64,000 nucleotides of DNA from Sinomonas cyclohexanicum (GTDB lineage: Bacteria > Actinomycetota > Actinomycetes > Actinomycetales > Micrococcaceae): assembly GCF_020886775.1 (NCBI RefSeq), contig NZ_AP024525.1:2480001-2544000 (forward strand), written 5' to 3'. A program made the position numbers and the translations under genes. Positions 1-64,000 of this stretch are shown here, piece after piece. The notes under the pieces are model-generated. The model had not been told where the DNA came from. It searched no databases and was given only the letters and a program-made list of their open reading frames with translations. Every line of letters starts with the position of its first letter. Position 1 is the stretch's first letter.

Positions 1-734
1 AAGGCCGCGACGCCGTTGGCGCCGAGGGCGGAACCGGCGTTGAAGCCGAACCAGCCGAACCACAGCAGGCCCGCGCCGAGCATCACGAACGGGAGGTTGT
101 GGGGACGGTGGCTGGGGTCCTTGCCGAAGCCGCGGCGCTTGCCCAGGACGAGGGCGAGGGCCAGGCCGGCCGCGCCGGCGTTGATGTGGACCGCGGTGCC
201 GCCGGCGAAGTCGATGACGCCGAGGCCGTTCAGCCAGCCGCCGATGAAGTTGCCGTTGGCGTCCTTGTTCGCGTCGAACACCCAGTGGGCCACAGGGAAG
301 TAGACGAGGATCGAGAAGAAGAACGCGAAGACCATCCAGGCACCGAACTTCGCGCGGTCCGCGATCGAGCCCGAGATGAGGGCCACGGTGATGATCGCGA
401 ACACGCCCTGGAAGCCCACGAACGCGAGCTCGGGGATCGTGCCGGCCAGCGGCATGTCATCGCCGGTCGAGAGCGTGCCGTGGAGGGCGAACTTGTCGAG
501 GTTGCCGAGGAGGCCACCGAACCAGTCGGTACCGAAGGACATCGAATAGCCGACGAGCACCCAGAGCACGCCCACGAGGGCAATTGCGCCGAAGCTCATC
601 ATCATCATGTTCAGGACGCTCTTGGCGCGCGTCATGCCGCCGTAGAAGAACGCAAGCCCGGGTGTCATGAGCAGCACGAGCGCTGCCGAGGCGAGCACCC
701 AAGCGGTGTCTCCCGCGCTGAGGGTGGGGGTCAT
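1..734 (-). CDS. amtB: Ammonium transporter Amt (partial, C-terminus outside window)
   Basis: Membrane channel that takes up ammonium/ammonia. About 244 residues are present, starting MTPTLSAGDTAWVLAS; the rest runs off the left edge. The Amt features are clear: an early segment with LLMTPGLAFFYGGM, then SFGAIALVGVLWVLVGYSMSF, FQGVFAIITVALISGSIADR, and FAGGTAVHINAGAAGLALALVLG, whose histidine is the first of the conserved pore pair. Several hydrophobic helices are visible, as expected for an 11-helix protein. In many actinobacteria amtB is followed by glnK and glnD, but that side lies outside the window. A four-box GlnR-like operator 110-147 bp upstream suggests nitrogen control. Family assignment is secure. 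Confidence 0.95.
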   Translation of the reverse strand, partial: MTPTLSAGDTAWVLASAALVLLMTPGLAFFYGGMTRAKSVLNMMMMSFGAIALVGVLWVLVGYSMSFGTDWFGGLLGNLDKFALHGTLSTGDDMPLAGTIPELAFVGFQGVFAIITVALISGSIADRAKFGAWMVFAFFFSILVYFPVAHWVFDANKDANGNFIGGWLNGLGVIDFAGGTAVHINAGAAGLALALVLGKRRGFGKDPSHRPHNLPFVMLGAGLLWFGWFGFNAGSALGANGVAA

Positions 735-843
735 GGCTTCTGCCTTTCGAGCGGTGGAGGGACCTTTCGCAACTAGATTCCTCCCGCGGTGTTTCAGTGG
801 GACGCGGACCACATTGCGCCGCCGTTACAACTCGCTCCCCCGC

Positions 844-881
844 GTTAATGCTGGGTCACGGGTGTGTTTCGAGCCTGTTTC
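844..881 (-). promoter_or_regulatory. GlnR-like operator (four boxes on an 11-bp period)
   Basis: Read toward amtB, the boxes are GAAAC (877-881), GAAAC (866-870), GTGAC (855-859) and TTAAC (844-848), each separated by exactly 6 bp. The published actinobacterial GlnR pattern is gTnAc-n6-GaAAc repeated. Boxes two and three are exact, boxes one and four are partial. The position fits nitrogen control of amtB. The site also ends 14 bp before the divergent MFS gene. Binding itself is inferred. Confidence 0.6.
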
Positions 882-895
882 GCTAGGGTTGGTCC

Positions 896-2119
896 ATGCC
901 CAGCACTCCCCCGCGCGTTCCCGTGCCCCGCGACATCTGGGTGCTGGTCGCCGCGGCGTTCGTCATCGCCGTCGGGTTCGGTCTCGTCGCCCCGGTCCTG
1001 CCGCAGCTCGCGACGAGCTTCGGCGTGGGCGCGACTGCCGCCTCGGTGATCGTCAGCGCGTTCGCCCTGTCCCGGCTCGTGCTGGCCCCCGCCGCGGGCT
1101 CCCTCGTGGACCGTCTGGGCGAGCGTCCCGTCTACGTCACCGGGCTGCTGCTCGTGGCCGCCTCGAGCGCGGCCTGCGCCTTCGCCCCCGACTACTGGAC
1201 CCTCCTCGCGGTCCGCGGGCTGGGCGGCATCGGCTCCACGATGTTCACGATCTCCGCCTCGGGCCTGATCGTGCGCCTCGCCCCGCCCGAGGCGCGCGGC
1301 CGAGTGAGCGGGCTGTACGCGGCGTCGTTCCTCATGGGGAGCATCGCCGGGCCGGTGATCGGCGGGCTGCTGGCGGGCTTCGGGCTGCGGGTCCCCTTCC
1401 TCGTCTACGCGGCCGCCCTCATCGTTGCCGCCGCGGTGGTCCAGGCGCTGCTCGGCCGGGGCGGCGCGACCGGCGCGCGCACGACGGCGGCCGCTCGCCC
1501 CCCGCTGCTGCTCGCGGAGGCGCTCCGCGCGGCACAGTACCGCGCCGCGGTCGGATCGAACTTCGCCAACGGGTGGGCAGCGTTCGGGATCCGCATGGCG
1601 CTCGTGCCGCTCTTCGCCTCTGCGGCGCTCGGGGCGGGTCCGCAGGCGGCTGGCCTCGCCCTCGCGCTGTACGCGGTCGGGACGGCCGCGGCCCTGACGT
1701 TCACGGGGCGCCTCGCGGACCGCTGGGGGCGGCGGCCCGTGGCGGTGATCGGGCTGATGTGGACGGCCGTACCCACGGCCCTCCTCGGGGTGAGCGGCTC
1801 GGAGCCGGTGTTCTTCGCGCTGTCCATCGCGGCCGGCTTCGGCGCGGGCTTCCTCGGCCCGTCCCTCCAGGCCACGGTGGCGGACACGATCGGGTCGGAC
1901 CGCAGCGGCGGCCGCCCGCTCGCGGTGTTCCAGATGGCCTCGGACGTGGGCAGCATCCTCGGCCCGCTGGTCGCCGGTGCACTCGCGGACGGGATCGGCT
2001 ACGGATGGGCGTTCGCCGTCTCCGGCGGGTGCCTCCTCGCGGCCGTCCCCCTGTGGGCCCGGCGCTCGGTGCCCAGCCCCCGAGGGCAGCTCCCCCTCCG
2101 CGAGAGCGACCTGTCCTGA
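896..2119 (+). CDS. MFS transporter
   Basis: 407-residue integral membrane protein with about 12 hydrophobic helices, the size of a drug/H+ antiporter-type MFS member. The family signature between helices 2 and 3 is AGSLVDRLGERPVYVTG (residues about 67-82), and its degenerate copy GRLADRWGRRPVAVIG follows in the second half. The start at 896 (MPSTPPRVPVPRDIW) leaves a 15-residue cytoplasmic tail before helix 1. The ribosome binding site is weak (AGGGTTGG). The gene is divergent from amtB, and the GlnR-like boxes lie directly upstream, so co-regulation is possible. The substrate cannot be read from sequence. It converges on the oxidase gene with a 33-bp gap. Confidence 0.85.
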   Translation: MPSTPPRVPVPRDIWVLVAAAFVIAVGFGLVAPVLPQLATSFGVGATAASVIVSAFALSRLVLAPAAGSLVDRLGERPVYVTGLLLVAASSAACAFAPDYWTLLAVRGLGGIGSTMFTISASGLIVRLAPPEARGRVSGLYAASFLMGSIAGPVIGGLLAGFGLRVPFLVYAAALIVAAAVVQALLGRGGATGARTTAAARPPLLLAEALRAAQYRAAVGSNFANGWAAFGIRMALVPLFASAALGAGPQAAGLALALYAVGTAAALTFTGRLADRWGRRPVAVIGLMWTAVPTALLGVSGSEPVFFALSIAAGFGAGFLGPSLQATVADTIGSDRSGGRPLAVFQMASDVGSILGPLVAGALADGIGYGWAFAVSGGCLLAAVPLWARRSVPSPRGQLPLRESDLS

Positions 2120-2152
2120 ACCCCCACCCCGGACGGACCCGACCCGGGCCGC

Positions 2153-5100
2153 TCAGCCGTGCCGGAAGACCACCACGGCGGAGAGCCACGTGGTCCGGGC
2201 GCCGGTGCTGAACGTCGCATTGGGCGCAGCCCCAGCGACGGGCTGCTGGTCTTCGACGACGAACTCCATGTCCGGGGTGGGCGAGACGTTGACCCGCTGG
2301 GTGTAGCCGGCTCCCGCCCCCAGCGTGTCCCCGAACCCTGAGTCTGCATAGAATCCCACCGCGAGCTCGTTCGCGCCGGAGACCGGCGCCGTCGCACCGG
2401 ACGCGACCGTCGCGGCCGAGCCGGCGGTCGTGCCGGTGGCATGCGCCTGGACGTCGACCGACCCGGTGCCCGCGGCTGTGGAGAGCCCCGCATACTCGAG
2501 GGCACCGATGCCGATGTCCGCTGGCGCCGTCGTCGTGGCGCTGACGCTCACCGGGGAACCGCCGCCCGCCGTGACCGGGGCGCTCCAGACGCTCAGTTCG
2601 GTGTGTTCCGAGGCGGCGAAGTGAGTCAGCTCCGTGTAGGTGTTCCCGGCGGAGTCGGTCACGGCGCTCGCGGTCGGCGACCCGGGGCCCCAGACGCCAA
2701 CCTCGACGACGAACCTGTCGCCGGAGCGGACGGGCTTGCCGAGGGAAACGGTCGCGGAGGGGGCATTGGCCACGTGTGCCGAGGCCTGCTGGATGAACGC
2801 AGGTATGACCGCGGTCGACGGCGTGACGCTGTTGGACGGCGCCGATGCTGGCGAGGTCCCGGCCACGTTGGCCGCGGTGACGGTGAACGTGTACGGCGTA
2901 CCGTTGGCCAGGCCGGACACGGTGGCCGTGGTGGGAGCTGGGCTTCCCGTCACCGTGGTCGGTGCGAGCGCCGTTCCTCCCGTCCACGGGGTCACAGTGT
3001 AGGACGTGATGGGAGCACCGCCGTTGGCCGGGGCGGTCCACCCGACGATGGCCGAGGTGTTGCCGGCCGTCGCCGTGACACCGGTCGGCGCGGCGGGTGC
3101 TGAAGGCTGGGGCCCGAGGTGGACGGTCGCCGCCAGGGAGGGGACACCGCTGGCGTTGAGGATGAACAGCATATAGTCGCCGGGCGGTGCGTAGGATCCG
3201 CCCGTCGGAGCCTGGATGCTCAGCGCCCCTGAGCCGGCGCTGAACGTCAGCGGAACGAAGTGCTGGTCCATGTCGGCCTGATGGGTGTCCGCGGCGAAGG
3301 AGACGAGGTTGACCGCCGAGATCGATGCGGCGTCCGGGGTGCTCACGCTGAACGTTGCGCCGTAGTACGCCGCCGAGGGCGCCTGGCTGATCGTGGGCCG
3401 CGCCCCGCCGAGCAGGTAGGAGGGCGAGTACACCTGCGCGCTGTACTGGCCCGGGTTGTTGAGCGAGTCCTCGTGCCCGCCCCCGGCCACGAGGACGCTC
3501 CCGTCGGGCTGGAGCACGGCACTCGAGTGGTAGTTGCGGGCCGTGGCGAGCGAGCCGATGACGCTCCACGCTCCCGTCGCGGGGTCCCAGATCTCGGCGG
3601 GCAGCACACCGCTCGTGACCTGCGTCTGGTCTGAGCTGGGCTCTCCGCCGACCGCGAGGACCCGGCCATCGGCCAGCGTCACGAGCGTGTGGTAGACCCG
3701 CGCATAGTTCATGGGCGCGATCGCGGTCCACGTGGGCGCGCCGGCCGTGAGGTCGATCGTCGCGGCCCCGGCGACCGCGGGCGACGTCGTGATCACGCTC
3801 TGCGCGCCGCCGCTGTAGAGGATCTTCCCGGGGCGGTACATGACCGGCGAGCCGTTCGTCAGTCCGCTCGGGCCGACGGAGGTCCAGGTCTGCGCCGCGG
3901 CGTCGAGCCAGTAGGACACGTCCTCAGATGGTCCGATGGTGAGGACCTTGCCGTTGGGGGCGAGGAACGAGAACGGGTACTCCTCCTCGTGGATCTGCGA
4001 GGTGCTGATCTTGGACAGGGCGGTCCACGTGTTCGCTGCGGGGTCGTAGACCTCGGGGGTGTCCGCCCAGGCCGAGGGGCTCGAGGAGTTCCCGCTGATC
4101 GCCACGTACCTCCCATCGGGGAGCTCGACGAGGTCCGGGTACCACCGCGGCGAGTTCATGCTCGCGGCCCGGCTCCAGGTCTGGTCCGTGGGATCGAACA
4201 CGTTCGTGTCCGTCAGGCCGAGGTTGCCCGTTGTCGTGGCGCCATAGCCGCCAGCGACGATGACGCGCCCGTCGGGGAGCTTCGCGTTGCCCGAGCAGAA
4301 GATGCTTGACGGCGCGTTCACAGTGGTGAACGTCTTGGCAGCCGGGTCGTAGACCGACGTCGGCTCGGGGGTCTCCCAGCCGTCCCACACGAGGAGCTTC
4401 CCCGAGTCGAGCACCACGGAATGGACTGCGACGACCGGCCAGGTCGCGAGCGCGCCCCACTGGCCGTTGGCGGTGGTGCTCGGAGTGACCGCGTTCGAGG
4501 CGGCCGACGTCGGTCCGGTGCCGATCGCGTTCGTGGCGCTGACGGTGAACGTGTAGGACGTGCCGTTCGCTAGCCCCGTGATCTGGGCCGAAGTGGCCGG
4601 AGGCGTCCCGATGACCGTCGTGGCCTTCTGCGCGGCGCCCCCCGAGTAGGGGGTCACAGTGTAGGAGGTGATCTGGGATCCGCCGTCCGAGGGGGCGGTC
4701 CAGGATACGGTCGCGCCGCCGTTCCCCGGGCTCGCGGCGACCCCGGTGGGCGCCCCCGGTACGGTTGCGTTCGGCGTGCTCGCCGGGCGGAAGACGACCG
4801 CAGCGGCAAGCCACGTCGTGTTCGCGCCCGTCGTGAATCCGGCGCTCGGCGTTGCGCCGGACGCGACGGGCGCATCCTCGGCCGCGAGCTCCATGTCGGA
4901 GGTCTTCGAGACGTTGGTCCGCACCGTGAAGCCGGGGCCGCCGCCGATGGTGTCGCCGAAGCCCGAATCGGCGTAGAACCCCACCGCGAGCTCTCCGGCG
5001 GCGGTCGTGGCGGGCGTGGGGCCCGAGGCGACAGTGCCGGCCGCAGACGTGGTCCCCGCGGCCTGTGCGTGGACGTCCATCGCGGCGACGCCCGCCGCGG

Positions 5101-5527
5101 ACGACAGTCCCGAGTACTCGAGCACGGCGATGCCGACGTCGGCGGCGGACGTCGGCTTGACCGTGACCGTGGGCTTCGTGCCGCCGCCGGCCGTCACCGG
5201 TGCGGTCCACACGCTCAGCTCGGTGTGTTCCGAGGCGGTGAAGTGCAGCAGCTCGGTGTAGGCGTTGCCCGCGGAGTCGGTGACGCTCGCAGCCGTCGCT
5301 GACGACGAGTTCCAGATGCCCACCTCAACGACGAGCCTGTTCCCCGCGGTCACGGCCGAGGCCGGTGCGACGGCGAGGGAAGCCGTTCCGCCTTTGTGTG
5401 CAGCAACCTGCTGGACGAAGGCGGGCGGGGTCGAGGCGGCGTGCGCCGGGACGGCAACGAGGCCGAAGAACGCGGTGGCGACCACGGTCACGGCGGCAAG
5501 GGCGGAAGTACGGCGTGCGGGGAGCAT
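2153..5527 (-). CDS. Secreted copper radical oxidase (galactose/glyoxal oxidase-like, AA5 type)
   Basis: 1124 residues. A Sec signal peptide ends near AHA (29-31). Then come a roughly 215-residue beta module (35-248), a fibronectin type III domain (about 257-349), a kelch propeller (about 355-700), a C-terminal early-set domain (about 707-805), a second Fn3 (about 810-905) and a second copy of the first module (909-1123). All residues expected for the copper/Cys-Tyr radical site are present: Cys411 (IFCSG), Tyr463 (RWYP), Tyr666-His667 (NYHSSA) and His749 (DTHQ). It should therefore oxidise alcohols or aldehydes to H2O2 outside the cell; the substrate is unknown. GlxA of Streptomyces is a known bacterial relative. 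An AGGAGGA site lies 5 bp before ATG. The two end modules (FVQQ.../FIQQ...) share motifs such as SEHTELSVW and GFYADSGFGDT and are of unknown function, possibly binding. Confidence 0.85.
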   Translation of the reverse strand: MLPARRTSALAAVTVVATAFFGLVAVPAHAASTPPAFVQQVAAHKGGTASLAVAPASAVTAGNRLVVEVGIWNSSSATAASVTDSAGNAYTELLHFTASEHTELSVWTAPVTAGGGTKPTVTVKPTSAADVGIAVLEYSGLSSAAGVAAMDVHAQAAGTTSAAGTVASGPTPATTAAGELAVGFYADSGFGDTIGGGPGFTVRTNVSKTSDMELAAEDAPVASGATPSAGFTTGANTTWLAAAVVFRPASTPNATVPGAPTGVAASPGNGGATVSWTAPSDGGSQITSYTVTPYSGGAAQKATTVIGTPPATSAQITGLANGTSYTFTVSATNAIGTGPTSAASNAVTPSTTANGQWGALATWPVVAVHSVVLDSGKLLVWDGWETPEPTSVYDPAAKTFTTVNAPSSIFCSGNAKLPDGRVIVAGGYGATTTGNLGLTDTNVFDPTDQTWSRAASMNSPRWYPDLVELPDGRYVAISGNSSSPSAWADTPEVYDPAANTWTALSKISTSQIHEEEYPFSFLAPNGKVLTIGPSEDVSYWLDAAAQTWTSVGPSGLTNGSPVMYRPGKILYSGGAQSVITTSPAVAGAATIDLTAGAPTWTAIAPMNYARVYHTLVTLADGRVLAVGGEPSSDQTQVTSGVLPAEIWDPATGAWSVIGSLATARNYHSSAVLQPDGSVLVAGGGHEDSLNNPGQYSAQVYSPSYLLGGARPTISQAPSAAYYGATFSVSTPDAASISAVNLVSFAADTHQADMDQHFVPLTFSAGSGALSIQAPTGGSYAPPGDYMLFILNASGVPSLAATVHLGPQPSAPAAPTGVTATAGNTSAIVGWTAPANGGAPITSYTVTPWTGGTALAPTTVTGSPAPTTATVSGLANGTPYTFTVTAANVAGTSPASAPSNSVTPSTAVIPAFIQQASAHVANAPSATVSLGKPVRSGDRFVVEVGVWGPGSPTASAVTDSAGNTYTELTHFAASEHTELSVWSAPVTAGGGSPVSVSATTTAPADIGIGALEYAGLSTAAGTGSVDVQAHATGTTAGSAATVASGATAPVSGANELAVGFYADSGFGDTLGAGAGYTQRVNVSPTPDMEFVVEDQQPVAGAAPNATFSTGARTTWLSAVVVFRHG

Positions 5528-5646
5528 CGCTCCTCCTCGTGCTCAGACCAGGAAGGGAACGCGCCCCGTCTGAAAACCGTGCTCCGCTCTCCCCGCGCGT
5601 GTCAAGGCTCCGCGGTGTAGGCCGCGCGGACGGCCGCGGCGTCGCG

Positions 5647-6867
5647 CTACGCGAGGATCGCGTCCACGAAGCCCTCGGCGTCGAACGGGGCAAGGTCGTC
5701 CGGGCCCTCGCCGAGGCCCACGAGCTTGACGGGGACGCCGAGCTGCTTCTGGATGGCCACGACGATGCCGCCCTTCGCGGTGCCGTCGAGCTTGGTCAGG
5801 ACGATGCCGGTGATGTCGACGACCTCGCCGAACACCTTGGCCTGGGTGAGCCCGTTCTGGCCGGTGGTCGCATCGAGCACGAGGAGGACCTCGTCCACCT
5901 CCGCCTGCTTCTCGATGACGCGCTTGACCTTGCCGAGCTCGTCCATGAGCCCGACCTTGTTCTGGAGCCGCCCGGCAGTGTCGACCATGACGACGTCGAC
6001 CTCCTGCTCGATGCCCGCCTTGACGGCCTCGAACGCGACCGAGGCGGGGTCCGCGCCGTCGACATCCGACTTGACGGTGGGCACGCCGACGCGGGCGCCC
6101 CACGTGGCGAGCTGCTGGGCTGCGGCCGCGCGGAAGGTGTCGGCAGCACCGAGGATCACGTCCTTGTCCTCGGCCACGAGAACGCGCGCGAGCTTGCCGA
6201 CGGTTGTGGTCTTGCCGACGCCGTTGACGCCCACCACGAGCACGACGGCGGGCTTGCCGTCCACGCGGGAGACCTTGAGGGAGCGGTCCATGGTCGGGTC
6301 GACGAGCTTGATGAGCTCCTCGCGCAGCATGGACTTGACCTCCTCGGGGCTGCGCGTTCCCATGACCTTGACCCGATCGCGGAGCGTGTCCACGAGCGCG
6401 AGGCTGGGCTCGGTGCCGATGTCCGCGAGCAGAAGGGTCTCCTCGACCTCGTCCCACACGTCCTCATCGATCTTGTCGCCCGAGAGCAGGGCCAGCAGGC
6501 CCTTGCCGAAGAGGCTGTTGCTCTTGACGAGCCGCTCGCGCAGGCGCTGGAGGCGGCCCGCCACCGGGGCCGGCGTCTCGGTGGGGACGCGCTCGGTGAC
6601 GGCCTCATCAAGGACGTCCTCTGCGGGAGCCTCGCCCTCGGGCTCCGCCGGGGCGGGCAGCGTGCCCACGCCGGCGGGCGGCGCGTGGTCGGCGTCGAGG
6701 ACGCTGGGCTGGGCCGGGGTGATGGCCCGGTCGTTGGCGTCGCGCGGGCCGGGGTAGTTGATCTTCTTCCGGCGGCCGCTGACGAGGCCGATGACGATCC
6801 CGGCGACGATCAGGATCGCGACCGCAACGATGATGATGACGGGCAGCAGGGCGGAAAGGTCTGTCAC
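5647..6867 (-). CDS. ftsY: Signal recognition particle receptor FtsY
   Basis: 406 residues. The SRP receptor GTPase docks SRP-ribosome complexes at the Sec translocon. An N-terminal membrane helix (about 8-30, LPVIIIVAVAILIVAGIVIG) is followed by an acidic Pro-rich linker (40-100), the helical N domain and the G domain. G-domain motifs are GVNGVGKTTT (213-222), DTAGR, TKLDGTAKGG and a C-terminal GLGEGPDDL. The membrane helix at the N-terminus is typical of actinobacterial FtsY. It lies 50 bp downstream of smc on the same strand, a common arrangement, so the two are probably cotranscribed. Confidence 0.97.
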   Translation of the reverse strand: MTDLSALLPVIIIVAVAILIVAGIVIGLVSGRRKKINYPGPRDANDRAITPAQPSVLDADHAPPAGVGTLPAPAEPEGEAPAEDVLDEAVTERVPTETPAPVAGRLQRLRERLVKSNSLFGKGLLALLSGDKIDEDVWDEVEETLLLADIGTEPSLALVDTLRDRVKVMGTRSPEEVKSMLREELIKLVDPTMDRSLKVSRVDGKPAVVLVVGVNGVGKTTTVGKLARVLVAEDKDVILGAADTFRAAAAQQLATWGARVGVPTVKSDVDGADPASVAFEAVKAGIEQEVDVVMVDTAGRLQNKVGLMDELGKVKRVIEKQAEVDEVLLVLDATTGQNGLTQAKVFGEVVDITGIVLTKLDGTAKGGIVVAIQKQLGVPVKLVGLGEGPDDLAPFDAEGFVDAILA

Positions 6868-6917
6868 GGTCCTAGCTTCTCACAGCCCCGACGGGCGTTC
6901 GGGGGGCGTGCGCTGGC

Positions 6918-9900
6918 TCACGCCCCGACGTCGACGCGGTCGAGCTTCTGGCTGATCACGGTCGAGACGCCGTCGCCGCGCATCGAGACCCCGTAGAGGG
7001 CGTCCGCGACCTCCATGGTCCGCTTCTGGTGGGTGATCACGATGAGCTGGCTCGATTCGCGCAGCTCCTCGAAGATCGTGATGAGCCGCCCCAGATTCGT
7101 GTCGTCCAGGGCCGCCTCGACCTCGTCCATGACGTAGAACGGCGAGGGCCTGGCCTTGAAGATCGCGACGAGCAGCGCAACGGCGGTGAGCGAGCGCTCG
7201 CCGCCGGAGAGCAAGGACAGCCTCTTGATCTTCTTTCCGGCGGGCCGGGCCTCGACTTCGATGCCGGTGCCGAGAAGGTCGTCCGGGTCCGTCAGCACGA
7301 GCCGGCCCTCTCCGCCGGGGAAGAGCCGGCCGAACACCCGCTCGAACTGGACGGAGGTGTCCGCGAACGCCTCCGCGAAGACCTTCTGCACGCGCTCGTC
7401 GACCTCGGCAATGATCTGCAGGAGGTCCTTGCGGCTCTTCTGCAGGTCCTCGAGCTGGGTGGCGAGGAAGCGGTGGCGCTCCTCGAGGGCGGCGAACTCC
7501 TCGAGGGCGAGCGGGTTGACCTTTCCCAGCGCCGCGAGGTCGCGTTCGGCCTTCTTGAGGCGCTTCTCCTGCTCGGCGCGCACAAACGGCACTCCGCCCT
7601 CGAGCGGCTGCCCGTCGTCGTCCACCTCGACCCGGAGCGCGGCCCACTTGTCCGAACCCTCCTCCAGGGGGACGGGAACGGGGCGGTCCGGCCCGAAGCC
7701 ACGGATCAGCTCGTCTGCGGCCAACCCGAGCTCGTCCACGGCCCGCTCGGCCAGCGCCTCGAGCCTGAGGCGCTGCTCCGCCCGTGCGAGCTCGTCGCGG
7801 TGGGCGGCGTCATTGAGGCCCGCGAGTTCCCGGGCAAGCTCGCCGTTGCGGCCGCGGAGGGACCCGAGTTTCGCATCGAGCTCGGCCCGCAGGGCTTCGG
7901 CCTCGTCCCGGGCGCTGGCCGCGTCGTCCACCGCCCGGTCCATGCGGGCCAGCCCGATCCGCGCTGCCTGTGCGACTGAGGCGGCACGCGCTGCCTCGCG
8001 CGACCGGTGCTCCGCGCGCCGCCGTGCCTCCTCGGCCGCGCGGCGCTCCGATTCCGCCGCCCGCTCGAGCGATTGGACACGCGCCTGCAGGGACCGGTGC
8101 TGCTCCTCGGCGGCGCGCAGCGCGAGCCGCGCCTCGAGCTCCCGTGCACGCGCGGTGGCCGCTTCCGCCTGCAGGCGGTCGCGGTCCTGGGCATCCGGTT
8201 CCTGGGCGTCCGGGGCCTCCTCGGCGAGCTCGAGTCGCTCGGCGGCCGCCTCGAGGGCCACTTGCTCGGCCTCGAGCTGCGTGCGGGCGGCCTCGAGCGC
8301 CGACCTCTGGCGCTCCTCCTCCGCGGCGGCGCCACGCAGCTGCGTACCGAGGGCGGCGAGCTTCTCGGCCACGGCGGCGAAGCGTGCGTCTGAGTCGTTC
8401 AGGGCCGCCAGCGCGGTGTCAGCGCGCTCGCGGGCCTCCCGCTCGCGCTCTTGGGCGCCGGAGAGGGCGAACCCGCAGCGCTCATACTCGGCCTGGGCCG
8501 AGGCGTGCGCCGCGCGGGCCGCCTCGAGCAGCCCCTGCAGCTCCATCGTCGAGGGTGCCCCCGACGATCCGCCGCGCATCCCCGCCGCGGTGACCAGATC
8601 GCCGTCGTGCGTCACCACGGTGAGCTCGGGATGCTTGCCGGCCAGCGCGATCGCCTCGGCGAGCGTACGCACGACGGCGGCCTGCCGGACCAGGTGCGCG
8701 ACCGCGCCGGCGATGCGATGGTCCGGGGCCAGCACGTCGGAGAGCCAGCGCGCGCCCTCGGGGAGCGCGTACCCGGAACGGTCGATGGGCGCATCTATGT
8801 GTACCCGAGACGCTGAAGGTGGTGGATCTTGTGTACCCGAGACGGGGTGGAGGAGGGCTGCCTGGCCGGCGTCGTCCAGCCTGAGCGCCTCGAGCGCCTC
8901 CCGCGCCGCCTCGGCCCCCGCCATCGCGAGGCCCTCGGCGAACGGGCCGAGCACGGCGGCGGCCGCGGCCTCGAAACCGGGCTCGACCCGCACGAGGTCG
9001 GCCACCCTGCCGAGCACCCCCCGTGCGCCCGCGGCGACGGTGCCGGTCGCGTCGCGGTCCTTGAAGCCGGTCTGCAGGGCCTCGATCCGGGCCTCGTGCG
9101 CCTGCTTCGCGGCGGCAGCCCTGCGACGGCGCTCGAGCAGCGCCTCGCGCTCTGCCTCCGCCTCGGCGAGCTCGGCGGCGGCCCCCTCATAGGCCGTGTC
9201 GAGGTCCTCCTCGCCGGCCTCGACGCCGGCGATCTGGTTCTCGAGGGCCGTGTAGTCGCTCCGGGCCGCGCGCTGCCGCTCGGCGGCGCCGGCGAGGTTC
9301 TCGCGCAGGCGCCCGATCTCCCCCTCGGCGGCCTCGACGCGGCTCCGTACCGCGGCGACCTGCCCGCCCAGGCGCGCGAGGCCCTCCCTGCGGTCCGCCT
9401 GCGCCCTGAGGAGTGCTGTGTGCCGACGGTCCTCGGCCGTGGCCGCCTCCTCGGCCGTCACGCGCGCCCCCTCGGCCTCGGCGAGGACCTCGGCGCGCAT
9501 CTCCACAGCGTCCGCGGCCGCCTCGAGTTCGAGACGCAGCTCGTCGGCCTGGCGTTGCAGCGCCTCCGGGTCCCGGCCTCGCGAGGGCGGCTCGGAGGAG
9601 CCGAGGAGGCGGCGGCGCTCCTCGGCGAGCGAGGCGAGGGCCCGCAGCCGCTCCCTGCCTTGCGAGAGGCGATACCACGTGTCCCGGGAGGCGTTCACGA
9701 GGGGCGTCGCGGCAGCTGCGGAACGCTCCGCCTCGGCCTGCTCGCGCTGGCCGGCATCGAGCTCGCCCTGGACGGCGGCCCGGCGTGCGTCCAGCGCGCT
9801 GAGGTCCGCCTCTTCCTGCTCCATCGCGGTGCGGAGCGTCACGAGGTCGTCGGCGAGGAGCCGAGCCCGGGCGTCTCGGACATCGGCCTGGATGGTCTGG

Positions 9901-10544
9901 GCTCGGCGCGCCACCTGCGCCTGCCGGCCGAGGGGGCCGAGCTGCCGGCGAAGCTCGGCGGTGAGGTCCCCGAGCCGGGAGAGGTTTGCCTGCATCGCCT
10001 CGAGCTTGCGGACGGTGCGCTCCTTGCGGCGCCGGTGCTTGAGGATGCCCGCGGCCTCCTCGATGAAGCCGCGGCGGTCCTCCGGCGTGGCATGCAGGAC
10101 CCGGTCGAGCTGGCCCTGCCCCACGATCACGTGCATCTCCCGGCCCAGGCCGGAGTCGGACAGGAGCTCCTGGATGTCCAGGAGTCGGCAGGGGCTGCCG
10201 TTGATGGCGTACTCCGAGCCGCCTGCGCGGAAGAGTGTGCGAGAGATCGTGACCTCGGCGTACTCAATGGGGAGCGCGCCGTCCGCGTTGTCGATCGTCA
10301 GCGAGACGTGGGCGCGGCCCAGCGGGGGGCGCCCGGAGGTACCGGCAAAGATGACGTCCTCCATCTTGCCGCCACGCAGCGTCTTGGCGCCCTGCTCCCC
10401 CATGACCCACGCGAGCGCGTCCACGACGTTCGACTTGCCCGAGCCGTTGGGGCCGACGACGGCCGTCACGCCGGGCTCGAACTCGAATGTGGTGGCCGAG
10501 GCGAAGGACTTGAAGCCTCGGATCGTCAGGGTCTTAAGGTGCAA
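6918..10544 (-). CDS. smc: Chromosome segregation protein SMC
   Basis: 1208-residue condensin ATPase that compacts and segregates the chromosome with ScpA/ScpB. Order: Walker A GPNGSGKS (31-38), Q-loop region, long coiled coil rich in Glu/Ala/Arg (about 170-480), hinge (about 490-660), second coiled coil, then the signature LSLLSGGERSLTA and Walker B FYVMDEVEAALDD near the C-terminus. A TTG start at 10544 (MHLKTLTIRGFKSF) is chosen because this is where SMC homology begins; the frame stays open upstream but the extra residues look spurious. A GAGGAGG site lies about 10 bp before it. The hinge contains an unusual stretch (about 567-582, SGTQDPPPSASRVH) encoded by a dispersed DNA repeat. mutM is upstream and ftsY downstream. 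Confidence 0.96.
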   Translation of the reverse strand: MHLKTLTIRGFKSFASATTFEFEPGVTAVVGPNGSGKSNVVDALAWVMGEQGAKTLRGGKMEDVIFAGTSGRPPLGRAHVSLTIDNADGALPIEYAEVTISRTLFRAGGSEYAINGSPCRLLDIQELLSDSGLGREMHVIVGQGQLDRVLHATPEDRRGFIEEAAGILKHRRRKERTVRKLEAMQANLSRLGDLTAELRRQLGPLGRQAQVARRAQTIQADVRDARARLLADDLVTLRTAMEQEEADLSALDARRAAVQGELDAGQREQAEAERSAAAATPLVNASRDTWYRLSQGRERLRALASLAEERRRLLGSSEPPSRGRDPEALQRQADELRLELEAAADAVEMRAEVLAEAEGARVTAEEAATAEDRRHTALLRAQADRREGLARLGGQVAAVRSRVEAAEGEIGRLRENLAGAAERQRAARSDYTALENQIAGVEAGEEDLDTAYEGAAAELAEAEAEREALLERRRRAAAAKQAHEARIEALQTGFKDRDATGTVAAGARGVLGRVADLVRVEPGFEAAAAAVLGPFAEGLAMAGAEAAREALEALRLDDAGQAALLHPVSGTQDPPPSASRVHIDAPIDRSGYALPEGARWLSDVLAPDHRIAGAVAHLVRQAAVVRTLAEAIALAGKHPELTVVTHDGDLVTAAGMRGGSSGAPSTMELQGLLEAARAAHASAQAEYERCGFALSGAQEREREARERADTALAALNDSDARFAAVAEKLAALGTQLRGAAAEEERQRSALEAARTQLEAEQVALEAAAERLELAEEAPDAQEPDAQDRDRLQAEAATARARELEARLALRAAEEQHRSLQARVQSLERAAESERRAAEEARRRAEHRSREAARAASVAQAARIGLARMDRAVDDAASARDEAEALRAELDAKLGSLRGRNGELARELAGLNDAAHRDELARAEQRLRLEALAERAVDELGLAADELIRGFGPDRPVPVPLEEGSDKWAALRVEVDDDGQPLEGGVPFVRAEQEKRLKKAERDLAALGKVNPLALEEFAALEERHRFLATQLEDLQKSRKDLLQIIAEVDERVQKVFAEAFADTSVQFERVFGRLFPGGEGRLVLTDPDDLLGTGIEVEARPAGKKIKRLSLLSGGERSLTAVALLVAIFKARPSPFYVMDEVEAALDDTNLGRLITIFEELRESSQLIVITHQKRTMEVADALYGVSMRGDGVSTVISQKLDRVDVGA
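8799..8845. repeat. GTGTACCCGAGACG direct repeat inside smc
   Basis: GTGTACCCGAGACG occurs at 8799-8812 and again at 8831-8844, 32 bp apart, within the SMC hinge coding region. In the smc frame the copies are read in different registers (VSGTQ and SRVHI). The core GTACCCGAGA also forms the intergenic element at 61332-61396 with nearly the same spacing, so this looks like a dispersed element that settled in-frame in a gene. Confidence 0.6.
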
Positions 10545-10625
10545 GGGTCCGCGGGCCTCCTCTCGTGTCCTGTATGTGCCCTCGGCATGGTGGCATTGTG
10601 CCACCGGGCGCCGACAGAACTCGCG

Positions 10626-11585
10626 CTACCAGCGGGCGTTGCGCGGAACCGGCTGGCACCGTGTGCACCGGTACGAGGACCGGTTCATGAACTGCTCGCG
10701 GACCACGACCCCCACCCGGCCCTCGGCCGCGCACCGCCGGCAGGGCAGACCGGCGCGGCCGTACGCGTCGAGCGAGCGCGCGAAGTAGCCGGACGCCCCA
10801 TTGACGTTGACATACAGCGAATCGAAGCTCGTGCCGCCGGCCGCGAGGGCCCTGTCCATGACATCGCGGACGGCGTCCACGAGGCGCTCCGTCTCGGGGC
10901 GGCGCAGCGTGTCCGTGGGCCTCGCGTAGTGGAGCCTCGCGGTCCAGAGGGCCTCGTCGGCGTAGATGTTCCCGATCCCGGAGATGAGCCGTTGATCCAG
11001 GAGCGCCCGCTTGATGCCCGTCCGCCGCGAGCGCAGGCGCTCGTGGAACGCGGGGGCGTCGAACAGCGGGTCGAGCGGGTCGCGTGCGATGTGGGCCGCC
11101 TCCGCGGGGACGAGCGGGAGGCGGGCCTCCGAGCGGCCGCCCGGGCCGCCGTCGTGCGTCGGAATCAGGGGCACGACGGCGAGCCCTCCGAAGATGCGCT
11201 GGTCCACGAAGCGGAGCTCGCCAGGCATGCCGTCCGCGTCGCTGAGCGAGAGGCGGACCTTGAGGTGCTTCTCGGCGGGCTGGTCGGCGTCCTCGACGAG
11301 GAGCTGGCCGCTCATGCCCAGATGCGCGAGGAGTGCGGTGTGCGGGACAAAGCCCGGATCCGCCGGATCGTCGTCGGGGCCGGCGAGCGGCATCCAGAGG
11401 TATTTGCCGCGGCGGGCCGCGTCGAGCACGCGGGCGCCTTCCAGCTGGCCGACGAAGTCCTCGGGCCCGAGGAGGTGCCGCCGCACGGACCGGGGGTCGA
11501 GGACGGCCGCGGCGTCGATGCGCCGTCCGGCCACCCAGGCGGCGAGGCCGCGGCGGACGACCTCGACTTCGGGGAGCTCGGGCAT
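10626..11585 (-). CDS. mutM: Formamidopyrimidine-DNA glycosylase (Fpg/MutM)
   Basis: 319 residues. It removes 8-oxoguanine and other oxidised purines and cuts the abasic strand. The start at 11585 gives [14 protein letters not shown], so after Met removal the catalytic Pro-Glu (PELPEVE) is at the N-terminus, as the mechanism requires. The C-terminal zinc finger is present (CRRC...CTRC within the last 45 residues), as is the helix-two-turn-helix region ([20 protein letters not shown]). The start lies 1 bp after the rnc stop (TGATATG), so translation is coupled; rnc and mutM are often paired in this phylum. It is somewhat longer than E. coli Fpg (269 residues), mostly through loops. Confidence 0.96.
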
Positions 11586-11586
11586 A

Positions 11587-12321
11587 TCAGCCCGGCTGTT
11601 CGGCCGCAGCCTCAGCGGCAGTCCCCGCGGTCGATCCGCCCGCGGAGGGGCCGAGCACCTTCCACGCGTTCGCTGCGGACTGCTGCTCGGCCTCCTTCTT
11701 GGAGTTTCCGGTGCCCGTGCCGTACGGCGTACCGCCGATGAGGAGGGTCGCCGTGTAGACGCGGGCGTGGTCCGGCCCGTCACCCACCACGGCGTAGTGG
11801 ATCGCGCCGAGCTGCCGGTTCGCGGCCAGCTCCTGGATGTGGGTCTTCCAGTCGGTGCCGGCTCCGAGCACGGCGGCGTCCGCGAGGAGCGGCGTGACGA
11901 GCCCGACAACGAAATTCCGGGCCGTCTCGAGGCCATTGGAGATGAAGGTCGCGCCGATGAGCGCCTCCATCGTGTCCGCGAGGATCGAGGACTTGTTGTT
12001 CCCGCCCGTCACCTTCTCGCCCTGGCCGAGGAAGATGAACTCGCCCACGCCGAGGCGGCGGGCGATCGATGCGAGGGCGCGCGTGCTCACGACGGCGGCG
12101 CGCCGCTTGGCGAGGTCGCCCTCGCTCAGGCCGGGGTACTCCCGGTAGAGGAGCTCGGTCACGGAGAACCCGAGAATCGAGTCGCCGAGGAACTCGAGGC
12201 GCTCGTTGGTCGGGATTCCGCCGTTCTCGTACGCGTAGGAGCGGTGGGTCAGGGCAAGACGAAGCGTCTCGGCGTCGATGTCGACGCCGAGACGCTTCAG
12301 GAGCTCGTCATGAGCGATCAT
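11587..12321 (-). CDS. rnc: Ribonuclease III
   Basis: 244 residues, usual length. It cuts double-stranded RNA in rRNA maturation. The signature [13 protein letters not shown] (residues about 40-52) carries the acidic catalytic residues, and DTMEALIGA holds the second acidic pair. The C-terminal double-stranded RNA-binding domain ends with the typical [19 protein letters not shown]. It follows rpmF by 17 bp and is coupled to mutM. Confidence 0.97.
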
Positions 12322-12338
12322 GCGCGAGGACAGCCGAA

Positions 12339-12542
12339 TCAGACGTCGGCGACCTTGCGGCCCTTGTACTCAAGGAAGAGCTCGGTACCCGCGGAGTCGG
12401 TGACGACCTTGGCCTGGTGCGGCAGGCTGTAGGTCACGCGGCCGTTCTCGACGGTCTTGACCAGGGTCGGAACCGAGGCCTTCCACTGCGAGCGACGGGC
12501 GCGGGTATTCGAGCGAGACATCTTCCGCTTGGGAACAGCCAC
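12339..12542 (-). CDS. rpmF: 50S ribosomal protein L32
   Basis: 67 residues. The L32 N-terminus [21 protein letters not shown] is unmistakable. There is no CxxC zinc ribbon, so this is a zinc-independent L32 form; elsewhere in bacteria Zn-plus and Zn-minus forms coexist. It sits directly after yceD, the classic yceD-rpmF pairing. Start ATG 12542. Confidence 0.97.
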
Positions 12543-12572
12543 GGCTAACTCATTTCTCTCTTATGCCAACAC

Positions 12573-13100
12573 TTACTCATCGTCGTGCCGGTCTGGCTTT
12601 GCCAGATCTGCCAAGGCAGCCCACCGGGGGTCGACGACCTCATGGTGGTGCCCCGGCTCGTCCGCGAGGCGCACTCCGCATTCGGAGCACAGGCCCTCGC
12701 AGTCTTCCCGGCACACCGGCTGGAACGGCAGCAGCGGTACCACTGCGTCCCGCAACACCGGCTCAAGATCGATGGAATCGTGCTCGACTCGACGTTGCTC
12801 TTCATCGTCTTCTCCGTTCGAGAAGCCCATGCCCTCGAAGAAGAAAAGCTCTTGCACCTCGGTATCGAGTCCGTACTCGATGGGATCCAGGCAACGGCCA
12901 CACTCGCCCGTCACTGTGACGTGCGCCGTCCCCGAGACCAAGATCCCCTCGTGCACTGACTCGAACTTCAAGTCCAGATCCACAGGGGATCCTTCCTTGA
13001 CACCGATGAGCGCCACACCGAGTTCTCCCGGTGCGGGTACATGCTCCTCAAGGGTCCGCATAGTCCCGGGGCTGCGCCCGAGATCCTTGACGTCGAACAT
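12573..13100 (-). CDS. YceD family protein (DUF177)
   Basis: 175 residues from ATG 13100 (MFDVKDLGRSPG); a TTG one codon earlier is a possible alternative. DUF177 proteins are encoded next to rpmF in most bacteria and have been linked to 23S rRNA processing and ribosome assembly. Four cysteines are visible (CGRCLDP in mid-protein, CREDCEGLCSECG near the C-terminus), a likely zinc site. The acidic C-terminus (DRHDDE) is typical. First gene of the yceD-rpmF-rnc-mutM-smc-ftsY run. Confidence 0.9.
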   Translation of the reverse strand: MFDVKDLGRSPGTMRTLEEHVPAPGELGVALIGVKEGSPVDLDLKFESVHEGILVSGTAHVTVTGECGRCLDPIEYGLDTEVQELFFFEGMGFSNGEDDEEQRRVEHDSIDLEPVLRDAVVPLLPFQPVCREDCEGLCSECGVRLADEPGHHHEVVDPRWAALADLAKPDRHDDE

Positions 13101-13159
13101 CAAAGGCGAACGTGCTCCGCGCTTAATGAGAACTCCTGTAGAACATAGACCGACACACC

Positions 13160-13188
13160 ATCCTAGCCGCTGCGGCGGCAGGCCCCAA
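13160..13188 (-). promoter_or_regulatory. Candidate promoter for the yceD-rpmF operon
   Basis: On the minus strand TTGGGG (13183-13188) is followed after 17 bp by TAGGAT (13160-13165), about 60 bp before the yceD start. The -10 is good for a vegetative sigma factor; the -35 matches only in TTG. Prediction only. Confidence 0.35.
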
Positions 13189-13274
13189 AATGGAGCGCCC
13201 CAGCCTCGGACGGACGGCGTGCTGCTGGCTGTGCCCGTCTATTCTATGCCCTGAGCGCCGCGGGGCCGGTGACC

Positions 13275-13757
13275 TCAGCGCTCCGGGCGCGTCTCGGCCA
13301 AGCGGACCAGGACGGACCGCGGCACGTACTCGGAGACGTCCCCACCGAGGTCGTGGACCTCCTTGACCAGAGTCGAGGACAAGTGCACGTAGTGGGCCTC
13401 CGCCGGCAGGAACACGGTCTCGACGCCCGTGAGCTGGCGGTTCATGATCGCCATCGGCAGCTCGTAGTCGAAGTCCGACGACGAGCGGAGGCCCTTGACG
13501 ATCGCGCTCGCCCCACGCTCGCGGCAGTACTCCGCGAGGAGGCCCTCGCCCATCGGCTCGACAAGGATCCCGCTGATCGCCCCGAGCGTCCGCCGCGCCA
13601 TCGTGAGGCGCTCCTCGAGGCCGAACCGGTACTTCTTGGCGTAGTTCGTCGAGACGGCGACGATGACCTCGTCGAAGAGGTTCGCAGCCCGCGCGATCAC
13701 CTCGAGATGCCCGTTGTGGATGGGATCGAAGGAGCCAGGGCACACTGCGCGTCGCAT
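13275..13757 (-). CDS. coaD: Phosphopantetheine adenylyltransferase
   Basis: 160 residues, the standard CoaD length. It makes dephospho-CoA from 4'-phosphopantetheine and ATP. The nucleotidyltransferase motif is GSFDPIHNGHLEVI (residues about 8-21); FGLEERLTMARR and the later KGLRSSSDFDYELPMAIMNRQL are typical of CoaD. The frame continues far upstream, but homology starts at MRRAVCPGSFDP (13757). In many actinobacteria coaD is next to rsmD; here an aminotransferase and a PABS-type gene lie between them on the other strand. Confidence 0.96.
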   Translation of the reverse strand: MRRAVCPGSFDPIHNGHLEVIARAANLFDEVIVAVSTNYAKKYRFGLEERLTMARRTLGAISGILVEPMGEGLLAEYCRERGASAIVKGLRSSSDFDYELPMAIMNRQLTGVETVFLPAEAHYVHLSSTLVKEVHDLGGDVSEYVPRSVLVRLAETRPER

Positions 13758-13826
13758 ACCGCCAAGATAGTGCATGCCCTCCGGCCGTCGGCCCTCCATG
13801 ACGCCCGGCGCGGCTAGCATGGGCGG

Positions 13827-15038
13827 ATGAGTACCCGAGAGCAGCACTCCGCGTGGCGGCGCACAGCCGCGGGGGCCAACCTCCTCGGCCCGGACGGGAC
13901 ACTGGGCGTGACGATCTTCGAGGAGATGACCTCCCTCGCCGTGCGCCACGGCGCGGTCAACCTCGGCCAAGGGTTCCCCGACGAGGACGGGCCGGCGGAG
14001 ATGGCCGACGCCGCGCGCACGGCCATCCTGCACGGGGCAAACCAGTACGCGCCGGGCCAGGGCATCCCCCGCCTGCGCGAGGCGGTCGCCGCGCACCAGG
14101 CGCGCTTCTACGGGATCCGCCTCGATCCGTACCGCGAGGCCATCATCACAACGGGCGCGACCGAGGGCATCGCCGCGTCGGTCCTGGCCCTCGCGGGCCC
14201 AGGGGACGAGGTGCTCACCTTCGAGCCGTTCTACGACTCATACGGGGCCATGATCGGCCTCGCCGGCGCCGAGCACGTGACGGTCCCGCTGCACGCGCCG
14301 CGGTTCCAGCCGGACCTCGACGAGCTCGCTGCGGCATTCAGCGCACGGACGCGGCTCGTCATCGTGAACAACCCGCACAATCCGACCGGCGCCGTGTTCG
14401 GCACGGACGTGCTGGCGAGGATCGTCGAGCTCGCCGCAGCGCACGACGCCGTGATCGTCACCGACGAGGTCTACGAGCACCTTGTCTTCGGCGAACCGCA
14501 CGTCCCCGTCGCGACGCTCCCGGGCGCGGCCGAGCGGACGCTCACGATCTCCTCGGCGGGGAAGACGTTCTCCTTCACCGGCTGGAAGGTCGGGTGGGTC
14601 ACGGGTCCCGAGGAACTGGTCGCGAGGGTCCGCACCATCAAGCAGTTCCTCACGTACAGTTCCGGCACGCCGTTCCAGGAGGCCGTGGCCCTCGGCCTGG
14701 GCTTCCCTGACGAGTTCTTCCACGGCATCGCGCACACGCTGCGGGCCAAACGGGACATCCTCGCCGAGGGACTGCAGTCCGCCGGTCTGGACGTGTTCCT
14801 CCCGGACGGCACCTACTTCATCACCGCAGACACGGCTGCGCTCGGATTCGACGACGCACTCGACCTCGCGCGGCGGCTTCCCGAACTCGTCGGGGTCGCC
14901 GCGATCCCGGTGTCGGTGTTCTGCCACGACGACGGCGCGCGGCGCACCCGCTCGCTGCTGCGGTTCGCGTTCTGCAAGAAGGAGCCGCTCCTGGCCGAGG
15001 CGGCCGCCCGCCTCTCGCGGCTGTCGGAGCTCGTGTGA
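13827..15038 (+). CDS. PLP-dependent aminotransferase, class I/II (DapC/Rv0858c-like)
   Basis: 403-residue fold-type I aminotransferase. Recognisable blocks: AVNLGQGFPDEDGP (43-56), substrate/PLP loop NNPHNPTGAVF (181-191), ITDEVYEHL-like VTDEVYEHLVF (211-221) and the PLP lysine in SSAGKTFSFTGWKVGW (Lys246). The sequence closely resembles what I recall of M. tuberculosis Rv0858c, characterised as N-succinyldiaminopimelate aminotransferase (DapC) of lysine synthesis. Kynurenine or methionine aminotransferases are the main alternatives, so I assign no symbol. It overlaps the next gene by 4 bp (GTGA), suggesting coupled translation. Confidence 0.85.
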   Translation: MSTREQHSAWRRTAAGANLLGPDGTLGVTIFEEMTSLAVRHGAVNLGQGFPDEDGPAEMADAARTAILHGANQYAPGQGIPRLREAVAAHQARFYGIRLDPYREAIITTGATEGIAASVLALAGPGDEVLTFEPFYDSYGAMIGLAGAEHVTVPLHAPRFQPDLDELAAAFSARTRLVIVNNPHNPTGAVFGTDVLARIVELAAAHDAVIVTDEVYEHLVFGEPHVPVATLPGAAERTLTISSAGKTFSFTGWKVGWVTGPEELVARVRTIKQFLTYSSGTPFQEAVALGLGFPDEFFHGIAHTLRAKRDILAEGLQSAGLDVFLPDGTYFITADTAALGFDDALDLARRLPELVGVAAIPVSVFCHDDGARRTRSLLRFAFCKKEPLLAEAAARLSRLSELV

Positions 15039-15826
15039 GCGGTCCGGGCAGGCGGCCCCTGGCCTCCCGCTACCTGCGGGGCATCGGGGCGCACGCGAGT
15101 GTCGAACCCGACGAGCACGTCCGGGGCGCCTACGTGCTCGCGATCGGCGGCGCGGAGCAGTCCCATGTGGACCTCAACGACCCGTCGCACGTGTTCTACG
15201 CGTACCTGCGCCGCATCGCGAACGTCGTGGACCTCATCGCCCCTCCGGGCGAGCCCATCCGCGCCCTGCACCTCGGGGCGGGGGCACTCACCCTCGCACG
15301 GTACATCGAGGCGACCCGGCCCGGATCCGTGCAGTCCGCAGTCGAGCTCGAGCGAGAGCTCGCCGACTTCGTCCTCGAGCAGCTCCCCCTCGCCCCGGGC
15401 ACCGACCTGTTGGTACACCTCGGGGACGCCCGCTGGACCCTCCCGGACGTTGCCGGCCGCGGGCCGTTCGACGTCGTGGTGCTCGACATCTTCTCCGGCC
15501 CCGAGGCACCCGGCCACATCGCCCACCGGGACTTCTACGCGGAGGCAGCGGGGCTCCTGTCCGAGCGCGGGGCGCTGATCGTGAACATCGGCGACGATCC
15601 GCCGCTGACCCTCGTGCGGTCCCAGTTGGCCGCGATGCGCGGAGTCTTCCCGGAGGTGGCCGCACTCGCCGAGCCGGACATGTTCACCGCAAGGTTCCCG
15701 GGGAACATCGTGGCAATCGGCCTGACCGGGGCCTGGCCTGAGGCGTGGACCGCGGCCCTGGCCGCAGCCGGGCCGTACCCGACGCGGCTGGCCCGAGGCA
15801 CAGACCTGGACCCCCTCGCGGGCTGA
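15035..15826 (+). CDS. Spermidine-synthase-like (PABS fold) protein
   Basis: 263 residues from a GTG that overlaps the aminotransferase stop. Rossmann methyltransferase-like fold: the SAM/dcSAM loop is replaced by LHLGAGALTLARYIEATRPG, the acidic beta-2 end is VELERELADFV, and LDIFSGPEAPGHIAHRDFY follows where the spermidine synthase catalytic Asp region lies. The glycine-rich loop (LGAGAL) departs from the LGGGDG of true aminopropyltransferases, so polyamine synthesis is doubtful. Many actinobacteria carry such orphan PABS proteins of unknown role. Coupling to an aminotransferase is the main clue to its job. Confidence 0.75.
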   Translation: MSGPGRRPLASRYLRGIGAHASVEPDEHVRGAYVLAIGGAEQSHVDLNDPSHVFYAYLRRIANVVDLIAPPGEPIRALHLGAGALTLARYIEATRPGSVQSAVELERELADFVLEQLPLAPGTDLLVHLGDARWTLPDVAGRGPFDVVVLDIFSGPEAPGHIAHRDFYAEAAGLLSERGALIVNIGDDPPLTLVRSQLAAMRGVFPEVAALAEPDMFTARFPGNIVAIGLTGAWPEAWTAALAAAGPYPTRLARGTDLDPLAG

Positions 15827-15874
15827 CGCTCGCCGACGCGACCATGCGCGGCCAGCCGGTCCGGGCGATCGGGG

Positions 15875-16117
15875 TCAGCTCGCGAGCTTCTGCTCCGCGA
15901 GGCGCTTGACCCACTCCGGGGTGGGGCGGTGGAGGCGCTCGTCCAGGACCACACGGAGCTTGGCGGCCGCGATCTGGACGCGGCGGTCCGACGCGCCCGG
16001 CCGGCGCTCTCGCGTCTGGTCCTCGCCCTGCCGTCCGGCACCCTCGTGGCCGGCGCCCTCGTCGGGAAGCTCGGTGCTGCCCTCGGTGTCCCTGTTCACC
16101 GTGTCTCCTTCACTCAC
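15875..16117 (-). CDS. Small hypothetical protein, 80 residues
   Basis: Not recognised by name. An acidic, Gly/Glu-rich disordered N-terminal half is followed by a basic helical C-terminal half (RRVQIAAAKLRVVLDERL, then TPEWVKRLAEQKLAS). GTG start at 16117 with GGAGG 8 bp upstream; a second GTG six codons in has its own AAGGAGA. The contrast between a variable acidic head and a compact basic tail suggests a real, small soluble protein. Function unknown. Confidence 0.55.
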   Translation of the reverse strand: MSEGDTVNRDTEGSTELPDEGAGHEGAGRQGEDQTRERRPGASDRRVQIAAAKLRVVLDERLHRPTPEWVKRLAEQKLAS

Positions 16118-16182
16118 ATCTGCCCCTCCAGTATCGCCCGAGCACGCGGAGGCCGTCCATGTCCGCCTCTGAGTGCGGTCGT

Positions 16183-16674
16183 CTAGGCGCCGTCATCGCC
16201 GAGCTCCTCGTCCAGCCCAGCATCCTCGGCCTCGGCGATCGGCTCGACCCACACCGCGTCGAGCAGCTCGAGCTCCTCGTCGCTCGCGATGAGGTCGCTC
16301 TTCGCGAGGCTCGCGAGCACCATCGTTCCCATGACCGCGAGCTGCGGGTCCGGGGAAACCGAGGCCTCCAGGGCCCACTCGGTACGGCGCCAGAACTCGG
16401 CCCGCCGGTCCGAGTACGAACGCTGGCGGATCGTGCTCAGCCCCACGATCGCCGCGACCACGGCGGCGGCGAGCGTCCCCACGGGCGCGAGGGCAGAGAC
16501 GATCTCCCACCAGTGCGGTTCAACGACGGCCGCGGCCCCCGCCGTCGGGGGCAGAGCCGACAGGGGCAGAGCCGTCAGGTGCAAACCAGCCGGCGGCAGC
16601 ACCGCCGTCGTGCCCGTCAAGGCCGTGCGCGTGAGGGCAGTGCCGCCGAACAGAGCGGCGCTGTCGAAGATCAT
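16183..16674 (-). CDS. Hypothetical membrane-anchored protein coupled to rsmD
   Basis: 163 residues. The start codon overlaps the rsmD stop (ATGA at 16671-16674), which is the main support that it is translated. An Ala/Thr/Leu-rich N-terminal 50 residues, then HWWEIVSALAPVGTLAAAVVAAIVGLSTIRQ, a probable single membrane helix (about 55-84), then a charged cytoplasmic region (RAEFWRRTEWALEAS) and a very acidic tail. The C-terminal half (MGTMVLASLAKSDLIASDEELELLDAVW) looks conserved in style, but I cannot name a family. Confidence 0.6.
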   Translation of the reverse strand: MIFDSAALFGGTALTRTALTGTTAVLPPAGLHLTALPLSALPPTAGAAAVVEPHWWEIVSALAPVGTLAAAVVAAIVGLSTIRQRSYSDRRAEFWRRTEWALEASVSPDPQLAVMGTMVLASLAKSDLIASDEELELLDAVWVEPIAEAEDAGLDEELGDDGA

Positions 16675-17291
16675 GGCGCAACGCTACCGGTGGACTCCGA
16701 CGCTTCAGCGTCGACGTCGGGCTCCGGGCGGGGCTCGGCGAACCACAGGTGCGTCTCGCCGTACTTGCGGTCCGCGTAGTGCACGAGGTGGCGCGGCCAC
16801 GCGGGTTCCGGCGAGCGGGCCGAGCGCTCCACGACGACGAGCGCGTCCGCGGCAAGGTGCGGGGCCAGTGCCTCGAGGACGCGGGCCAGCTGGTCCTCGC
16901 CCAGGGGGTAGGGCGGATCCAGGAAGACGAGGTCCCAGTGGCGGCCCTCGATGGTCGACTCGAGGAAGGCGCCGACCTTCCCGCGGTGCACGGTGACGGC
17001 ACGGCGGCCCACGGCGTCGTTCACGGTGCGCGCGTTGCGCTGGCAGATGCCCACGGCCTTCGCGTCCGACTCCACGAGCTCGGCCGTGGAGGCACCACGG
17101 CTCACGGCCTCGACCCCCAGGGCGCCGGAGCCTGCGTAGAGGTCCAGGACCCTGGCCCGGGAGATCATCCCCAGGGCCTCGAGGCGCGAGAACAGCGCCT
17201 CCTTGACACGGTCCGTGGTGGGGCGGGTCCCCGAGCCGGGAACGGACACGAGGGGGGTCCCCCCGCAGATTCCGGCGATGATCCTGCTCAT
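16671..17291 (-). CDS. rsmD: 16S rRNA (guanine966-N2)-methyltransferase RsmD
   Basis: 206 residues. It methylates G966 of 16S rRNA with SAM. N-terminal MSRIIAGICGGTPL and RPTTDRVKEALFSRLE are typical; the SAM loop is LDLYAGSGALGVEAVSRG (about 50-67) and the catalytic N6/N2 methylase motif is FLDPPYPLGED (NPPY-type DPPY). 42 bp separate it from recG upstream, a common actinobacterial pair. Confidence 0.95.
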   Translation of the reverse strand: MSRIIAGICGGTPLVSVPGSGTRPTTDRVKEALFSRLEALGMISRARVLDLYAGSGALGVEAVSRGASTAELVESDAKAVGICQRNARTVNDAVGRRAVTVHRGKVGAFLESTIEGRHWDLVFLDPPYPLGEDQLARVLEALAPHLAADALVVVERSARSPEPAWPRHLVHYADRKYGETHLWFAEPRPEPDVDAEASESTGSVAP

Positions 17292-17333
17292 CGCACCGCC
17301 CGAGCCGTCGCGCCGGTCGGTAACGGAAGGGTC

Positions 17334-19565
17334 TCAGCCACGCTCGAGGAACACCTCCTTCTCGGGCTCGAGGTACGCGTCGATGGCCGCCCTCAGCACG
17401 GTGTGGTTGTCGAGGCCGGGGTCCTCGGCGACGATGGCGAGCGCGTCGGCGCGGGCGCGTTCGATCACCTCGGCGTCGCGCAGCACCCGCAGGAGCCGCA
17501 GCGTCGAGCGGCGCCCAGACTGAGTGGCACCGAGAATGTCGCCCTCGCGGCGGTGCTCGAGGTCCTTCTGCGCGAGCACGAACCCGTCCGTGCTCGCGGC
17601 GACCGCATCGAGGCGCGCCCTGCTCGGATGCCCCGGTTCGAGGGAAGTCACCAGGAGGCATGTGCCCGCGTGGCCGCCACGCCCCACGCGCCCGCGCAGC
17701 TGGTGGAGCTGCGCGATCCCGAAGCGGTCCGCGTCGAGAATGACCATGAGGGTCGCGTTCGGCACGTCGACGCCGACCTCGACCACTGTCGTCGCGACGA
17801 GCAGGTCCGTCGCGCCGGAGGCGAAGCCCTCCATCGCGGCGGCCTTCTCGGCGCTGTCAAGCCGCCCGTGCAGCACGCCGATGTGCGTCCCCGCCAGATC
17901 CGGCTCCTCGGCGAGCTGGGCCACCGTGGCGCCGACCGAGACGGCTGGCTTGCGGTCCTCGCGCGGACCGAGCGCGGTCCCGCCCCACGTCTCCTCGTCA
18001 AGCGCCTCGAGGTCGCCTTCGTCCTCGCCGGACTCGCCGATGGTCGGGCAGACCACGTAGACCTGCCGCCCGGCGTCGATCTCCTCGCGGGCCCGTTGCC
18101 AGATGCGGCGAGCCCAGGACGGGTTCTCGGCGAGGCCAACCACGTGCGTGGCGATCGGCGACCTGCCCGCCGGGAGCTCGCGGAGCATGGACGTTTCGAG
18201 GTCGCCGAAGACGGTCATGGCCACCGTGCGCGGAATGGGAGTCGCGGTCATGACGAGGAGGTGCGGAGTGGCCAGGCTCTTGGCCCGCAGGGCGTCCCGC
18301 TGCTCGACGCCGAAGCGGTGCTGCTCGTCGACGACCACGAGGCCCAGGTCGGCGAACTGCACGTTTTCGGACAGGAGCGCGTGCGTGCCCACCACGATCC
18401 CGGCCTCGCCGCTCGCGGCTGCGAGCAGGGAGCGCTTGCGTTCGCCGCCGCTCTGCCCGCCCGTGAGCAGGACGACTTCGACGCCGTCGTCCGCGCCGAG
18501 GAGCCCGTCGCGGGCGAGGGGCCCCAGCGTCCGCCGGATCGACTCGTAGTGCTGGCCCGCGAGGACCTCGGTGGGTGCCAGGAGCGCGGCCTGCCCACCG
18601 TCGTCGACCACTTGGAGCATCGCCCGCAGCGCCACGACCGTCTTTCCTGAGCCGACCTCGCCCTGCAGGAGGCGGTTCATGGGGTGATCGGCGGCAAGCT
18701 CGGCGGCGAGCGTCTCGCCCACGTCCTTCTGGCCGGCCGTGAGCGTGAAGGGCAGCTGGGCGTCGAACGCCTCGAGCAGCCCGCCGCGCCGGGCCGGGCT
18801 GGGACGGGACGGCAGGAGCGCGTGCTGCGCCTTGCGCCGCGCGAGCGCCGTCTGCAGCACCAGCGCCTCCTCGTACTGGAACCGCCGCCGCGCCGCTGTC
18901 CACTCCTGCGCCGCGGCAGGCGTGTGGATCATCCGGTAGGCGTCCGCGATGGCGGGCAGCCGGTACTGCGCGCGCAGCGCGTCCGGGAGCGGGTCGGGGA
19001 GGGTCTCTAGGTCCAGCTGGCCGAGGAGGGTGGCGGCGGACTGGGCGATCTTCCAGCTCGGCAGCTTCGCCGTGGCGGGATAGACGGGAATCGGCCGGTC
19101 CGCGAGCTCCTCGGCACTCGCGCTCGCGTCACCCATCGATGCGTCGTCGAGCAGCATGTAGTCCGGGTTGGTCAGCTGGAGCCTGCCCCGGTATGCGCCG
19201 ACACGGCCGGAGAACATGGCAACCGTGCCCGGCGTGAGCTGCTTCGGTGCGGCGAAGCTGTTGAAGAACGTGAGGCTGATCGTGTCCAGCGCGCCCTCGA
19301 GCCCGTCGCTGACCAAGACCTCGGTAATGCGGCCCTTTCGCGTCGCCATTGTCCTGCTCGTGGTCTTCACGACGCGCCCCACTAGCGTCACGTCCGTGTC
19401 GATCGGCAGATCGGCGATGCGCGTCAGCTCGCCGCGCTCGGCATAGCGGCGGGGGAAGTAGTCCAAGAGCTCGCCCGCGGTCGTGAGGCCCAGATGGTCC
19501 TTGAGCTTCTTGGCCGAGGCTCCCCCGAGGAGCCGGGCCAGATCGGTCTCACGCCGAGCGGCCAC
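17334..19565 (-). CDS. recG: ATP-dependent DNA helicase RecG
   Basis: 743 residues. It regresses stalled forks and branch-migrates Holliday junctions. The N-terminal wedge/OB region (DVTLVGRVVKTTSRT) is followed by SF2 helicase motifs: LQGEVGSGKTVVALRAM (motif I), LLAPTEVLAGQH (Ia), VVVDEQHRFGVEQR (DEQH box, II), VMTATPIPRT (III), then VVEVGVDVPNATLMVI and QLHQLRGRVGRG (V, VI) and the RecG C-terminal region. GTG start at 19565 lies 17 bp inside the upstream DAK2 gene with GGAGG just before it. Confidence 0.97.
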   Translation of the reverse strand: MAARRETDLARLLGGASAKKLKDHLGLTTAGELLDYFPRRYAERGELTRIADLPIDTDVTLVGRVVKTTSRTMATRKGRITEVLVSDGLEGALDTISLTFFNSFAAPKQLTPGTVAMFSGRVGAYRGRLQLTNPDYMLLDDASMGDASASAEELADRPIPVYPATAKLPSWKIAQSAATLLGQLDLETLPDPLPDALRAQYRLPAIADAYRMIHTPAAAQEWTAARRRFQYEEALVLQTALARRKAQHALLPSRPSPARRGGLLEAFDAQLPFTLTAGQKDVGETLAAELAADHPMNRLLQGEVGSGKTVVALRAMLQVVDDGGQAALLAPTEVLAGQHYESIRRTLGPLARDGLLGADDGVEVVLLTGGQSGGERKRSLLAAASGEAGIVVGTHALLSENVQFADLGLVVVDEQHRFGVEQRDALRAKSLATPHLLVMTATPIPRTVAMTVFGDLETSMLRELPAGRSPIATHVVGLAENPSWARRIWQRAREEIDAGRQVYVVCPTIGESGEDEGDLEALDEETWGGTALGPREDRKPAVSVGATVAQLAEEPDLAGTHIGVLHGRLDSAEKAAAMEGFASGATDLLVATTVVEVGVDVPNATLMVILDADRFGIAQLHQLRGRVGRGGHAGTCLLVTSLEPGHPSRARLDAVAASTDGFVLAQKDLEHRREGDILGATQSGRRSTLRLLRVLRDAEVIERARADALAIVAEDPGLDNHTVLRAAIDAYLEPEKEVFLERG

Positions 19566-20571
19566 GCCGGTCCTCCTGCACGAGGTGCTCCGTGCCGTCC
19601 CCCGGAGCGCCTTCCGAGCGGAGCTCGGTCATCGCGACGCGCTCCGGCTCGCCGATGGCTCGGATCAGCGCGAGCGCTCCGTCCGGGTCCGCGACATGGA
19701 CGTGCACGCGCCAGCGGCACACGCCTGCCTCATCGTCGAAGGCGCCGACCGGGCTCATGATCACCGAGTCGCCCACCTCATCGAGACGCTGCCGCAGCCC
19801 GGCGGCATCCAGAGGGCTGAGCCGGATCGTGCACATGATCTCGACGCCCTCGGCCTCCGGCTGGTCGCCGTGGATGTGGGGGTCCTGGACCCTGAGCCCG
19901 TGGAGCGTCTCGAGGGTGTCCTCGGCGATACCCTCGCCGAGGACCGCGGTCCGCAGCGCGGCGAGGACCAAGAGCAGGCCTACTCCGCCGGCGTCGACCA
20001 CCCGGGCAGAAGCGAGCACTCCGAGCTGGCCCTCCGTGGCGACGACGGCGCCGAGGGCCGCCTCGACGGCGCCGTCGAGAGCGGCGGCGAGCGCGAGGTT
20101 GCTGTCCTCGTGCGCCGCGGATCCGGAGGCGGCAGCGGCGCCGCCCGCTGCGGCCTCGAGGACGGAGAGCATGGTTCCGCCGACGGGCTCGCTGAGCGCG
20201 GACCACGCGCGGATCTGCGCATGGTGGAGGGCGCGGGCGAGGAGCGGGCCGCTGAGCCGGACGTGGCCCGCGAGGGAGGCGGCGAACGCGTCGAGGAATA
20301 CGGCGAAGAGAGTCCCTGAGTTGCCCCACGCCTCTTCCATGGCAGCCTGCCCGGCGGCACCGAGGACCTCTCCGAGGTCTGTCCCATCGGCGGCGGCCGC
20401 GGCGACGGAGGCGACACGCACGGTGTGGTAGAGGTTCGTGCCGGTATCGCCGTCCGCGACGGGGAAGATGTTGATCGCGTTGAGGCGGTCGCTGTGGTTG
20501 GCCAGCGCGGTCTCGGCATCGTCGAGCCACCGGCGCATCGCGGCGGCGTTCGAGGCGATCTTAGCGTGCAA
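19549..20571 (-). CDS. DAK2-domain protein (short FakA/DhaL-like)
   Basis: 340 residues from a TTG that overlaps the end of thiL; an internal ATG at residue 12 is an alternative. The N-terminal half is a DAK2 (DhaL) nucleotide-binding domain with the metal/ADP motif NIFPVADGDTGTNLYHT (about 33-49), EAWGNSGTLFAVFL and ASARVVDAGGVGLLLVL. Fatty acid kinase FakA has the same start but continues to about 550 residues; here only about 120 residues follow, with IMCTIRLSPLDAAGLRQRL and GVCRWRVHVHVADP. It is thus a short member, common upstream of recG in this phylum. Its substrate is unproven; acyl-phosphate formation with a FakB partner is one idea. Confidence 0.8.
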   Translation of the reverse strand: MHAKIASNAAAMRRWLDDAETALANHSDRLNAINIFPVADGDTGTNLYHTVRVASVAAAAADGTDLGEVLGAAGQAAMEEAWGNSGTLFAVFLDAFAASLAGHVRLSGPLLARALHHAQIRAWSALSEPVGGTMLSVLEAAAGGAAAASGSAAHEDSNLALAAALDGAVEAALGAVVATEGQLGVLASARVVDAGGVGLLLVLAALRTAVLGEGIAEDTLETLHGLRVQDPHIHGDQPEAEGVEIMCTIRLSPLDAAGLRQRLDEVGDSVIMSPVGAFDDEAGVCRWRVHVHVADPDGALALIRAIGEPERVAMTELRSEGAPGDGTEHLVQEDRRGRSA

Positions 20572-21585
20572 AGTGATCCCATCCGCTCGGTTGCGCGGGA
20601 CGCCCGGCGACGGCGACCCCGCCCGGCCCGCCGGCCGGAGGCACCACCGAGCCTATCGCAGTGAACCCATCTGGCAGCTGTGAGGTCGAGGGGAACGTCG
20701 CGAGGAGTCCGTGGTCCTCTCCTCCGCCCAGCACCCATGCGAGCGCGTCGGCGCCCAGGAGGACGGCGGGCTCGGCAAGGAGCGTGGCGTACGCACCGAG
20801 CGCCGACTCGTCGAGATCGAGCACGACGCCGCTCGCCCGCCCCATGCGGTCGCCGTCCCTGAGCAGTCCGTCCGAGAGATCCATGAGCGCGCTCGCGCCG
20901 GAGCGCGCGGCGAGGGGACCGGCAGCGAGCGGCGGCACAGGGCGGCAATGGCTCTGCACCACCCCGCGGAGGGCTGCGCCGAGCTGTCCGTACCGGGGGC
21001 CATGCTCGAGGAGCGAAAGCCCCGCCGCGGCCGTCCCGAGCCGGCCGGCCACGGCAACGACGTCGCCCTCCCGCGCCCCGGAGCGCAGCACCGGGGCGCG
21101 CCCCGCGAGCGTCCCGAGCACCGTGACGGTCACGGACAGCTCCCCCCGCGGCCGAGGTCGCCGCCGGCCACCGTGCAGCCGTCGGCGCCGAGTGCCCGGA
21201 TGGCCTCGACGAGCCCGTCGGCGAGGCCCTCGACCCAGTCGGCCCCCGTCTCGGGCGGGAGGGTGAGGCTCACGACCATGCTGGTCGCCACGGCGCCCAT
21301 CGCGTTGATGTCGCTGAGGTTCTGGGCGGCGGCCTTCCACCCGACGTCCGCCCCGGTGCTCCGGTACCCGTTGGGCCACACGAGCCGGAAGTCCTGCCCC
21401 TCCGTCTGGGTGTCCGTGCTGACGACGACCCTCCCGTCCGGTGCGGCGATGACCGCGGCGTCATCGCCCGGGCCCAGGATCGGCGAGCCGAGGACCGCGA
21501 GGCGGGGGAAGATGCGTTCGAGGAGTTCTCCCTCGCTCAGCTCGCCCACGCGGGGCGCCAGTCGTGGGGAATTGGTCACAGCCAT
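20561..21585 (-). pseudogene. thiL: Thiamine-monophosphate kinase, interrupted by a 1-base frameshift
   Basis: ThiL phosphorylates thiamine phosphate to the diphosphate cofactor. The first frame from ATG 21585 carries GPGDDAAVIAAPDGRVVVSTDTQTEGQDF and NLSDINAMGA, and reaches TVAGGDLGRGG before hitting stop as SCP. The protein continues in another frame with ELSVTVTVLGTLAGRAPVLRSGAREGD, MDLSDGLLRDGDRM and LGGGEDHGLLATFP, ending at 20561. The break is at a run of six C (plus strand 21142-21147); one more base would give GRGGELSVT and an intact 341-residue protein. All family motifs are present on both sides, so a base lost in sequencing is the simplest explanation; true loss of thiL would impose a thiamine diphosphate defect. 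Confidence 0.85.
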
Positions 21586-21668
21586 AGCGTATCGGCACCC
21601 GTCCGGGCCAGAGGCCGTCCGTCGCGGCGGTACGCTGGAGGGAACCCCTGTGCCCCGGATGGAGAAGC

Positions 21669-22241
21669 ATGCCCGCACGCCGCCAGCCCCTCGCAGCCCG
21701 CCTCGTCGCCCCGACGGCTGGCATGGCCCTCGCGGCGGTCCTCGCAGGGTGCTCGGTCCCCGTGACCGTCCAGCCCGCACCGGACGCGGCGAATCCAGCG
21801 TGCGCGCCGCTCATGATCGCGCTCCCGGACACGCTCGGCGACGCCCAGCTCCGCAAGACCACGAGCCAGGCCACCGCAGCGTGGGGCGACCCCTCCGCCG
21901 TCGTGCTCCGGTGCGGGGTTGCCTCCCCGGGGCCGACCACGGACCGGTGCGTGAGCGTCAACGGCGTGGACTGGGTGATCAAGGAGGACGGACCGTCCTC
22001 CGGCGCCGCGGCGGAGCCGTCGGGCCAGGCAGCGTCGGGCCAGGCATCCGGTCAGCCGGACAGCGGCACCTACACGCTCACCACGTTCGGCCGGGAGCCG
22101 GCGACTGAGCTCCTGCTGGACACGAGCCGGATCAGCTCGGCGACGGTGCTCGCGAGCCTGTCCTCCGCGGTCTCCAAGATCCCGGCCACCCGCCACTGCG
22201 TAGGCCAGGAAGACCTCGCGAAGCTGCCCGCGAACGGCTGA
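21669..22241 (+). CDS. DUF3515 family lipoprotein
   Basis: 190 residues. The N-terminal signal ends in a lipobox LAGC with the acylated Cys28. The body has the DUF3515 pattern: CAPLMIALPDTLGDAQLRKT, AWGDPSAVVLRCGVASPGPTTDRCVSVNGVDWV. A low-complexity insert of SGQA-type repeats (about 122-134) is caused by short DNA repeats near 22017-22058. Location: outer face of the membrane. Function unknown. In actinobacteria this family is commonly found beside ddl and thiL, as here; the gene converges on ddl with a 9-bp gap. Confidence 0.85.
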   Translation: MPARRQPLAARLVAPTAGMALAAVLAGCSVPVTVQPAPDAANPACAPLMIALPDTLGDAQLRKTTSQATAAWGDPSAVVLRCGVASPGPTTDRCVSVNGVDWVIKEDGPSSGAAAEPSGQAASGQASGQPDSGTYTLTTFGREPATELLLDTSRISSATVLASLSSAVSKIPATRHCVGQEDLAKLPANG

Positions 22242-22250
22242 GGCTCCGCC

Positions 22251-23378
22251 CTACCGCAGGCCCGTGGGCCGGGCGAGCGCGAGCTGGATGAGCTCGTCGA
22301 TGAGGTCGCGGTAGCTGATCCCGGTCGCGGCCCACATGGCCGGATACATGCTGATCGGGGTGAAGCCCGGCATCGTGTTGATCTCGTTGATGACGAACTC
22401 GCCCTCGGGCGTGTAGAAGAAGTCGACGCGGGAGAGGCCCTCCGCGGAGACCGCGTCGAATGCGATCGCGGCGAGCTCCCGCACCTGGTCGATGGCCTCC
22501 TGCGGGAGGTCGGCCGGGCAGGAGAGGGACGCGGCGTCGTTATCGACGTACTTGGCCTCGAAGTCGTAGAACGTGTGGGCGCCGCCCTGCACCACGATCT
22601 CGCCGGGCAGCGACGTGCGGGGCGCGTCGCAGCCGCGGCCCTCGAGCACGCCGCACTCGATCTCGCGCCCCACGATCCCCGCCTCGATGACCAGCCGGAG
22701 GTCGTGCCGCCGGGCCTCGGCGATCGCCGCGTCGAGCCCCTCGGGGCCGTCCACCTTCGTGATGCCCACGGAGGACCCGGCACGGCACGGCTTGACGAAC
22801 ACGGGGTAGCCGAGGCGGGCGACGGCGGCGCGCACCGCCTGGGGGTCACGGCGCCACTCCTTGTCGGTCACCGTGACGTACGGGCCGACGGCGAGGCCGG
22901 CGGCCTCGAACGCCACCTTCATGAAGTGCTTGTCCATGCCCACGGCAGAGGCCAGGACGCCCGCCCCGACATACCGGACGTCCGCGAGCTCGAGGAGGCC
23001 CTGCACCGTCCCGTCCTCGCCGAAGGCACCGTGCAGGAGCGGGAAGACGACGTCGACGTCGCCGAGCTCGCGCGGGACCCGGTTGGGCTCGGTGACCAGG
23101 AGGTGCGCCGCGCCGTTGGACTCCGCCAGCCGCACGGTGGACTCGCTCGGCTCAACCTGGGGCTGATGCCCCGTATTGAGCGCCCACTGGTGCCAGTCGC
23201 TGTGCGAGAGGACCCATTGGCCCGCGCGGGTGATCCCGATCGGCACGACCTCGTACTTGTCGGGATCGATGGCACCCATCACGCCTGCCGCGGTCACGCA
23301 GCTCACGGCGTGCTCGCTCGACCGGCCGCCGAAGAGGAGGGCCACACGCGTCTTCCGGGGGTTCGTGGTTTCTGTCAC
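22251..23378 (-). CDS. ddl: D-alanine--D-alanine ligase
   Basis: 375-residue ATP-grasp ligase making the D-Ala-D-Ala end of the peptidoglycan precursor. N-terminal VALLFGGRSSEHAVSCVTAAGVM carries the conserved Glu that binds the first D-Ala. Later VFPLLHGAFGEDGTVQGLLE, YPVFVKPCRAGSSVGITKV (ATP site) and FFYTPEGEFVINEINTMPGFTPISMYP (metal-binding Glu-x-Asn) are all in order. Longer than E. coli DdlB (306) but normal for actinobacterial enzymes. gpsA is upstream with a 4-bp gap. Confidence 0.97.
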   Translation of the reverse strand: MTETTNPRKTRVALLFGGRSSEHAVSCVTAAGVMGAIDPDKYEVVPIGITRAGQWVLSHSDWHQWALNTGHQPQVEPSESTVRLAESNGAAHLLVTEPNRVPRELGDVDVVFPLLHGAFGEDGTVQGLLELADVRYVGAGVLASAVGMDKHFMKVAFEAAGLAVGPYVTVTDKEWRRDPQAVRAAVARLGYPVFVKPCRAGSSVGITKVDGPEGLDAAIAEARRHDLRLVIEAGIVGREIECGVLEGRGCDAPRTSLPGEIVVQGGAHTFYDFEAKYVDNDAASLSCPADLPQEAIDQVRELAAIAFDAVSAEGLSRVDFFYTPEGEFVINEINTMPGFTPISMYPAMWAATGISYRDLIDELIQLALARPTGLR

Positions 23379-23382
23379 GCTT

Positions 23383-24453
23383 CTAGTCGCCTTCTGATTT
23401 GAGCTGCCGCGCGAGCAGCAGGGGTTCGAGCTGGTCTACCGGGAGCTGGCCCCTGAGGACGGCCACGACGCCGGCGGTGATGGGCATGTCGACTCCGTGC
23501 CGCTTCGCGAGCTCAAGGACGGCCGGGGCCGATTTGATCCCCTCCGCGATCTGGGTCATGCGCGCGCCGACCTCGTCGACGGACAGGCCCTGGCCGAGGA
23601 GGCTTCCGGCGGAGTGGTTCCGGGAGAGCTTGGACGAACACGTGGCGACGAGGTCGCCGAGGCCGGCCAGGCCGGACATGGTGGTGAGGTCGCCGCCGAG
23701 CGCCATGGCGAGGCGCGTCGTCTCGGCGAGGCCGCGCGTGATGACGGTGGCCTTCGTGTTGTCCCCCATCTCCTTCCCCTCGCAGATGCCGACGGCGAGC
23801 GCGATGACATTCTTGACGATTCCGCCGATCTCGACCCCCACGACGTCCGAGCTCATGTAGGGGCGGAAGTAGGGCGCGGTCGAGGACTCCGCGATCCACT
23901 GGGCCGTGTCGTGGTCCGCGCACGCGACGACCGCGCCGGTGGGCTGTGAGCGCGCGATCTCCATGGCCAGGTTGGGCCCCGAGAGCACCGCGATCTGGCG
24001 CGGCGGCAGCCCGGTGAGCTCTGCGATCACCTCGCTCATGCGCTTGTCGGTGCCGATCTCGAGGCCCTTCATGAGGGAGAGCACGACGGCGCTGCGCGGC
24101 ACGTGTGCGCCCCATGCAGACAGCTGGCCGCGCAGCGACTGGGAGGGGACGGCCAGCACCACGAGCTCGGCGCCCTCGAGCGCCTCCGCCGGGTCGGTCG
24201 TGGCGGTGATGCACTCGGGCAGCGCGATGTCATCGAGGTACTTCGCGTTGCGGTGCCGTCCGATGTCGCGGACCACGTCCGCGCTGCGGCCCCACACCCG
24301 GATGCTCCGGTCGGTGCCGTGGCTGGCCGCCGCGTCTCCGAGGACCTTGGCGAACGTGGTCCCCCAGCTTCCGGCCCCCATGACGGCAACGCGCCTCAGG
24401 GCGCCATGCGCGGCGGCCTCGGGGCGGTCGGGCGGCATGGCCTCCGCGCTCAC
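23383..24453 (-). CDS. gpsA: Glycerol-3-phosphate dehydrogenase [NAD(P)+]
   Basis: 356 residues from GTG 24453, which overlaps the plsC stop by 4 bp; an ATG five codons later (24438, after GCGGAGG) is an alternative. It reduces dihydroxyacetone phosphate to sn-glycerol-3-phosphate for phospholipids. NAD(P) motif VAVMGAGSWGTTFAKVL, VVLAVPSQSLRGQL, MKGLEIGTDKRMSEVI, the catalytic lysine region GIVKNVIALAVGICEG and GLGDLVATCSSKLSRN are all typical. It precedes ddl and follows plsC, so glycerol phosphate and its acylation are made in one operon. Confidence 0.95.
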   Translation of the reverse strand: MSAEAMPPDRPEAAAHGALRRVAVMGAGSWGTTFAKVLGDAAASHGTDRSIRVWGRSADVVRDIGRHRNAKYLDDIALPECITATTDPAEALEGAELVVLAVPSQSLRGQLSAWGAHVPRSAVVLSLMKGLEIGTDKRMSEVIAELTGLPPRQIAVLSGPNLAMEIARSQPTGAVVACADHDTAQWIAESSTAPYFRPYMSSDVVGVEIGGIVKNVIALAVGICEGKEMGDNTKATVITRGLAETTRLAMALGGDLTTMSGLAGLGDLVATCSSKLSRNHSAGSLLGQGLSVDEVGARMTQIAEGIKSAPAVLELAKRHGVDMPITAGVVAVLRGQLPVDQLEPLLLARQLKSEGD

Positions 24454-25238
24454 GCGAGGGTCCCGCCGCGCTCGACGTCCCGCCCGTGGTTCGACTGCTC
24501 GTGCTGGGTCGGGTCCCAGCGCGTGGCCGGGGGCTCCTCGCCGCGGAGCTCGGCGAGCAGTGCGGTGATGGCGGCCATGATGCGCTCGGTGGCCTCGACG
24601 AGGGTCGTCTTGTCCAGCGGCCGGTCCCGCAAGTCGCTGAGGTCCACGGGGTCGCCGACGGCCACCACGGCCTTCTTGCGCGGGAATGGATAGAGGCGTT
24701 TGGCGTACCGCGGGAAGAGCTCGTGGTCGCCCCAGTGTGCGATGGGGACCACGGGCGCGCCCGTCTTGAGCGCGAGCCGCGCCGCGCCGGTGTGGCCCTT
24801 CATGGGCCACAGGCCGGGGTCGCGGGTCAGGGTGCCCTCGGGGTAGACGATGATGGCGCCGCCCTCGTCGACGACCTCCCGAGCGATCCTGAGCGAGGCG
24901 CCTGCCCCCGCGCCGCCCCGGTCGACCGGGATCTGCTTGGTTCCGCGCATGAGCGGGCCGAGGATCGGCGGCTTGAACAGCCCGGCCTTGGCGAGGAAGT
25001 GCGGCGGGCGTCCCTGGTTGTAGAGCATGTGCCCCACGGTCAGGGGGTCCAGCTCCGTGCAGTGGTTGGGACAGGCGATGAAGCCGCCTCCCCCCGGCAG
25101 GTCCCTGAGCTTCTCGGTCCCGCGCCACTCCTTGGACATGAGCATGTTCATCAGGGGGCGCACGACGCTGGCCGCGATCGCGAACGCGATCTTCTCGCCC
25201 GTGCTCTCGTGAGCCTTCCGCGCGGCCGGGACGCTCAC
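24450..25238 (-). CDS. plsC: 1-acyl-sn-glycerol-3-phosphate acyltransferase
   Basis: 262 residues from a GTG that overlaps the murA stop by 4 bp. PlsC-type acyltransferase forming phosphatidate. The HX4D catalytic motif is NHCTELD (about 64-70), with the second block KQIPVDRGG and the third YPEGTLTRD. Also GAPVVPIAHWGDHELFP. A hydrophobic N-terminal stretch (AFAIAASVVRPLMNMLM) probably rests in the membrane. Next to gpsA, which makes its precursor. Confidence 0.92.
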   Translation of the reverse strand: MSVPAARKAHESTGEKIAFAIAASVVRPLMNMLMSKEWRGTEKLRDLPGGGGFIACPNHCTELDPLTVGHMLYNQGRPPHFLAKAGLFKPPILGPLMRGTKQIPVDRGGAGAGASLRIAREVVDEGGAIIVYPEGTLTRDPGLWPMKGHTGAARLALKTGAPVVPIAHWGDHELFPRYAKRLYPFPRKKAVVAVGDPVDLSDLRDRPLDKTTLVEATERIMAAITALLAELRGEEPPATRWDPTQHEQSNHGRDVERGGTLA

Positions 25239-26566
25239 TTGGCCTCCTCGACGTCGAAGTCAGCACCGAGGCCCGCGAGCTTCTCGGTGAAGTGCTCGTA
25301 GCCCCGGCGGATGACGTCGACGCCCGTGGCGCGGGACACGCCGTCGGCCGCGAGTGCCGCGATGAGGTGGCTGAAGCCGCCGCGCAGGTCGGGCACGTTG
25401 AAGTCCGCTCCGTGCAGCGGGGTGGGACCGGAGATGACGGCGGAGTGCAGGAAATTCCGCTGGCCGAACCGGCAGGGCACGCTGCCGAGGCACTCCCGGT
25501 GCAGCTGGATCGTGGCGCCCATGCGGCCGAGGGCCTCGGTGAAGCCGAACCGGTTCTCGTAGACCGTCTCGTGGACGATCGACACGCCCTCGGCCTGGGT
25601 CAGGGCCACGACGAGCGGCTGCTGCCAGTCGGTCATGAATCCCGGGTGGACATCTGTTTCGAGGACGAGCGGGGAGAGCTTGCCGCCCGTGTGGTGGAAG
25701 CGGATGCCGTCATCCTCGATCTCCAGTCCGCCACCGAGCTTGCGGAAGACGTTCAGGAAGGTGACCATGTCCAGCTGGCTCGCGCCCTCGACGAAGATGT
25801 CGCCGCCCGTCGCGAGGGCCGCCGAGGCCCACGAGGCCGCCTCGTTGCGGTCCGGCAGGGCCCGGTGGGTGTACCCGCCGAGCTCGGGGACCCCCTCGAT
25901 GCGGATGGTGCGGTCGGACATGACGCTGATCAGGGCGCCCATCTTCTGCAGGACCAGAATCAGGTCAATGACCTCGGGCTCGATGGCCGCGCCCGAGAGT
26001 TCGGTGATGCCCTCCGCGCGCGTGGCCGAGAGGAGCACCTGCTCGGTGGCCCCCACGCTCGGGTAGGGGAGGGAGATCTTCGCACCCTTGAGGCCGTGGG
26101 GCGCCGAGATGCTGATGCCGCCGGTGCGCTTGTCCACGACGGCGCCGAACTGGCGCAGCACCTCGAGGTGGTAGTCGATCGGCCGGTCGCCGATGCGGCA
26201 GCCGCCGAGGTCGGGGATGAATGCCTCCCCGATCGCATGGATGAGGGGGCCGCACAGCAGGATGGGGATGCGGGAGTCCCCTGCATGCGCATCGATGTCC
26301 TTGACGTTCGCGGTGCGCACGTTCTGCGGGTCGAGGGTCAGGTCGCCGGTCGCGGGATCGGCCTCGACGCTCACGCCATGCAGCTGGAGGAGGCTCGTGA
26401 CCACCTCGACATCCTTGATCTCGGGCACGTTGCGCAGGATCGACGCCTCGTTGCCCAGGAGCGCGGCCACCATGGCCTTCGGGACCAGGTTCTTTGCGCC
26501 GCGGACCCGCACTCTGCCAGAGAGGGGGATGCCGCCACGAATCGTCAGGACACTGCTCATCTGCAC
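25235..26566 (-). CDS. murA: UDP-N-acetylglucosamine 1-carboxyvinyltransferase
   Basis: 443 residues. First committed step of peptidoglycan synthesis, transferring enolpyruvyl to UDP-GlcNAc. VRVRGAKNLVPKAMVAALL (about 20-38) contains the conserved Lys-Asn. The catalytic loop reads DLGGCRIGDRPIDYH with Cys123, the residue fosfomycin attacks; mycobacterial MurA instead has Asp, so this enzyme should be of the sensitive type. GTG at 26566 sits 5 bp after GAGGAA; ATG two codons later is the alternative. Coupled to plsC. Confidence 0.95.
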   Translation of the reverse strand: MQMSSVLTIRGGIPLSGRVRVRGAKNLVPKAMVAALLGNEASILRNVPEIKDVEVVTSLLQLHGVSVEADPATGDLTLDPQNVRTANVKDIDAHAGDSRIPILLCGPLIHAIGEAFIPDLGGCRIGDRPIDYHLEVLRQFGAVVDKRTGGISISAPHGLKGAKISLPYPSVGATEQVLLSATRAEGITELSGAAIEPEVIDLILVLQKMGALISVMSDRTIRIEGVPELGGYTHRALPDRNEAASWASAALATGGDIFVEGASQLDMVTFLNVFRKLGGGLEIEDDGIRFHHTGGKLSPLVLETDVHPGFMTDWQQPLVVALTQAEGVSIVHETVYENRFGFTEALGRMGATIQLHRECLGSVPCRFGQRNFLHSAVISGPTPLHGADFNVPDLRGGFSHLIAALAADGVSRATGVDVIRRGYEHFTEKLAGLGADFDVEEAK

Positions 26567-26631
26567 CTATTCCTCACTGGCCCCCATTGCCTGGCTCCGG
26601 ACCCGCCCGGCTGGGGACCCAGCTAAGCATA

Positions 26632-26674
26632 GGGGCTCGCGTCCGGGGAGGTGAAAACCCCGGCCGCGAGCCCC
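26632..26674 (-). terminator. Hairpin after leuD
   Basis: GGGGCTCGCG (26632-26641) pairs with CGCGAGCCCC (26665-26674). A mismatch and CCGGGG/CCCCGG extend the stem to 16 pairs around a 9-base loop. It lies between the leuD stop and murA. There is no clear T tract. Confidence 0.6.
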
Positions 26675-26713
26675 GGCAGCGGGCCGCCGTGTGCGCAGTG
26701 CCCGCTGCGCGGT

Positions 26714-27313
26714 CTACGTGCGGGCGGGAAGGGTGGTGGGCTTGAACGGCGGGCGGTTCGTCTCGTACGCGGAGATCTCGTCCGAGTGCTGGAGGGTGAG
26801 CCCGATGTCGTCGAGGCCCTCGAGGAGGCGCCAGCGGGTGTAGTCGTCGATCTCGAACGGCGCCACGAGGTTCCCGCACGTGACGGTCTTCGAGCTGAGG
26901 TCCACCGTGATCTGGGTGCCCGGGTGGTTCTCGAGCTCCTTCCAGATCAGCTCGATGTCGTCCTGCGCCACGACCGCGGCGAGGAGCCCCTGCTTGCCCG
27001 AGTTCCCGCGGAAGATGTCTGCGAACCTGGCGGACAGGACCACCTTGAAGCCGTAGTCCTTGAGGGCCCAGACGGCGTGCTCACGGGAGGAGCCAGTGCC
27101 GAAGTCCGGGCCGGCCACCAACACCGAGCCGCGGTTGAAAGGCTCCTGGTTGAGGATGAACGATGGGTCCTTCCGCCAGCTCGAGAAGAGCGCGTCCTCG
27201 AACCCCGTGCGGGTGATGCGCTTGAGGAAGACGGCGGGGATGATCTGGTCGGTGTCCACGTTGCTCTGGCGCAGCGGGACGCCGATGCCGGTGTGGGTGG
27301 TGAACTTCTCCAT
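26714..27313 (-). CDS. leuD: 3-isopropylmalate dehydratase small subunit
   Basis: 199 residues. With LeuC it isomerises 2- to 3-isopropylmalate in leucine synthesis. N-terminal [40 protein letters not shown] and the swivel-domain motif [27 protein letters not shown] are diagnostic. 15 bp downstream of leuC, so they form one operon, closed by a hairpin. Confidence 0.97.
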
Positions 27314-27328
27314 GGCTGGTGTCCTTCC

Positions 27329-28756
27329 TCAGGCTGCGGCGTCAGCCGTAGCGGGGTCGAGGTCCGAGGGCGACGAGAGTGTGCCGCGGATGGCCGTGGC
27401 GGCCGCCACGACCGGGGAGACGAGGTGGGTGCGGCCCCCCTTGCCCTGGCGTCCCTCGAAGTTGCGGTTCGAGGTCGAGGCGCACCGCTCCCCCGGGGCC
27501 AGCTGGTCCGGGTTCATGCCGAGGCACATCGAGCAGCCCGCGAAGCGCCACTCGGCGCCGAACTCGGTGAAGACCTTGTCGAGGCCCTCGGCCTCGGCCT
27601 CGAGGCGGACCCGGGCCGATCCGGGGACCACCATCATCCGGACGTTGGGGTCCTTGGTGCGGCCGCGGATGATGTCCGCGGCGGCACGCAGGTCCTCGAG
27701 GCGGGAGTTGGTGCACGATCCGAGGAAGACGGTGTCGACCCGGATGTCCTTCATCGGCGTCCCGGCGTCCAGGCCCATGTAGTCGAGGGCACGGCGGGCT
27801 GCGGCCTTGGCGTTCTCGTCGGCGAAGTCCTCGGGGTCGGGGACAGACTGGGAGAGCGAGACGCCCTGGCCGGGGTTGGTGCCCCACGTGACGAACGGCT
27901 CGAGCTCGTCAGCGTCAAGGAAGACCTCGGCGTCGAACACGGCATCATCGTCGGTGCGCAGCGTGTCCCAGTACTCGACGGCGGCATCCCAGTCCGCGCC
28001 CTGCGGGGCGTGCGGGCGGCCCTTGACGAACTCGTACGTCGTCTCGTCCGGGGCGACCATGCCCGCCCGGGCGCCGGCCTCGATCGACATGTTGCAGATC
28101 GTCATGCGCGCCTCCATGGAGAGGGCACGGATCGCCGAGCCGCGGTACTCGAGGACGTAGCCCTGCCCGCCTCCGGTGCCGATCTTGGCAATGACGGCGA
28201 GGATGATGTCCTTGCTGCTCACACCGGGCTTGAGCGTTCCCTCGACCGTGACGGCCATGGTCTTGAAGGGCTTGAGCGAGAGCGTCTGGGTGGCCATGAC
28301 GTGCTCGACCTCGCTCGTGCCGATGCCCATGGCGAGGGCGCCGAACGCACCGTGCGTGGAGGTGTGCGAATCGCCGCACACGATCGTCAGGCCTGGCTGT
28401 GTGAGGCCCAGCTGGGGCCCCACCACGTGGACGATGCCCTGCTCCTTGTCGCCCAGGGAGTGGAGGCGGACGCCGAACTCGGCGCAGTTGGCGCGCAGCG
28501 TCTCGATCTGCGTGCGGCTCGTCGGGTCGGCGATCGGCTTGTCGATGTCGATCGTCGGGGTGTTGTGGTCCTCGGTGGCGATCGTGAGGTCCGGCCGGCG
28601 CAGCTGGCGCCCGGCGAGGCGGAGGCCCTCGAACGCCTGCGGCGAGGTCACCTCGTGCACGAGGTGGAGGTCGATGTAGAGCAGATCGGGCTGCCCGTCC
28701 TCGCCCTTGCGCACCACGTGCGCATCCCAGACCTTCTCGGCCAGTGTGCGTCCCAC
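27329..28756 (-). CDS. leuC: 3-isopropylmalate dehydratase large subunit
   Basis: 475 residues. Aconitase-type [4Fe-4S] enzyme. [15 protein letters not shown] and [19 protein letters not shown] open it; [43 protein letters not shown] and [14 protein letters not shown] supply the three cluster cysteines. GTG start at 28756 with GGAGGGAG upstream. The 160-bp gap to the divergent regulator gene holds a palindromic operator and a 17-bp tandem repeat. Confidence 0.97.
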
Positions 28757-28780
28757 GGCCTACTCCCTCCGACTCGTGCC

Positions 28781-28814
28781 AGTCTTGTGCCGGCGCCAGT
28801 CTCGTGCCGGCGCG
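28781..28814. repeat. 17-bp tandem repeat in the leuC leader
   Basis: AGTCTTGTGCCGGCGCC (28781-28797) is followed at once by AGTCTCGTGCCGGCGCG (28798-28814), two mismatches. It sits 25-58 bp upstream of the leuC start and would be in its transcript. No leader peptide rich in Leu codons is visible here. Confidence 0.55.
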
Positions 28815-28881
28815 GCAGGCCGCAATGGCTGCCTAGGTACCAGTGGACCAGTGGCGGGACCGTGCTGGCCACTCCGCCAAC

Positions 28882-28911
28882 TTGCATCTCAGATATTGAG
28901 ACGCCAATATC
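28882..28911 (+). promoter_or_regulatory. Promoter and overlapping palindromic operator between leuC and its regulator
   Basis: GATATTG-N6-CAATATC (28892-28911) is a perfect inverted repeat, overlapped on the left by TCTCA-N5-TGAGA (28887-28901). Toward the regulator, TTGCAT (28882-28887) and CAATAT (28905-28910) are 17 bp apart and could be -35 and -10. The start codon follows only 6 bp later with no ribosome binding site, so the transcript may be leaderless. Operator overlap with the promoter suggests autorepression and leuCD control. Confidence 0.5.
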
Positions 28912-28916
28912 AACCT

Positions 28917-29636
28917 ATGGACAATTCTAGTGGCGTCGGCGTGATCGACAAGGCTGCCCTCGTCCTCGACGCGCTCGAGGCCGGCCCGACGACGCTCGCG
29001 CAGCTCGTCGCGGCGACCGGACTCGCGCGCCCCACCGTCCACCGGCTCGCCCTCGCGCTCGTCCACCACCGCCTCGTGGCGCGTGACATGCAGGGCCGGT
29101 TCGTGCTCGGCTCGAGGCTCGTCGAGCTCGCCTCAGCGGCCGGGGAGGACCGCCTCATCGCAGCGGCGGGCCCCATCCTGGTCCAGCTCCGTGACGCGAC
29201 CGGCGAGAGCGCGCAGATCTTCCGCCGTCAGGGCGACTGGCGCGTGTGCGTGGCCTCTGCCGAGCGCCCCGTCGGGCTGCGGGACACCATCCCGGTCGGC
29301 ACGCAGCTGAGCATGAAGGCCGGCTCCGCGGCGCAGATCCTCGTCGCGTGGGAGGACCACGACAGGCTCCTCGAGGGTCTCAACCACGCGCGTTTCACCC
29401 CCACCGTGCTGGCGGGCGTCCGACGCCGCGGCTGGGCCCAGTCGCTCGGCGAGCGCGAGCCGGGGGTCGCCTCCGTCTCCGCCCCCGTGCGCGGCCCCTC
29501 GGGCCGGGTGATCGCCGCCGTGTCCATCTCGGGCCCCATCGAGCGCTTGACCCGGCAGCCCGGCCGTCAGCATGCTGAGGTGGTCTGCAACGCGGCCCGG
29601 CTGCTGACCGAGGCCCTGCGGAAGGGCAACGACTGA
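28917..29636 (+). CDS. IclR-family regulator (LtbR/NdgR-like)
   Basis: 239 residues from ATG 28917 (MDNSSGVGVIDKAALVLDALE). N-terminal winged helix (about 7-65, TTLAQLVAATGLARPTVHRLALALVHHRLVARD) and C-terminal IclR effector domain (AAAGPILVQLRDATGESAQIFRRQGDWRVCVASAERPVGLRDTIPVG). In Corynebacterium LtbR and in Streptomyces NdgR the same divergent position next to leuCD goes with control of leucine and related amino acid genes. The homology and position support that role here; symbol withheld because the ligand is unknown. Confidence 0.9.
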   Translation: MDNSSGVGVIDKAALVLDALEAGPTTLAQLVAATGLARPTVHRLALALVHHRLVARDMQGRFVLGSRLVELASAAGEDRLIAAAGPILVQLRDATGESAQIFRRQGDWRVCVASAERPVGLRDTIPVGTQLSMKAGSAAQILVAWEDHDRLLEGLNHARFTPTVLAGVRRRGWAQSLGEREPGVASVSAPVRGPSGRVIAAVSISGPIERLTRQPGRQHAEVVCNAARLLTEALRKGND

Positions 29637-29682
29637 GCGGAACAGCACAGCGCGGGACGACGCAGGGAGAGTGAGGCGCTCC

Positions 29683-30210
29683 ATGGGCGAGTACGCGGTG
29701 TTCCTGCGCGGCGTCAACGTCGCGGGCATCACCATCAGGATGGCGGACCTTCGCACCGCCCTCGCCGAGCTGCCCGTCAGCGGGGTGAGGACCCTGCTCG
29801 CGAGCGGCAACGCCGTTCTGGCCACAGACCTGGGGCGGGGCGAGCTCAAGGAGCGGATCGAGGAGGCCCTGCGCAGGACCTTCGGGTACGACGCGTGGGT
29901 TGTCGTCCTGACACGCGACGAGGTCGAGTCGCTCGTCGACGGCTGTCCCTACCCGCCGGACAACGCCGAGGTGCACTCCTACGTCACGCTCTCCTCGGAC
30001 CCCTCGGCCCTCGACGAGCTGTGGGAGGTGACGTCGGAGGCCGGCACGGAGCGGACCCGTCTCGCGCCGTTCGCCACGGCGTGGCTGAGCCCGAAGGGCG
30101 CAACCCTCGACTCCCCCATGTCCAAGGCGACCGCCAAGGCCAAGTTCAAGTCCACGACCACGACCCGCAACCTGCGCACGCTGCTGAAGGTCCGGGACGC
30201 GCTCGCGTAG
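29683..30210 (+). CDS. DUF1697 family protein
   Basis: 175 residues from ATG 29683 (MGEYAVFLRGVNVAG) with GAGG 7 bp upstream; a GTG at 29671 is less likely since the Shine-Dalgarno would touch it. DUF1697 signatures: FLRGVNVAGI, MADLRTALAELPVSGVRTLLASGNAVL, and the C-terminal RNLRTLLKVRDAL preceded by MSKATAKAKFKSTTTTRN. Function unknown; the family is widespread as single genes. The gene ends 10 bp from the convergent GTPase. Confidence 0.85.
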   Translation: MGEYAVFLRGVNVAGITIRMADLRTALAELPVSGVRTLLASGNAVLATDLGRGELKERIEEALRRTFGYDAWVVVLTRDEVESLVDGCPYPPDNAEVHSYVTLSSDPSALDELWEVTSEAGTERTRLAPFATAWLSPKGATLDSPMSKATAKAKFKSTTTTRNLRTLLKVRDALA

Positions 30211-30219
30211 TCGCCCCGC

Positions 30220-31836
30220 TCAGCCCCTCGCGCGCACGACGGCGGCGGCGAACCTCGTGCGCCGCTCGATCGCCTCCTGCACGGGGACCACGACCTCCGT
30301 CTCCGCCACGGCGCGCACCGACGAGGTGAGCTTCCGGCGCACCCGGGCCGCGCGGCGTCGTGCGCTCAGGGCCGCGAACGGCGCGAGGACGAGCGCGAGC
30401 ACGATCCCCAGCAGGATTCCGCCGATCACCATGAGCGTTGGGATCGGCCAGCCCTGGACTCGCGGCACCTCCGGGACGGGCATCTGCAGGTAGCCGATCA
30501 CGGCGAGGACTCCGAGCCACCCCGCTCCCCCGAGGGCGGTCAGGAGGGCAAGCCACTGCAGGACGTTGGCGAGGGGCCACCACCACGAGCGCCCGCCCGC
30601 GCCCAGGTCCGTCCCGGCTACGGCCTGGTCGAGGGCGTCAGGGAGGCGTTCGCGGCCGTCGCGCGCCGCGGACCGGATCGCGGCGCGCCACGGCCCGGAT
30701 GCGCCCTCGCTCGCGGCGTCCGCGAAATCGCGGACCGCCGCGTCGGTGCGGGCCCGCTCGGCGGCCGACGGCGCGGGGAGGGACGTGCGGTTGACGCGGG
30801 CCGAGGCGCCCGGGCGGGCCAGGCCGAGCCGCACGAGCGGGTCCCTGCCGAGCCGGCGGACCCAACGGGTGAGCGGCCACCCCGTGTGCGCCGCCGCCTC
30901 GCGGCCAGTGTGGACCCGGACGGCCTCGACGACGAGGGGCACGTTCGCAGCGGCGGCGAGCTCTTCGGCGAGCCTCCGGGAGGCCCCGGATCGGACGCCC
31001 ACTGGCTCGCCGTCGCCTGAGGCCTCGGCGAGCCGCGAGGCGGCCGCGGCGACCTCGCCGGAGAGCCGCTCGCTCGCCGCCTGACGCCCGGCCGCGACCC
31101 TCTTGAGCGCCGCGCGGACCGCCGGGACGCCCTCGCCCGTGCGGGCCGAGGCCTGGATGACCTCGATTCCGCCGAGCCCCTCAGACGCGAGGAGCGCGCG
31201 GAGCGAGTCGAGGACGTCCGGCCGGTCCGCGTCGTCGAGCCGGTCGATCTGGTTCAGGACCGCGAGGGTCACGGCGTCCCTGCCGCGTAGGGGCGCGAGG
31301 AAGCCGGAGTGCAGCGCGTCGTCGGCGTACTTCTGCGGGTCGAGGACCCACACGAGCACGTCGACCATCCCGACAAGGCGCTCGACGATGGCGCGGTGCG
31401 CGGCCTCGGTCGAGTCGAAGTCCGGCAGGTCGAGGACGATGATGCCGCTCGAGTCGTCCGCGAACCCCTCCACCGGGGCCGCCTCGTGGCGGCGGCCAAC
31501 CCCGAGCCAGTCCAGGAGGGGCCCGCTGCCGTCCGGTCCCCACACCGCGGCGAGGGGCTCGCTCGTGGTGGGCCTCGTCGCCGCGGCCGTCGCGACGGTC
31601 TCGCCCAGCACCGCGTTGAAGAGCGAGGACTTGCCGCTGCCGGTCGCACCGAAGAACCCGACGACAGTGTGGTCGGCCGAGAGCGATCGGCGTGAGGAGG
31701 CCCGGTCCAGGACGCCGTAGGCGAACCGGAGGTCCTCCTCGGGCAGGACGCCCTCAGCGAGGCCGCGGGCCGTGTCGAGCGCCTCGAGCCTCTCGTCGAG
31801 CCGAGTCGCCGTGCTCTTTCCGCGGTGCCGGCTCAT
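30220..31836 (-). CDS. Membrane-anchored dynamin-like/YfjP-type GTPase (second of a pair)
   Basis: 538 residues. P-loop GATGSGKS (63-70), G3 DLPDFDSTEAAH, G4 NQIDRLDD. A helical middle (AADGSGEPV-type, Ala/Arg-rich) leads to two membrane helices near the C-terminus (NVLQWLALLTALGGAGWLGVLAVIGYL and PTLMVIGGILLGIVLALVLAPFAAL) and a basic tail. Its ATG overlaps the upstream GTPase stop (ATGA), so the two are made together. Paired membrane GTPases in actinobacteria (for example DynA/DynB of Streptomyces) remodel membranes at septa; whether these are true homologues needs structure or HMM comparison. Confidence 0.8.
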   Translation of the reverse strand: MSRHRGKSTATRLDERLEALDTARGLAEGVLPEEDLRFAYGVLDRASSRRSLSADHTVVGFFGATGSGKSSLFNAVLGETVATAAATRPTTSEPLAAVWGPDGSGPLLDWLGVGRRHEAAPVEGFADDSSGIIVLDLPDFDSTEAAHRAIVERLVGMVDVLVWVLDPQKYADDALHSGFLAPLRGRDAVTLAVLNQIDRLDDADRPDVLDSLRALLASEGLGGIEVIQASARTGEGVPAVRAALKRVAAGRQAASERLSGEVAAAASRLAEASGDGEPVGVRSGASRRLAEELAAAANVPLVVEAVRVHTGREAAAHTGWPLTRWVRRLGRDPLVRLGLARPGASARVNRTSLPAPSAAERARTDAAVRDFADAASEGASGPWRAAIRSAARDGRERLPDALDQAVAGTDLGAGGRSWWWPLANVLQWLALLTALGGAGWLGVLAVIGYLQMPVPEVPRVQGWPIPTLMVIGGILLGIVLALVLAPFAALSARRRAARVRRKLTSSVRAVAETEVVVPVQEAIERRTRFAAAVVRARG

Positions 31837-33689
31837 TGGTCCTTCCCCTGCGCGGTATTCCTCTGCGCGGTCTTCCCCTGCGCGGTCTTCCCCTGCGCGG
31901 TCTTCCCCTGCGTCGTGTCCTTGCCGAGGCCCGCGAGGCTCTCGGCATCCGCCCTGAGCGCTTCCGCGGCGTCGGAATCCTCGGCGACCCCGGCGAGGCG
32001 CTCGTCGAAGCGGACCCGCTCCCGGTCCAGGAGGCGCCCACAGCGCGCTGCGAGGTCCGCCCGGGCCGTCTTGGCCAGGCGCCGCACGGCGTCGTCGCCG
32101 AACACCGCCTCGAGCACCTTCTGGCCGATCACCGCCGTCCCGGCCGCGATGCCGCCCTCCGCGAGGGTGAGCCCGCCCGTCATGGAGAACACGACGATCA
32201 TGAGGGCGGCGCCAAGCCCGTTGATGCCGAATGAGATCCACCGGGCCCTGATGCGCTTGTCCGCGCCTTCCTCGCGGATGAGGTCGATGAGGGCGCCCTG
32301 CCAGTCACGGATCTCCCTCGCCGCGCGGTCGGAGAATCCCGGGGTGGGCCCCGAGAGGTCGTCGCCCGCGAGCAGCGCCCGCCCGGCGGGGTCCGCACGC
32401 CAGCGGCGGTCCGCGTCCTCGGCCGCGGTGGCGGCCTCGTCGACGATCACGGCAAGGAGTCCGCTCTCGATCGCGGTCTCGACCTTGGCAACGGGAGGCG
32501 GCTCGCCGCGGAAGAACGCGCCCACCCGGTCGCGCAGGCGGCCGATTCCCTGCTCGATGCCCCGGACGAGCTCGCCCGTGCCCACGAAGTCCTGCCAGCG
32601 GGCGAGGACCTCGCCGCGCAGAAGGGCGCCGTCCTGCGTCGAGGCGGTGATGCGCGTCAGGGCCCCCTCGTACGCGTCCGAGGCGTCGGCGGCGAGCTGC
32701 CCCGCGGCGTCGCTCTGCGCCTCGAGCGCGTCCGCGGCGCGTCCCACCCTGCCTGCGAGGGCGCGCACCGCGCCGTCGAGCGTCCGGCGGGCGACGGCGG
32801 AGCGCGCCGCCGCGTCTGCGGCGAGCCCGGAGAGCCACTCGCGCAGCGGCCCGACGGCAGAGGCGGGGAGCATCCCGAGCGCGTCCAGACGGTGCTCCTG
32901 GATGACGAACAGCCGCGCGGTGCCGAGTCCCTCGCGCTCGAGCATGGAGGACAGATCCGCGGACACCTCCGTCTCGGCCTCCGCGGGCACCCGGTCGAGC
33001 ACCACCGCGACGAGGATGTCCCTCGAGGCCGCCTCGGAGAGGATCCTCCAGGGCACGGCGTCGGCGTAGCGGTTGGCGGTGGTGACGAAGACCCACAGGT
33101 CCGCAGCGGCGAGCAGCTGTCCCGCGAGCCTCCGGTTGTCGTCGGCGACCGAGTCGACGTCCGGGGCGTCGAGCAGGGCAAGCCCACGGGGCACGGCGTC
33201 GTCGGCGAGGAGCACGATCGAGCCGTCCGCCGCCGGCTCCGGTGCCGGGCCGGCCTCGCGCGCGGGGACGTTGCCCTTGGTCAGCGCGCCCCGCACCCTC
33301 GCGAGGCCGGGCAGGATGCGCGTGCCTTCGAACCACGGCGCCTCGTCCGGGTGGTGCAGCAGCAGCGGACGCCGCGTGGTGGGGCGGACCGCGCCGGCCC
33401 GGGTCACGGGGTGCCCGACGAGCGCGTTGACGAGGGTGGACTTGCCGGCACCAGTGGAACCGCCCACCACCGCGAGCAACGGCGCGTCAAGGCTTCGGTA
33501 GCGTGGCAGGACATAGTCGTCGAGCTGGGCGATGGCCCCGGCGACGTCGGAGCGGGCCTCCTCGGCGCCAGCGATCGCGAGCGGGAGGCGTACCTCTGCC
33601 AGACGCCCGCGGACGCCCTCGAGGACGTCGAGTGCGCCGGACGGGGCGGCCTTCCCTGCCGGCAACTGATAGCTCACGAACCCCATCAT
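31833..33689 (-). CDS. Membrane-associated dynamin-like GTPase (first of a pair)
   Basis: 618 residues. P-loop GSTGAGKS (77-84), switch/G3 LLDAPDVDSVADDN, and VVLDRVPAE at the G4 position (not a classical NKxD). Helical middle rich in Arg/Ala/Asp. A hydrophobic pair near 505-550 (ISFGINGLGAALMIVVFSMTGGLTLAEGGIAAGTAVIG) probably dips into the membrane. The tail is a TAQGK pentapeptide repeat caused by a DNA minisatellite. Coupled by ATGA to the second GTPase. The different P-loop neighbourhoods show the two are old paralogues, not a recent duplication. Role inferred: membrane remodelling or stress response. Confidence 0.8.
   Translation of the reverse strand: MMGFVSYQLPAGKAAPSGALDVLEGVRGRLAEVRLPLAIAGAEEARSDVAGAIAQLDDYVLPRYRSLDAPLLAVVGGSTGAGKSTLVNALVGHPVTRAGAVRPTTRRPLLLHHPDEAPWFEGTRILPGLARVRGALTKGNVPAREAGPAPEPAADGSIVLLADDAVPRGLALLDAPDVDSVADDNRRLAGQLLAAADLWVFVTTANRYADAVPWRILSEAASRDILVAVVLDRVPAEAETEVSADLSSMLEREGLGTARLFVIQEHRLDALGMLPASAVGPLREWLSGLAADAAARSAVARRTLDGAVRALAGRVGRAADALEAQSDAAGQLAADASDAYEGALTRITASTQDGALLRGEVLARWQDFVGTGELVRGIEQGIGRLRDRVGAFFRGEPPPVAKVETAIESGLLAVIVDEAATAAEDADRRWRADPAGRALLAGDDLSGPTPGFSDRAAREIRDWQGALIDLIREEGADKRIRARWISFGINGLGAALMIVVFSMTGGLTLAEGGIAAGTAVIGQKVLEAVFGDDAVRRLAKTARADLAARCGRLLDRERVRFDERLAGVAEDSDAAEALRADAESLAGLGKDTTQGKTAQGKTAQGKTAQRNTAQGKDQ
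31842..31916. repeat. 15-bp minisatellite at the junction of the two GTPase genes
   Basis: Five tandem units of CTTCCCCTGCGCGGT (31842-31856, 31857-31871, 31872-31886, 31887-31901, 31902-31916; the second and fifth are degenerate). They encode TAQGK-type pentapeptides at the C-terminus of the upstream GTPase. The unit length keeps the frame, so copy number can vary without breaking the gene. Confidence 0.85.
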
Positions 33690-33782
33690 GCCAGCCGCGG
33701 CACGCGTCGGAGGTCAACGAGAGGGGAGGCTGTGCGCGCGGATGCGGTGCCCGGCTCGTGCTGACTGCGGCCGCAAAAGAAA

Positions 33783-33810
33783 GAGGGCCCGGTCCGAAGA
33801 CCGGGCCCTC
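33783..33810 (-). terminator. Terminator of the tRNA-Gln/Glu/Glu operon
   Basis: GAGGGCCCGGTC (33783-33794) and GACCGGGCCCTC (33799-33810) form a 12-pair stem with a 4-base loop. On the minus strand it is followed by TTTCTTTT, a classic intrinsic terminator, 8 bp after the last tRNA. Confidence 0.92.
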
Positions 33811-33817
33811 TTCGAGG

Positions 33818-33890
33818 TGACCCCAGCGGGATTCGAACCCGCGTTACCGCCGTGAGAGGGCGGCGTACTAGGCCGCTATACGATGGGGCC
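33818..33890 (-). tRNA. tRNA-Glu (anticodon CTC)
   Basis: 73 bases. Acceptor GGCCCCA pairs with TGGGGTC (one G-T pair), discriminator A. Anticodon loop CTCTCAC reads CTC (codon GAG). TTCGAAT in the T arm. The CCA end is not encoded. The sequence matches the copy at 33946-34018 base for base. Confidence 0.96.
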
Positions 33891-33945
33891 TTGCACCTTG
33901 CCTATTCAGTGGTATGAGTCCCGGCGCATGCCAGAACCCATTCCG

Positions 33946-34018
33946 TGACCCCAGCGGGATTCGAACCCGCGTTACCGCCGTGAGAGGGCGGCGTACTAGG
34001 CCGCTATACGATGGGGCC
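33946..34018 (-). tRNA. tRNA-Glu (anticodon CTC), second copy
   Basis: 73 bases, identical to the copy 128 bp away, with unrelated spacer. Transcribed after the tRNA-Gln gene in the same operon. Confidence 0.96.
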
Positions 34019-34079
34019 GTGGTACTTTACCGTGCTCAGGAATGAGCAATCCTTCTGCCCGCGAGGCGGATTTCAGGAG

Positions 34080-34151
34080 CTGGGATACCAGGACTCGAAC
34101 CTAGAATGACGGTACCAGAAACCGTAGTGTTGCCAATTACACCATATCCCA
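34080..34151 (-). tRNA. tRNA-Gln (anticodon CTG)
   Basis: 72 bases. Acceptor TGGGATA with TATCCCA, discriminator G. Anticodon stem ACGGT/ACCGT, loop TTCTGGT reads CTG (codon CAG). T arm GTTCGAGTC. First gene of the tRNA operon. Confidence 0.96.
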
Positions 34152-34257
34152 CTGTGTCTTCCGGGCCGGGTCCACCGGGTCGCCCCGACTCGCTCCGTGC
34201 CCCTCAGCACGAGTAATTACTTTACCCGATGCTCCCGTGCGCTCCAAATCGGGCGAA

Positions 34258-34303
34258 ATACCCCGCCAGAGACCCACACCGATGCGAGTCTCTGGCGGGG
34301 TAT
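34258..34303 (-). terminator. Hairpin after the HAD gene
   Basis: ATACCCCGCCAGAGAC (34258-34273) and GTCTCTGGCGGGGTAT (34288-34303) form a perfect 16-pair stem with a 14-base loop, 10 bp after the HAD stop. It separates gltX-HAD transcription from the tRNA operon. A short TATTTCG follows. Confidence 0.8.
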
Positions 34304-34312
34304 TGCCGGGTC

Positions 34313-35140
34313 TCAGGCGAACCCGAGGAGCCTGGGGACCTCGCCCAGGCTCACGACCTGCTCGGGCACAGACCGCGCGGCCTCGGCATCGAGGACGGCC
34401 GCGCGGCGGTTGAGCCAGATGCCGCGGAGCCCCGCGCCGGCAGCGCCGATGACGTCGTGGGCCGGGTTGTCGCCGATGTAGATGGTCTCCTCGGCCCTCG
34501 TGCCGAGCTGACGGAGCCCCTCACGGAAGATCGCCGGGTCCGGTTTGGCCACGCCCACCGCGTCGATGCCCACGAGCACCCCGATGCGCTGCAGCCCGGC
34601 GGTGTCCAGCTTGGCCCGCTGGTAGTCGTGAACGTTGTTGCTCACCGCCCCGTACGCGACCCCCGCCGCCTCGAGGGCGTCCAGGAACGGCATGACGTCA
34701 GCAAACGGCCGCACGTACGAGGGTTGCGCCCTCTCGTACTCCGCGAGCCATTGCGCCGCCTGGGCGCCTGAGTCGAATGCCGCGCCGAAGTGGGCCAGGC
34801 ACCGCTCGGCCCGCAGCACACGCTGCTCGGCGAACGTGATCTCACGGGCGATGTAGCGGTCGTAGATGTCGTCCGACCCCCGGGTGAAGATGCGGCAGAA
34901 CGTCACCCAGTCGTCCTCGCCCAGATGCGGCAGGAGCGGCCCGCTCACCTCGCGCAATGCCCGGTCCATCGCGCCCTCGAGGTCCACGAGCGTCTCGTCG
35001 ATGTCGAGGAGGACGCCGCGAATGGTGCCGGGGCGCGCGGGACCCGAGCGCATGCCGCCGCCGGGCAGAGAACTGGCCTGCCCGCCGTCGTGCGTCTCCG
35101 CAGTCTCCACAGCCTCAGGCTCGGCGAGGGCCTCAGCCAC
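34313..35140 (-). CDS. HAD-family hydrolase
   Basis: 275 residues from a GTG inside the end of gltX (8-bp overlap). Haloacid dehalogenase phosphatase: motif [11 protein letters not shown] with nucleophile Asp46 and acid Asp48, motif II AVSNN, motif III Lys in [10 protein letters not shown], motif [14 protein letters not shown]. The cap region is helical, giving the subfamily I pattern. The N-terminal 40 residues are disordered and low-complexity. Substrate unknown; a phosphoglycolate or nucleotide phosphatase role would be a guess. Confidence 0.88.
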
Positions 35141-36656
35141 GGAATGCCTTGATACGGTCCAGCGAGGACTCCTTGCCGAGGATCACCATGGACTCGAAGA
35201 GCGGCGGGGAGATCCGCCGGCCGGACACCGCCGTGCGGACCGGGCCGAACGCGAGGCGCGGCTTGATGCCGAGACCATCCACGAGCGCGGAGCGGAGGGC
35301 GGCCTGGATCGCCTCGGCCGTCCAGTCGGCGAGCGGCTCGAGGGCCGCGAGTGCCGCGTCGAGCACTTCGGTGAGGTTCTCGGGCATGCCCTTGAGCGCG
35401 TCGGCGGCGACCTCGATCGCGGAGTCGTCCGCGAAGAGGAAAGCGAGCATGTCCGGGGCCTCCCCGAGCAGCGTGATGCGCTCCTGGATGAGCGGCGCGG
35501 CCTCTGTCAGGATGTCCTCCTGCCGTGGGGTGAGCTCCTCCCCCACGATCCCCGCCTCGCGCAGGTACGGCACGAGGCGGTCGCGGAAGTCGGCGGGCTC
35601 CAGCATGCGCACGTGCGTGCCGTTGATCGCCTCGGCCTTCTTCAGGTCGAAGCGGGCAGGGTTGGGCAGGACGTCGGCGATGTCGAACGCGGCCGTGAAC
35701 TGGTCCACCGTGAAGATGTCCTCGTCGGCCGAGAGGGACCAGCCGAGCAGCGCGAGGTAGTTCAGGAGTCCCTCGGGGACGAAGCCGCGCTCACGGTGGT
35801 GGAAGAGGTTCGACTCGGGATCGCGTTTGGAGAGCTTCTTGTTGCCCTCGCCCATGACGTACGGCAGGTGGCCGAAGATCGGCATGTAGCTCGCAACGCC
35901 CACGGCGTGCAGCGCGTAGTACAGCGCCACCTGGCGCGGCGTCGAGGAGAGCAGGTCCTCGCCGCGCAGCACGTGGGTGATGCCCATGAGCGCGTCGTCC
36001 ACCGGGTTGACGAGCGTGTACAGCGGCGAGCCGTCGGCACGCACCACCACGAAGTCCGGGACCGACCCGGCCTTGAACCGGATCTCGCCGCGGATGAGGT
36101 CGTTGAACACGACGTCCTCGTTGGGCATGCGGAACCGCAGCACGGGCTCGCGGCCCTCGGCGCGGAACGCGGCCTTCTGCTCGTCGGTGAGGTCGCGGTC
36201 GGAGTTGTCGTACCCGAGCTTGGGGTCGCGGCCGGCCGCCTTGTGGCGTGCCTCGATCTCGGCGGGGGTCGAGAAGGACTCGTACAGGAAGCCGGCGTCC
36301 GTGAGCTTCGCGGCGACGTCCTTGTAGAGGTCGAGCCGGCGGGACTGGCGGTACGGCTCGTGGGGTCCGCCCACGTCGATGCCCTCGTCCCAGGTCAGGC
36401 CGAGCCAGCGCAGCGCCTCGACGATCTGCTCGTAGCTCTCCTCCGTGTCCCGCTGAGCGTCCGTGTCCTCGATGCGGAACACGAACGTGCCACCGGTGTG
36501 GCGCGCGTAGGCCCAGTTGAACAGGGCGGTGCGGACCATGCCGACGTGCGGCGTACCGGTCGGCGACGGGCAGAAGCGCACGCGCACCGGGGTGTCCGGC
36601 GTGACGGTCGGGATGGAGGCGGGGTCGAGCAGGGGGGCTGCGGGCGAGGAAGTCAT
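35133..36656 (-). CDS. gltX: Glutamyl-tRNA synthetase
   Basis: 507-residue class I synthetase. The HIGH-type motif is [25 protein letters not shown], the KMSKS-type loop [19 protein letters not shown], and a helical anticodon-binding C-terminal half follows. Many actinobacteria lack glutaminyl-tRNA synthetase, and their GltX charges both tRNA-Glu and tRNA-Gln, the latter then being amidated by GatCAB. The tRNA-Gln and tRNA-Glu genes stand just downstream on the same strand. Start ATG 36656; no good Shine-Dalgarno. Confidence 0.97.
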
Positions 36657-36665
36657 AGTGCCCCT

Positions 36666-36671
36666 ATTCTA
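36666..36671 (-). promoter_or_regulatory. Candidate -10 element of gltX
   Basis: TAGAAT on the minus strand ends 9 bp before the gltX ATG. A transcript starting about 7 bp after it would have almost no leader. No convincing -35 box at 17 bp. Confidence 0.35.
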
Positions 36672-36747
36672 TGGGGCTCCCTCCATGCGGCTGTCCGCCC
36701 ACCGCCGGGGCGGGGACACACGTGCTGCCCCGGGTCCGTCCTTCCGG

Positions 36748-37536
36748 CTAGCGCCGCACGATCGGGTTGGCGAGGGTGCCGATGCCCTCGATCTCGATCT
36801 CGACGCGGTCGCCGTCCTGGATGAGGCCGACGCCGGCGGGGGTCCCGGTCATGATGACATCACCGGGCAGGAGCGTGAACGCCGAGGACACGGCCGCGAC
36901 GAGCTCGTTGACGCCGAACACCATGTCCGCGGTGGTGCCGTCCTGCTTGGTCTGGCCATTGACCGTGGTCGTGAGGCGGAGGTCTTCGACGTCGAGCTCG
37001 GTCTCGATCCACGGGCCGAGCGGCTTGGACGTGTCGAACGACTTGGCCCGGGCCCACTGCAGGTCGGAGCGCTGTTTGTCCCGCGCGGTGAGGTCGTTGC
37101 CGACCGTGTAGCCGAAGATGACATCCGCGGCCTTCTCGGCGGGCACGTCCTTGCAGATGCGGCCGATCACGACACACAGCTCGCCCTCGTAGGAGACCTC
37201 CTCGGTCCACTCGGGCAGGACCACCGGGTCGCCCGGGCCGACCACCGCGGTGTTGGCGACGAGGAACATGGACGGCTCGGTGGGCAGCTGGTTGCCCATT
37301 TCCTTCGCGTGGTCCGCGTAGTTGCGGCCGATCCCCACCACCTTGCTGCGGGGGATGATCGGGGCGAGCAGGCGGACGTCGTCGAGCGGGTGGGTCTCGC
37401 CGGTGGGCTCCACACCGTTGAAGAACGGGTCGCCCTTCATGACGGCGACCTTCTCGTGGCCTGGCTCGCCCTGGACCACGCCGTAGAAGGGGGTCGAATC
37501 CGAGCCGGAGATGCTGACACAACGGGCAATGCGCAT
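36748..37536 (-). CDS. Fumarylacetoacetate hydrolase family protein
   Basis: 262 residues from ATG 37536 (MRIARCVSISGSDSTPFYG). FAH-fold C-terminal domain: VVGIGRNYADHAKEMG, metal ligands in EEVSYEGELCVVIGR (Glu...Glu) and VFGYTVGNDLTARDKQ (Asp), then LGPWIETELDVEDL and GDVIMTGTPAGVGL. Enzymes of this family cleave or decarboxylate acylpyruvates and related 2-oxoacids (HpaG, YcgM, fumarylpyruvate hydrolase). The exact substrate is open. It lies between ilvE and gltX without obvious link. Confidence 0.88.
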   Translation of the reverse strand: MRIARCVSISGSDSTPFYGVVQGEPGHEKVAVMKGDPFFNGVEPTGETHPLDDVRLLAPIIPRSKVVGIGRNYADHAKEMGNQLPTEPSMFLVANTAVVGPGDPVVLPEWTEEVSYEGELCVVIGRICKDVPAEKAADVIFGYTVGNDLTARDKQRSDLQWARAKSFDTSKPLGPWIETELDVEDLRLTTTVNGQTKQDGTTADMVFGVNELVAAVSSAFTLLPGDVIMTGTPAGVGLIQDGDRVEIEIEGIGTLANPIVRR

Positions 37537-37601
37537 GGGGTTCACCCTATCGCGGCCACCGGTCGGCCAAGGCCACAGGCCGGGGAGCTTCCGACAGCGC
37601 A

Positions 37602-37637
37602 ACGGCGCGCCCCCAGCGGATGCCGGGGACGCGCCGT
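37602..37637 (-). terminator. Hairpin after ilvE
   Basis: ACGGCGCG (37602-37609) pairs with CGCGCCGT (37630-37637). After a C/A mismatch four more G-C pairs close around AGCGGATGCC. Located just after the ilvE stop; no T tract. Confidence 0.5.
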
Positions 37638-37657
37638 CGTGCGCGACGCAGCGAGCG

Positions 37658-38770
37658 TCAGGCGAGCTGCGTGAGCCAGCCGTGCAGGTCCTCAACCGTT
37701 CCGGTCTGGATGCCAAGGAGCTGCTCGCGGATGCTCATCGCCACGGAGTCTGCCGGGAGCGGCGGGGTGAGGAGCGAGCCGTCCTTGGTCTTGAGCTCGC
37801 CGATCGGCGTGATCACGGCCGCGGTGCCGCACGCGAAGACCTCCGCGAGCGTGCCGTCCGCAACGGCCTTGCGCCATTCATCGATCGTGATCTTGCGCTC
37901 CTGGACCGTCAGGCCGCGGTCGGAGGCGAGCTGGAGGACCGAGTCGCGCGTGACGCCGTGGAGGATGTTGCCGTTGAGCGCCGGCGTGACAACCGTGCCG
38001 TCGGTGAAGACGAAGAAGACGTTCATGCCGCCGAGCTCGTCCACCGCGTTGTCGTTGGTCGGGTCGAGGAAGAGGACCTGCTTGCAGCCGTTCTCCTCGG
38101 CCTCGATCTGGGCCGCGAGCGACGCCGCGTAGTTGCCGCCGCACTTCGCCTCGCCGGTGCCGCCGTGGCCGGCGCGCGCGTAGTTCTCGGAGAGCCAGAT
38201 CGAGACGGGCTTGAGCTCACCGCCGAAGTAGTTGCCGGCCGGGGAGGCGATGACGCGGTAGGAGACCTCGCGGGCGGGGCGCACGCCGAGGAAGGCCTCG
38301 GTGGCGATCATGAACGGGCGCAGGTAGAGGGACTCGCCGTCGCCGTCAGGGACCCAGTCCTTGTCCACGGAGACCAGCTGGCGCAGCGACTCGATGAACG
38401 CCTCGGGCGGCAGCTCCGGCAGCGCGAGGCGCTTGGCCGACTTGTTGAAGCGGCGCGCGTTGGCCTCCGGCCGGAACGTCCACACCGTGCCGTCCGCATG
38501 GCGGTACGCCTTGAGGCCCTCGAAGATCTCCTGGCCGTAGTGCAGGACGGCCGCGGCCGGGTCCATCGCGATCGGCCCGTACGGCTCGATGCGCGCGTTC
38601 GACCACCCACCGTTGCCCTCCTCGTCGACCTTGTAGTCAATCACGGCGGTGTGGTCGGTGAAGTAGTCGCCGAATCCCGGGTTCGCCAGGACGGCCGCAC
38701 GCTCCTCGGCGGCCTTCGGGTTCTCCGAGAGCCTCCGTGTGAATTCAACGCCGAGGGCGTTCTGAGTCAT
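37658..38770 (-). CDS. ilvE: Branched-chain amino acid aminotransferase
   Basis: 370-residue fold-type IV PLP enzyme, the last step of Val, Leu and Ile synthesis. Key blocks: HYGQEIFEGLKAYRHADG, LYLRPFMIATE, the PLP lysine in GTGEAKCGGNYAASL, and VFVFTDGTVVTPALNGNILHGVTRDSVLQLA. ATG 38770 gives MTQNALGVEFTRRLSENPKAAEERAAVLANPGFG in order. A separate transcription unit from leuB, closed by a hairpin. Confidence 0.97.
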   Translation of the reverse strand: MTQNALGVEFTRRLSENPKAAEERAAVLANPGFGDYFTDHTAVIDYKVDEEGNGGWSNARIEPYGPIAMDPAAAVLHYGQEIFEGLKAYRHADGTVWTFRPEANARRFNKSAKRLALPELPPEAFIESLRQLVSVDKDWVPDGDGESLYLRPFMIATEAFLGVRPAREVSYRVIASPAGNYFGGELKPVSIWLSENYARAGHGGTGEAKCGGNYAASLAAQIEAEENGCKQVLFLDPTNDNAVDELGGMNVFFVFTDGTVVTPALNGNILHGVTRDSVLQLASDRGLTVQERKITIDEWRKAVADGTLAEVFACGTAAVITPIGELKTKDGSLLTPPLPADSVAMSIREQLLGIQTGTVEDLHGWLTQLA

Positions 38771-38864
38771 GATTCCTCCACATCGTTCGGGCACGCGGCG
38801 CCTCTGCCGCGGGGCCCGGGCCTGTCAGTGCCACCAGCTTACGCCTGCGGCGTTCTTCGAAAAC

Positions 38865-38906
38865 GGAGCGCACGACGGCCGGTGAGTGGCCGCCGTCGCG
38901 CGCTCC
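38865..38906 (-). terminator. Hairpin after leuB
   Basis: GGAGCGC-a-CGACGGC (38865-38879) pairs with GCCGTCG-c-GCGCTCC (38892-38906), 14 pairs and one mismatch around a 12-base loop. It lies 16 bp after the leuB stop. It shares the CACGACGGC core with hairpins at 41207 and 42927. Confidence 0.6.
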
Positions 38907-38922
38907 CGTGAGGTTCTGGGGG

Positions 38923-39975
38923 CTACAGGCGGGACGCGATCGCGTCGCCGACCGCCGCCGTAGTGCGGGACTCGCCGGCGGTACGCGACTCGACGTCCGC
39001 CTGGACCGCGGCCTGGATGCGCGCGGCGGCCTCCGGCTGGCCGATGTGGTCCAGGAGGAGGGCGGCCGAGAGGATCGCGGCGGTGGGGTCCGCCTTCTGC
39101 TGGCCGGCGATGTCCGGGGCAGAGCCGTGGACGGGCTCGAACATGGACGGGGCGGTGCGGTCGATGTTGATGTTGCCGCTCGCTGCCAGGCCGATGCCGC
39201 CGGTGACGGCGCCCGCGAGGTCGGTGAGGATGTCGCCGAACAGGTTGTCGGTGACGATTACGTCGAAGCGGGACGGGTCCGTGACGAGGAAGATCGTGGC
39301 GGCGTCGACGTGCAGGTAGTCGTGCTCGACGCCGGGGAACTCGGCGGCGACGGCCTCCACCGTGCGGCGCCACAGGTGGCCGGCGTGGACGAGGACGTTG
39401 TGCTTGTGGACGAGCGTGACCTTGTTGCGGCGCCCGGTCGCGCGGCGGAACGCGTCGCGGACCACGCGCTCGACGCCATACGCCGTGTTGACCGAGACCT
39501 CGGTGGCGATCTCGTGCGGGGTGTTCACACGGAGCGCGCCGCCGTTGCCCGTGTAGGGGCCCTCGGTGCCCTCGCGGACCACGACGAAATCGATCGCACC
39601 CGGCTCTGCGAGCGGGCTCGGGACACCCGCGTACAGGCGGGACGGGCGGAGGTTGACGCAGTGGTCGAGGCTGAAGCGCAGCTTGAGCAGGATGTCACGC
39701 TCGAGGATGCCCGAGGGGATTCGGGTATCGCCCGGGGCTGCGCCGACGGCGCCGAACAGGATCGCATCGCGGCCCCGGATGTCGGCAAGGGTCTCCTCGG
39801 TGAGGGTCTCGCCGGTCGCGAGCCAGTGCTCGGCCCCGAGGCTGTAGCGCGTCTCCTTGACCTCGAGGCCCGTCCCCTCGAGGGCCTTGTGGAGTACCTT
39901 GAGGGCCTCGGCCGTCACCTCCGGGCCGATGCCATCTCCGGGGATCACTGCGAGGTCGAGCTGCGTCTGCGTCAT
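38923..39975 (-). CDS. leuB: 3-isopropylmalate dehydrogenase
   Basis: 350 residues from ATG 39975 ([20 protein letters not shown]). NAD-dependent oxidative decarboxylation in leucine synthesis. [14 protein letters not shown], the substrate Arg region [35 protein letters not shown], and the metal Asp motif [30 protein letters not shown] are typical of the short actinobacterial-type enzyme. leuB is apart from leuCD here, with no visible shared operator. Confidence 0.97.
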
Positions 39976-40040
39976 GGACGCAAGACTAGCGCGGGCATCC
40001 ACATGCTGGTCACATCGGTCTCGCCATGCGGACCCCCATC

Positions 40041-40128
40041 GCCGAGATGGGGGTCCCGACCGCCGAGGTTGGGGCCCTGACTGCCGAGAGGGGGTTCCTG
40101 ACTGCCGAGGTGGAGTGCCGAGATATCC
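40041..40128. repeat. 21-bp GCCGAG tandem array upstream of the DUF559 gene
   Basis: GCCGAG starts at 40041, 40062, 40083, 40104 and 40117, so three periods of exactly 21 bp and one of 13. The following G-rich part (ATGGGGGT, GTTGGGG, AGGGGGTT, GTGGAGT) drifts. The array lies between the leuB start and the nuclease gene. The motif reappears in opposite orientation at 41248-41297. Confidence 0.8.
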
Positions 40129-40216
40129 TCCACACCAGCGGCAGTTCGGCCGAGTTGTCCACATACGCTGGCGCCGGCCACCCTCCCGCATGCGTACTGC
40201 GGAACAGTTGGCGACC

Positions 40217-41185
40217 ATGGACCTCAACCTGAACCCGGACGCGCGCCGAAATCTCCGTACCCTCGCCGCCCACACGCCGTCGTCCGCTCCACTGTTGCTC
40301 ACGACGGCGGATCTCCTCACCGCCGGTGTGGACCGGGCCGCCATCCGCCGGCTGGTCGACGACGGCGAGCTCACCCGCCACGAGCGCGGCATCTACGCGC
40401 CCCAGCTGTCCGGGACCCCGGACCCCATGATCGTCCGCATCGGCGCGCACCATGCCGCGGCATCGGGCGAGGCACACGTGTACAGCCACACGTCCGCAGC
40501 GCTCCTCTGGGGTCTATCGGTGTGGCGGGCGCGTCCACTCGTGCACGTCGCCCACGCGAGCCGCGCCGGCGAGAGCGGCACCCGGAACGACGTGGTGCGG
40601 CACAACCAGCGCATCCCAGACCGCGACATCCGCATCCGCAACGGCATGCGGGTCACGTCCCTCGAGCGGACGATCGTCGACTGCGCGCGGCTCCTGCCCT
40701 TCGAGCTCGGGGTCATCGTCGCCGATTCGGGTCTCGCCCACGGCGCCGACGTCGCCGAGCTGCGGCGCCTCGTGCTCGAGGGGAAGGGCACGCGCGGGAT
40801 CCGCCGCGTCCGCGACGTCCTCGCCGCGGCGGACGGCCGCGCCGAGTCTCCCGCCGAAACGCGACTCAGGCTGCTCCTGGCCGAGTGGAACCTGCCGGAA
40901 CCCGAACTCCAGCGGTGGATCACGACGGCGGGCGATCGCGAGCGTGTGGACTTCGCCTGGCCAGCGCGGCGCCTCGTGGTCGAGGTGCATGGCTTCGCAA
41001 AGTACTTCGACTACGGCCCCCCGGACGCCAAAGTCGCGGCCCAGCAGGCACGCGAGGCCCGGCTCATCGCCGAGGGATGGCGGGTGCTGAACATCTACTG
41101 GCCCGAACTGGACGACCCGGAGACGCTGCGCGCGAAGATGCGGGCGTTCCTCACAAGGCCCCATGGACTCGACTCCGTCGCGTGA
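40217..41185 (+). CDS. AbiEi-like winged-helix/DUF559-type nuclease-fold protein
   Basis: 322 residues from ATG 40217 ([16 protein letters not shown]); an in-frame ATG at 40190 is possible. The N-terminal part (about 25-80) resembles the AbiEi antitoxin winged helix: [36 protein letters not shown]. The middle ([28 protein letters not shown]) is typical of these proteins. The C-terminal 100 residues look like a DUF559/Vsr-type PD-(D/E)xK fold: [20 protein letters not shown], then [17 protein letters not shown] (Asp and Glu-x-His). No toxin partner is adjacent. It stands alone between two repeat arrays in opposite orientation. Function unknown; defence or DNA processing is inferred only. Confidence 0.8.
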
Positions 41186-41206
41186 ACCCGGCCCCTGGGA
41201 GATCCA

Positions 41207-41236
41207 CGCACGACGGCGAGTGGTCGCCGTCGTGCG
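41207..41236. terminator. Bidirectional terminator-like hairpin between DUF559 gene and metG
   Basis: CGCACGACGGCGA (41207-41219) and TCGCCGTCGTGCG (41224-41236) form a perfect 13-pair stem with loop GTGG, between convergent genes. No T tract on either side. Confidence 0.6.
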
Positions 41237-41299
41237 CCACGCCCCACCTCGGCGGGCCACGCCCCACCTCGGCGGGCTACTCCCCCATCTCGGCGGGGG
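41237..41299. repeat. 20-21-bp CTCGGCGGG tandem array downstream of the DUF559 gene
   Basis: CTCGGCGGG starts at 41248, 41268 and 41289, within units CACGCCCCACCTCGGCGGG. The reverse complement reads CCCGCCGAGGTGGGG, the same motif as the array at 40041-40128 but inverted. The two arrays thus bracket the nuclease gene. Confidence 0.8.
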
Positions 41300-41309
41300 C
41301 GGACCTGGG

Positions 41310-42869
41310 TCACGCGTCCTTGGGCTCCTCGTACCGCGGGAACACCGGCGCCGGAGCGGGGAGCTGGGTGCCCGAAGCGATCGGGGTCGCGAGCGCCGCG
41401 AACTGCCGCGCCTCGCCCTCGGGCTGGCCGAGCACGTCCAGCAGCTTCCCCGACGAGGCCGGCATCACCGGCTGGACGAGCAGCGCCACCTGCCGCACGA
41501 CCTCGAGCGTCACGTACAGGACGGTCGCCATGCGCGCCGGGTCCGTCTTGCGCAGCACCCACGGCGCCTGCTCGGCGAAGTAAGCGTTCGTGTCGCCGAG
41601 GACGGCCCAGATCGCCTCGAGCGCCCGCGAGAACTCCTGGCGGTCGAAGAAGTCCCGCACCACCGTCAGGAGACCGGCGGCGGCGTCGAGGATCGTCCGG
41701 TCCGCCTCGGTGAACTCCCCCGGCTCCGGGACCACGCCGTCAAGGTTCTTGGCGACCATCGAGAGCGACCGCTGGGCCAGATTGCCGAGGTTGTTGGCCA
41801 GGTCCGCGTTCATGCGGCCCGTGATCGCCTCGTGGCTGTAGCTGCCGTCAGCACCGTACGGCACCTCGCGCAGGAAGAAGTACCGCACGGAGTCGAGCCC
41901 GTACTGGTCGATCATGTCCGCGGGCGCCACGACATTGCCCAGCGACTTGGACATCTTCACGCCGTTGTTCTGCAGGAACCCGTGGATCATCACGCGCTTG
42001 GGCAGCTCGAGCCCGGCGCTCATGAGGAACGCGGGCCAGTAGATCGCGTGGAACCGCGAGATGTCCTTGCCGATGATGTGCACGTCCGCCGGCCAGTACC
42101 GCTGGAACAGTTCGGACTGGACGTCCGGGTAGCCCACGCCGGTCAGGTAGTTGGTCAGCGCGTCGACCCACACGTACATGACGTGGCCGGGCGCGTCCGG
42201 GACGGGAACCCCCCAGTCGAAGGAGGTCCGCGAGATCGAGAGGTCTTCGAGGCCGTGCTTGACGAACGAGATGACCTCGTTGAAGCGGTAGCCCGGCGCC
42301 CCGAACTCGGGGTGGGACTCGTAGTACGCGAGGAGCTTGTCCTGGTAGGCCGAGAGGCGGAAGAAGTAGCTCTCCTCCGCGGTCCAGGTCAGCTCCGTGT
42401 CGGTCTCCCTCGAGTACCGCACCCCGTCGCGGACCACGGTCTCGTCCTCGGCGTAGAAGGCCTCGTCGCGCACCGAGTACCAGCCCTCGTACTTGCCGAG
42501 GTAGATGTCCCCGTTGGCCTCCATGCGCTTCCAGATGTCCTGGGCCGCGCCATAGTGGTCGGAGTCGGTGGTGCGGATGAGCCGGTCGTAGCTCGTGCCG
42601 AGGATCTCGTGGACCTCGCGGTACACGTCCGCCTGCCGGTCCACGAACTCCTTCGGGGTGATCCCCTCCTTCTCGGCAGTCTGGGCGATCTTGAGCCCAT
42701 GCTCGTCCGTGCCGGTGAGGAAGAAGACGTCGTAGCCGTCAAGCCGCTTGAAGCGCGCCATCGCGTCCGCGGAGATGTACTCGTACGCGTGCCCGATGTG
42801 CGGCGCACCGTTGGGGTACGTGATGGCGGTGGTGAGGTAGAAGGGGGTCTTCCCAGATGCGGACGTCAC
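41310..42869 (-). CDS. metG: Methionyl-tRNA synthetase
   Basis: 519-residue class I synthetase. N-terminal [34 protein letters not shown] contains the HIGH motif, and [20 protein letters not shown] the KMSKS loop. The connective peptide has no CxxC zinc knuckle, and there is no C-terminal EMAP/dimer domain, so this is the compact form also seen in mycobacteria. No riboswitch signature in the 150 bp upstream, only a large hairpin closing serA. Confidence 0.97.
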
Positions 42870-42926
42870 CCTACGAAATTACCGGACATCGGCCTCGCCG
42901 GCCGAATTCCGGGCAGAGCAGGTACC

Positions 42927-42978
42927 CACGCACGACGGCGACCCCCACCGCGGGCGGTGAGGGTCGCCGTCGTGCGTG
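42927..42978 (-). terminator. Strong hairpin between serA and metG
   Basis: CACGCACGACGGCGACCC (42927-42944) pairs perfectly over 18 bases with 42961-42978. Inside the loop CACCGC/GCGGTG forms a further 6-pair stem, giving one rod of about 24 pairs. It follows serA and precedes metG. Confidence 0.75.
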
Positions 42979-43019
42979 ATCGCTTCAGGCCGCGAAGGGC
43001 CGGAAGCGCGCGGGGAGGG

Positions 43020-44609
43020 TCAGTCCGCGAGGTCGATCTCGCGCAGGACCGTCGCGCCGATCTCGCTCTTGACCGCCTCGAGGACGGTCGTGGGGATCGC
43101 GGAGTCGACCGTGAGGAGGGCCATCGCCGTGCCCGTGTCGTCGGCTCGGGCCACCTGCATGCCGGCGATGTTGATCTCGTTCATCCCGAGGATGTGGCCG
43201 ATCGTGCCGATCACGCCCGGGCGGTCGGAGTAGAACATCACCACGAGGTGCTCGGAGATCGGGATCTCGACGTCGTAGCCGTTGATCCCCACGAGCTTCT
43301 GGACCTGCTTCGGGCCGGTGAGGGTGCCTGCCACGGAGACCTGGGTGCCGTCCTGCAGGAGGCCACGGATCGTGAGGACGTTGCGGTAGTCCTCGGCATC
43401 GGTGGTGGTCAGGAGGCGGACCGCGACGCCGCGCTGCTCGGCGAGGACCGGCGCGTTGACGTAGGAGACCTGCTCGGAGACGACATCCATGAAGACGCCC
43501 TTGAGCGCGGCGAGCTCGAGGGACTTCACGTCCAGGCTCGCGATCTCGCCTGCCACCTCGACGTCGATCTGCGTGACCGAGTCGTGGGCGAGGGCGGTGA
43601 AGATGCGGCCGAGCTTCTCGATGAGCGGGATGCCGGGGCGCACGTCGGGGGCGATGACGCCGCCGGCCACGTTGACGGCGTCCGGGACGAGCTCGCCCGC
43701 GAGGGCGAGGCGGACACTCTTGGCGACCGAGATGCCGGCCTTCTCCTGTGCCTCGTCCGTGGACGCGCCGAGGTGCGGGGTCACCACGACACTGTCGTGG
43801 CCGAAGAACGGCAGGTCCGTGCTCGGCTCCTTCGCGAAGACGTCGATGCCGGCGCCGGCGATCTGGCCGTCCTCGAGGGCCTGGGCGAGGGCCTCCTCGT
43901 CGACGAGGCCGCCGCGGGCCACGTTGACCACGTACGCGGTCTTCTTCATCTTCGCGAACGCGTCCTTGCCCAGCATGCCCACGGTCTCGGGGGTCTTGGG
44001 CATGTGGATGGTGATGAAGTCGCTCTGGGCGAGCAGCTCGTCGAGGGTGACGAGCTTGACGTTCAGCTGCGCGGCGCGTGCGGCGGTGACATACGGGTCG
44101 TACGCGAGGATCTCCATCTCGAACGCCTGCATGCGCGCGGCGACGAGCGCGCCGATGCGGCCGAGGCCGATCACGCCGAGCTTCTTGTCCAGCAGCTCCG
44201 TGCCGGCGTACTTGGACCGCTTCCACTCCCCGCCCTTGAGGGACTTGTTCGCGGCCGGGATGTTGCGGGCGAGCGAGAGGATGTGGCCGCACGTGAGCTC
44301 GGCCGCCGAGACGATGTTCGAGGTCGGGGCGTTCACGACCATGACGCCGGCCTGGGTCGCGGCCTTGATGTCGACGTTGTCGAGGCCGACGCCCGCGCGG
44401 GCGATGACCTTGAGGTTCTTGGCGGCGGCGATGGCCTCGGCGTCGAGCTGGGTGGCGGAGCGGACGAGGATCGCGTCGACGTCGGCGATCGCGGGCAGGA
44501 GCTGCGCGCGGTCGGCGCCGTCAGTGTGGCGGATCTCGAAGTCCGGCCCGAGGGCGGCAACGGTGGCGGGAGAGAGTTCCTCGGCGAGGAGGACGACGGG
44601 CTTGGTCAC
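43020..44609 (-). CDS. serA: D-3-phosphoglycerate dehydrogenase
   Basis: 529-residue long-form SerA, first step of serine synthesis. NAD Rossmann motif LGVIGLGRIGALVAARM, catalytic Arg in VARGGLVDEEALAQAL, Glu and His in DSVVVTPHLGASTDEAQEKA. After about residue 320 come the intervening domain and a C-terminal ACT domain (HLVVMFYSDRPGVIGTIGHILGMNEINIAGMQVAR), where serine inhibits the enzyme in relatives. GTG start at 44609 after GGAGAGG. Separate unit between metG and ilvC. Confidence 0.97.
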   Translation of the reverse strand: MTKPVVLLAEELSPATVAALGPDFEIRHTDGADRAQLLPAIADVDAILVRSATQLDAEAIAAAKNLKVIARAGVGLDNVDIKAATQAGVMVVNAPTSNIVSAAELTCGHILSLARNIPAANKSLKGGEWKRSKYAGTELLDKKLGVIGLGRIGALVAARMQAFEMEILAYDPYVTAARAAQLNVKLVTLDELLAQSDFITIHMPKTPETVGMLGKDAFAKMKKTAYVVNVARGGLVDEEALAQALEDGQIAGAGIDVFAKEPSTDLPFFGHDSVVVTPHLGASTDEAQEKAGISVAKSVRLALAGELVPDAVNVAGGVIAPDVRPGIPLIEKLGRIFTALAHDSVTQIDVEVAGEIASLDVKSLELAALKGVFMDVVSEQVSYVNAPVLAEQRGVAVRLLTTTDAEDYRNVLTIRGLLQDGTQVSVAGTLTGPKQVQKLVGINGYDVEIPISEHLVVMFYSDRPGVIGTIGHILGMNEINIAGMQVARADDTGTAMALLTVDSAIPTTVLEAVKSEIGATVLREIDLAD

Positions 44610-44651
44610 GGGGGTGGTGCCTCTCCAGAAAGTGCGGAAATCAGCGGAAGC

Positions 44652-44657
44652 AGTATA
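44652..44657 (-). promoter_or_regulatory. Candidate -10 element of serA
   Basis: TATACT on the minus strand, 42 bp upstream of the serA GTG. A good vegetative -10, but no recognisable -35 at 16-18 bp. Confidence 0.35.
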
Positions 44658-44725
44658 AGCGGGACAGGGTGCGGTTTCGGGGTGGGGGGACGGACGACGG
44701 CGGGCGGCCGTCTCGTGAGACAGAC

Positions 44726-44754
44726 AGCGGCGGGCGCCGTGGGCGCCCGCCGCT
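44726..44754 (-). terminator. Terminator after ilvC
   Basis: AGCGGCGGGCGCC (44726-44738) and GGCGCCCGCCGCT (44742-44754) form a perfect 13-pair stem with a 3-base loop, 11 bp after the ilvC stop. The minus strand continues GTCTGTCTC, only partly T-rich. Confidence 0.75.
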
Positions 44755-44765
44755 GCGGTCGAGGG

Positions 44766-45812
<1,047 letters not shown>

Positions 45813-45843
45813 TCAGGTGTGGGGTGCCCGTGTGGGCTTGAAG

Positions 45844-46356
45844 CTAGCTGGCGCGGAGGGCGCGATCGCTCATGGACCGCGAGCCGCGTCCGATCGCGAG
45901 CGTCCCGGACTGGACGATCTCGCGGACGCCGAACGGCTCGAGGACCGCCAGGAGCGCCTGGATCTTCTCGCTCGTGCCGGTGGCCTCAACCACGAGGGAG
46001 TCGGTCGAGACGTCCACGATCGAGGCGCGGAACAGTTCGACCGCCTGGGTGACCTGAAGCCGGGTGACGGCGTCGGCGCGGACCTTGATGAGCAGGTGGT
46101 CGCGCTGGACCGAGTTCTCGGGGAGGAGCTCGACGATCTTGATGACGTTGACGAGCTTGTTCAGCTGCTTGGTGACCTGCTCGAGGAGGTCTCCCTCGGC
46201 GTCGACCACCACGGTGACCCGCGAGATGCCGTCGACCTCGGTGGGGCCCACGGCGAGGGAGTGGATGTTGAACGAGCGGCGGGCAAACAGGCCCGCGACG
46301 CGGGTGAGGACGCCGGGCTTGTCCTCGACCAGCACGGACAGGGTGTGGCGCGACAT
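45844..46356 (-). CDS. ilvN: Acetolactate synthase small (regulatory) subunit
   Basis: 170 residues. N-terminal ACT domain (HTLSVLVEDKPGVLTRVAGLFARRSFNIHSLAVGPTEVDG) binds valine for feedback inhibition in relatives, then the C-terminal dimer domain (LLIKVRADAVTRLQVTQAVELFRASIVDVS and ATGTSEKIQALLAVLEPFGVREIVQSG). It starts 2 bp after the ilvB stop, so translation is coupled. Confidence 0.97.
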   Translation of the reverse strand: MSRHTLSVLVEDKPGVLTRVAGLFARRSFNIHSLAVGPTEVDGISRVTVVVDAEGDLLEQVTKQLNKLVNVIKIVELLPENSVQRDHLLIKVRADAVTRLQVTQAVELFRASIVDVSTDSLVVEATGTSEKIQALLAVLEPFGVREIVQSGTLAIGRGSRSMSDRALRAS

Positions 46357-46358
46357 GC

Positions 46359-48232
46359 TCAGTCCTCCTCTTCCCAGTCGGGGGTGGAATTGCGGGCGAC
46401 CTGGATGAGGTCGTTGCTGACGCCCGAGGGCACCATGGGCCAGACCATCGCGTTGGGGCTGACCACGAAGTCGATGACCACGGGGCGGTCGTTGATCTCG
46501 AGCGCCTTGGCGATCACGGTGTCGACGTCCTCCTCGCGCTCCACGCGGAACGACGCGCAGCCGTACGCCTCGCCGAGCTTGACGAAGTCCGGGATGCGCA
46601 CGGTGTCAGCGCCGGTCTGGAGGTCGGTGTTGGAGTAGCGGCCGTCGTAGAAGAGCGTCTGCCACTGCCGGACCATTCCGAGCGAGGAGTTGTTGATGAC
46701 CGCGACCTTGATCGGGATGTTGTTCAGGGCGCACGTGGCGAGCTCCTGGTTGGTCATCTGGAAGCAGCCGTCGCCGTCGATCGCCCACACCACGCGGTCC
46801 GGGTTGCCGACCTTGGCACCCATGGCCGCGGGCACGGAGTAGCCCATCGTGCCGAGGCCTGCCGAGTTCAGCCACGCGTGCGGACGCTCGTACTTGATGA
46901 ACTGCGCGGCCCACATCTGGTGCTGGCCGACGCCCGCCACGTAGACGCCCTCGGGGCCCGTGAGCTCGCCGATGCGCTGGATCACGTGCTGGGGGCCAGG
47001 AGTCCGTCCTCGGGCTCCGTCCAGCCGAGCGGGTAGTCCTCGCGCAGCTTGTCCAGGAACGACCACCAGGCGGTGAGGTCCGGCGCGCCGTCCTTCTCGC
47101 GGCTGGCCCTCACGGCCTCTGTCAGCTCGGGGAGGATCTCCTTCACCGAGCCGACGATCGGCACGTCAGCGGTGCGGTTCTTGGAGATCTCCGCCGGGTC
47201 GATGTCGGCGTGGATGACCTTCGCGTTCGGGGCGAACGTGCTCAGGACGCCCGTGACGCGGTCGTCGAACCGCGCACCCAGGGTGATGAGGAGATCGGCC
47301 TGCTGGAGGGCCGTGACGGCCGCGACGCCGCCGTGCATGCCGGGCATGCCGACGTGCTGCGGGTGCGAGTCGGGGAAGGCCCCCCGCGCCGTGAGCGTCG
47401 TGGCGACCGGGGCCCCGGTGGCCTCGGCAAGTGCGAGGAGCTCGGCCGAGGCGTGCGCCTTGACGACACCGCCGCCCACGTAGAGGACCGGCTTCGAGGC
47501 GGCCGCGATGAGGCGCGCGGCCTCGCGGACCTGCTTGCTGTGGCCGCGCGTGACCGGCCGGTAGCCGGGAAGGTCGATCTTGGGGGGCCAGCTGAACATC
47601 GTCTTGGCCTGCTGGGCGTCCTTCGTGACGTCCACGAGGACGGGGCCGGGGCGGCCCGTCGAGGCGAGGTGGAATGCCTCGGCAAGGGTCTGCGGGATGT
47701 CCTCCGCCTTCGTCACGAGGAAGGAGTGCTTCGTGATCGGCATGGTGATGCCCACGATGTCCGCTTCCTGGAACGCGTCCGAGCCGATGACCGTGCTCGA
47801 GACCTGGCCGGTGATTGCAACGAGGGGAACGGAGTCCATGTGCGCGTCGGCGATCGCGGTCACCAGGTTGGTGGCGCCCGGGCCCGACGTCGCGATGCAG
47901 ACTCCCACACGGCCGGTGACCATCGCATACCCTTGGGCAGCGTGGCCGGCGCCCTGCTCGTGGCGCACCAGCACGTGGTTGATCTTCGAAGCCATCAGAG
48001 GGTCGTAGGTCGGCAGGATCGCGCCGCCCGGGAGACCAAAGACATCGTCCACGCCCAGTTCCTCGAGCGAGCGGACAATTGCTTCAGATCCAGTCATCTC
48101 TGTGGGCTCAACGACGCGGTTGGGCCCCAGGACGGCAGAGGCAGAGTCGACGGTGTCGACAGGATCCGCGGCCTTGGCCGCGGACGGCTTCGAAGCCATC
48201 AGCGATGGGCTGATCGGCGTTCCTTTGCTCAT
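46359..48232 (-). pseudogene. ilvB: Acetolactate synthase large subunit, interrupted by a 1-base frameshift
   Basis: ThDP enzyme starting Val, Leu and Ile synthesis. ATG 48232 begins an actinobacterial N-terminal extension, then [29 protein letters not shown] and [14 protein letters not shown] with the ThDP Glu. The first frame stops at 46982 as ...EDGLLAPST. The rest, with [31 protein letters not shown] and the ThDP/Mg motif [29 protein letters not shown], lies in another frame to 46359. The break is at five G (plus 46991-46995); one more base gives [11 protein letters not shown] and a 624-residue protein. With ilvN, ilvC and an attenuator intact, real loss is unlikely unless a second ilvB exists. 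Confidence 0.9.
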
Positions 48233-48274
48233 CAGTCTCTTCCTTAGGATCTTCGTGGCGAAGGTTTTGTGCTC

Positions 48275-48316
48275 AAAAACGAAAAACCCCTCGGCCGTCT
48301 GGCGTCTCGAGGGGTT
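48275..48316 (-). terminator. ilvB attenuator (terminator hairpin)
   Basis: On the minus strand AACCCCTCG (48308-48316) pairs with CGAGGGGTT (48285-48293), followed by TTTTTCGTTTTT down to 48275. It is an intrinsic terminator 43 bp upstream of ilvB and downstream of a leader peptide, so it must be read through for ilvB expression. Confidence 0.9.
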
Positions 48317-48340
48317 GCGCGTGACAGATCGTGCCAGACG
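48296..48340 (-). promoter_or_regulatory. Candidate antiterminator of the ilvB leader
   Basis: CGTCTGGC (48333-48340, minus) just after the leader stop codon is complementary to GCCAGACG (48296-48303, minus) in the attenuator loop. This pairing encloses the 5' arm of the terminator, so the two folds compete. The arrangement fits ribosome stalling control. Confidence 0.6.
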
Positions 48341-48343
48341 TGC

Positions 48344-48409
48344 TCAGTGAGCCACGCGCTTGGCAAGGACGACGACATCGAGCACCATGCTCGCCGGGAC
48401 GATCTGCAT
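48344..48409 (-). CDS. ilvB leader peptide, 21 residues
   Basis: Reads MQIVPASMVL then DVVVLAKRVAH and stop. Nine of 21 codons are Ile, Val or Leu, including three Val in a row, the signature of a branched-chain amino acid attenuator. When charged Val/Leu/Ile tRNAs run short the ribosome should stall here and favour the antiterminator. The ATG lies only about 8 bp after a possible -10, with no Shine-Dalgarno, so the mRNA may be leaderless. Confidence 0.85.
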   Translation of the reverse strand: MQIVPASMVLDVVVLAKRVAH

Positions 48410-48416
48410 GCCCACA

Positions 48417-48445
48417 GTCTTGCCAATCCGGCTCCGGGGTGTCAA
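48417..48445 (-). promoter_or_regulatory. Candidate ilvB leader promoter
   Basis: Perfect -35 TTGACA on the minus strand (48440-48445). With 17-18 bp spacing the -10 would be CAAGAC or AAGACT (48416-48422), which is weak. The position just before the leader peptide is right. Confidence 0.5.
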
Positions 48446-48528
48446 TCTGGCCCGCACCCGTCTCAATATACGGACACGCATCCAGCACGTGAGACTGACT
48501 CGTCATCGATGCTCGGCACCCGGACGGC

Positions 48529-50277
48529 TCACCCCAAGACGGCGCCCTCGCTCGCGGAATGCACGAGCTTGGCGTACTTCGACAGCACCCCCCGTGTGAA
48601 GCGGGCCGGGAGCGGCTCCCAGCCCTCTCGCCGCGCGGCCAGCTCGGCGTCGTCCACCAGCAGGTCCAGCGTACGGTTCGGGATGTCGACGCGGATCCGG
48701 TCGCCGTCGCGCACGAGGGCGATGGGGCCGGCGTCGACCGCCTCCGGCGCGACGTGGCCGATGCACAGCCCGGTGGTGCCCCCGGAGAACCGGCCGTCGG
48801 TGAGCAGCAGGACCTCCTTGCCGAGGCCGGCGCCCTTGATGGCGCCGGTGATGGCGAGCATCTCCCGCATGCCCGGGCCGCCCTTGGGGCCCTCGTAACG
48901 GATCACGACGACGTCGCCCGCCGCGATCTGCCCGGCGTCGAGCGCGTCGAGGGCGCCCTGCTCGCGCTCGAACACGCGGGCGGCGCCCTCGAACACCTCG
49001 GCGTCGAACCCAGCCGTCTTCACCACTGCACCCTCGGGCGCGAGCGAGCCGTGCAGGATCGAGAGTCCGCCGGTGCGGTGGATCGGGTTGTCCATGGCGC
49101 GCACGATCTTGCCGTCGAGGTCCGGCGGCGCGATCTCGGCGAGGTTCTCGGCCACGGTCCTGCCGGTAACGGTGAGCGCGTCGCCGTGCACCAGCCCGGC
49201 GTCGAGCAGCGCGCGCATGACGACGGGCACGCCGCCCACGCGGTCGAGGTCATACATGACGTAGCGGCCGAACGGCTTGAGGTCGCCCAGGTGCGGGACC
49301 CGGTCCCCGATCCGATTGAAGTCCCGCAGCTCGAGCTCCACTTCCGCCTCGCGCGCGATCGCGAGCAGGTGCAGCACGGAGTTGGTCGAGCCGCCGAAGG
49401 CCATGACCACGGCGATCGCATTCTCGAAAGCCTCCCGGGTGAGGATGTCCCGGGCGGTGATGCCCTGCCGCAGGAGGTTCACGACCGCCTGGCCGGAGCG
49501 GTGCGCGAACATGTCGCGGCGCCGGTCCGCGGACGGCGGCGCGGCGGAGCCCGGGAGCGACATGCCGAGGGCCTCGGCAGCGCTCGCCATCGTGTTGGCC
49601 GTGTACATGCCGCCGCAGGCGCCCTCGCCGGGGCAGATGGCGCGCTCGATCCGGTCGAGGTCTCCAGTGGTCATCCGCCCCGCGGCGCAGGCCCCGACGG
49701 CCTCGAACGCGTCGATGAGCGTCACATCCTTCTCGGTGCCGTCCTCGAGCTTGACCCAGCCGGGCATGATCGAGCCCGCGTAGAGGAACACGCTCGCGAC
49801 GTCGAGGCGCGCGGCGGCCATGAGCATGCCGGGCAGCGACTTGTCGCAGCCCGCCAGCAGGACCTGCCCATCGATCCGCTCGGCCTGCATGACCGTCTCG
49901 ACCGAGTCCGCGATGATCTCGCGGGAGACGAGGGAGAAGTGCATGCCCACGTGCCCCATCGAGATGCCGTCGGACACCGAGATGGTGCCGAACTGCATGG
50001 GGAACCCGCCCGCCGCGTGCACGCCCTCCTTGGCGGCCTTGGCGAGCCGGTCCAGCGAGAGGTTGCATGGGGTGATCTCGTTCCACGAGCTCGCGATCCC
50101 GACCTGCGGCTTGGCGAAGTCCTCGTCGCCGAAGCCGACCGCACGCAGCATGCCCCGCGCGGGAGCCGCATGGATGCCGTCCGTGACCACGCGGCTGCGC
50201 GGCTTGGGATCGACCGCCCCCGAAGTGGCGGAGGCCGCCGTCGTGCTCACACCAGTCGTCCCGCTGCGCTCGGTCAT
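48529..50277 (-). CDS. ilvD: Dihydroxy-acid dehydratase
   Basis: 582 residues. Fe-S dehydratase in Val/Ile synthesis. [17 protein letters not shown], the cluster cysteines in [20 protein letters not shown] and [29 protein letters not shown], then [17 protein letters not shown] and [23 protein letters not shown] are diagnostic. It lies about 120 bp upstream of the ilvB leader promoter on the same strand but has its own transcript boundaries. Confidence 0.97.
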
Positions 50278-50344
50278 GGGGCACAGTCTAGGACCGCACC
50301 GTGACAGAGATCACGCTCCCGTCAGCGATCGCTGCTCCGCGCGC

Positions 50345-51268
50345 TCAGCCGTTCAGCCCGTCGCCCGCGAGGACACGCTCGGCCTCGTCGTGGACCATGT
50401 CCATGACCGAGCGGACGGTGGGCCGCGCGGCGACCTCGGCCCGGGCCAGGAGCACAATGCTCCGCGTGGCGTGCACACCCGCGAGCGGCCGCAGGACGAG
50501 CCCGCTGCGCAGCGCATTCCGCGCGGTGAAGCGCGGCATGAGGCTCAGCCCGTGCCCGCCGCCCACGAGCGCCTCCATGGCCCGAAGGTCTGGCATGAGC
50601 TGCGTGCGCTCGAGCGTCCTGCCGGCCTGGAGCTCGATCTGGCGCAGGACCGTGTCGAAGGGGAAGCCCGCCGGCACCCCGATCCACGGCCAGGGAGCCA
50701 CGTCGGCCGGCTCGAGGACTGCGGCCTCGGCCAGCGCGTGCCCAGCCGGAAGCGCGACGTCCAGCGGTTCCTCGAGGAGCAGCTCCACCACGAGCCCCGA
50801 ACGGACGAATTCCTCGGGACCGTTGACAGAGTGGCCCAGGACGATGTCCGCGTCCGCGGCGAGGTCCACGAAGCCCTGGACGTTGGGGTCTTCGAGCCGT
50901 GCGTCGATACGAAGACCGTCCCGCTCGGCCGCCCGGTCCAACAGCCCGGGGAGGAACATCTCGGCCGCGCTGGGGAAGAACACCGCCGTCACGGTCGCCT
51001 GCTCGCCCCGGCGGTACCCGGCCGCCGTCGCCTCGGCCCGCGCCATGGCGACCGCGACGCCCGCGGCCGCCGCGGCCATCGCCTCCCCCGCCTCGGTGAG
51101 GCTGATGCCGCGGCCCTGGCGCTCGAGGAGCACGATCCCCAGCTCCTCCTGCAGGAGCTTGAGCTGCTGCGAGACGGCCGACGGCGTGATCCCCAGGGCG
51201 TCGGCCGTCGCACCGACGGTGCGGCGATCGGCCAGCTCCCGCAGGAGCAGCAGTCGGCGGAAGTCCAT
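50345..51268 (-). CDS. LysR-family transcriptional regulator
   Basis: 307 residues from ATG 51268 (MDFRRLLLLRELADRRTVGATADALGITPSAVSQQLKLL), a textbook LysR winged helix (2-60). The effector domain runs about 90-290. It is divergent from the 153-residue gene at 51344 and 67 bp from ilvD, which are its possible targets. Unlike most LysR genes the helix starts at residue 2. Effector unknown. Confidence 0.92.
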   Translation of the reverse strand: MDFRRLLLLRELADRRTVGATADALGITPSAVSQQLKLLQEELGIVLLERQGRGISLTEAGEAMAAAAAGVAVAMARAEATAAGYRRGEQATVTAVFFPSAAEMFLPGLLDRAAERDGLRIDARLEDPNVQGFVDLAADADIVLGHSVNGPEEFVRSGLVVELLLEEPLDVALPAGHALAEAAVLEPADVAPWPWIGVPAGFPFDTVLRQIELQAGRTLERTQLMPDLRAMEALVGGGHGLSLMPRFTARNALRSGLVLRPLAGVHATRSIVLLARAEVAARPTVRSVMDMVHDEAERVLAGDGLNG

Positions 51269-51343
51269 GCGCACACAGTACTTGTGACACCGCGCGTCGG
51301 CGTCGCGTACGTAGACTGGCCGCGGCGAAAGAGAGGACCAGCC

Positions 51344-51805
51344 GTGAGCACCACATCGCCGGGCGTTCCAGTGCCCGGATCCGACACCGCGCTGAAGGCA
51401 GCCCTCCACCGCGTCTTCGACGGCCAGATCCCGAACTACGGGGACTACAACCTCGTGTGCGTGACGGAGAGCGGCGGCACGGTGGCCGGGCAGCGGCCCG
51501 GTGCGCCCGCGCCGTCGGGCCTCATCGTGGGGTACCGGCGGCGGCCGGTGGAGCTCGTCGCCGTGCCATTCCACCGCGAGACGCTCGCCGCCCTGGGCCA
51601 GCCGATCACGATCGACATCACGAATCTCGCCTACGTCGTCGAAGCCGCTCGGGACGCGTTCGACGTCGCCACCAGCACGGGCCGCGTCGTCACGTTCACC
51701 CTCCGGCCCGCGTGCACGCTCGGCCCGGGCGCGACCGCCGCGCTCGAACAGGAGGACGACGCCGAGGACCTCGCCGAGTTCCTCCGCGAGCTCGTGGAGC
51801 TCTAG
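51344..51805 (+). CDS. Hypothetical protein, 153 residues
   Basis: GTG start 51344 after GAGAGGACC. Alpha/beta protein, no membrane segment or signal. Segments ALHRVFDGQIPNYGDYNLVCVTESGG, GLIVGYRRRPVELVAVPFHRETLAALGQPITIDITNLAYVVEAA and an acidic end (QEDDAEDLAEFLRELVEL). The style is that of a conserved small actinobacterial protein, but I cannot place it in a family. Divergent from the LysR gene, which may control it. Confidence 0.7.
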   Translation: MSTTSPGVPVPGSDTALKAALHRVFDGQIPNYGDYNLVCVTESGGTVAGQRPGAPAPSGLIVGYRRRPVELVAVPFHRETLAALGQPITIDITNLAYVVEAARDAFDVATSTGRVVTFTLRPACTLGPGATAALEQEDDAEDLAEFLRELVEL

Positions 51806-51881
51806 GTCTGGACTGGCGCCCGGGCGCGTCGTTCAATGAGCACATCCGTCCTGAAGAGACGGGTCCCTCGCGGAGGCTGCC

Positions 51882-52013
51882 ATGGATATGGTGCTCATCG
51901 GAATCTCCAGCGCGATCGCGATCGCCCTGGCGGTGTGGACGGTGGTCCGCGAGGACTCCTCGACGGCCCTCCGCGGCCGGCATCGCGGCCTCAAGCGGCT
52001 CTCGGCACGCTGA
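51882..52013 (+). CDS. Small single-helix membrane protein, 43 residues
   Basis: ATG 51882 with GGAGG 5 bp upstream. It opens MDMVLIGISSAIAIALAVWT, a complete membrane helix, followed by a basic tail (LRGRHRGLKRLSAR), so the C-terminus should face the cytoplasm. A good Shine-Dalgarno and a sensible topology support a real gene. Function unknown. Confidence 0.6.
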   Translation: MDMVLIGISSAIAIALAVWTVVREDSSTALRGRHRGLKRLSAR

Positions 52014-52056
52014 TCCTCCGCGGTGGGCCTCGGCCCCCGGATCTTCCGCAGACGCA

Positions 52057-52088
52057 CTGAGGGCCCCGGCCTCAGCCGGAGCCCTCAG
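52057..52088. terminator. Hairpin between the small gene and tRNA-Lys
   Basis: CTGAGGGC-c-CCGGC (52057-52070) pairs with GCCGG-a-GCCCTCAG (52075-52088), 13 pairs, loop CTCA. It could end either the tRNA-Lys transcript or the small gene; no T tract. Confidence 0.5.
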
Positions 52089-52096
52089 GAGTGAAG

Positions 52097-52169
52097 TGCG
52101 CCCCCCGGGACTCGAACCCGGAACCCATTGATTAAGAGTCAATTGCTCTGCCAGTTGAGCTAGAGGCGC
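52097..52169 (-). tRNA. tRNA-Lys (anticodon CTT)
   Basis: 73 bases. Acceptor GCGCCTC with GGGGCGC (one T-G pair), discriminator A. Anticodon stem TTGA/TCAA, loop CTCTTAA reads CTT (codon AAG). T arm GTTCGAGTC. Confidence 0.96.
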
Positions 52170-52352
52170 ATTCCGCTGCGGGCCGGTCTCGAACATCTCC
52201 GTGCCCCGCAACGACATGAAACTCTACCGGAGTTCCTCGGAAAAGCGAAATCGGACCCGGCCCCCTTTTCCGTGACCTCGGTCACCATCATTCGACACCC
52301 AGGGGACCCATCAGACGGCGGGCACCAGGGCGGCGGAACGGCAGCTAGGCTC

Positions 52353-52853
52353 ATGGTCGTGACGACTCCGACTCCCGCCCGGCGGCTGGCCGTGGGCGAT
52401 GCCGCCCCAGACTTCACCCTCCCCGACTCGACGGGCGGGACGACTTCGCTCGCCGACCTCGCCGGCACCCGTACCATCCTGTACTTCTTCCCCCAGGTGG
52501 ACACACCCGCGTGCACCCAGCAGGCCTGCGACTTCCGAGACAGCCTCGCGGGCCTCGCCGGCGCGGGACTGAAGGTGGTGGGCGTCTCCCCCGACCCCGC
52601 CGCGGACGTGGTCGCGTTCGCCGCCGAGCAGAACCTCGGGTTCCTCCTCCTCGCGGACGAGGACCACCGCGTCGCCGAGGCCTACGGGACATGGGGGGAG
52701 AAGGTGAACTACGGGCGCGCCTATCAGGGGCTCATCCGCTCGACGTTCGTCATCGGCGCGGACGGCCGGATCGAGCTTGCCCAGTACAACGTCCGAGCCA
52801 AGGGCCACGTCGCGAAGCTCCACAGGGATCTGAAGATCCTCCCGGTAGACTGA
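52353..52853 (+). CDS. bcp: Peroxiredoxin, Bcp/PrxQ type
   Basis: 166 residues from ATG 52353 (MVVTTPTPARRLAVGDAAPDFTLPDSTGG). Thiol peroxidase reducing H2O2 and organic peroxides with thioredoxin. The active site DTPACTQQACDFRD has peroxidatic Cys54 and the resolving Cys59 five residues on, the PrxQ pattern. YGTWGEKVNYGRAYQGLIRSTFVIGADG is typical of Bcp. A single gene between tRNA-Lys and tRNA-Leu. Confidence 0.93.
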   Translation: MVVTTPTPARRLAVGDAAPDFTLPDSTGGTTSLADLAGTRTILYFFPQVDTPACTQQACDFRDSLAGLAGAGLKVVGVSPDPAADVVAFAAEQNLGFLLLADEDHRVAEAYGTWGEKVNYGRAYQGLIRSTFVIGADGRIELAQYNVRAKGHVAKLHRDLKILPVD

Positions 52854-52895
52854 TCGGGTTGCCCCGCGGTCATCGTCCCGCCGTCGCGGGGCTCC

Positions 52896-52977
52896 GCGCG
52901 AGTGGTGGAATTGGCAGACACGCAGGATTTAGGTTCCTGTGTCCTAGGACGTGAGGGTTCAAGTCCCTCCTCGCGCA
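52896..52977 (+). tRNA. tRNA-Leu (anticodon TAG)
   Basis: 82 bases with the long variable arm of class II tRNAs. Acceptor GCGCGAG with CTCGCGC, discriminator A. Anticodon stem CAGGA/TCCTG, loop TTTAGGT reads TAG (codon CUA and relatives). CCA not encoded. Confidence 0.95.
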
Positions 52978-53001
52978 CAGAATGAAAGGCATGAAGACGT
53001 C

Positions 53002-54664
53002 GTGACGAGTTCGCGGACGATCAGGCGCAGGGAGCTGCTCCAGGCGGCGGCGACGGCGCTCCTCCTCGCCGGCTGCACGCCGTTGCCCTCCCCCCGCCCC
53101 CTCCCCGTCGCCGAGCGGCACCGGGCCGGCTGCGAAGTTCACCTTCGCGACCCCGGCGCCGCCCATCGCGCTCGACCCCGCGGTCACCTCGGACATCGAG
53201 TCGTGGCGCGTGACCCGGCAGGTCCTCGAATGCCTCGTCACCACTGACCCGGAAACGGGGGCTCCCGCCCCGGCCCTCGCCACCAGTTGGACGCAGAGCT
53301 CAGACCTCATGTCCTGGACCTTCACGCTCCGCGAGGGCGTGTCCTTCCACGACGGCGCGCCGTTCAACGCCGCCGCAGTCAAGGCCAACTTCGACCGGTG
53401 GTTCTCGTTCACCCCCCAGTTCCGGGCGACCCACCCTGGGGTGTCGTTCACGTCCGTCTTCAAGGCGCATGCCGACCAGGCCTCGCTCTCGCTCTACAAG
53501 GCCTGCACGATCGTGAGCGAGCACGAGGTCCGGATCGACCTCACCCAGCCGCTGACGAGCTTCCTCGCCGCCATGACGGCGCCAGGGTTCGCGATCTCCT
53601 CCCCGGCCGCGCTGACGGCGGGCACCGCGGACGTCGAGGACCAGCCGTCGTCGGGCATCAAGATCTCCAAGTACGCCCAGCACCCGGTAGGCACCGGGCC
53701 ATTCCAGTTCCGCTCGTGGACCAAGGACGCCGTAGTCCTCGAGTCGTCGCAGGGCTACTGGGGCACCCGGGGCCAGATCGCCCAGCTCTCCTTCGTGGTC
53801 TACGACACCCCCCAGAGCCGCCTTCAGGCGCTCGTTGCCGGCACGATCGACGGCTATGACGCCGTCACCATCGACAACATCGAGACTCTGGTGCGCAAGG
53901 GCTTCCAGGTGGTCCGCCGCGACCCGTTCTCGGTGATGTACCTCGGGATGAACCAGTCAGTTCCGCTCCTGCAGAACGACAAGGTGCGCCAGGCCATCGC
54001 GATGGGCATCAACAAGGACGCGGTGATCAAGCCGTATTTCCTCGAGGACACGAAGCCCGCCTCGCAGTTCGTCCCACCCAAGCTCAGCGGGTTCAACACT
54101 CCGGGCGGCTTCCCGGGCTACGACCCTGAGAAGGCCAAACGGCTCCTGAGCGAGGCGGGGTACAAGGGCGAGGAGCTCCCCTTCTTCTACCCGCTCAACG
54201 TCACGCGGCTCTACCTGCCGAGCCCCGAGAAGGTCTACGCCGAGCTCTCCGCGCAGCTGACGCTGCTCGGGCTCAACATCAAGCCTGTCCCCGTGGACTG
54301 GTCCGACGGCTACCTGCAGAAGGTCACCTCACCCGGCGACCACGCGTTCCATCTCCTCGGACGGTACGGCACGTTCGCGGACCCGGATGACTTCCTCGCC
54401 CCGCTCTTCGGCGCGAAGAGCGGGGAGTTCGGCTTCTTCGACGCCCAGATCTTCAGCAAGATCGAGCGGGCGCGGGGCCTGCCGGACGGCACCGACCGTA
54501 CGCAGGCCTATCAGAACATCAACGCGCAGATCGGTTCCTCGGCGCCGGCCGTTCCCATCGCGTTCCCCATCTCAGCGGTGGCGGTCTCCTCCCGGGTGGC
54601 GACCTACCCGACGTCGCCCGTGCTCAACGAGACGTTCAACCACGTCACGCTCGCCGCCGGCTGA
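53002..54664 (+). pseudogene. ABC transporter substrate-binding lipoprotein (SBP family 5), interrupted by a 1-base frameshift
   Basis: GTG 53002 opens a signal with RRRELLQ, a possible Tat motif, and the lipobox LLAGC (Cys25). After TPLPSP the frame fails and ends at 53247. The mature protein continues one base on, through KFTFATPAPPIALDPAVTSDIESWRVTRQVLECLV, WTFTLREGVSFHDGAPFNAAAVKANFDRW and NDKVRQAIAMGINKDAVIKPYFL to stop at 54664. The switch lies in the C-rich linker 53086-53106 (runs of 6, 5 and 4 C); removing one base gives a 553-residue protein. Family 5 proteins bind peptides, nickel or opines. No permease or ATPase gene follows. It starts 24 bp after tRNA-Leu. Confidence 0.85.
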
Positions 54665-54800
54665 CAAACGGGCCAGCCGAGCCAACCAGCCGGGAAAAAA
54701 GATTCGCTGTAAGTCTTGACTCTTCGGTGGGGGAGGATTTAACGATCCGGGCGGGCGAGGGATATTCTGCCACTGGTCCATTTGTGCAGGGAGACGATCC

Positions 54801-56291
54801 GTGACCTTCATTTCCACCACCCGATCTGCCGATGTCGTTCTGATCGGCGGGGGCATCATGAGCGCCACCCTCGGCGCATTCCTCAAGAAGCTGGAACCCA
54901 GCTGGAGCATCGTGCTCTTCGAGCGCCTCGACGAGGTGGGGCTCGAGAGCTCTGGTCCCTGGAACAACGCCGGGACGGGACACGCGGCCTACTGCGAGCT
55001 CAACTACACCCCCCAGGCCAAGGACGGCTCGGTCAACCCCGCCAAGGCGCTGGGCATCAACGAGGGCTACCAGCTCTCCCGCCAGTTCTGGTCGCACCTC
55101 GTGGACGAGGGCAGCATCGGCGATCCCTCGGGCTTCATCCACAACGTCCCGCACATGAGCTTCGTCATCGGCGACGCGCACGCGGACTTCCTCAAGGCCC
55201 GCTACGAGGCGCTCCACCCGAACACCCTGTTCTCCACGATGGAGCACAGTGAGGACCCGGCGCAGATCGCCGAGTGGGCGCCCCTCGTCATGAACGGGCG
55301 CGGCGCCGGCCGCGTCGCGGCGACGCGCGTGGCCGAGGGTACCGACGTCGACTTCGGCCGTCTGTCCAAGGAGCTCGTGGGCTTCCTCGGTCGCAGCGGG
55401 GTCGAGGTCAACTACGGCACGGACGTGACGGACCTCGAGCGGTCACGCGGCGGCTGGAGCGTCGCGACGAAGCACCATGCCTCGGGCGAGCGGGGCGGCA
55501 TCCACGCCAAGTTCGTGTTCGTCGGCGCGGGCGGCGGCGCCCTGCACCTGCTCCAGGCCTCCGGCATCGCCGAGAGCAAGGGCTACGGCGGCTTCCCCGT
55601 CTCGGGCCAGTTCCTGCGCAGCACCGTCGAGTCCGTAGCGGTCCAGCACAACGCCAAGGTCTACGGCCAGGCCTCGGTCGGGGCACCGCCGATGTCGGTC
55701 CCCCACCTCGACACGCGGTACGTCGACGGGAAGCGGTCCCTCCTGTTCGGCCCCTACGCCGGCTTCTCGACCAACTTCCTGAAGAAGGGCTCGCTCTGGG
55801 ACCTGCCCCTCTCCATCCGCCCCAGCAACATCATCCCGATGCTCGCTGTGGCCAAGGACAACATGGACCTCACGGCATACCTCATCAAGGAGGTCGCCAA
55901 GAGCCGCGAGAAGAAGCTCGACGCCCTGCGGGAGTACTTCCCGGAGGCTTCGGGCGAGGGCTGGGAGCTCATCACGGCCGGCCAGCGTGTCCAGATCATC
56001 AAGAAGGACGCGGCCAAGGGCGGCGTGCTCCAGTTCGGCACCGAGGTCATCACGGCCCGAGACGGCTCGATCGGTGCCCTCCTCGGCGCCTCGCCGGGCG
56101 CCTCCACCGCCGTGCCGATCATGCTCGAGCTCATGCAGCGCTGCTTCCCGAAGAACTTCAAGGGCTGGGAGCCGAAGCTGACGGAGATGATGCCCGGCTA
56201 CGGCGTCAAGCTCAACGACAACCCGGAGCTCGCGGCCGAGGTCGCCACGAGCACCTCCGCATCCCTCGGCCTCACCGCGGCCGCACACTGA
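54801..56291 (+). CDS. mqo: Malate:quinone oxidoreductase
   Basis: 496 residues from a GTG at 54801. Peripheral membrane FAD enzyme oxidising malate to oxaloacetate and feeding the quinone pool. [62 protein letters not shown] is the Mqo FAD signature; PVSGQFLRS and [17 protein letters not shown] follow in order. In actinobacteria Mqo often works beside or in place of soluble malate dehydrogenase. Single gene closed by a hairpin. Confidence 0.97.
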
Positions 56292-56305
56292 GGCTGCTGC
56301 GTCCT

Positions 56306-56338
56306 CGGCCCGCGTCCTCCCTGTGAGGGCGCGGGCCG
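56306..56338 (+). terminator. Terminator after mqo
   Basis: CGGCCCGCG-t-CCTC (56306-56319) pairs with GAGG-g-CGCGGGCCG (56325-56338), 13 pairs, loop CCTGT, 15 bp after the mqo stop. Confidence 0.7.
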
Positions 56339-56416
56339 TTCGCTACCCACCCACCCCGGCCACCTCACTCCGTCGCCTCTCCCAGGCACGGCCGGCTTCA
56401 TGCGAAAGGGCCACCG

Positions 56417-59400
56417 ATGTTCCGGCTCGCCCGCCTCTCCATGGCGAACAGGGCGCTGATCGCGCTCATCATGGTCTTTGCCTCGGTCTTCGGGGTCATC
56501 ACGGCGGGGAGCCTCAAACAGGAGCTCATCCCGTCGATCGAGTTCCCGCAGCTCACCGTGGTCACGTCGATGGCCGGCGCGTCGCCGGACGTCGTGGACA
56601 AGCAGATCGGCCAGCCCCTCGAGAAGGCGCTTCAGGCCGTCGAGGGCCTCGAAAGCAGCGCCTCGACCTCCCGCACCGGCGTCTCCACGATCCGGCTCTC
56701 CTTCCAGTACGGGACCAATCTGGACCGCGCGCGGAACCAGATCGACCGCGCCATCTCCAACGTCAAGTCACAGCTGCCGGCTGACGCCTCGCCGAACACG
56801 CTCGCGGGCAGCATCAGCGACTTCCCGATCGTCTTCATCGCCGCGTCCTCGGACAGGCCGCTCAGCGAGCTCGACACCCAGCTGATCCAGCAGGCTGTGC
56901 CGAAGCTGACGAAGATCGACGGCGTGCGCAGCGTCGACGTGACCGGCGGCGCCACGCAGCACCTCCAGATCCAGCCGGACCCCGCCGCGATGGCCGGCCG
57001 CGGCGTCGACATCGGCTCGATCCGCACCGCGCTGCAGAACAGCGGCGCCCTCGTTCCGATCGGGACGGTGACCGAGCAAGGGAAGACGCTCTCGCTCCAG
57101 GCCGGCAGCCCCGTGGACTCGACCGACGCCGTGAAGGGGCTGCCGCTCACGGGTGCCAAGCAGCCGACGACGATCGGCGACGTCGCCGCCGTCACCATCG
57201 AGGACGACGCCGCGACGTCCATCACCCGCACCGACGGCAAGCCGACGCTCGCGCTGTCGGTGACGAAGAAGCCCGAGGGCGACACGGTCGCCATCTCGCA
57301 CGCCGTCCGCGACGCGCTCCCTCAGCTCGCCTCGGACCTCGGCTCGAACGCGAAGCTCACCACCGTGTTCGACCAGGCGCCGTTCATCGAGAAGTCCATC
57401 CGCGACCTGACCACGGAGGGCGCCCTCGGTCTCGGGTTCGCCGTCCTGACGATCCTCGTGTTCCTGCTCTCGGTCCGCTCCACGCTCGTCACGGCGGTGT
57501 CGATCCCGCTCTCGCTGCTCATCACGTTCATCGGGCTGTTCGCTGCGGGCTACTCGCTGAACATCCTGACACTCGGGGCGCTCACCATCGCGATCGGCCG
57601 CGTCGTGGACGACTCGATCGTGGTCATCGAGAACATCAAGCGGCACCTGAGCTACGGCGAAGAGAAGACGACGGCGATCCTCAACGCCGTGCGCGAGGTC
57701 GCCGCGGCGGTGACCGCCTCGACGCTCACGACGGTCGCGGTGTTCCTCCCGATCGCGTTCGTGGGCAACCTCGCCGGCGAGCTGTTCCGCCCGTTCGCGC
57801 TCACGGTCACGATCGCCCTGCTCGCCTCGCTCGCCGTCGCGCTCACCATCGTGCCGGTGCTCGCGTACTGGTTCCTGGGCCACAAGTCCCCCGGCGCGGT
57901 GAACCGCGCCGAGATCGAGGCCGAGGCACACGAGAAGGAGCGGCGGAGCCTGCTCCAGCGGGGCTATCTGCCGATCCTCCGCCGCACGCAGAAGCATCCC
58001 GTGATCACCCTCGTGGCCGGGGCCCTCATCCTCGTCGGGACGTTCGCCCTCACCCCGCTGCTGCCGACCAACCTGCTCGGCAACACGGGCCAGAACAACT
58101 TCACGGTCACCCAGAAGCTCGACCCGGGCACGAGCCTCGACGCGACGAGCGCCGCGGCCGCGAAGGTCGAGGACGCGCTCAAGGGCGTCGACGGGATCCA
58201 GACCGTCCAGGTGACCATCGGCAACTCGACGACCGGGTTCAGCGCGTTCCTCTCCTCGGGCGCCTCGAACGCGACCTTCACCGTCATCACCGACGAGTCC
58301 AAGGACCAGGCGGCGCTCCAGCAGCAGGTGCGTGACGCCGTCGGGCGTCTCTCGGGGGTGGGCACGGTCGCCGTGGGGAGCCAGCAGAGCGGATTCGGCA
58401 CGGCGTCGACCGTCGACGTGACGGTCAAGGCGCCCGACTCCGCCTCGCTCGCGAAGGCGAACGACGCCGTCGTCGCGGCCCTGCAGGACATCCCCGGCGC
58501 GACCGGCGTAGCGAGCAACCTCGCCGCCGGACAGCCGGTGGTCCAGGTCAAGGTGGACCGGGCGAAGGCCGCGGCCGTGGGGCTGAACGAGCAGCAGATC
58601 AGTACGGCCCTCGCCTCGACGGTGAGCCCGATCCCCGCCGGGACCGTGCGCATCGACACGACGGACTACCCGGTCCGCATCGGGAAGGGCACCCAGTTCC
58701 AGAGCATCGACGCGGTGCGCTCGATGCCGATCGCCGGCGCGCCCGGAGGGCTCACCCTCGGGCAGATCGCATCGGTGACCGCTGTCGACGTCCCGGTGAC
58801 CGTGACGAGCACGGCCGGGCAGCGCACCGCGACCGTCTCCGTGACCCCGGGAGACACGAACCTCGGCTCGGTCAGCGGCGAGGTCACCAAGCGCGTGGCG
58901 AACCTGGCGCTCGACGGCGGCGCCACGGCTTCCGTGGGCGGTGCGGCGAGCCAGCAGGCCCAGTCCTTCCAGCAGCTCGGCCTGGCCCTCCTCGCCGCGA
59001 TCGCGATCGTCTACGTCATCATGGTCGCGGCGTTCAAGAGCCTCCTGCAGCCGCTCGTGCTGCTCGTCTCGGTCCCGTTCGCGGCGACCGGCGCGATCCT
59101 GCTCCTGCTGGCGACCCGCATCCCCCTCGGGCTGCCGTCCCTCATCGGCCTGCTCATGCTCGTGGGCATCGTCGTGACGAACGCGATCGTGCTCATCGAC
59201 CTCATCAACCAGTACCGGCGCCCGCACCTGGGCCGGGGCCCCCTGCCGCTCGCGGAGGCGATCGAGCACGGCGCGCGCCAGCGGCTCCGCCCGATCCTCA
59301 TGACCGCGCTTGCGACGATCTTCGCGCTCACCCCGATGGCGCTCGGGCTCACCGGCGGCGGGGGCTTCATCTCGCAGCCGCTCGCCGTCGTCGTGATCGG

Positions 59401-59608
59401 CGGGCTCGTGTCCTCGACGGCGCTCACGCTCGTGCTCGTGCCCGTGCTCTACCGGCTCGTCGAGGGCCGCCTCGAGAAGCGCCGGCTCCTGCGCGACCTC
59501 AAGCGCACCCCGGAGGCGCCGGCCGACGACGACGTCGATGCAGACGAGGGAGACTGGACGACCGGCGCCGTGCCCAAGGTCACGGGACGCCGCGCGGCGA
59601 AGGCCTGA
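56417..59608 (+). CDS. RND-family efflux transporter (HAE1/AcrB-like)
   Basis: 1063 residues, 12 membrane helices in the RND layout: helix 1 (LSMANRALIALIMVFASVFGVI), a large outside loop (about 35-330), helices 2-6, then the mirror half. Helix 4 has GRVVDDSIVVIENIKRHLSYGEEK with the Asp pair of the proton relay, and the second half carries SLIGLLMLVGIVVTNAIVLIDLINQYR. Similar pumps in Gram-positives (SwrC/YerP) export surfactants and drugs. No membrane-fusion partner gene is adjacent. Last gene before the LLM-marR operon; the shared strand invites co-regulation. Confidence 0.93.
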   Translation: MFRLARLSMANRALIALIMVFASVFGVITAGSLKQELIPSIEFPQLTVVTSMAGASPDVVDKQIGQPLEKALQAVEGLESSASTSRTGVSTIRLSFQYGTNLDRARNQIDRAISNVKSQLPADASPNTLAGSISDFPIVFIAASSDRPLSELDTQLIQQAVPKLTKIDGVRSVDVTGGATQHLQIQPDPAAMAGRGVDIGSIRTALQNSGALVPIGTVTEQGKTLSLQAGSPVDSTDAVKGLPLTGAKQPTTIGDVAAVTIEDDAATSITRTDGKPTLALSVTKKPEGDTVAISHAVRDALPQLASDLGSNAKLTTVFDQAPFIEKSIRDLTTEGALGLGFAVLTILVFLLSVRSTLVTAVSIPLSLLITFIGLFAAGYSLNILTLGALTIAIGRVVDDSIVVIENIKRHLSYGEEKTTAILNAVREVAAAVTASTLTTVAVFLPIAFVGNLAGELFRPFALTVTIALLASLAVALTIVPVLAYWFLGHKSPGAVNRAEIEAEAHEKERRSLLQRGYLPILRRTQKHPVITLVAGALILVGTFALTPLLPTNLLGNTGQNNFTVTQKLDPGTSLDATSAAAAKVEDALKGVDGIQTVQVTIGNSTTGFSAFLSSGASNATFTVITDESKDQAALQQQVRDAVGRLSGVGTVAVGSQQSGFGTASTVDVTVKAPDSASLAKANDAVVAALQDIPGATGVASNLAAGQPVVQVKVDRAKAAAVGLNEQQISTALASTVSPIPAGTVRIDTTDYPVRIGKGTQFQSIDAVRSMPIAGAPGGLTLGQIASVTAVDVPVTVTSTAGQRTATVSVTPGDTNLGSVSGEVTKRVANLALDGGATASVGGAASQQAQSFQQLGLALLAAIAIVYVIMVAAFKSLLQPLVLLVSVPFAATGAILLLLATRIPLGLPSLIGLLMLVGIVVTNAIVLIDLINQYRRPHLGRGPLPLAEAIEHGARQRLRPILMTALATIFALTPMALGLTGGGGFISQPLAVVVIGGLVSSTALTLVLVPVLYRLVEGRLEKRRLLRDLKRTPEAPADDDVDADEGDWTTGAVPKVTGRRAAKA

Positions 59609-59623
59609 CGGGCCGGGAATGAT

Positions 59624-59685
59624 CCGTGGCCGCCGCCCGTTGAGATACATGCAAATGCATTTATCTCACCCAGCGGCGGCCACGG
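59624..59685 (+). promoter_or_regulatory. 62-bp nested inverted repeat (operator plus hairpin) before the LLM-marR operon
   Basis: Outer arms CCGTGGCCGCCGC (59624-59636) and GCGGCGGCCACGG (59673-59685) match over 13 bp. Inside, 59641-59668 is an AT-rich near-palindrome with TGAGATA and TATCTCA ends and core ATGCA-AA-TGCAT, typical of MarR operators. The outer arms could end the RND transcript. Confidence 0.65.
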
Positions 59686-59708
59686 GCCACCCGAGGAAAG
59701 GTCGTTCC

Positions 59709-60827
59709 ATGCAGTTCGGCATCTTCAGCGTCGGCGACGTCACGCTCGATCCCACGACCGGCCACATGCCCACCGAAGGCGAGCGCATCCAGGCCATCGT
59801 CAAGATCGCCAAGCACGCCGAAGAGGTCGGCCTCGACGTCTTCGCCACCGGCGAGCACCACAACCCGCCGTTCTACCCGAGCTCGCCCACAACGCTCCTC
59901 GGCTACATCGGCGCCCAGACCGAGAGGATCATCCTCTCCACCGCCACGACCCTCATCACCACGAATGACCCGGTGAAGATCGCCGAGGACTTCGGGATGC
60001 TCCAGCACCTCACCGGAGGCCGCACTGACCTGGTGCTCGGCCGCGGCAACACCGCGCCCGTGTACCCGTGGTTCGGCAAGAACCCGCAGGACTCCCTCGA
60101 GCTCACCATCGAGAACTACGCACTCCTGCGCCGCCTCTGGGACGAGGAGACCGTCACGTGGAGCGGCAAGTTCCGGACCCCGCTGCACAACTTCACGGTG
60201 ACCCCGCAACCGCTCGACGGCGTCGCGCCGTTCGTGTGGCACGGCTCGATCCGCACCCCGCAGATCGCCGAGCTCGCGGCCTACTACGGCGACGGCTTCT
60301 TCGCCAACAACATCTTCTGGCCCAAGGAGCACTACATCCGGCTCATCAACCTCTACCGCGAGCGGTTTGAGCACTATGGCCACGGCAAGGCGCATCAGGC
60401 GATCGTGGGCCTCGGCGGCCAGTTCTTCATGCGCAGGAACTCCCAGGACGCCAAGCGCGAGTTCCGGCCGTACTTCGACAACGCGCCCGTGTACGGGCAT
60501 GGCCCGTCGATGGAGGACTTCACTGCCCAGACGCCGCTGACGGTCGGCAGCCCGGCAGAGTTCGTCGAGAAGACCCTCGCGTTCCGCGACTACTTCGGCG
60601 ACTACCAGCGCCAGCTCTTCCTCGTGGACCACGCGGGCCTGCCCCTCAAAACGGTCCTCGAGCAGCTCGACCTCCTCGGCGAGGTCCTCCCGGAGCTCAA
60701 GGCGGGCTTCGCCGAGCGTCGCCCTGCGGACGTGCCCGAGGGTCCCACGCACGCGTCTCTGGTCGCGGCGAAGCGCGCGCCTGAGGCTGTCACCGCCGAG
60801 GCCGCTGCGGAGGCGGCGGCCCAATGA
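59709..60827 (+). CDS. LLM class flavin-dependent oxidoreductase
   Basis: 372 residues from ATG 59709 with GAGGAAAGG upstream. Luciferase-like TIM barrel using FMN or F420: GEHHNPPFYPSSPTTLLGYIGAQTERIILSTATTLITTNDPVKIAEDFGMLQHLTGGRTDLVLGRGNTAPVYPWFG is the family core, then YYGDGFFANNIFWPKEHYIRLINLYRERF. The C-terminal Ala/Glu tail (about 350-372) looks disordered. Its stop overlaps the MarR start (ATGA). Substrate unknown; alkanal oxidation or F420-linked reduction are typical for the family. Confidence 0.9.
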   Translation: MQFGIFSVGDVTLDPTTGHMPTEGERIQAIVKIAKHAEEVGLDVFATGEHHNPPFYPSSPTTLLGYIGAQTERIILSTATTLITTNDPVKIAEDFGMLQHLTGGRTDLVLGRGNTAPVYPWFGKNPQDSLELTIENYALLRRLWDEETVTWSGKFRTPLHNFTVTPQPLDGVAPFVWHGSIRTPQIAELAAYYGDGFFANNIFWPKEHYIRLINLYRERFEHYGHGKAHQAIVGLGGQFFMRRNSQDAKREFRPYFDNAPVYGHGPSMEDFTAQTPLTVGSPAEFVEKTLAFRDYFGDYQRQLFLVDHAGLPLKTVLEQLDLLGEVLPELKAGFAERRPADVPEGPTHASLVAAKRAPEAVTAEAAAEAAAQ

Positions 60828-61303
60828 GCGCGCAGCCGGCGCCTCGGCCCACGCCGTCGGTGAGGGAGCTCTCCGAAGCGTGGGAGGCCCTGTTCCGCGC
60901 GCAGGTGGCCGTGATGCGGCGCCTTCAGCGCGACCCGGCATTCCGGACGCTCGGCATCAACGGCTACGACGTGCTGTTCACCCTGAGCACCTGCGAGGGC
61001 GCCGGCCTGCGGCTCAACGAGCTCAACGACCACGTGCTGCTTGCCCAGTCAAGCCTCTCGCGTCTCGTCGAGCGCCTCGAGAAGCAGGGGCTCGTGGCGC
61101 GGGAGAGCACTCCCGAGGACGGCCGCGGCGTCGTGGTGCGGCTCACCGAGGAGGGCGCGCGGGTCCAGCGCGAGGTCGGGCGCGCCCACGTGCGCGAGAT
61201 CGCCCGGATCATGGGGGGAGCGCTCGACGGCGGCGAGCTCGCCCAGTTGCGCGACCTCACGGGCCGCCTGCGCCAGCACGTGGTCACCCGCCACCCGCTC
61301 TGA
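60824..61303 (+). CDS. MarR-family transcriptional regulator
   Basis: 159 residues. Winged helix core: LTLNEL-type GLRLNELNDHVLLAQSSLSRLVERLEKQGLVARESTPEDGRGVVVRLTEEG with the wing Asp-x-Arg-Gly (EDGRG). Coupled to the oxidoreductase gene by ATGA, so it most likely represses its own operon from the palindrome at 59641-59668. Confidence 0.93.
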   Translation: MSAQPAPRPTPSVRELSEAWEALFRAQVAVMRRLQRDPAFRTLGINGYDVLFTLSTCEGAGLRLNELNDHVLLAQSSLSRLVERLEKQGLVARESTPEDGRGVVVRLTEEGARVQREVGRAHVREIARIMGGALDGGELAQLRDLTGRLRQHVVTRHPL

Positions 61304-61331
61304 TTCGCCGCCGTCCCCGTCTTACGCGCCG

Positions 61332-61396
61332 TCTCGGGTACGCGAATTGGCGTACCCGAGATGCAAGGGCGCGCGAGTTGGCGTACCCGAGATGCA
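61332..61396. repeat. GTACCCGAGA element between marR and the transglutaminase gene
   Basis: TCTCGGGTACGC (61332-61343) and GCGTACCCGAGA (61350-61361) form a 12-pair hairpin with loop GAATTG. A copy of CGCGAATTGGCGTACCC... (61341-61365) recurs with one change at 61372-61396, 31 bp on. It may serve as a bidirectional terminator. The core is also inside smc. Confidence 0.75.
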
Positions 61397-61410
61397 GCGG
61401 AGAGAGGGGC

Positions 61411-62214
61411 CTAGGCGAGGCGGATCAGGGCGGCCGGGTCCTCGGCGGGGAGGGCGTCCGCCTCGGCCGTGACGGACATCCGCTTGAGCGTGAGCCGCCC
61501 ACCGACGGTGGAGAGGAACGCCGTGTCTGCCGAGTCGCGGCCCGCCGTGATGCGGAGCATCGACGCGCGCGGAGCGAGCCCGGTCGGGTCGACCACGTGC
61601 CACTCCCCCTCCACGTAGGCCTCCGCGACGGCGTGGAAGTCCATGGGGGCCAGGCCCGGGGCATAGACGGCGGCGAGCCGGGCCGGAACGTCCTTGGCCC
61701 GCAGGAACGCAATCGCAAGGTGGGCGAAGTCCCGGCACACGCCGCGGCGGTGCAGCAGGGTCTCCACGGCGCCGTCCGTGCCCCGGGACGAACCGCTGAC
61801 GTAGGCCAGGTGTCCGTGGACCCAGTCCCGCACGGCCTGCACCAGGTCCACCCCGCCGAGCGACCCGAAGTTCGCGTAGGAGGTGGGCAGCAGCCTGTCG
61901 CTCTCCGCATAGCGGCTCGGCCTCACGTAGCGGATGAGCTCCATCTCGTCCACCGGCTCGGGACCGCCGTGGCCCCCCACGCGGGCGGTGTAGCTGACCT
62001 CCACATGGGCCGGCTCCGCCAGCTCGATCGCATGGAATCGCCCGCCGTGCCCGTCGAGGAGCTCATGCGGTGCGAGCGGCACACCGTCGGCGGTCACGAC
62101 GAGGTCCTCGTCGAAGGAGTCGTAGCCAGGGTTGCGCGCGACGGCGATCGCCATCGCGACTTTGGTCTGCGCCACGGTAGTGAACGACAGGTGGGCACCG
62201 ACGGTGCGCTGCAT
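61411..62214 (-). CDS. Transglutaminase-like protein
   Basis: 267 residues. The C-terminal half is a transglutaminase/protease-like fold with Cys160 (LLHRRGVCRDFAHLAIAFLRA), His194 (MDFHAVAEAY) and Asp209 (WHVVDPTG), a complete triad. The N-terminal half is a beta domain of the kind that precedes such folds (bacterial transglutaminase N-terminal). No signal peptide, so it acts in the cytoplasm. Role unknown. It is 22 bp downstream of the lipoprotein gene. Confidence 0.88.
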   Translation of the reverse strand: MQRTVGAHLSFTTVAQTKVAMAIAVARNPGYDSFDEDLVVTADGVPLAPHELLDGHGGRFHAIELAEPAHVEVSYTARVGGHGGPEPVDEMELIRYVRPSRYAESDRLLPTSYANFGSLGGVDLVQAVRDWVHGHLAYVSGSSRGTDGAVETLLHRRGVCRDFAHLAIAFLRAKDVPARLAAVYAPGLAPMDFHAVAEAYVEGEWHVVDPTGLAPRASMLRITAGRDSADTAFLSTVGGRLTLKRMSVTAEADALPAEDPAALIRLA

Positions 62215-62236
62215 GGGGCTCCAGGGAGGCTAGTTC

Positions 62237-63085
62237 TCAGGTGAAGGCCAGCGACATGATCATGCGCTGGGCGTCGGCGAAGTCCCCAGAGTCACGGACG
62301 TAGGCCGACGCCTGAGCAAGGCTATCGAAAGATTTCAGCGGCGCAACCCTGGCTTCCTGGGCGGGCGCGGTGACCTCTGTGGCATCCGCGAACGAGTACC
62401 CACCGATCCCTGCGGGCCCCGGGACGATATTGGTCAGCTGGCACGCCTTGCCGTCCTGCGCCGCCGTCGGGACCCCGGTCAGGCCGAACGAACCGAAGAA
62501 CTTGTAGCCCTGGATCACGCGGAACACGAAGCGCGGCGCGATGACGTTCGGCCCATCCGCGAAGGGAACCGTGACCGGCACGCTGTTCAGCACGGAGTAG
62601 GACTTGGCCTGGGCGGGATCGCACGCAGGTGCGGTGGGGATCGGCAGCCCGGTGGCGAGGGCGGCCACGAAGGTGCCGTCTGCCTTCTTGACCTCGAGGC
62701 GCAGCGACCCGGCGGCGGCGCCCGGTGCGGGGTCCGTGGACTGGACGATCCACGAGGCCGGCAGCTCGAAGCTGATCTTCTTGGCGGGGTCGGTGTACCT
62801 CTTCCACTCGGCACTGGTGGCACCGGGCGACGGCGTGGCGGAACCGCTCGAGGAATTCCCCGCACCCGACGGCGTGGCGGAACCGCTCGCGGAGGGCCCT
62901 CCCGCGGTGGGGCCGCCCTGCGCCCCGGCGGACGCCGACGGGCCCGCGACCCCGGTCCAGGCCGGCGAGGCGGAGCCTGGGCCGCACCCTGAGAGAGCCG
63001 TTGCGAGCACGACGGCGGCCGTGGCAGCGGCAGTGCGCGGGCCCACCTGCAGCAGGCCGTGGGTTCGATGGCGGGAATCGCTCAT
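62237..63085 (-). CDS. Lipoprotein of unknown function
   Basis: 282 residues from ATG 63085. Signal peptide with lipobox ALSGC (Cys34), then a Ser/Gly/Pro linker (35-92) containing GSATPS twice because of a 23-bp DNA repeat (62828-62850 and 62867-62889). The folded part starts at WKRYTDPAKKISFELPASWIV, similar in style to PsbP-like or DUF4245-type domains that begin with a Lys-x-Ile-Ser-Phe-x-x-Pro strand, but I do not assign it. Outer-face location is clear; function unknown. Confidence 0.8.
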   Translation of the reverse strand: MSDSRHRTHGLLQVGPRTAAATAAVVLATALSGCGPGSASPAWTGVAGPSASAGAQGGPTAGGPSASGSATPSGAGNSSSGSATPSPGATSAEWKRYTDPAKKISFELPASWIVQSTDPAPGAAAGSLRLEVKKADGTFVAALATGLPIPTAPACDPAQAKSYSVLNSVPVTVPFADGPNVIAPRFVFRVIQGYKFFGSFGLTGVPTAAQDGKACQLTNIVPGPAGIGGYSFADATEVTAPAQEARVAPLKSFDSLAQASAYVRDSGDFADAQRMIMSLAFT

Positions 63086-63127
63086 GCGTCTCACCCTAGC
63101 GAAGCGAGGCTGGCGTACCCTGTCGCC

Positions 63128-63847
63128 ATGCCTGATGTGCCACCGATGCAGGATGCGCCGCCTCCGGGCCCCGAGTGGGAGGAGGCCGAGGCCGCCCTGG
63201 ACATCCCGGCGTTCCACGTCGCGGACTGGCGACTGCGGGTCTTCTCGCTCTACGAGCGCGTCCGGGCGGCGCCCAGCCCGGCGGAAGGCCATGACGTGTG
63301 GCGCCGCGGGCGGGACGCCCTCACGGGGACCCATCCCGCCTCGCCCCTGCTCCCACGCGACCGCGACCGGTTCACGGGACTCCAGGTGGCCGCCTACGAC
63401 CCCGCGTACCGGTTCGAGCTCCCGCTCCTCCCCGAGGGCGTGGGGCAGGAGCGGCCGGTGCGCACGGGCACAGACGGGGTAGTCCCGTTCGTGCGCCTCG
63501 GCACCTTCGAGGTCCCCGGCATCGGGTCGCTGGCCGCGTGGCGGCATCAGGGGTATGGCGGAGGGATCTTCGTCCCGTTCCGCGACGCGACGGCGGGACG
63601 GCGCGGCCCAGGGGCCTCGTACGGGGCGGGGAGGTACCTCATCGACACGATCAAGGGTGCGTACCTGGGGACGTCGGGCTCCGCGGGGCACGACGTGCTC
63701 TATGTCCTCGACTTCAATTTCGCATACAACCCGAGCTGCGCGTACAACGAGGCATGGGCCTGCCCACTGCCCGGCCCCGAGAACCGGGTTCACGCCGAGG
63801 TCCCGGTCGGCGAGCAGTACACCGCGCACGACGACGCGCCGGAGTGA
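63128..63847 (+). CDS. DUF1684 family protein
   Basis: 239 residues from ATG 63128. The family block is unmistakable: GGIFVPFRDATAGRRG, SYGAGRYLIDTIKGAYLG, VLYVLDFNFAYNPSCAYNEAWACPLPGPENRVHAEVPVGEQ. No signal or membrane helix. The family is common in actinobacteria; its function is unknown. A divergent 42-bp gap separates it from the lipoprotein. Confidence 0.9.
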   Translation: MPDVPPMQDAPPPGPEWEEAEAALDIPAFHVADWRLRVFSLYERVRAAPSPAEGHDVWRRGRDALTGTHPASPLLPRDRDRFTGLQVAAYDPAYRFELPLLPEGVGQERPVRTGTDGVVPFVRLGTFEVPGIGSLAAWRHQGYGGGIFVPFRDATAGRRGPGASYGAGRYLIDTIKGAYLGTSGSAGHDVLYVLDFNFAYNPSCAYNEAWACPLPGPENRVHAEVPVGEQYTAHDDAPE

Positions 63848-63873
63848 TGCGACCCACAGCCTAAGGACATAGG

Positions 63874-64000
63874 ATGTCCGCTGTGACTGACACTTCCTCG
63901 TCCTTGGCCCACCCGCTCCCCCTGCGCATCGCGAGGGTGAGGCCAGCGGACGCCACCTCGCCGGACGAGGCGTTCTACGTGGCGAACGACGCCCCGGACT
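63874..64000 (+). CDS. Unidentified gene (N-terminal 42 residues, truncated by window end)
   Basis: ATG 63874 after AAGGACATAGG. It begins MSAVTDTSSSLAHPLPLRIARV and continues RPADATSPDEAFYVANDAPD. Too short to assign. The frame is open to the window end and codon use is typical. 26 bp after the DUF1684 gene. Confidence 0.6.
   Translation, partial: MSAVTDTSSSLAHPLPLRIARVRPADATSPDEAFYVANDAPD

Follow-up and report, generated by a model that had tools for sequence, protein, structure and literature searches.

The DNA upstream of ilvB in Sinomonas cyclohexanicum probably specifies a ribosome-mediated transcription attenuator of ilvB(N)C, in which a leader peptide would be translated from a leaderless transcript and a helix, b:b', joining the end of the leader reading frame to the segment directly preceding the terminator, would form the read-through state. 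Most likely the attenuator is of a kind already known in related bacteria, with a supported switch pairing that differs from the one first proposed for this DNA: an antiterminator picked by eye is replaced by two helices with support from compensatory changes. If b:b' is the read-through state, a helix that merely touches the terminator would defeat it, a step absent from strand-exchange models. Computation shows which elements are present, how they are conserved, covary and are spaced, and how they are predicted to fold; positions (Table 1) refer to the window, the whole stretch of 64,000 nucleotides that was analysed.

Table 1. Features of the ilvB leader region in the window, in the direction of transcription, with the basis on which each was placed
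Feature	Positions	Strand	Basis
Second candidate operator half GTCTCACGTGCTGGA, weak fit to the NdgR motif given in PMC4340878, unscored	48481-48495	minus	
Candidate IclR-type (NdgR/LtbR) operator GTCCGTATATTGAGAC, upstream of the -35	48460-48475	minus	genome pattern search
-35 hexamer TTGACA	48440-48445	minus	sequence; conserved in Micrococcaceae loci
-10-like hexamer AAGACT, spacer 18 nt, ATG 6 nt on	48416-48421	minus	sequence; spacing conserved
Leader peptide ORF, 21 codons, MQIVPASMVLDVVVLAKRVAH, predicted leaderless	48344-48409	minus	ATG 48409 to TGA 48344
a1, leader codons pairing with a1'	48399-48406	minus	P 0.95 ribosome-free; class covaries
Regulatory codons Val12-Val13-Val14-Leu15	48365-48376	minus	sequence; conserved spacing to helix b
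a2, UGCCA right after the Val run; alternative partner of UGGCA 48332-48336	48361-48365	minus	
b, GCGCGUGGC, end of leader ORF	48351-48359	minus	de novo RNAalifold, pair counts, duplex test
5' strand of the antiterminator proposed first, CGUCUGGC, unsupported as switch	48333-48340	minus	duplex test, folding
a1', post-stop partner of a1, shares one base with b'	48325-48332	minus	duplex test, folding
b', GUCACGCGC, directly 5' of the terminator	48317-48325	minus	RNAalifold, pair counts, duplex test
Terminator 5' arm AACCCCUCG, 0 nt from b:b'	48308-48316	minus	sequence; arms covary
3' strand of the antiterminator proposed first, GCCAGACG, inside the terminator loop, unsupported as switch	48296-48303	minus	
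Terminator 3' arm CGAGGGGUU	48285-48293	minus	sequence
T-rich tail TTTTTCGTTTTT, first two T shared with the 3' arm	48275-48286	minus	sequence
ilvB, 5' part of reading frame, broken near 46992	46982-48232	minus	NCBIfam

The ilvB locus and its leader peptide

On the minus strand the attenuator elements fall between ilvD (ORF 50277-48529) and ilvB (ATG 48232), ordered 5' to 3' as candidate IclR-type operator, TTGACA, AAGACT, leader ATG at 48409, 21-codon ORF and terminator. Family models identify the neighbouring genes as those for the large and small subunits of acetolactate synthase, ketol-acid reductoisomerase and dihydroxy-acid dehydratase, with 3-isopropylmalate dehydrogenase and a branched-chain aminotransferase further downstream. 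The best NCBIfam match of ilvB is the acetolactate synthase large subunit (E 1.6e-207), although its 690.6 bits stay below the cut-off of 881, a shortfall in keeping with a partial frame, and a genus search covering 14 genomes and the window genome returned an ilvB match in each of the 14 others. Near 46992 the window ilvB has, on the minus strand, one base fewer than three aligned congeners, which breaks the gene into a frame of 416 aa and, downstream of it, a second frame that is conserved; open ilvB frames run to 634-661 aa in all 14 other genus members, compared with 453 in the window. The break is either an assembly error or a truly broken gene, and the congeners hold intact copies.

The TTGACA hexamer at 48445-48440, the 21-codon leader in which Ile, Val and Leu make up nine codons, Val-Val-Val included, and the terminator with a T-rich tail ending at 48275, 43 nt upstream of the ilvB ATG, had all been pointed out in an earlier note and are read directly from the sequence, as is the full run Val-Val-Val-Leu at 48376-48365. 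The note had set the leader ATG about 8 bp past the likely -10; the actual gap to AAGACT, which matches the -10 consensus TATAAT at three of six positions, is 6 nt, so that transcription would begin at the ATG itself, with the A at 48409 as the start predicted from promoter position. A mechanical scan returned no promoter and no terminator at its thresholds, which in our opinion reflects the weak -10 and a terminator loop of more than 8 nt.

The promoter layout recurs in relatives. Among the Micrococcaceae matches listed, which are mainly the best-ranked and over-represent closer relatives, 130 of 133 loci carry a -35 with at least five of six matches to TTGACA and 129 place it 29-31 nt from the called start codon (30 nt in 88, 29 nt in 31, 31 nt in 10); these 133 rows omit the family members L035, L039 and L056, include wrong automatic leader calls for L020, L209 and L226, and contain one genome under both L147 and L229. 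The leader finder searched for a -35 only 26-35 nt upstream of the start and scored its match to TTGACA, so the range of spacings is partly built in, while the sharp peak at 29-31 nt is not. Very probably, the ilvB leader is translated from a leaderless transcript with no room for a Shine-Dalgarno sequence, as had been surmised from the window, and, judging by the kept spacing, starts of this kind are the rule among ilvB leaders of the Micrococcaceae examined. Such a start had been described as unusual, but within Actinobacteria it is not: in C. glutamicum ilvBNC the +1 is reported a single nucleotide away from the start codon (PMC11857589, which cites Morbach 2000), and transcriptome work called S. 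lividans ilvL leaderless (PMC8079986).

A leader of 20-21 codons rich in codons for branched-chain amino acids (BCAA) occupies the same place, with the same TTGACA spacing, in all 14 congeners and recurs in most of the wider family sample; the terminator is likewise present in 14 of 14 congeners and most of the wider family, with arms and U-tract conserved. The stability of the whole leader was not above chance relative to shuffled sequences (z -0.71; 43 of 200 as stable), and under our criteria the ilvB upstream regions of Microbacterium and Leifsonia (L060, L084, L093, L094, L102) yielded no candidate leader. One Micrococcaceae group (including L049, L157, L158, L160, L170, L184, L190, L199, L202, L214, L223 and L224) has leaders cut short at VIS or VII, with a GCGCGUG-like element at and after the stop and a long spacer to the terminator.

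Covarying helices and the antiterminator proposed first

The comparative sample comprised 213 upstream regions, six of them (L029, L060, L084, L093, L094, L102) without a candidate leader; among the 207 with one, 187 passed a layout search and represent 174 distinct sequences. The 20 that did not pass consist of eleven set aside by hand (L019, L020, L021, L023, L035, L038, L039, L051, L053, L054, L055), seven with a low score (L027, L032, L056, L077, L085, L101, L112) and two in which the pattern failed (L052, L163). An abutting stem is still visible by eye in L019, L021, L027, L032, L052, L054 and L055, and L023, L051 and L053 have leaders with a different layout.

Pairing was evaluated by a duplex test in which leaders were cut into segments and native duplex energies were compared with cross-species ones over 2000 permutations, in 30 representatives obtained by clustering the 91 family sequences, out of 132, that carry the leader-end pattern. 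With kinship handled by clustering only, the leader codons and the post-stop segment (A:A') gave a native energy of -14.20 versus -11.67 across species, and the leader end and the pre-terminator segment (B:B') gave -15.53 versus -14.44, none of the 2000 permutations being as good in either case; the terminator arms also covary (5 of 2000 as good). Apart from these three, A:B' and the type of pair proposed first, the remaining eleven of the 16 segment pairs had 104-1903 permutations as good. A stop-codon hairpin (S1:S2) was rejected, having no covariation (1607 of 2000). For leader codons with the pre-terminator b' (A:B'), too, native duplexes outdid cross-species ones (18 of 2000), and an a2-type pair of 6 bp, UUGCC(A/G):UGGCAA, occurs in L009 and L011-L015. 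A fixed-register covariation scan of the 91 sequences gave no clear signal, in our opinion because the register of a:a' shifts between genera.

Helix b:b' was also recovered de novo, as the sole helix that RNAalifold predicted from 50 sequences, the terminator being absent from that prediction. The alignment for the model holds 50 of 77 dereplicated sequences, and among the omitted 27 is the group whose b follows the stop. Pairs of B:B' and the terminator are standard in 87.7% of cases versus 82.5% in shuffles, none of 500 reaching the native value, with the tool's own caveat that related sequences may beat such shuffles without structure; slid versions gave 33.9-65.6%. B:B' alone is 93.8% paired, with three pairs changed on both sides, and its four outer pairs are nearly invariant and hence uninformative. 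The near-invariance of the b/b' core, beyond the needs of a stem, could point to a translation-independent RNA regulator, either a riboswitch or a protein-binding RNA. We regard such a regulator as very improbable: Rfam at gathering scores gives only five tRNAs in the window, the single match at E<=1 within 48150-48600 lies far below its cut-off, and an ORF with a BCAA run and fixed geometry is conserved. Neither a ppGpp riboswitch nor a T-box at the ilv genes was matched by Rfam in the window.

The position of b is tied to the leader reading frame. Relative to the first base of the stop codon, the start of b falls anywhere from 19 nt upstream to 2 nt downstream in all 174 distinct sequences; the search itself spanned 27 nt upstream to 6 nt downstream of the ORF end. 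In most sequences GCGCGUG specifies the last leader residues (KRVA, QRVA); in one group of Micrococcaceae the leader ends earlier (VVVIS and stop) and GCGCGUG lies at the stop, and b starts 2 nt past the first base of that codon in 18 of 174. Since b is found at and after the stop in short leaders, its conservation is unlikely to serve the peptide and more probably reflects an RNA element. From the first codon of the last BCAA run to b the distance is 14-26 nt in 171 of the 172 run-bearing sequences (of 174). The leading edge of a ribosome lies some 13 nt downstream of the first A-site base; with this geometry, a ribosome on the first Val codons would leave b free and one at the stop would cover it, and a stall at Val14 or Leu15 would already hide part of b. 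In predicted folds of the window, b:b' has a P of 6e-6 in the ribosome-free state, where a1:a1' wins at 0.95, and of 0.99 when the A site holds Val12 or Val13; a ribosome at the stop masks b. By geometry and predicted folds, a switching segment would thus be exposed by a stalled ribosome and hidden by a terminating one.

The earlier note had assigned the switch to a different pairing, between an antiterminator arm right after the leader stop and a segment further downstream. As a general switch, this pair, CGTCTGGC:GCCAGACG, failed tests of conservation, covariation and folding: it has at least 8 bp in 7 of 15 genus members and at most 5 bp in the other 8; the post-stop segment and the terminator loop gave a native energy of -12.22 versus -11.93 across species, with 523 of 2000 permutations as good; and in folds of the window with the full terminator its P does not exceed 0.0014. 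Of this pair, described as mutually exclusive with the terminator arm, the 3' strand (48303-48296) lies wholly in the loop (48307-48294), so that the 9-bp stem is not shared.

A classical attenuator, in which stalling would let CGUCUGGC pair with GCCAGACG in the loop and so compete with the terminator, can nevertheless draw on the 8-bp complement in the window, on 8-9 bp in six congeners, and on the fact that a ribosome at the stop covers the 5' strand. The pair also forms transiently in the predicted folds while the terminator 3' arm is still to be transcribed, with P of 0.61-0.63 for a ribosome at Val12 or Val13, dropping to 0.08-0.13 three bases later, and of 0.93 and 0.91 for a ribosome at Val14. 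The placement of the 3' strand in the loop and not the stem, together with the genus counts, the permutation result and the folds with a full terminator, argues against this mechanism, which we consider quite unlikely. What had been called a complete attenuation system is supported by comparison as an attenuator with a BCAA-rich leader peptide, and covariation is present in the terminator arms, A:A' and B:B'; the antiterminator named in that proposal is not supported.

The terminator junction and a proposed model for read-through

The terminator has a 9-bp stem, and in the window b:b' ends flush against it. The two helices, b:b' and the A-U-extended terminator, adjoin directly (0 nt) in 97 of 174 sequences, made up of 78 among 111 Micrococcaceae and 19 among the other 63, with spacings from -2 to 4, and they share 1-2 nt in 14 of 174, narrow spacing that is partly imposed by a layout search demanding b' within 5 nt of the terminator arm. 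A strand-sharing antiterminator, sought by folds and by the duplex test, was not found, and an abutting helix was found instead. In folds beginning from b, an upstream partner of the terminator 5' arm before the 3' arm is made has a P of at most 0.01 in 29 of 30 representatives, the exception being L149, where the 5' arm is paired upstream at 0.80; for leader codons with this arm, 1101 of 2000 permutations were as good. By nearest-neighbour folding the finished terminator has a P of at least 0.99 in every ribosome state of the window, so this kind of folding predicts no switch.

From these features we infer a transcript start, translation of the leader, stalling and read-through caused by b:b'. 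In the absence of a ribosome, the leader codons would pair with the post-stop segment (a:a'), excluding b:b', and the terminator would form. With charged BCAA tRNAs, the ribosome would reach the stop and hide b, so that b:b' could not form and the terminator again would. Under Val starvation, the ribosome would stall at Val12 or Val13 and leave b free, and b:b' would form flush on the terminator 5' arm, leading to read-through. Because the operon is expected to be induced by starvation and starvation would free b, b:b' is taken to favour read-through. It would probably do so by keeping the base of the terminator from closing at the RNA exit channel, with no strand in common; a steric conflict there would be the simplest route to read-through, and the alternatives are a pause at b:b' or a partial overlap with the terminator.

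Known ilvB attenuators and possible control at the promoter

Attenuators of the E. coli trp and ilv type have 5' UTRs with a Shine-Dalgarno sequence and strand-sharing antiterminators; as in these, the RNA structure in the window would be chosen by ribosome position. Closer parallels come from actinobacteria. The window resembles C. glutamicum ilvBNC and the ilvB-II motif (PMC11857589, PMC10272879) in its BCAA leader, its predicted +1 close to the start codon, a hairpin across the leader codons that would serve as an anti-antiterminator, and its terminator before ilvB. In C. glutamicum, antiterminator H2 is reported as overlapping terminator H3, whereas in the window no upstream partner of the terminator arms is supported and b:b' abuts the terminator. 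The ilvB-II motif is described with P1 spanning the uORF, P2 as the terminator and an antiterminator made of the P1 loop and the right shoulder of P2. The leader/post-stop helix of the window resembles P1, but the overall ilvB-II layout was not recovered in the duplex test; an antiterminator of that type, with the terminator 3' arm paired to the post-stop segment or to the leader, gave 631 and 1408 of 2000 permutations as good, respectively.

Like S. lividans ilvL (MRTRILVLGKRVG*; PMC8079986), the window leader is predicted to be leaderless and carries BCAA codons, and the same order of b, b' and terminator is present in the Streptomyces loci compared; unlike the window leader, Streptomyces ilvL is shorter and has ILVL in place of VVVL. 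No literature on an ilvB leader peptide in Arthrobacter was found among open-licence papers.

The attenuator of M. tuberculosis ilvB1NC is experimentally supported, whereas that of the window is predicted from sequence and folds. A 2026 paper (PMC13236596) reports a terminated transcript of about 120 nt, induction by IlvB1 inhibitors, a low reporter signal independent of inhibitor dose when LVVI is changed to AAAA, and an anti-terminator hidden by the ribosome at the stop. Mycobacteria-like loci found with our model carry LVVI leaders. Four loci were taken into folding, which yielded rows for three mycobacteria-like ones and none for the Streptomyces-like L236; in the three, with 124-128 nt to the U-tract, folding places b:b' against the terminator when GUA is in the A site and leaves the terminator alone when the ribosome is at the stop. 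The likeness of these loci to M. tuberculosis (PMC13236596) extends over the LVVI codons, the length of the terminated RNA and the masking of the anti-terminator by the stop ribosome, and the M. tuberculosis anti-terminator may correspond to b:b'. In two of the three loci (L250, L254) b:b' is already predicted in the ribosome-free state, which means that the anti-antiterminator is not general.

A search of the phylum with the model, under strict filters, found matches at E<=0.01 in 28 of 396 genomes, and the family is therefore either far from universal or poorly captured by the model outside its training set. The window genome has one good match (E 1.1e-9, the next being 2.38), the window itself belonging to the training set. 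Actinobacterial ilvB attenuators, whether of Micrococcaceae, streptomycetes or mycobacteria, might belong to a single RNA family with a non-strand-sharing antiterminator. In it, a helix of the leader end and the pre-terminator segment would sit flush at the terminator base and hinder its closing sterically at the RNA exit channel, and in many members an anti-antiterminator would exclude this helix by topology (order a-b-a'-b'). This is a tentative proposal that we hold to be possible but doubtful.

Control could also act mainly at the promoter, through an IclR-type regulator, with the leader and terminator real and codon-dependent attenuation weak or absent. The GTCYNNATNNTGAGAY pattern of the candidate NdgR/LtbR operator upstream of the -35 has two exact matches in the 4.41 Mb genome, that site being one of them, compared with none for the backward control, and similar operator-like sequences precede the -35 in relatives. 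Two papers on S. coelicolor point the same way, one naming ilvB a direct NdgR target (PMC4340878) and the other reporting that substitution of BCAA codons had no effect, which casts doubt on codon dependence there (PMC1262725) although the layout in Streptomyces is the same. Set against these, dominant promoter control would leave the codon/b/stop geometry and the covariation of a:a' and b:b' without evident purpose, codon dependence is reported in M. tuberculosis (PMC13236596), and at least two operator matches with at most one mismatch also arise in 5 of 100 window shuffles. We therefore judge promoter control to be an unlikely main mechanism and retain codon-dependent attenuation through b:b' as the preferred reading.

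The other exact match of the operator pattern lies at G000:C1:1447214-1447229 (L261), and a copy with one mismatch, counted in favour of promoter control, lies in the window at 40018-40033 on the minus strand, about 37 bp upstream of the leuB start. Within 48232-48275, a possible small hairpin, CUUCGCCACGAAG, follows the terminator and precedes the Shine-Dalgarno-like AAGGAAGAG of ilvB; it is identical across all 15 genus members.
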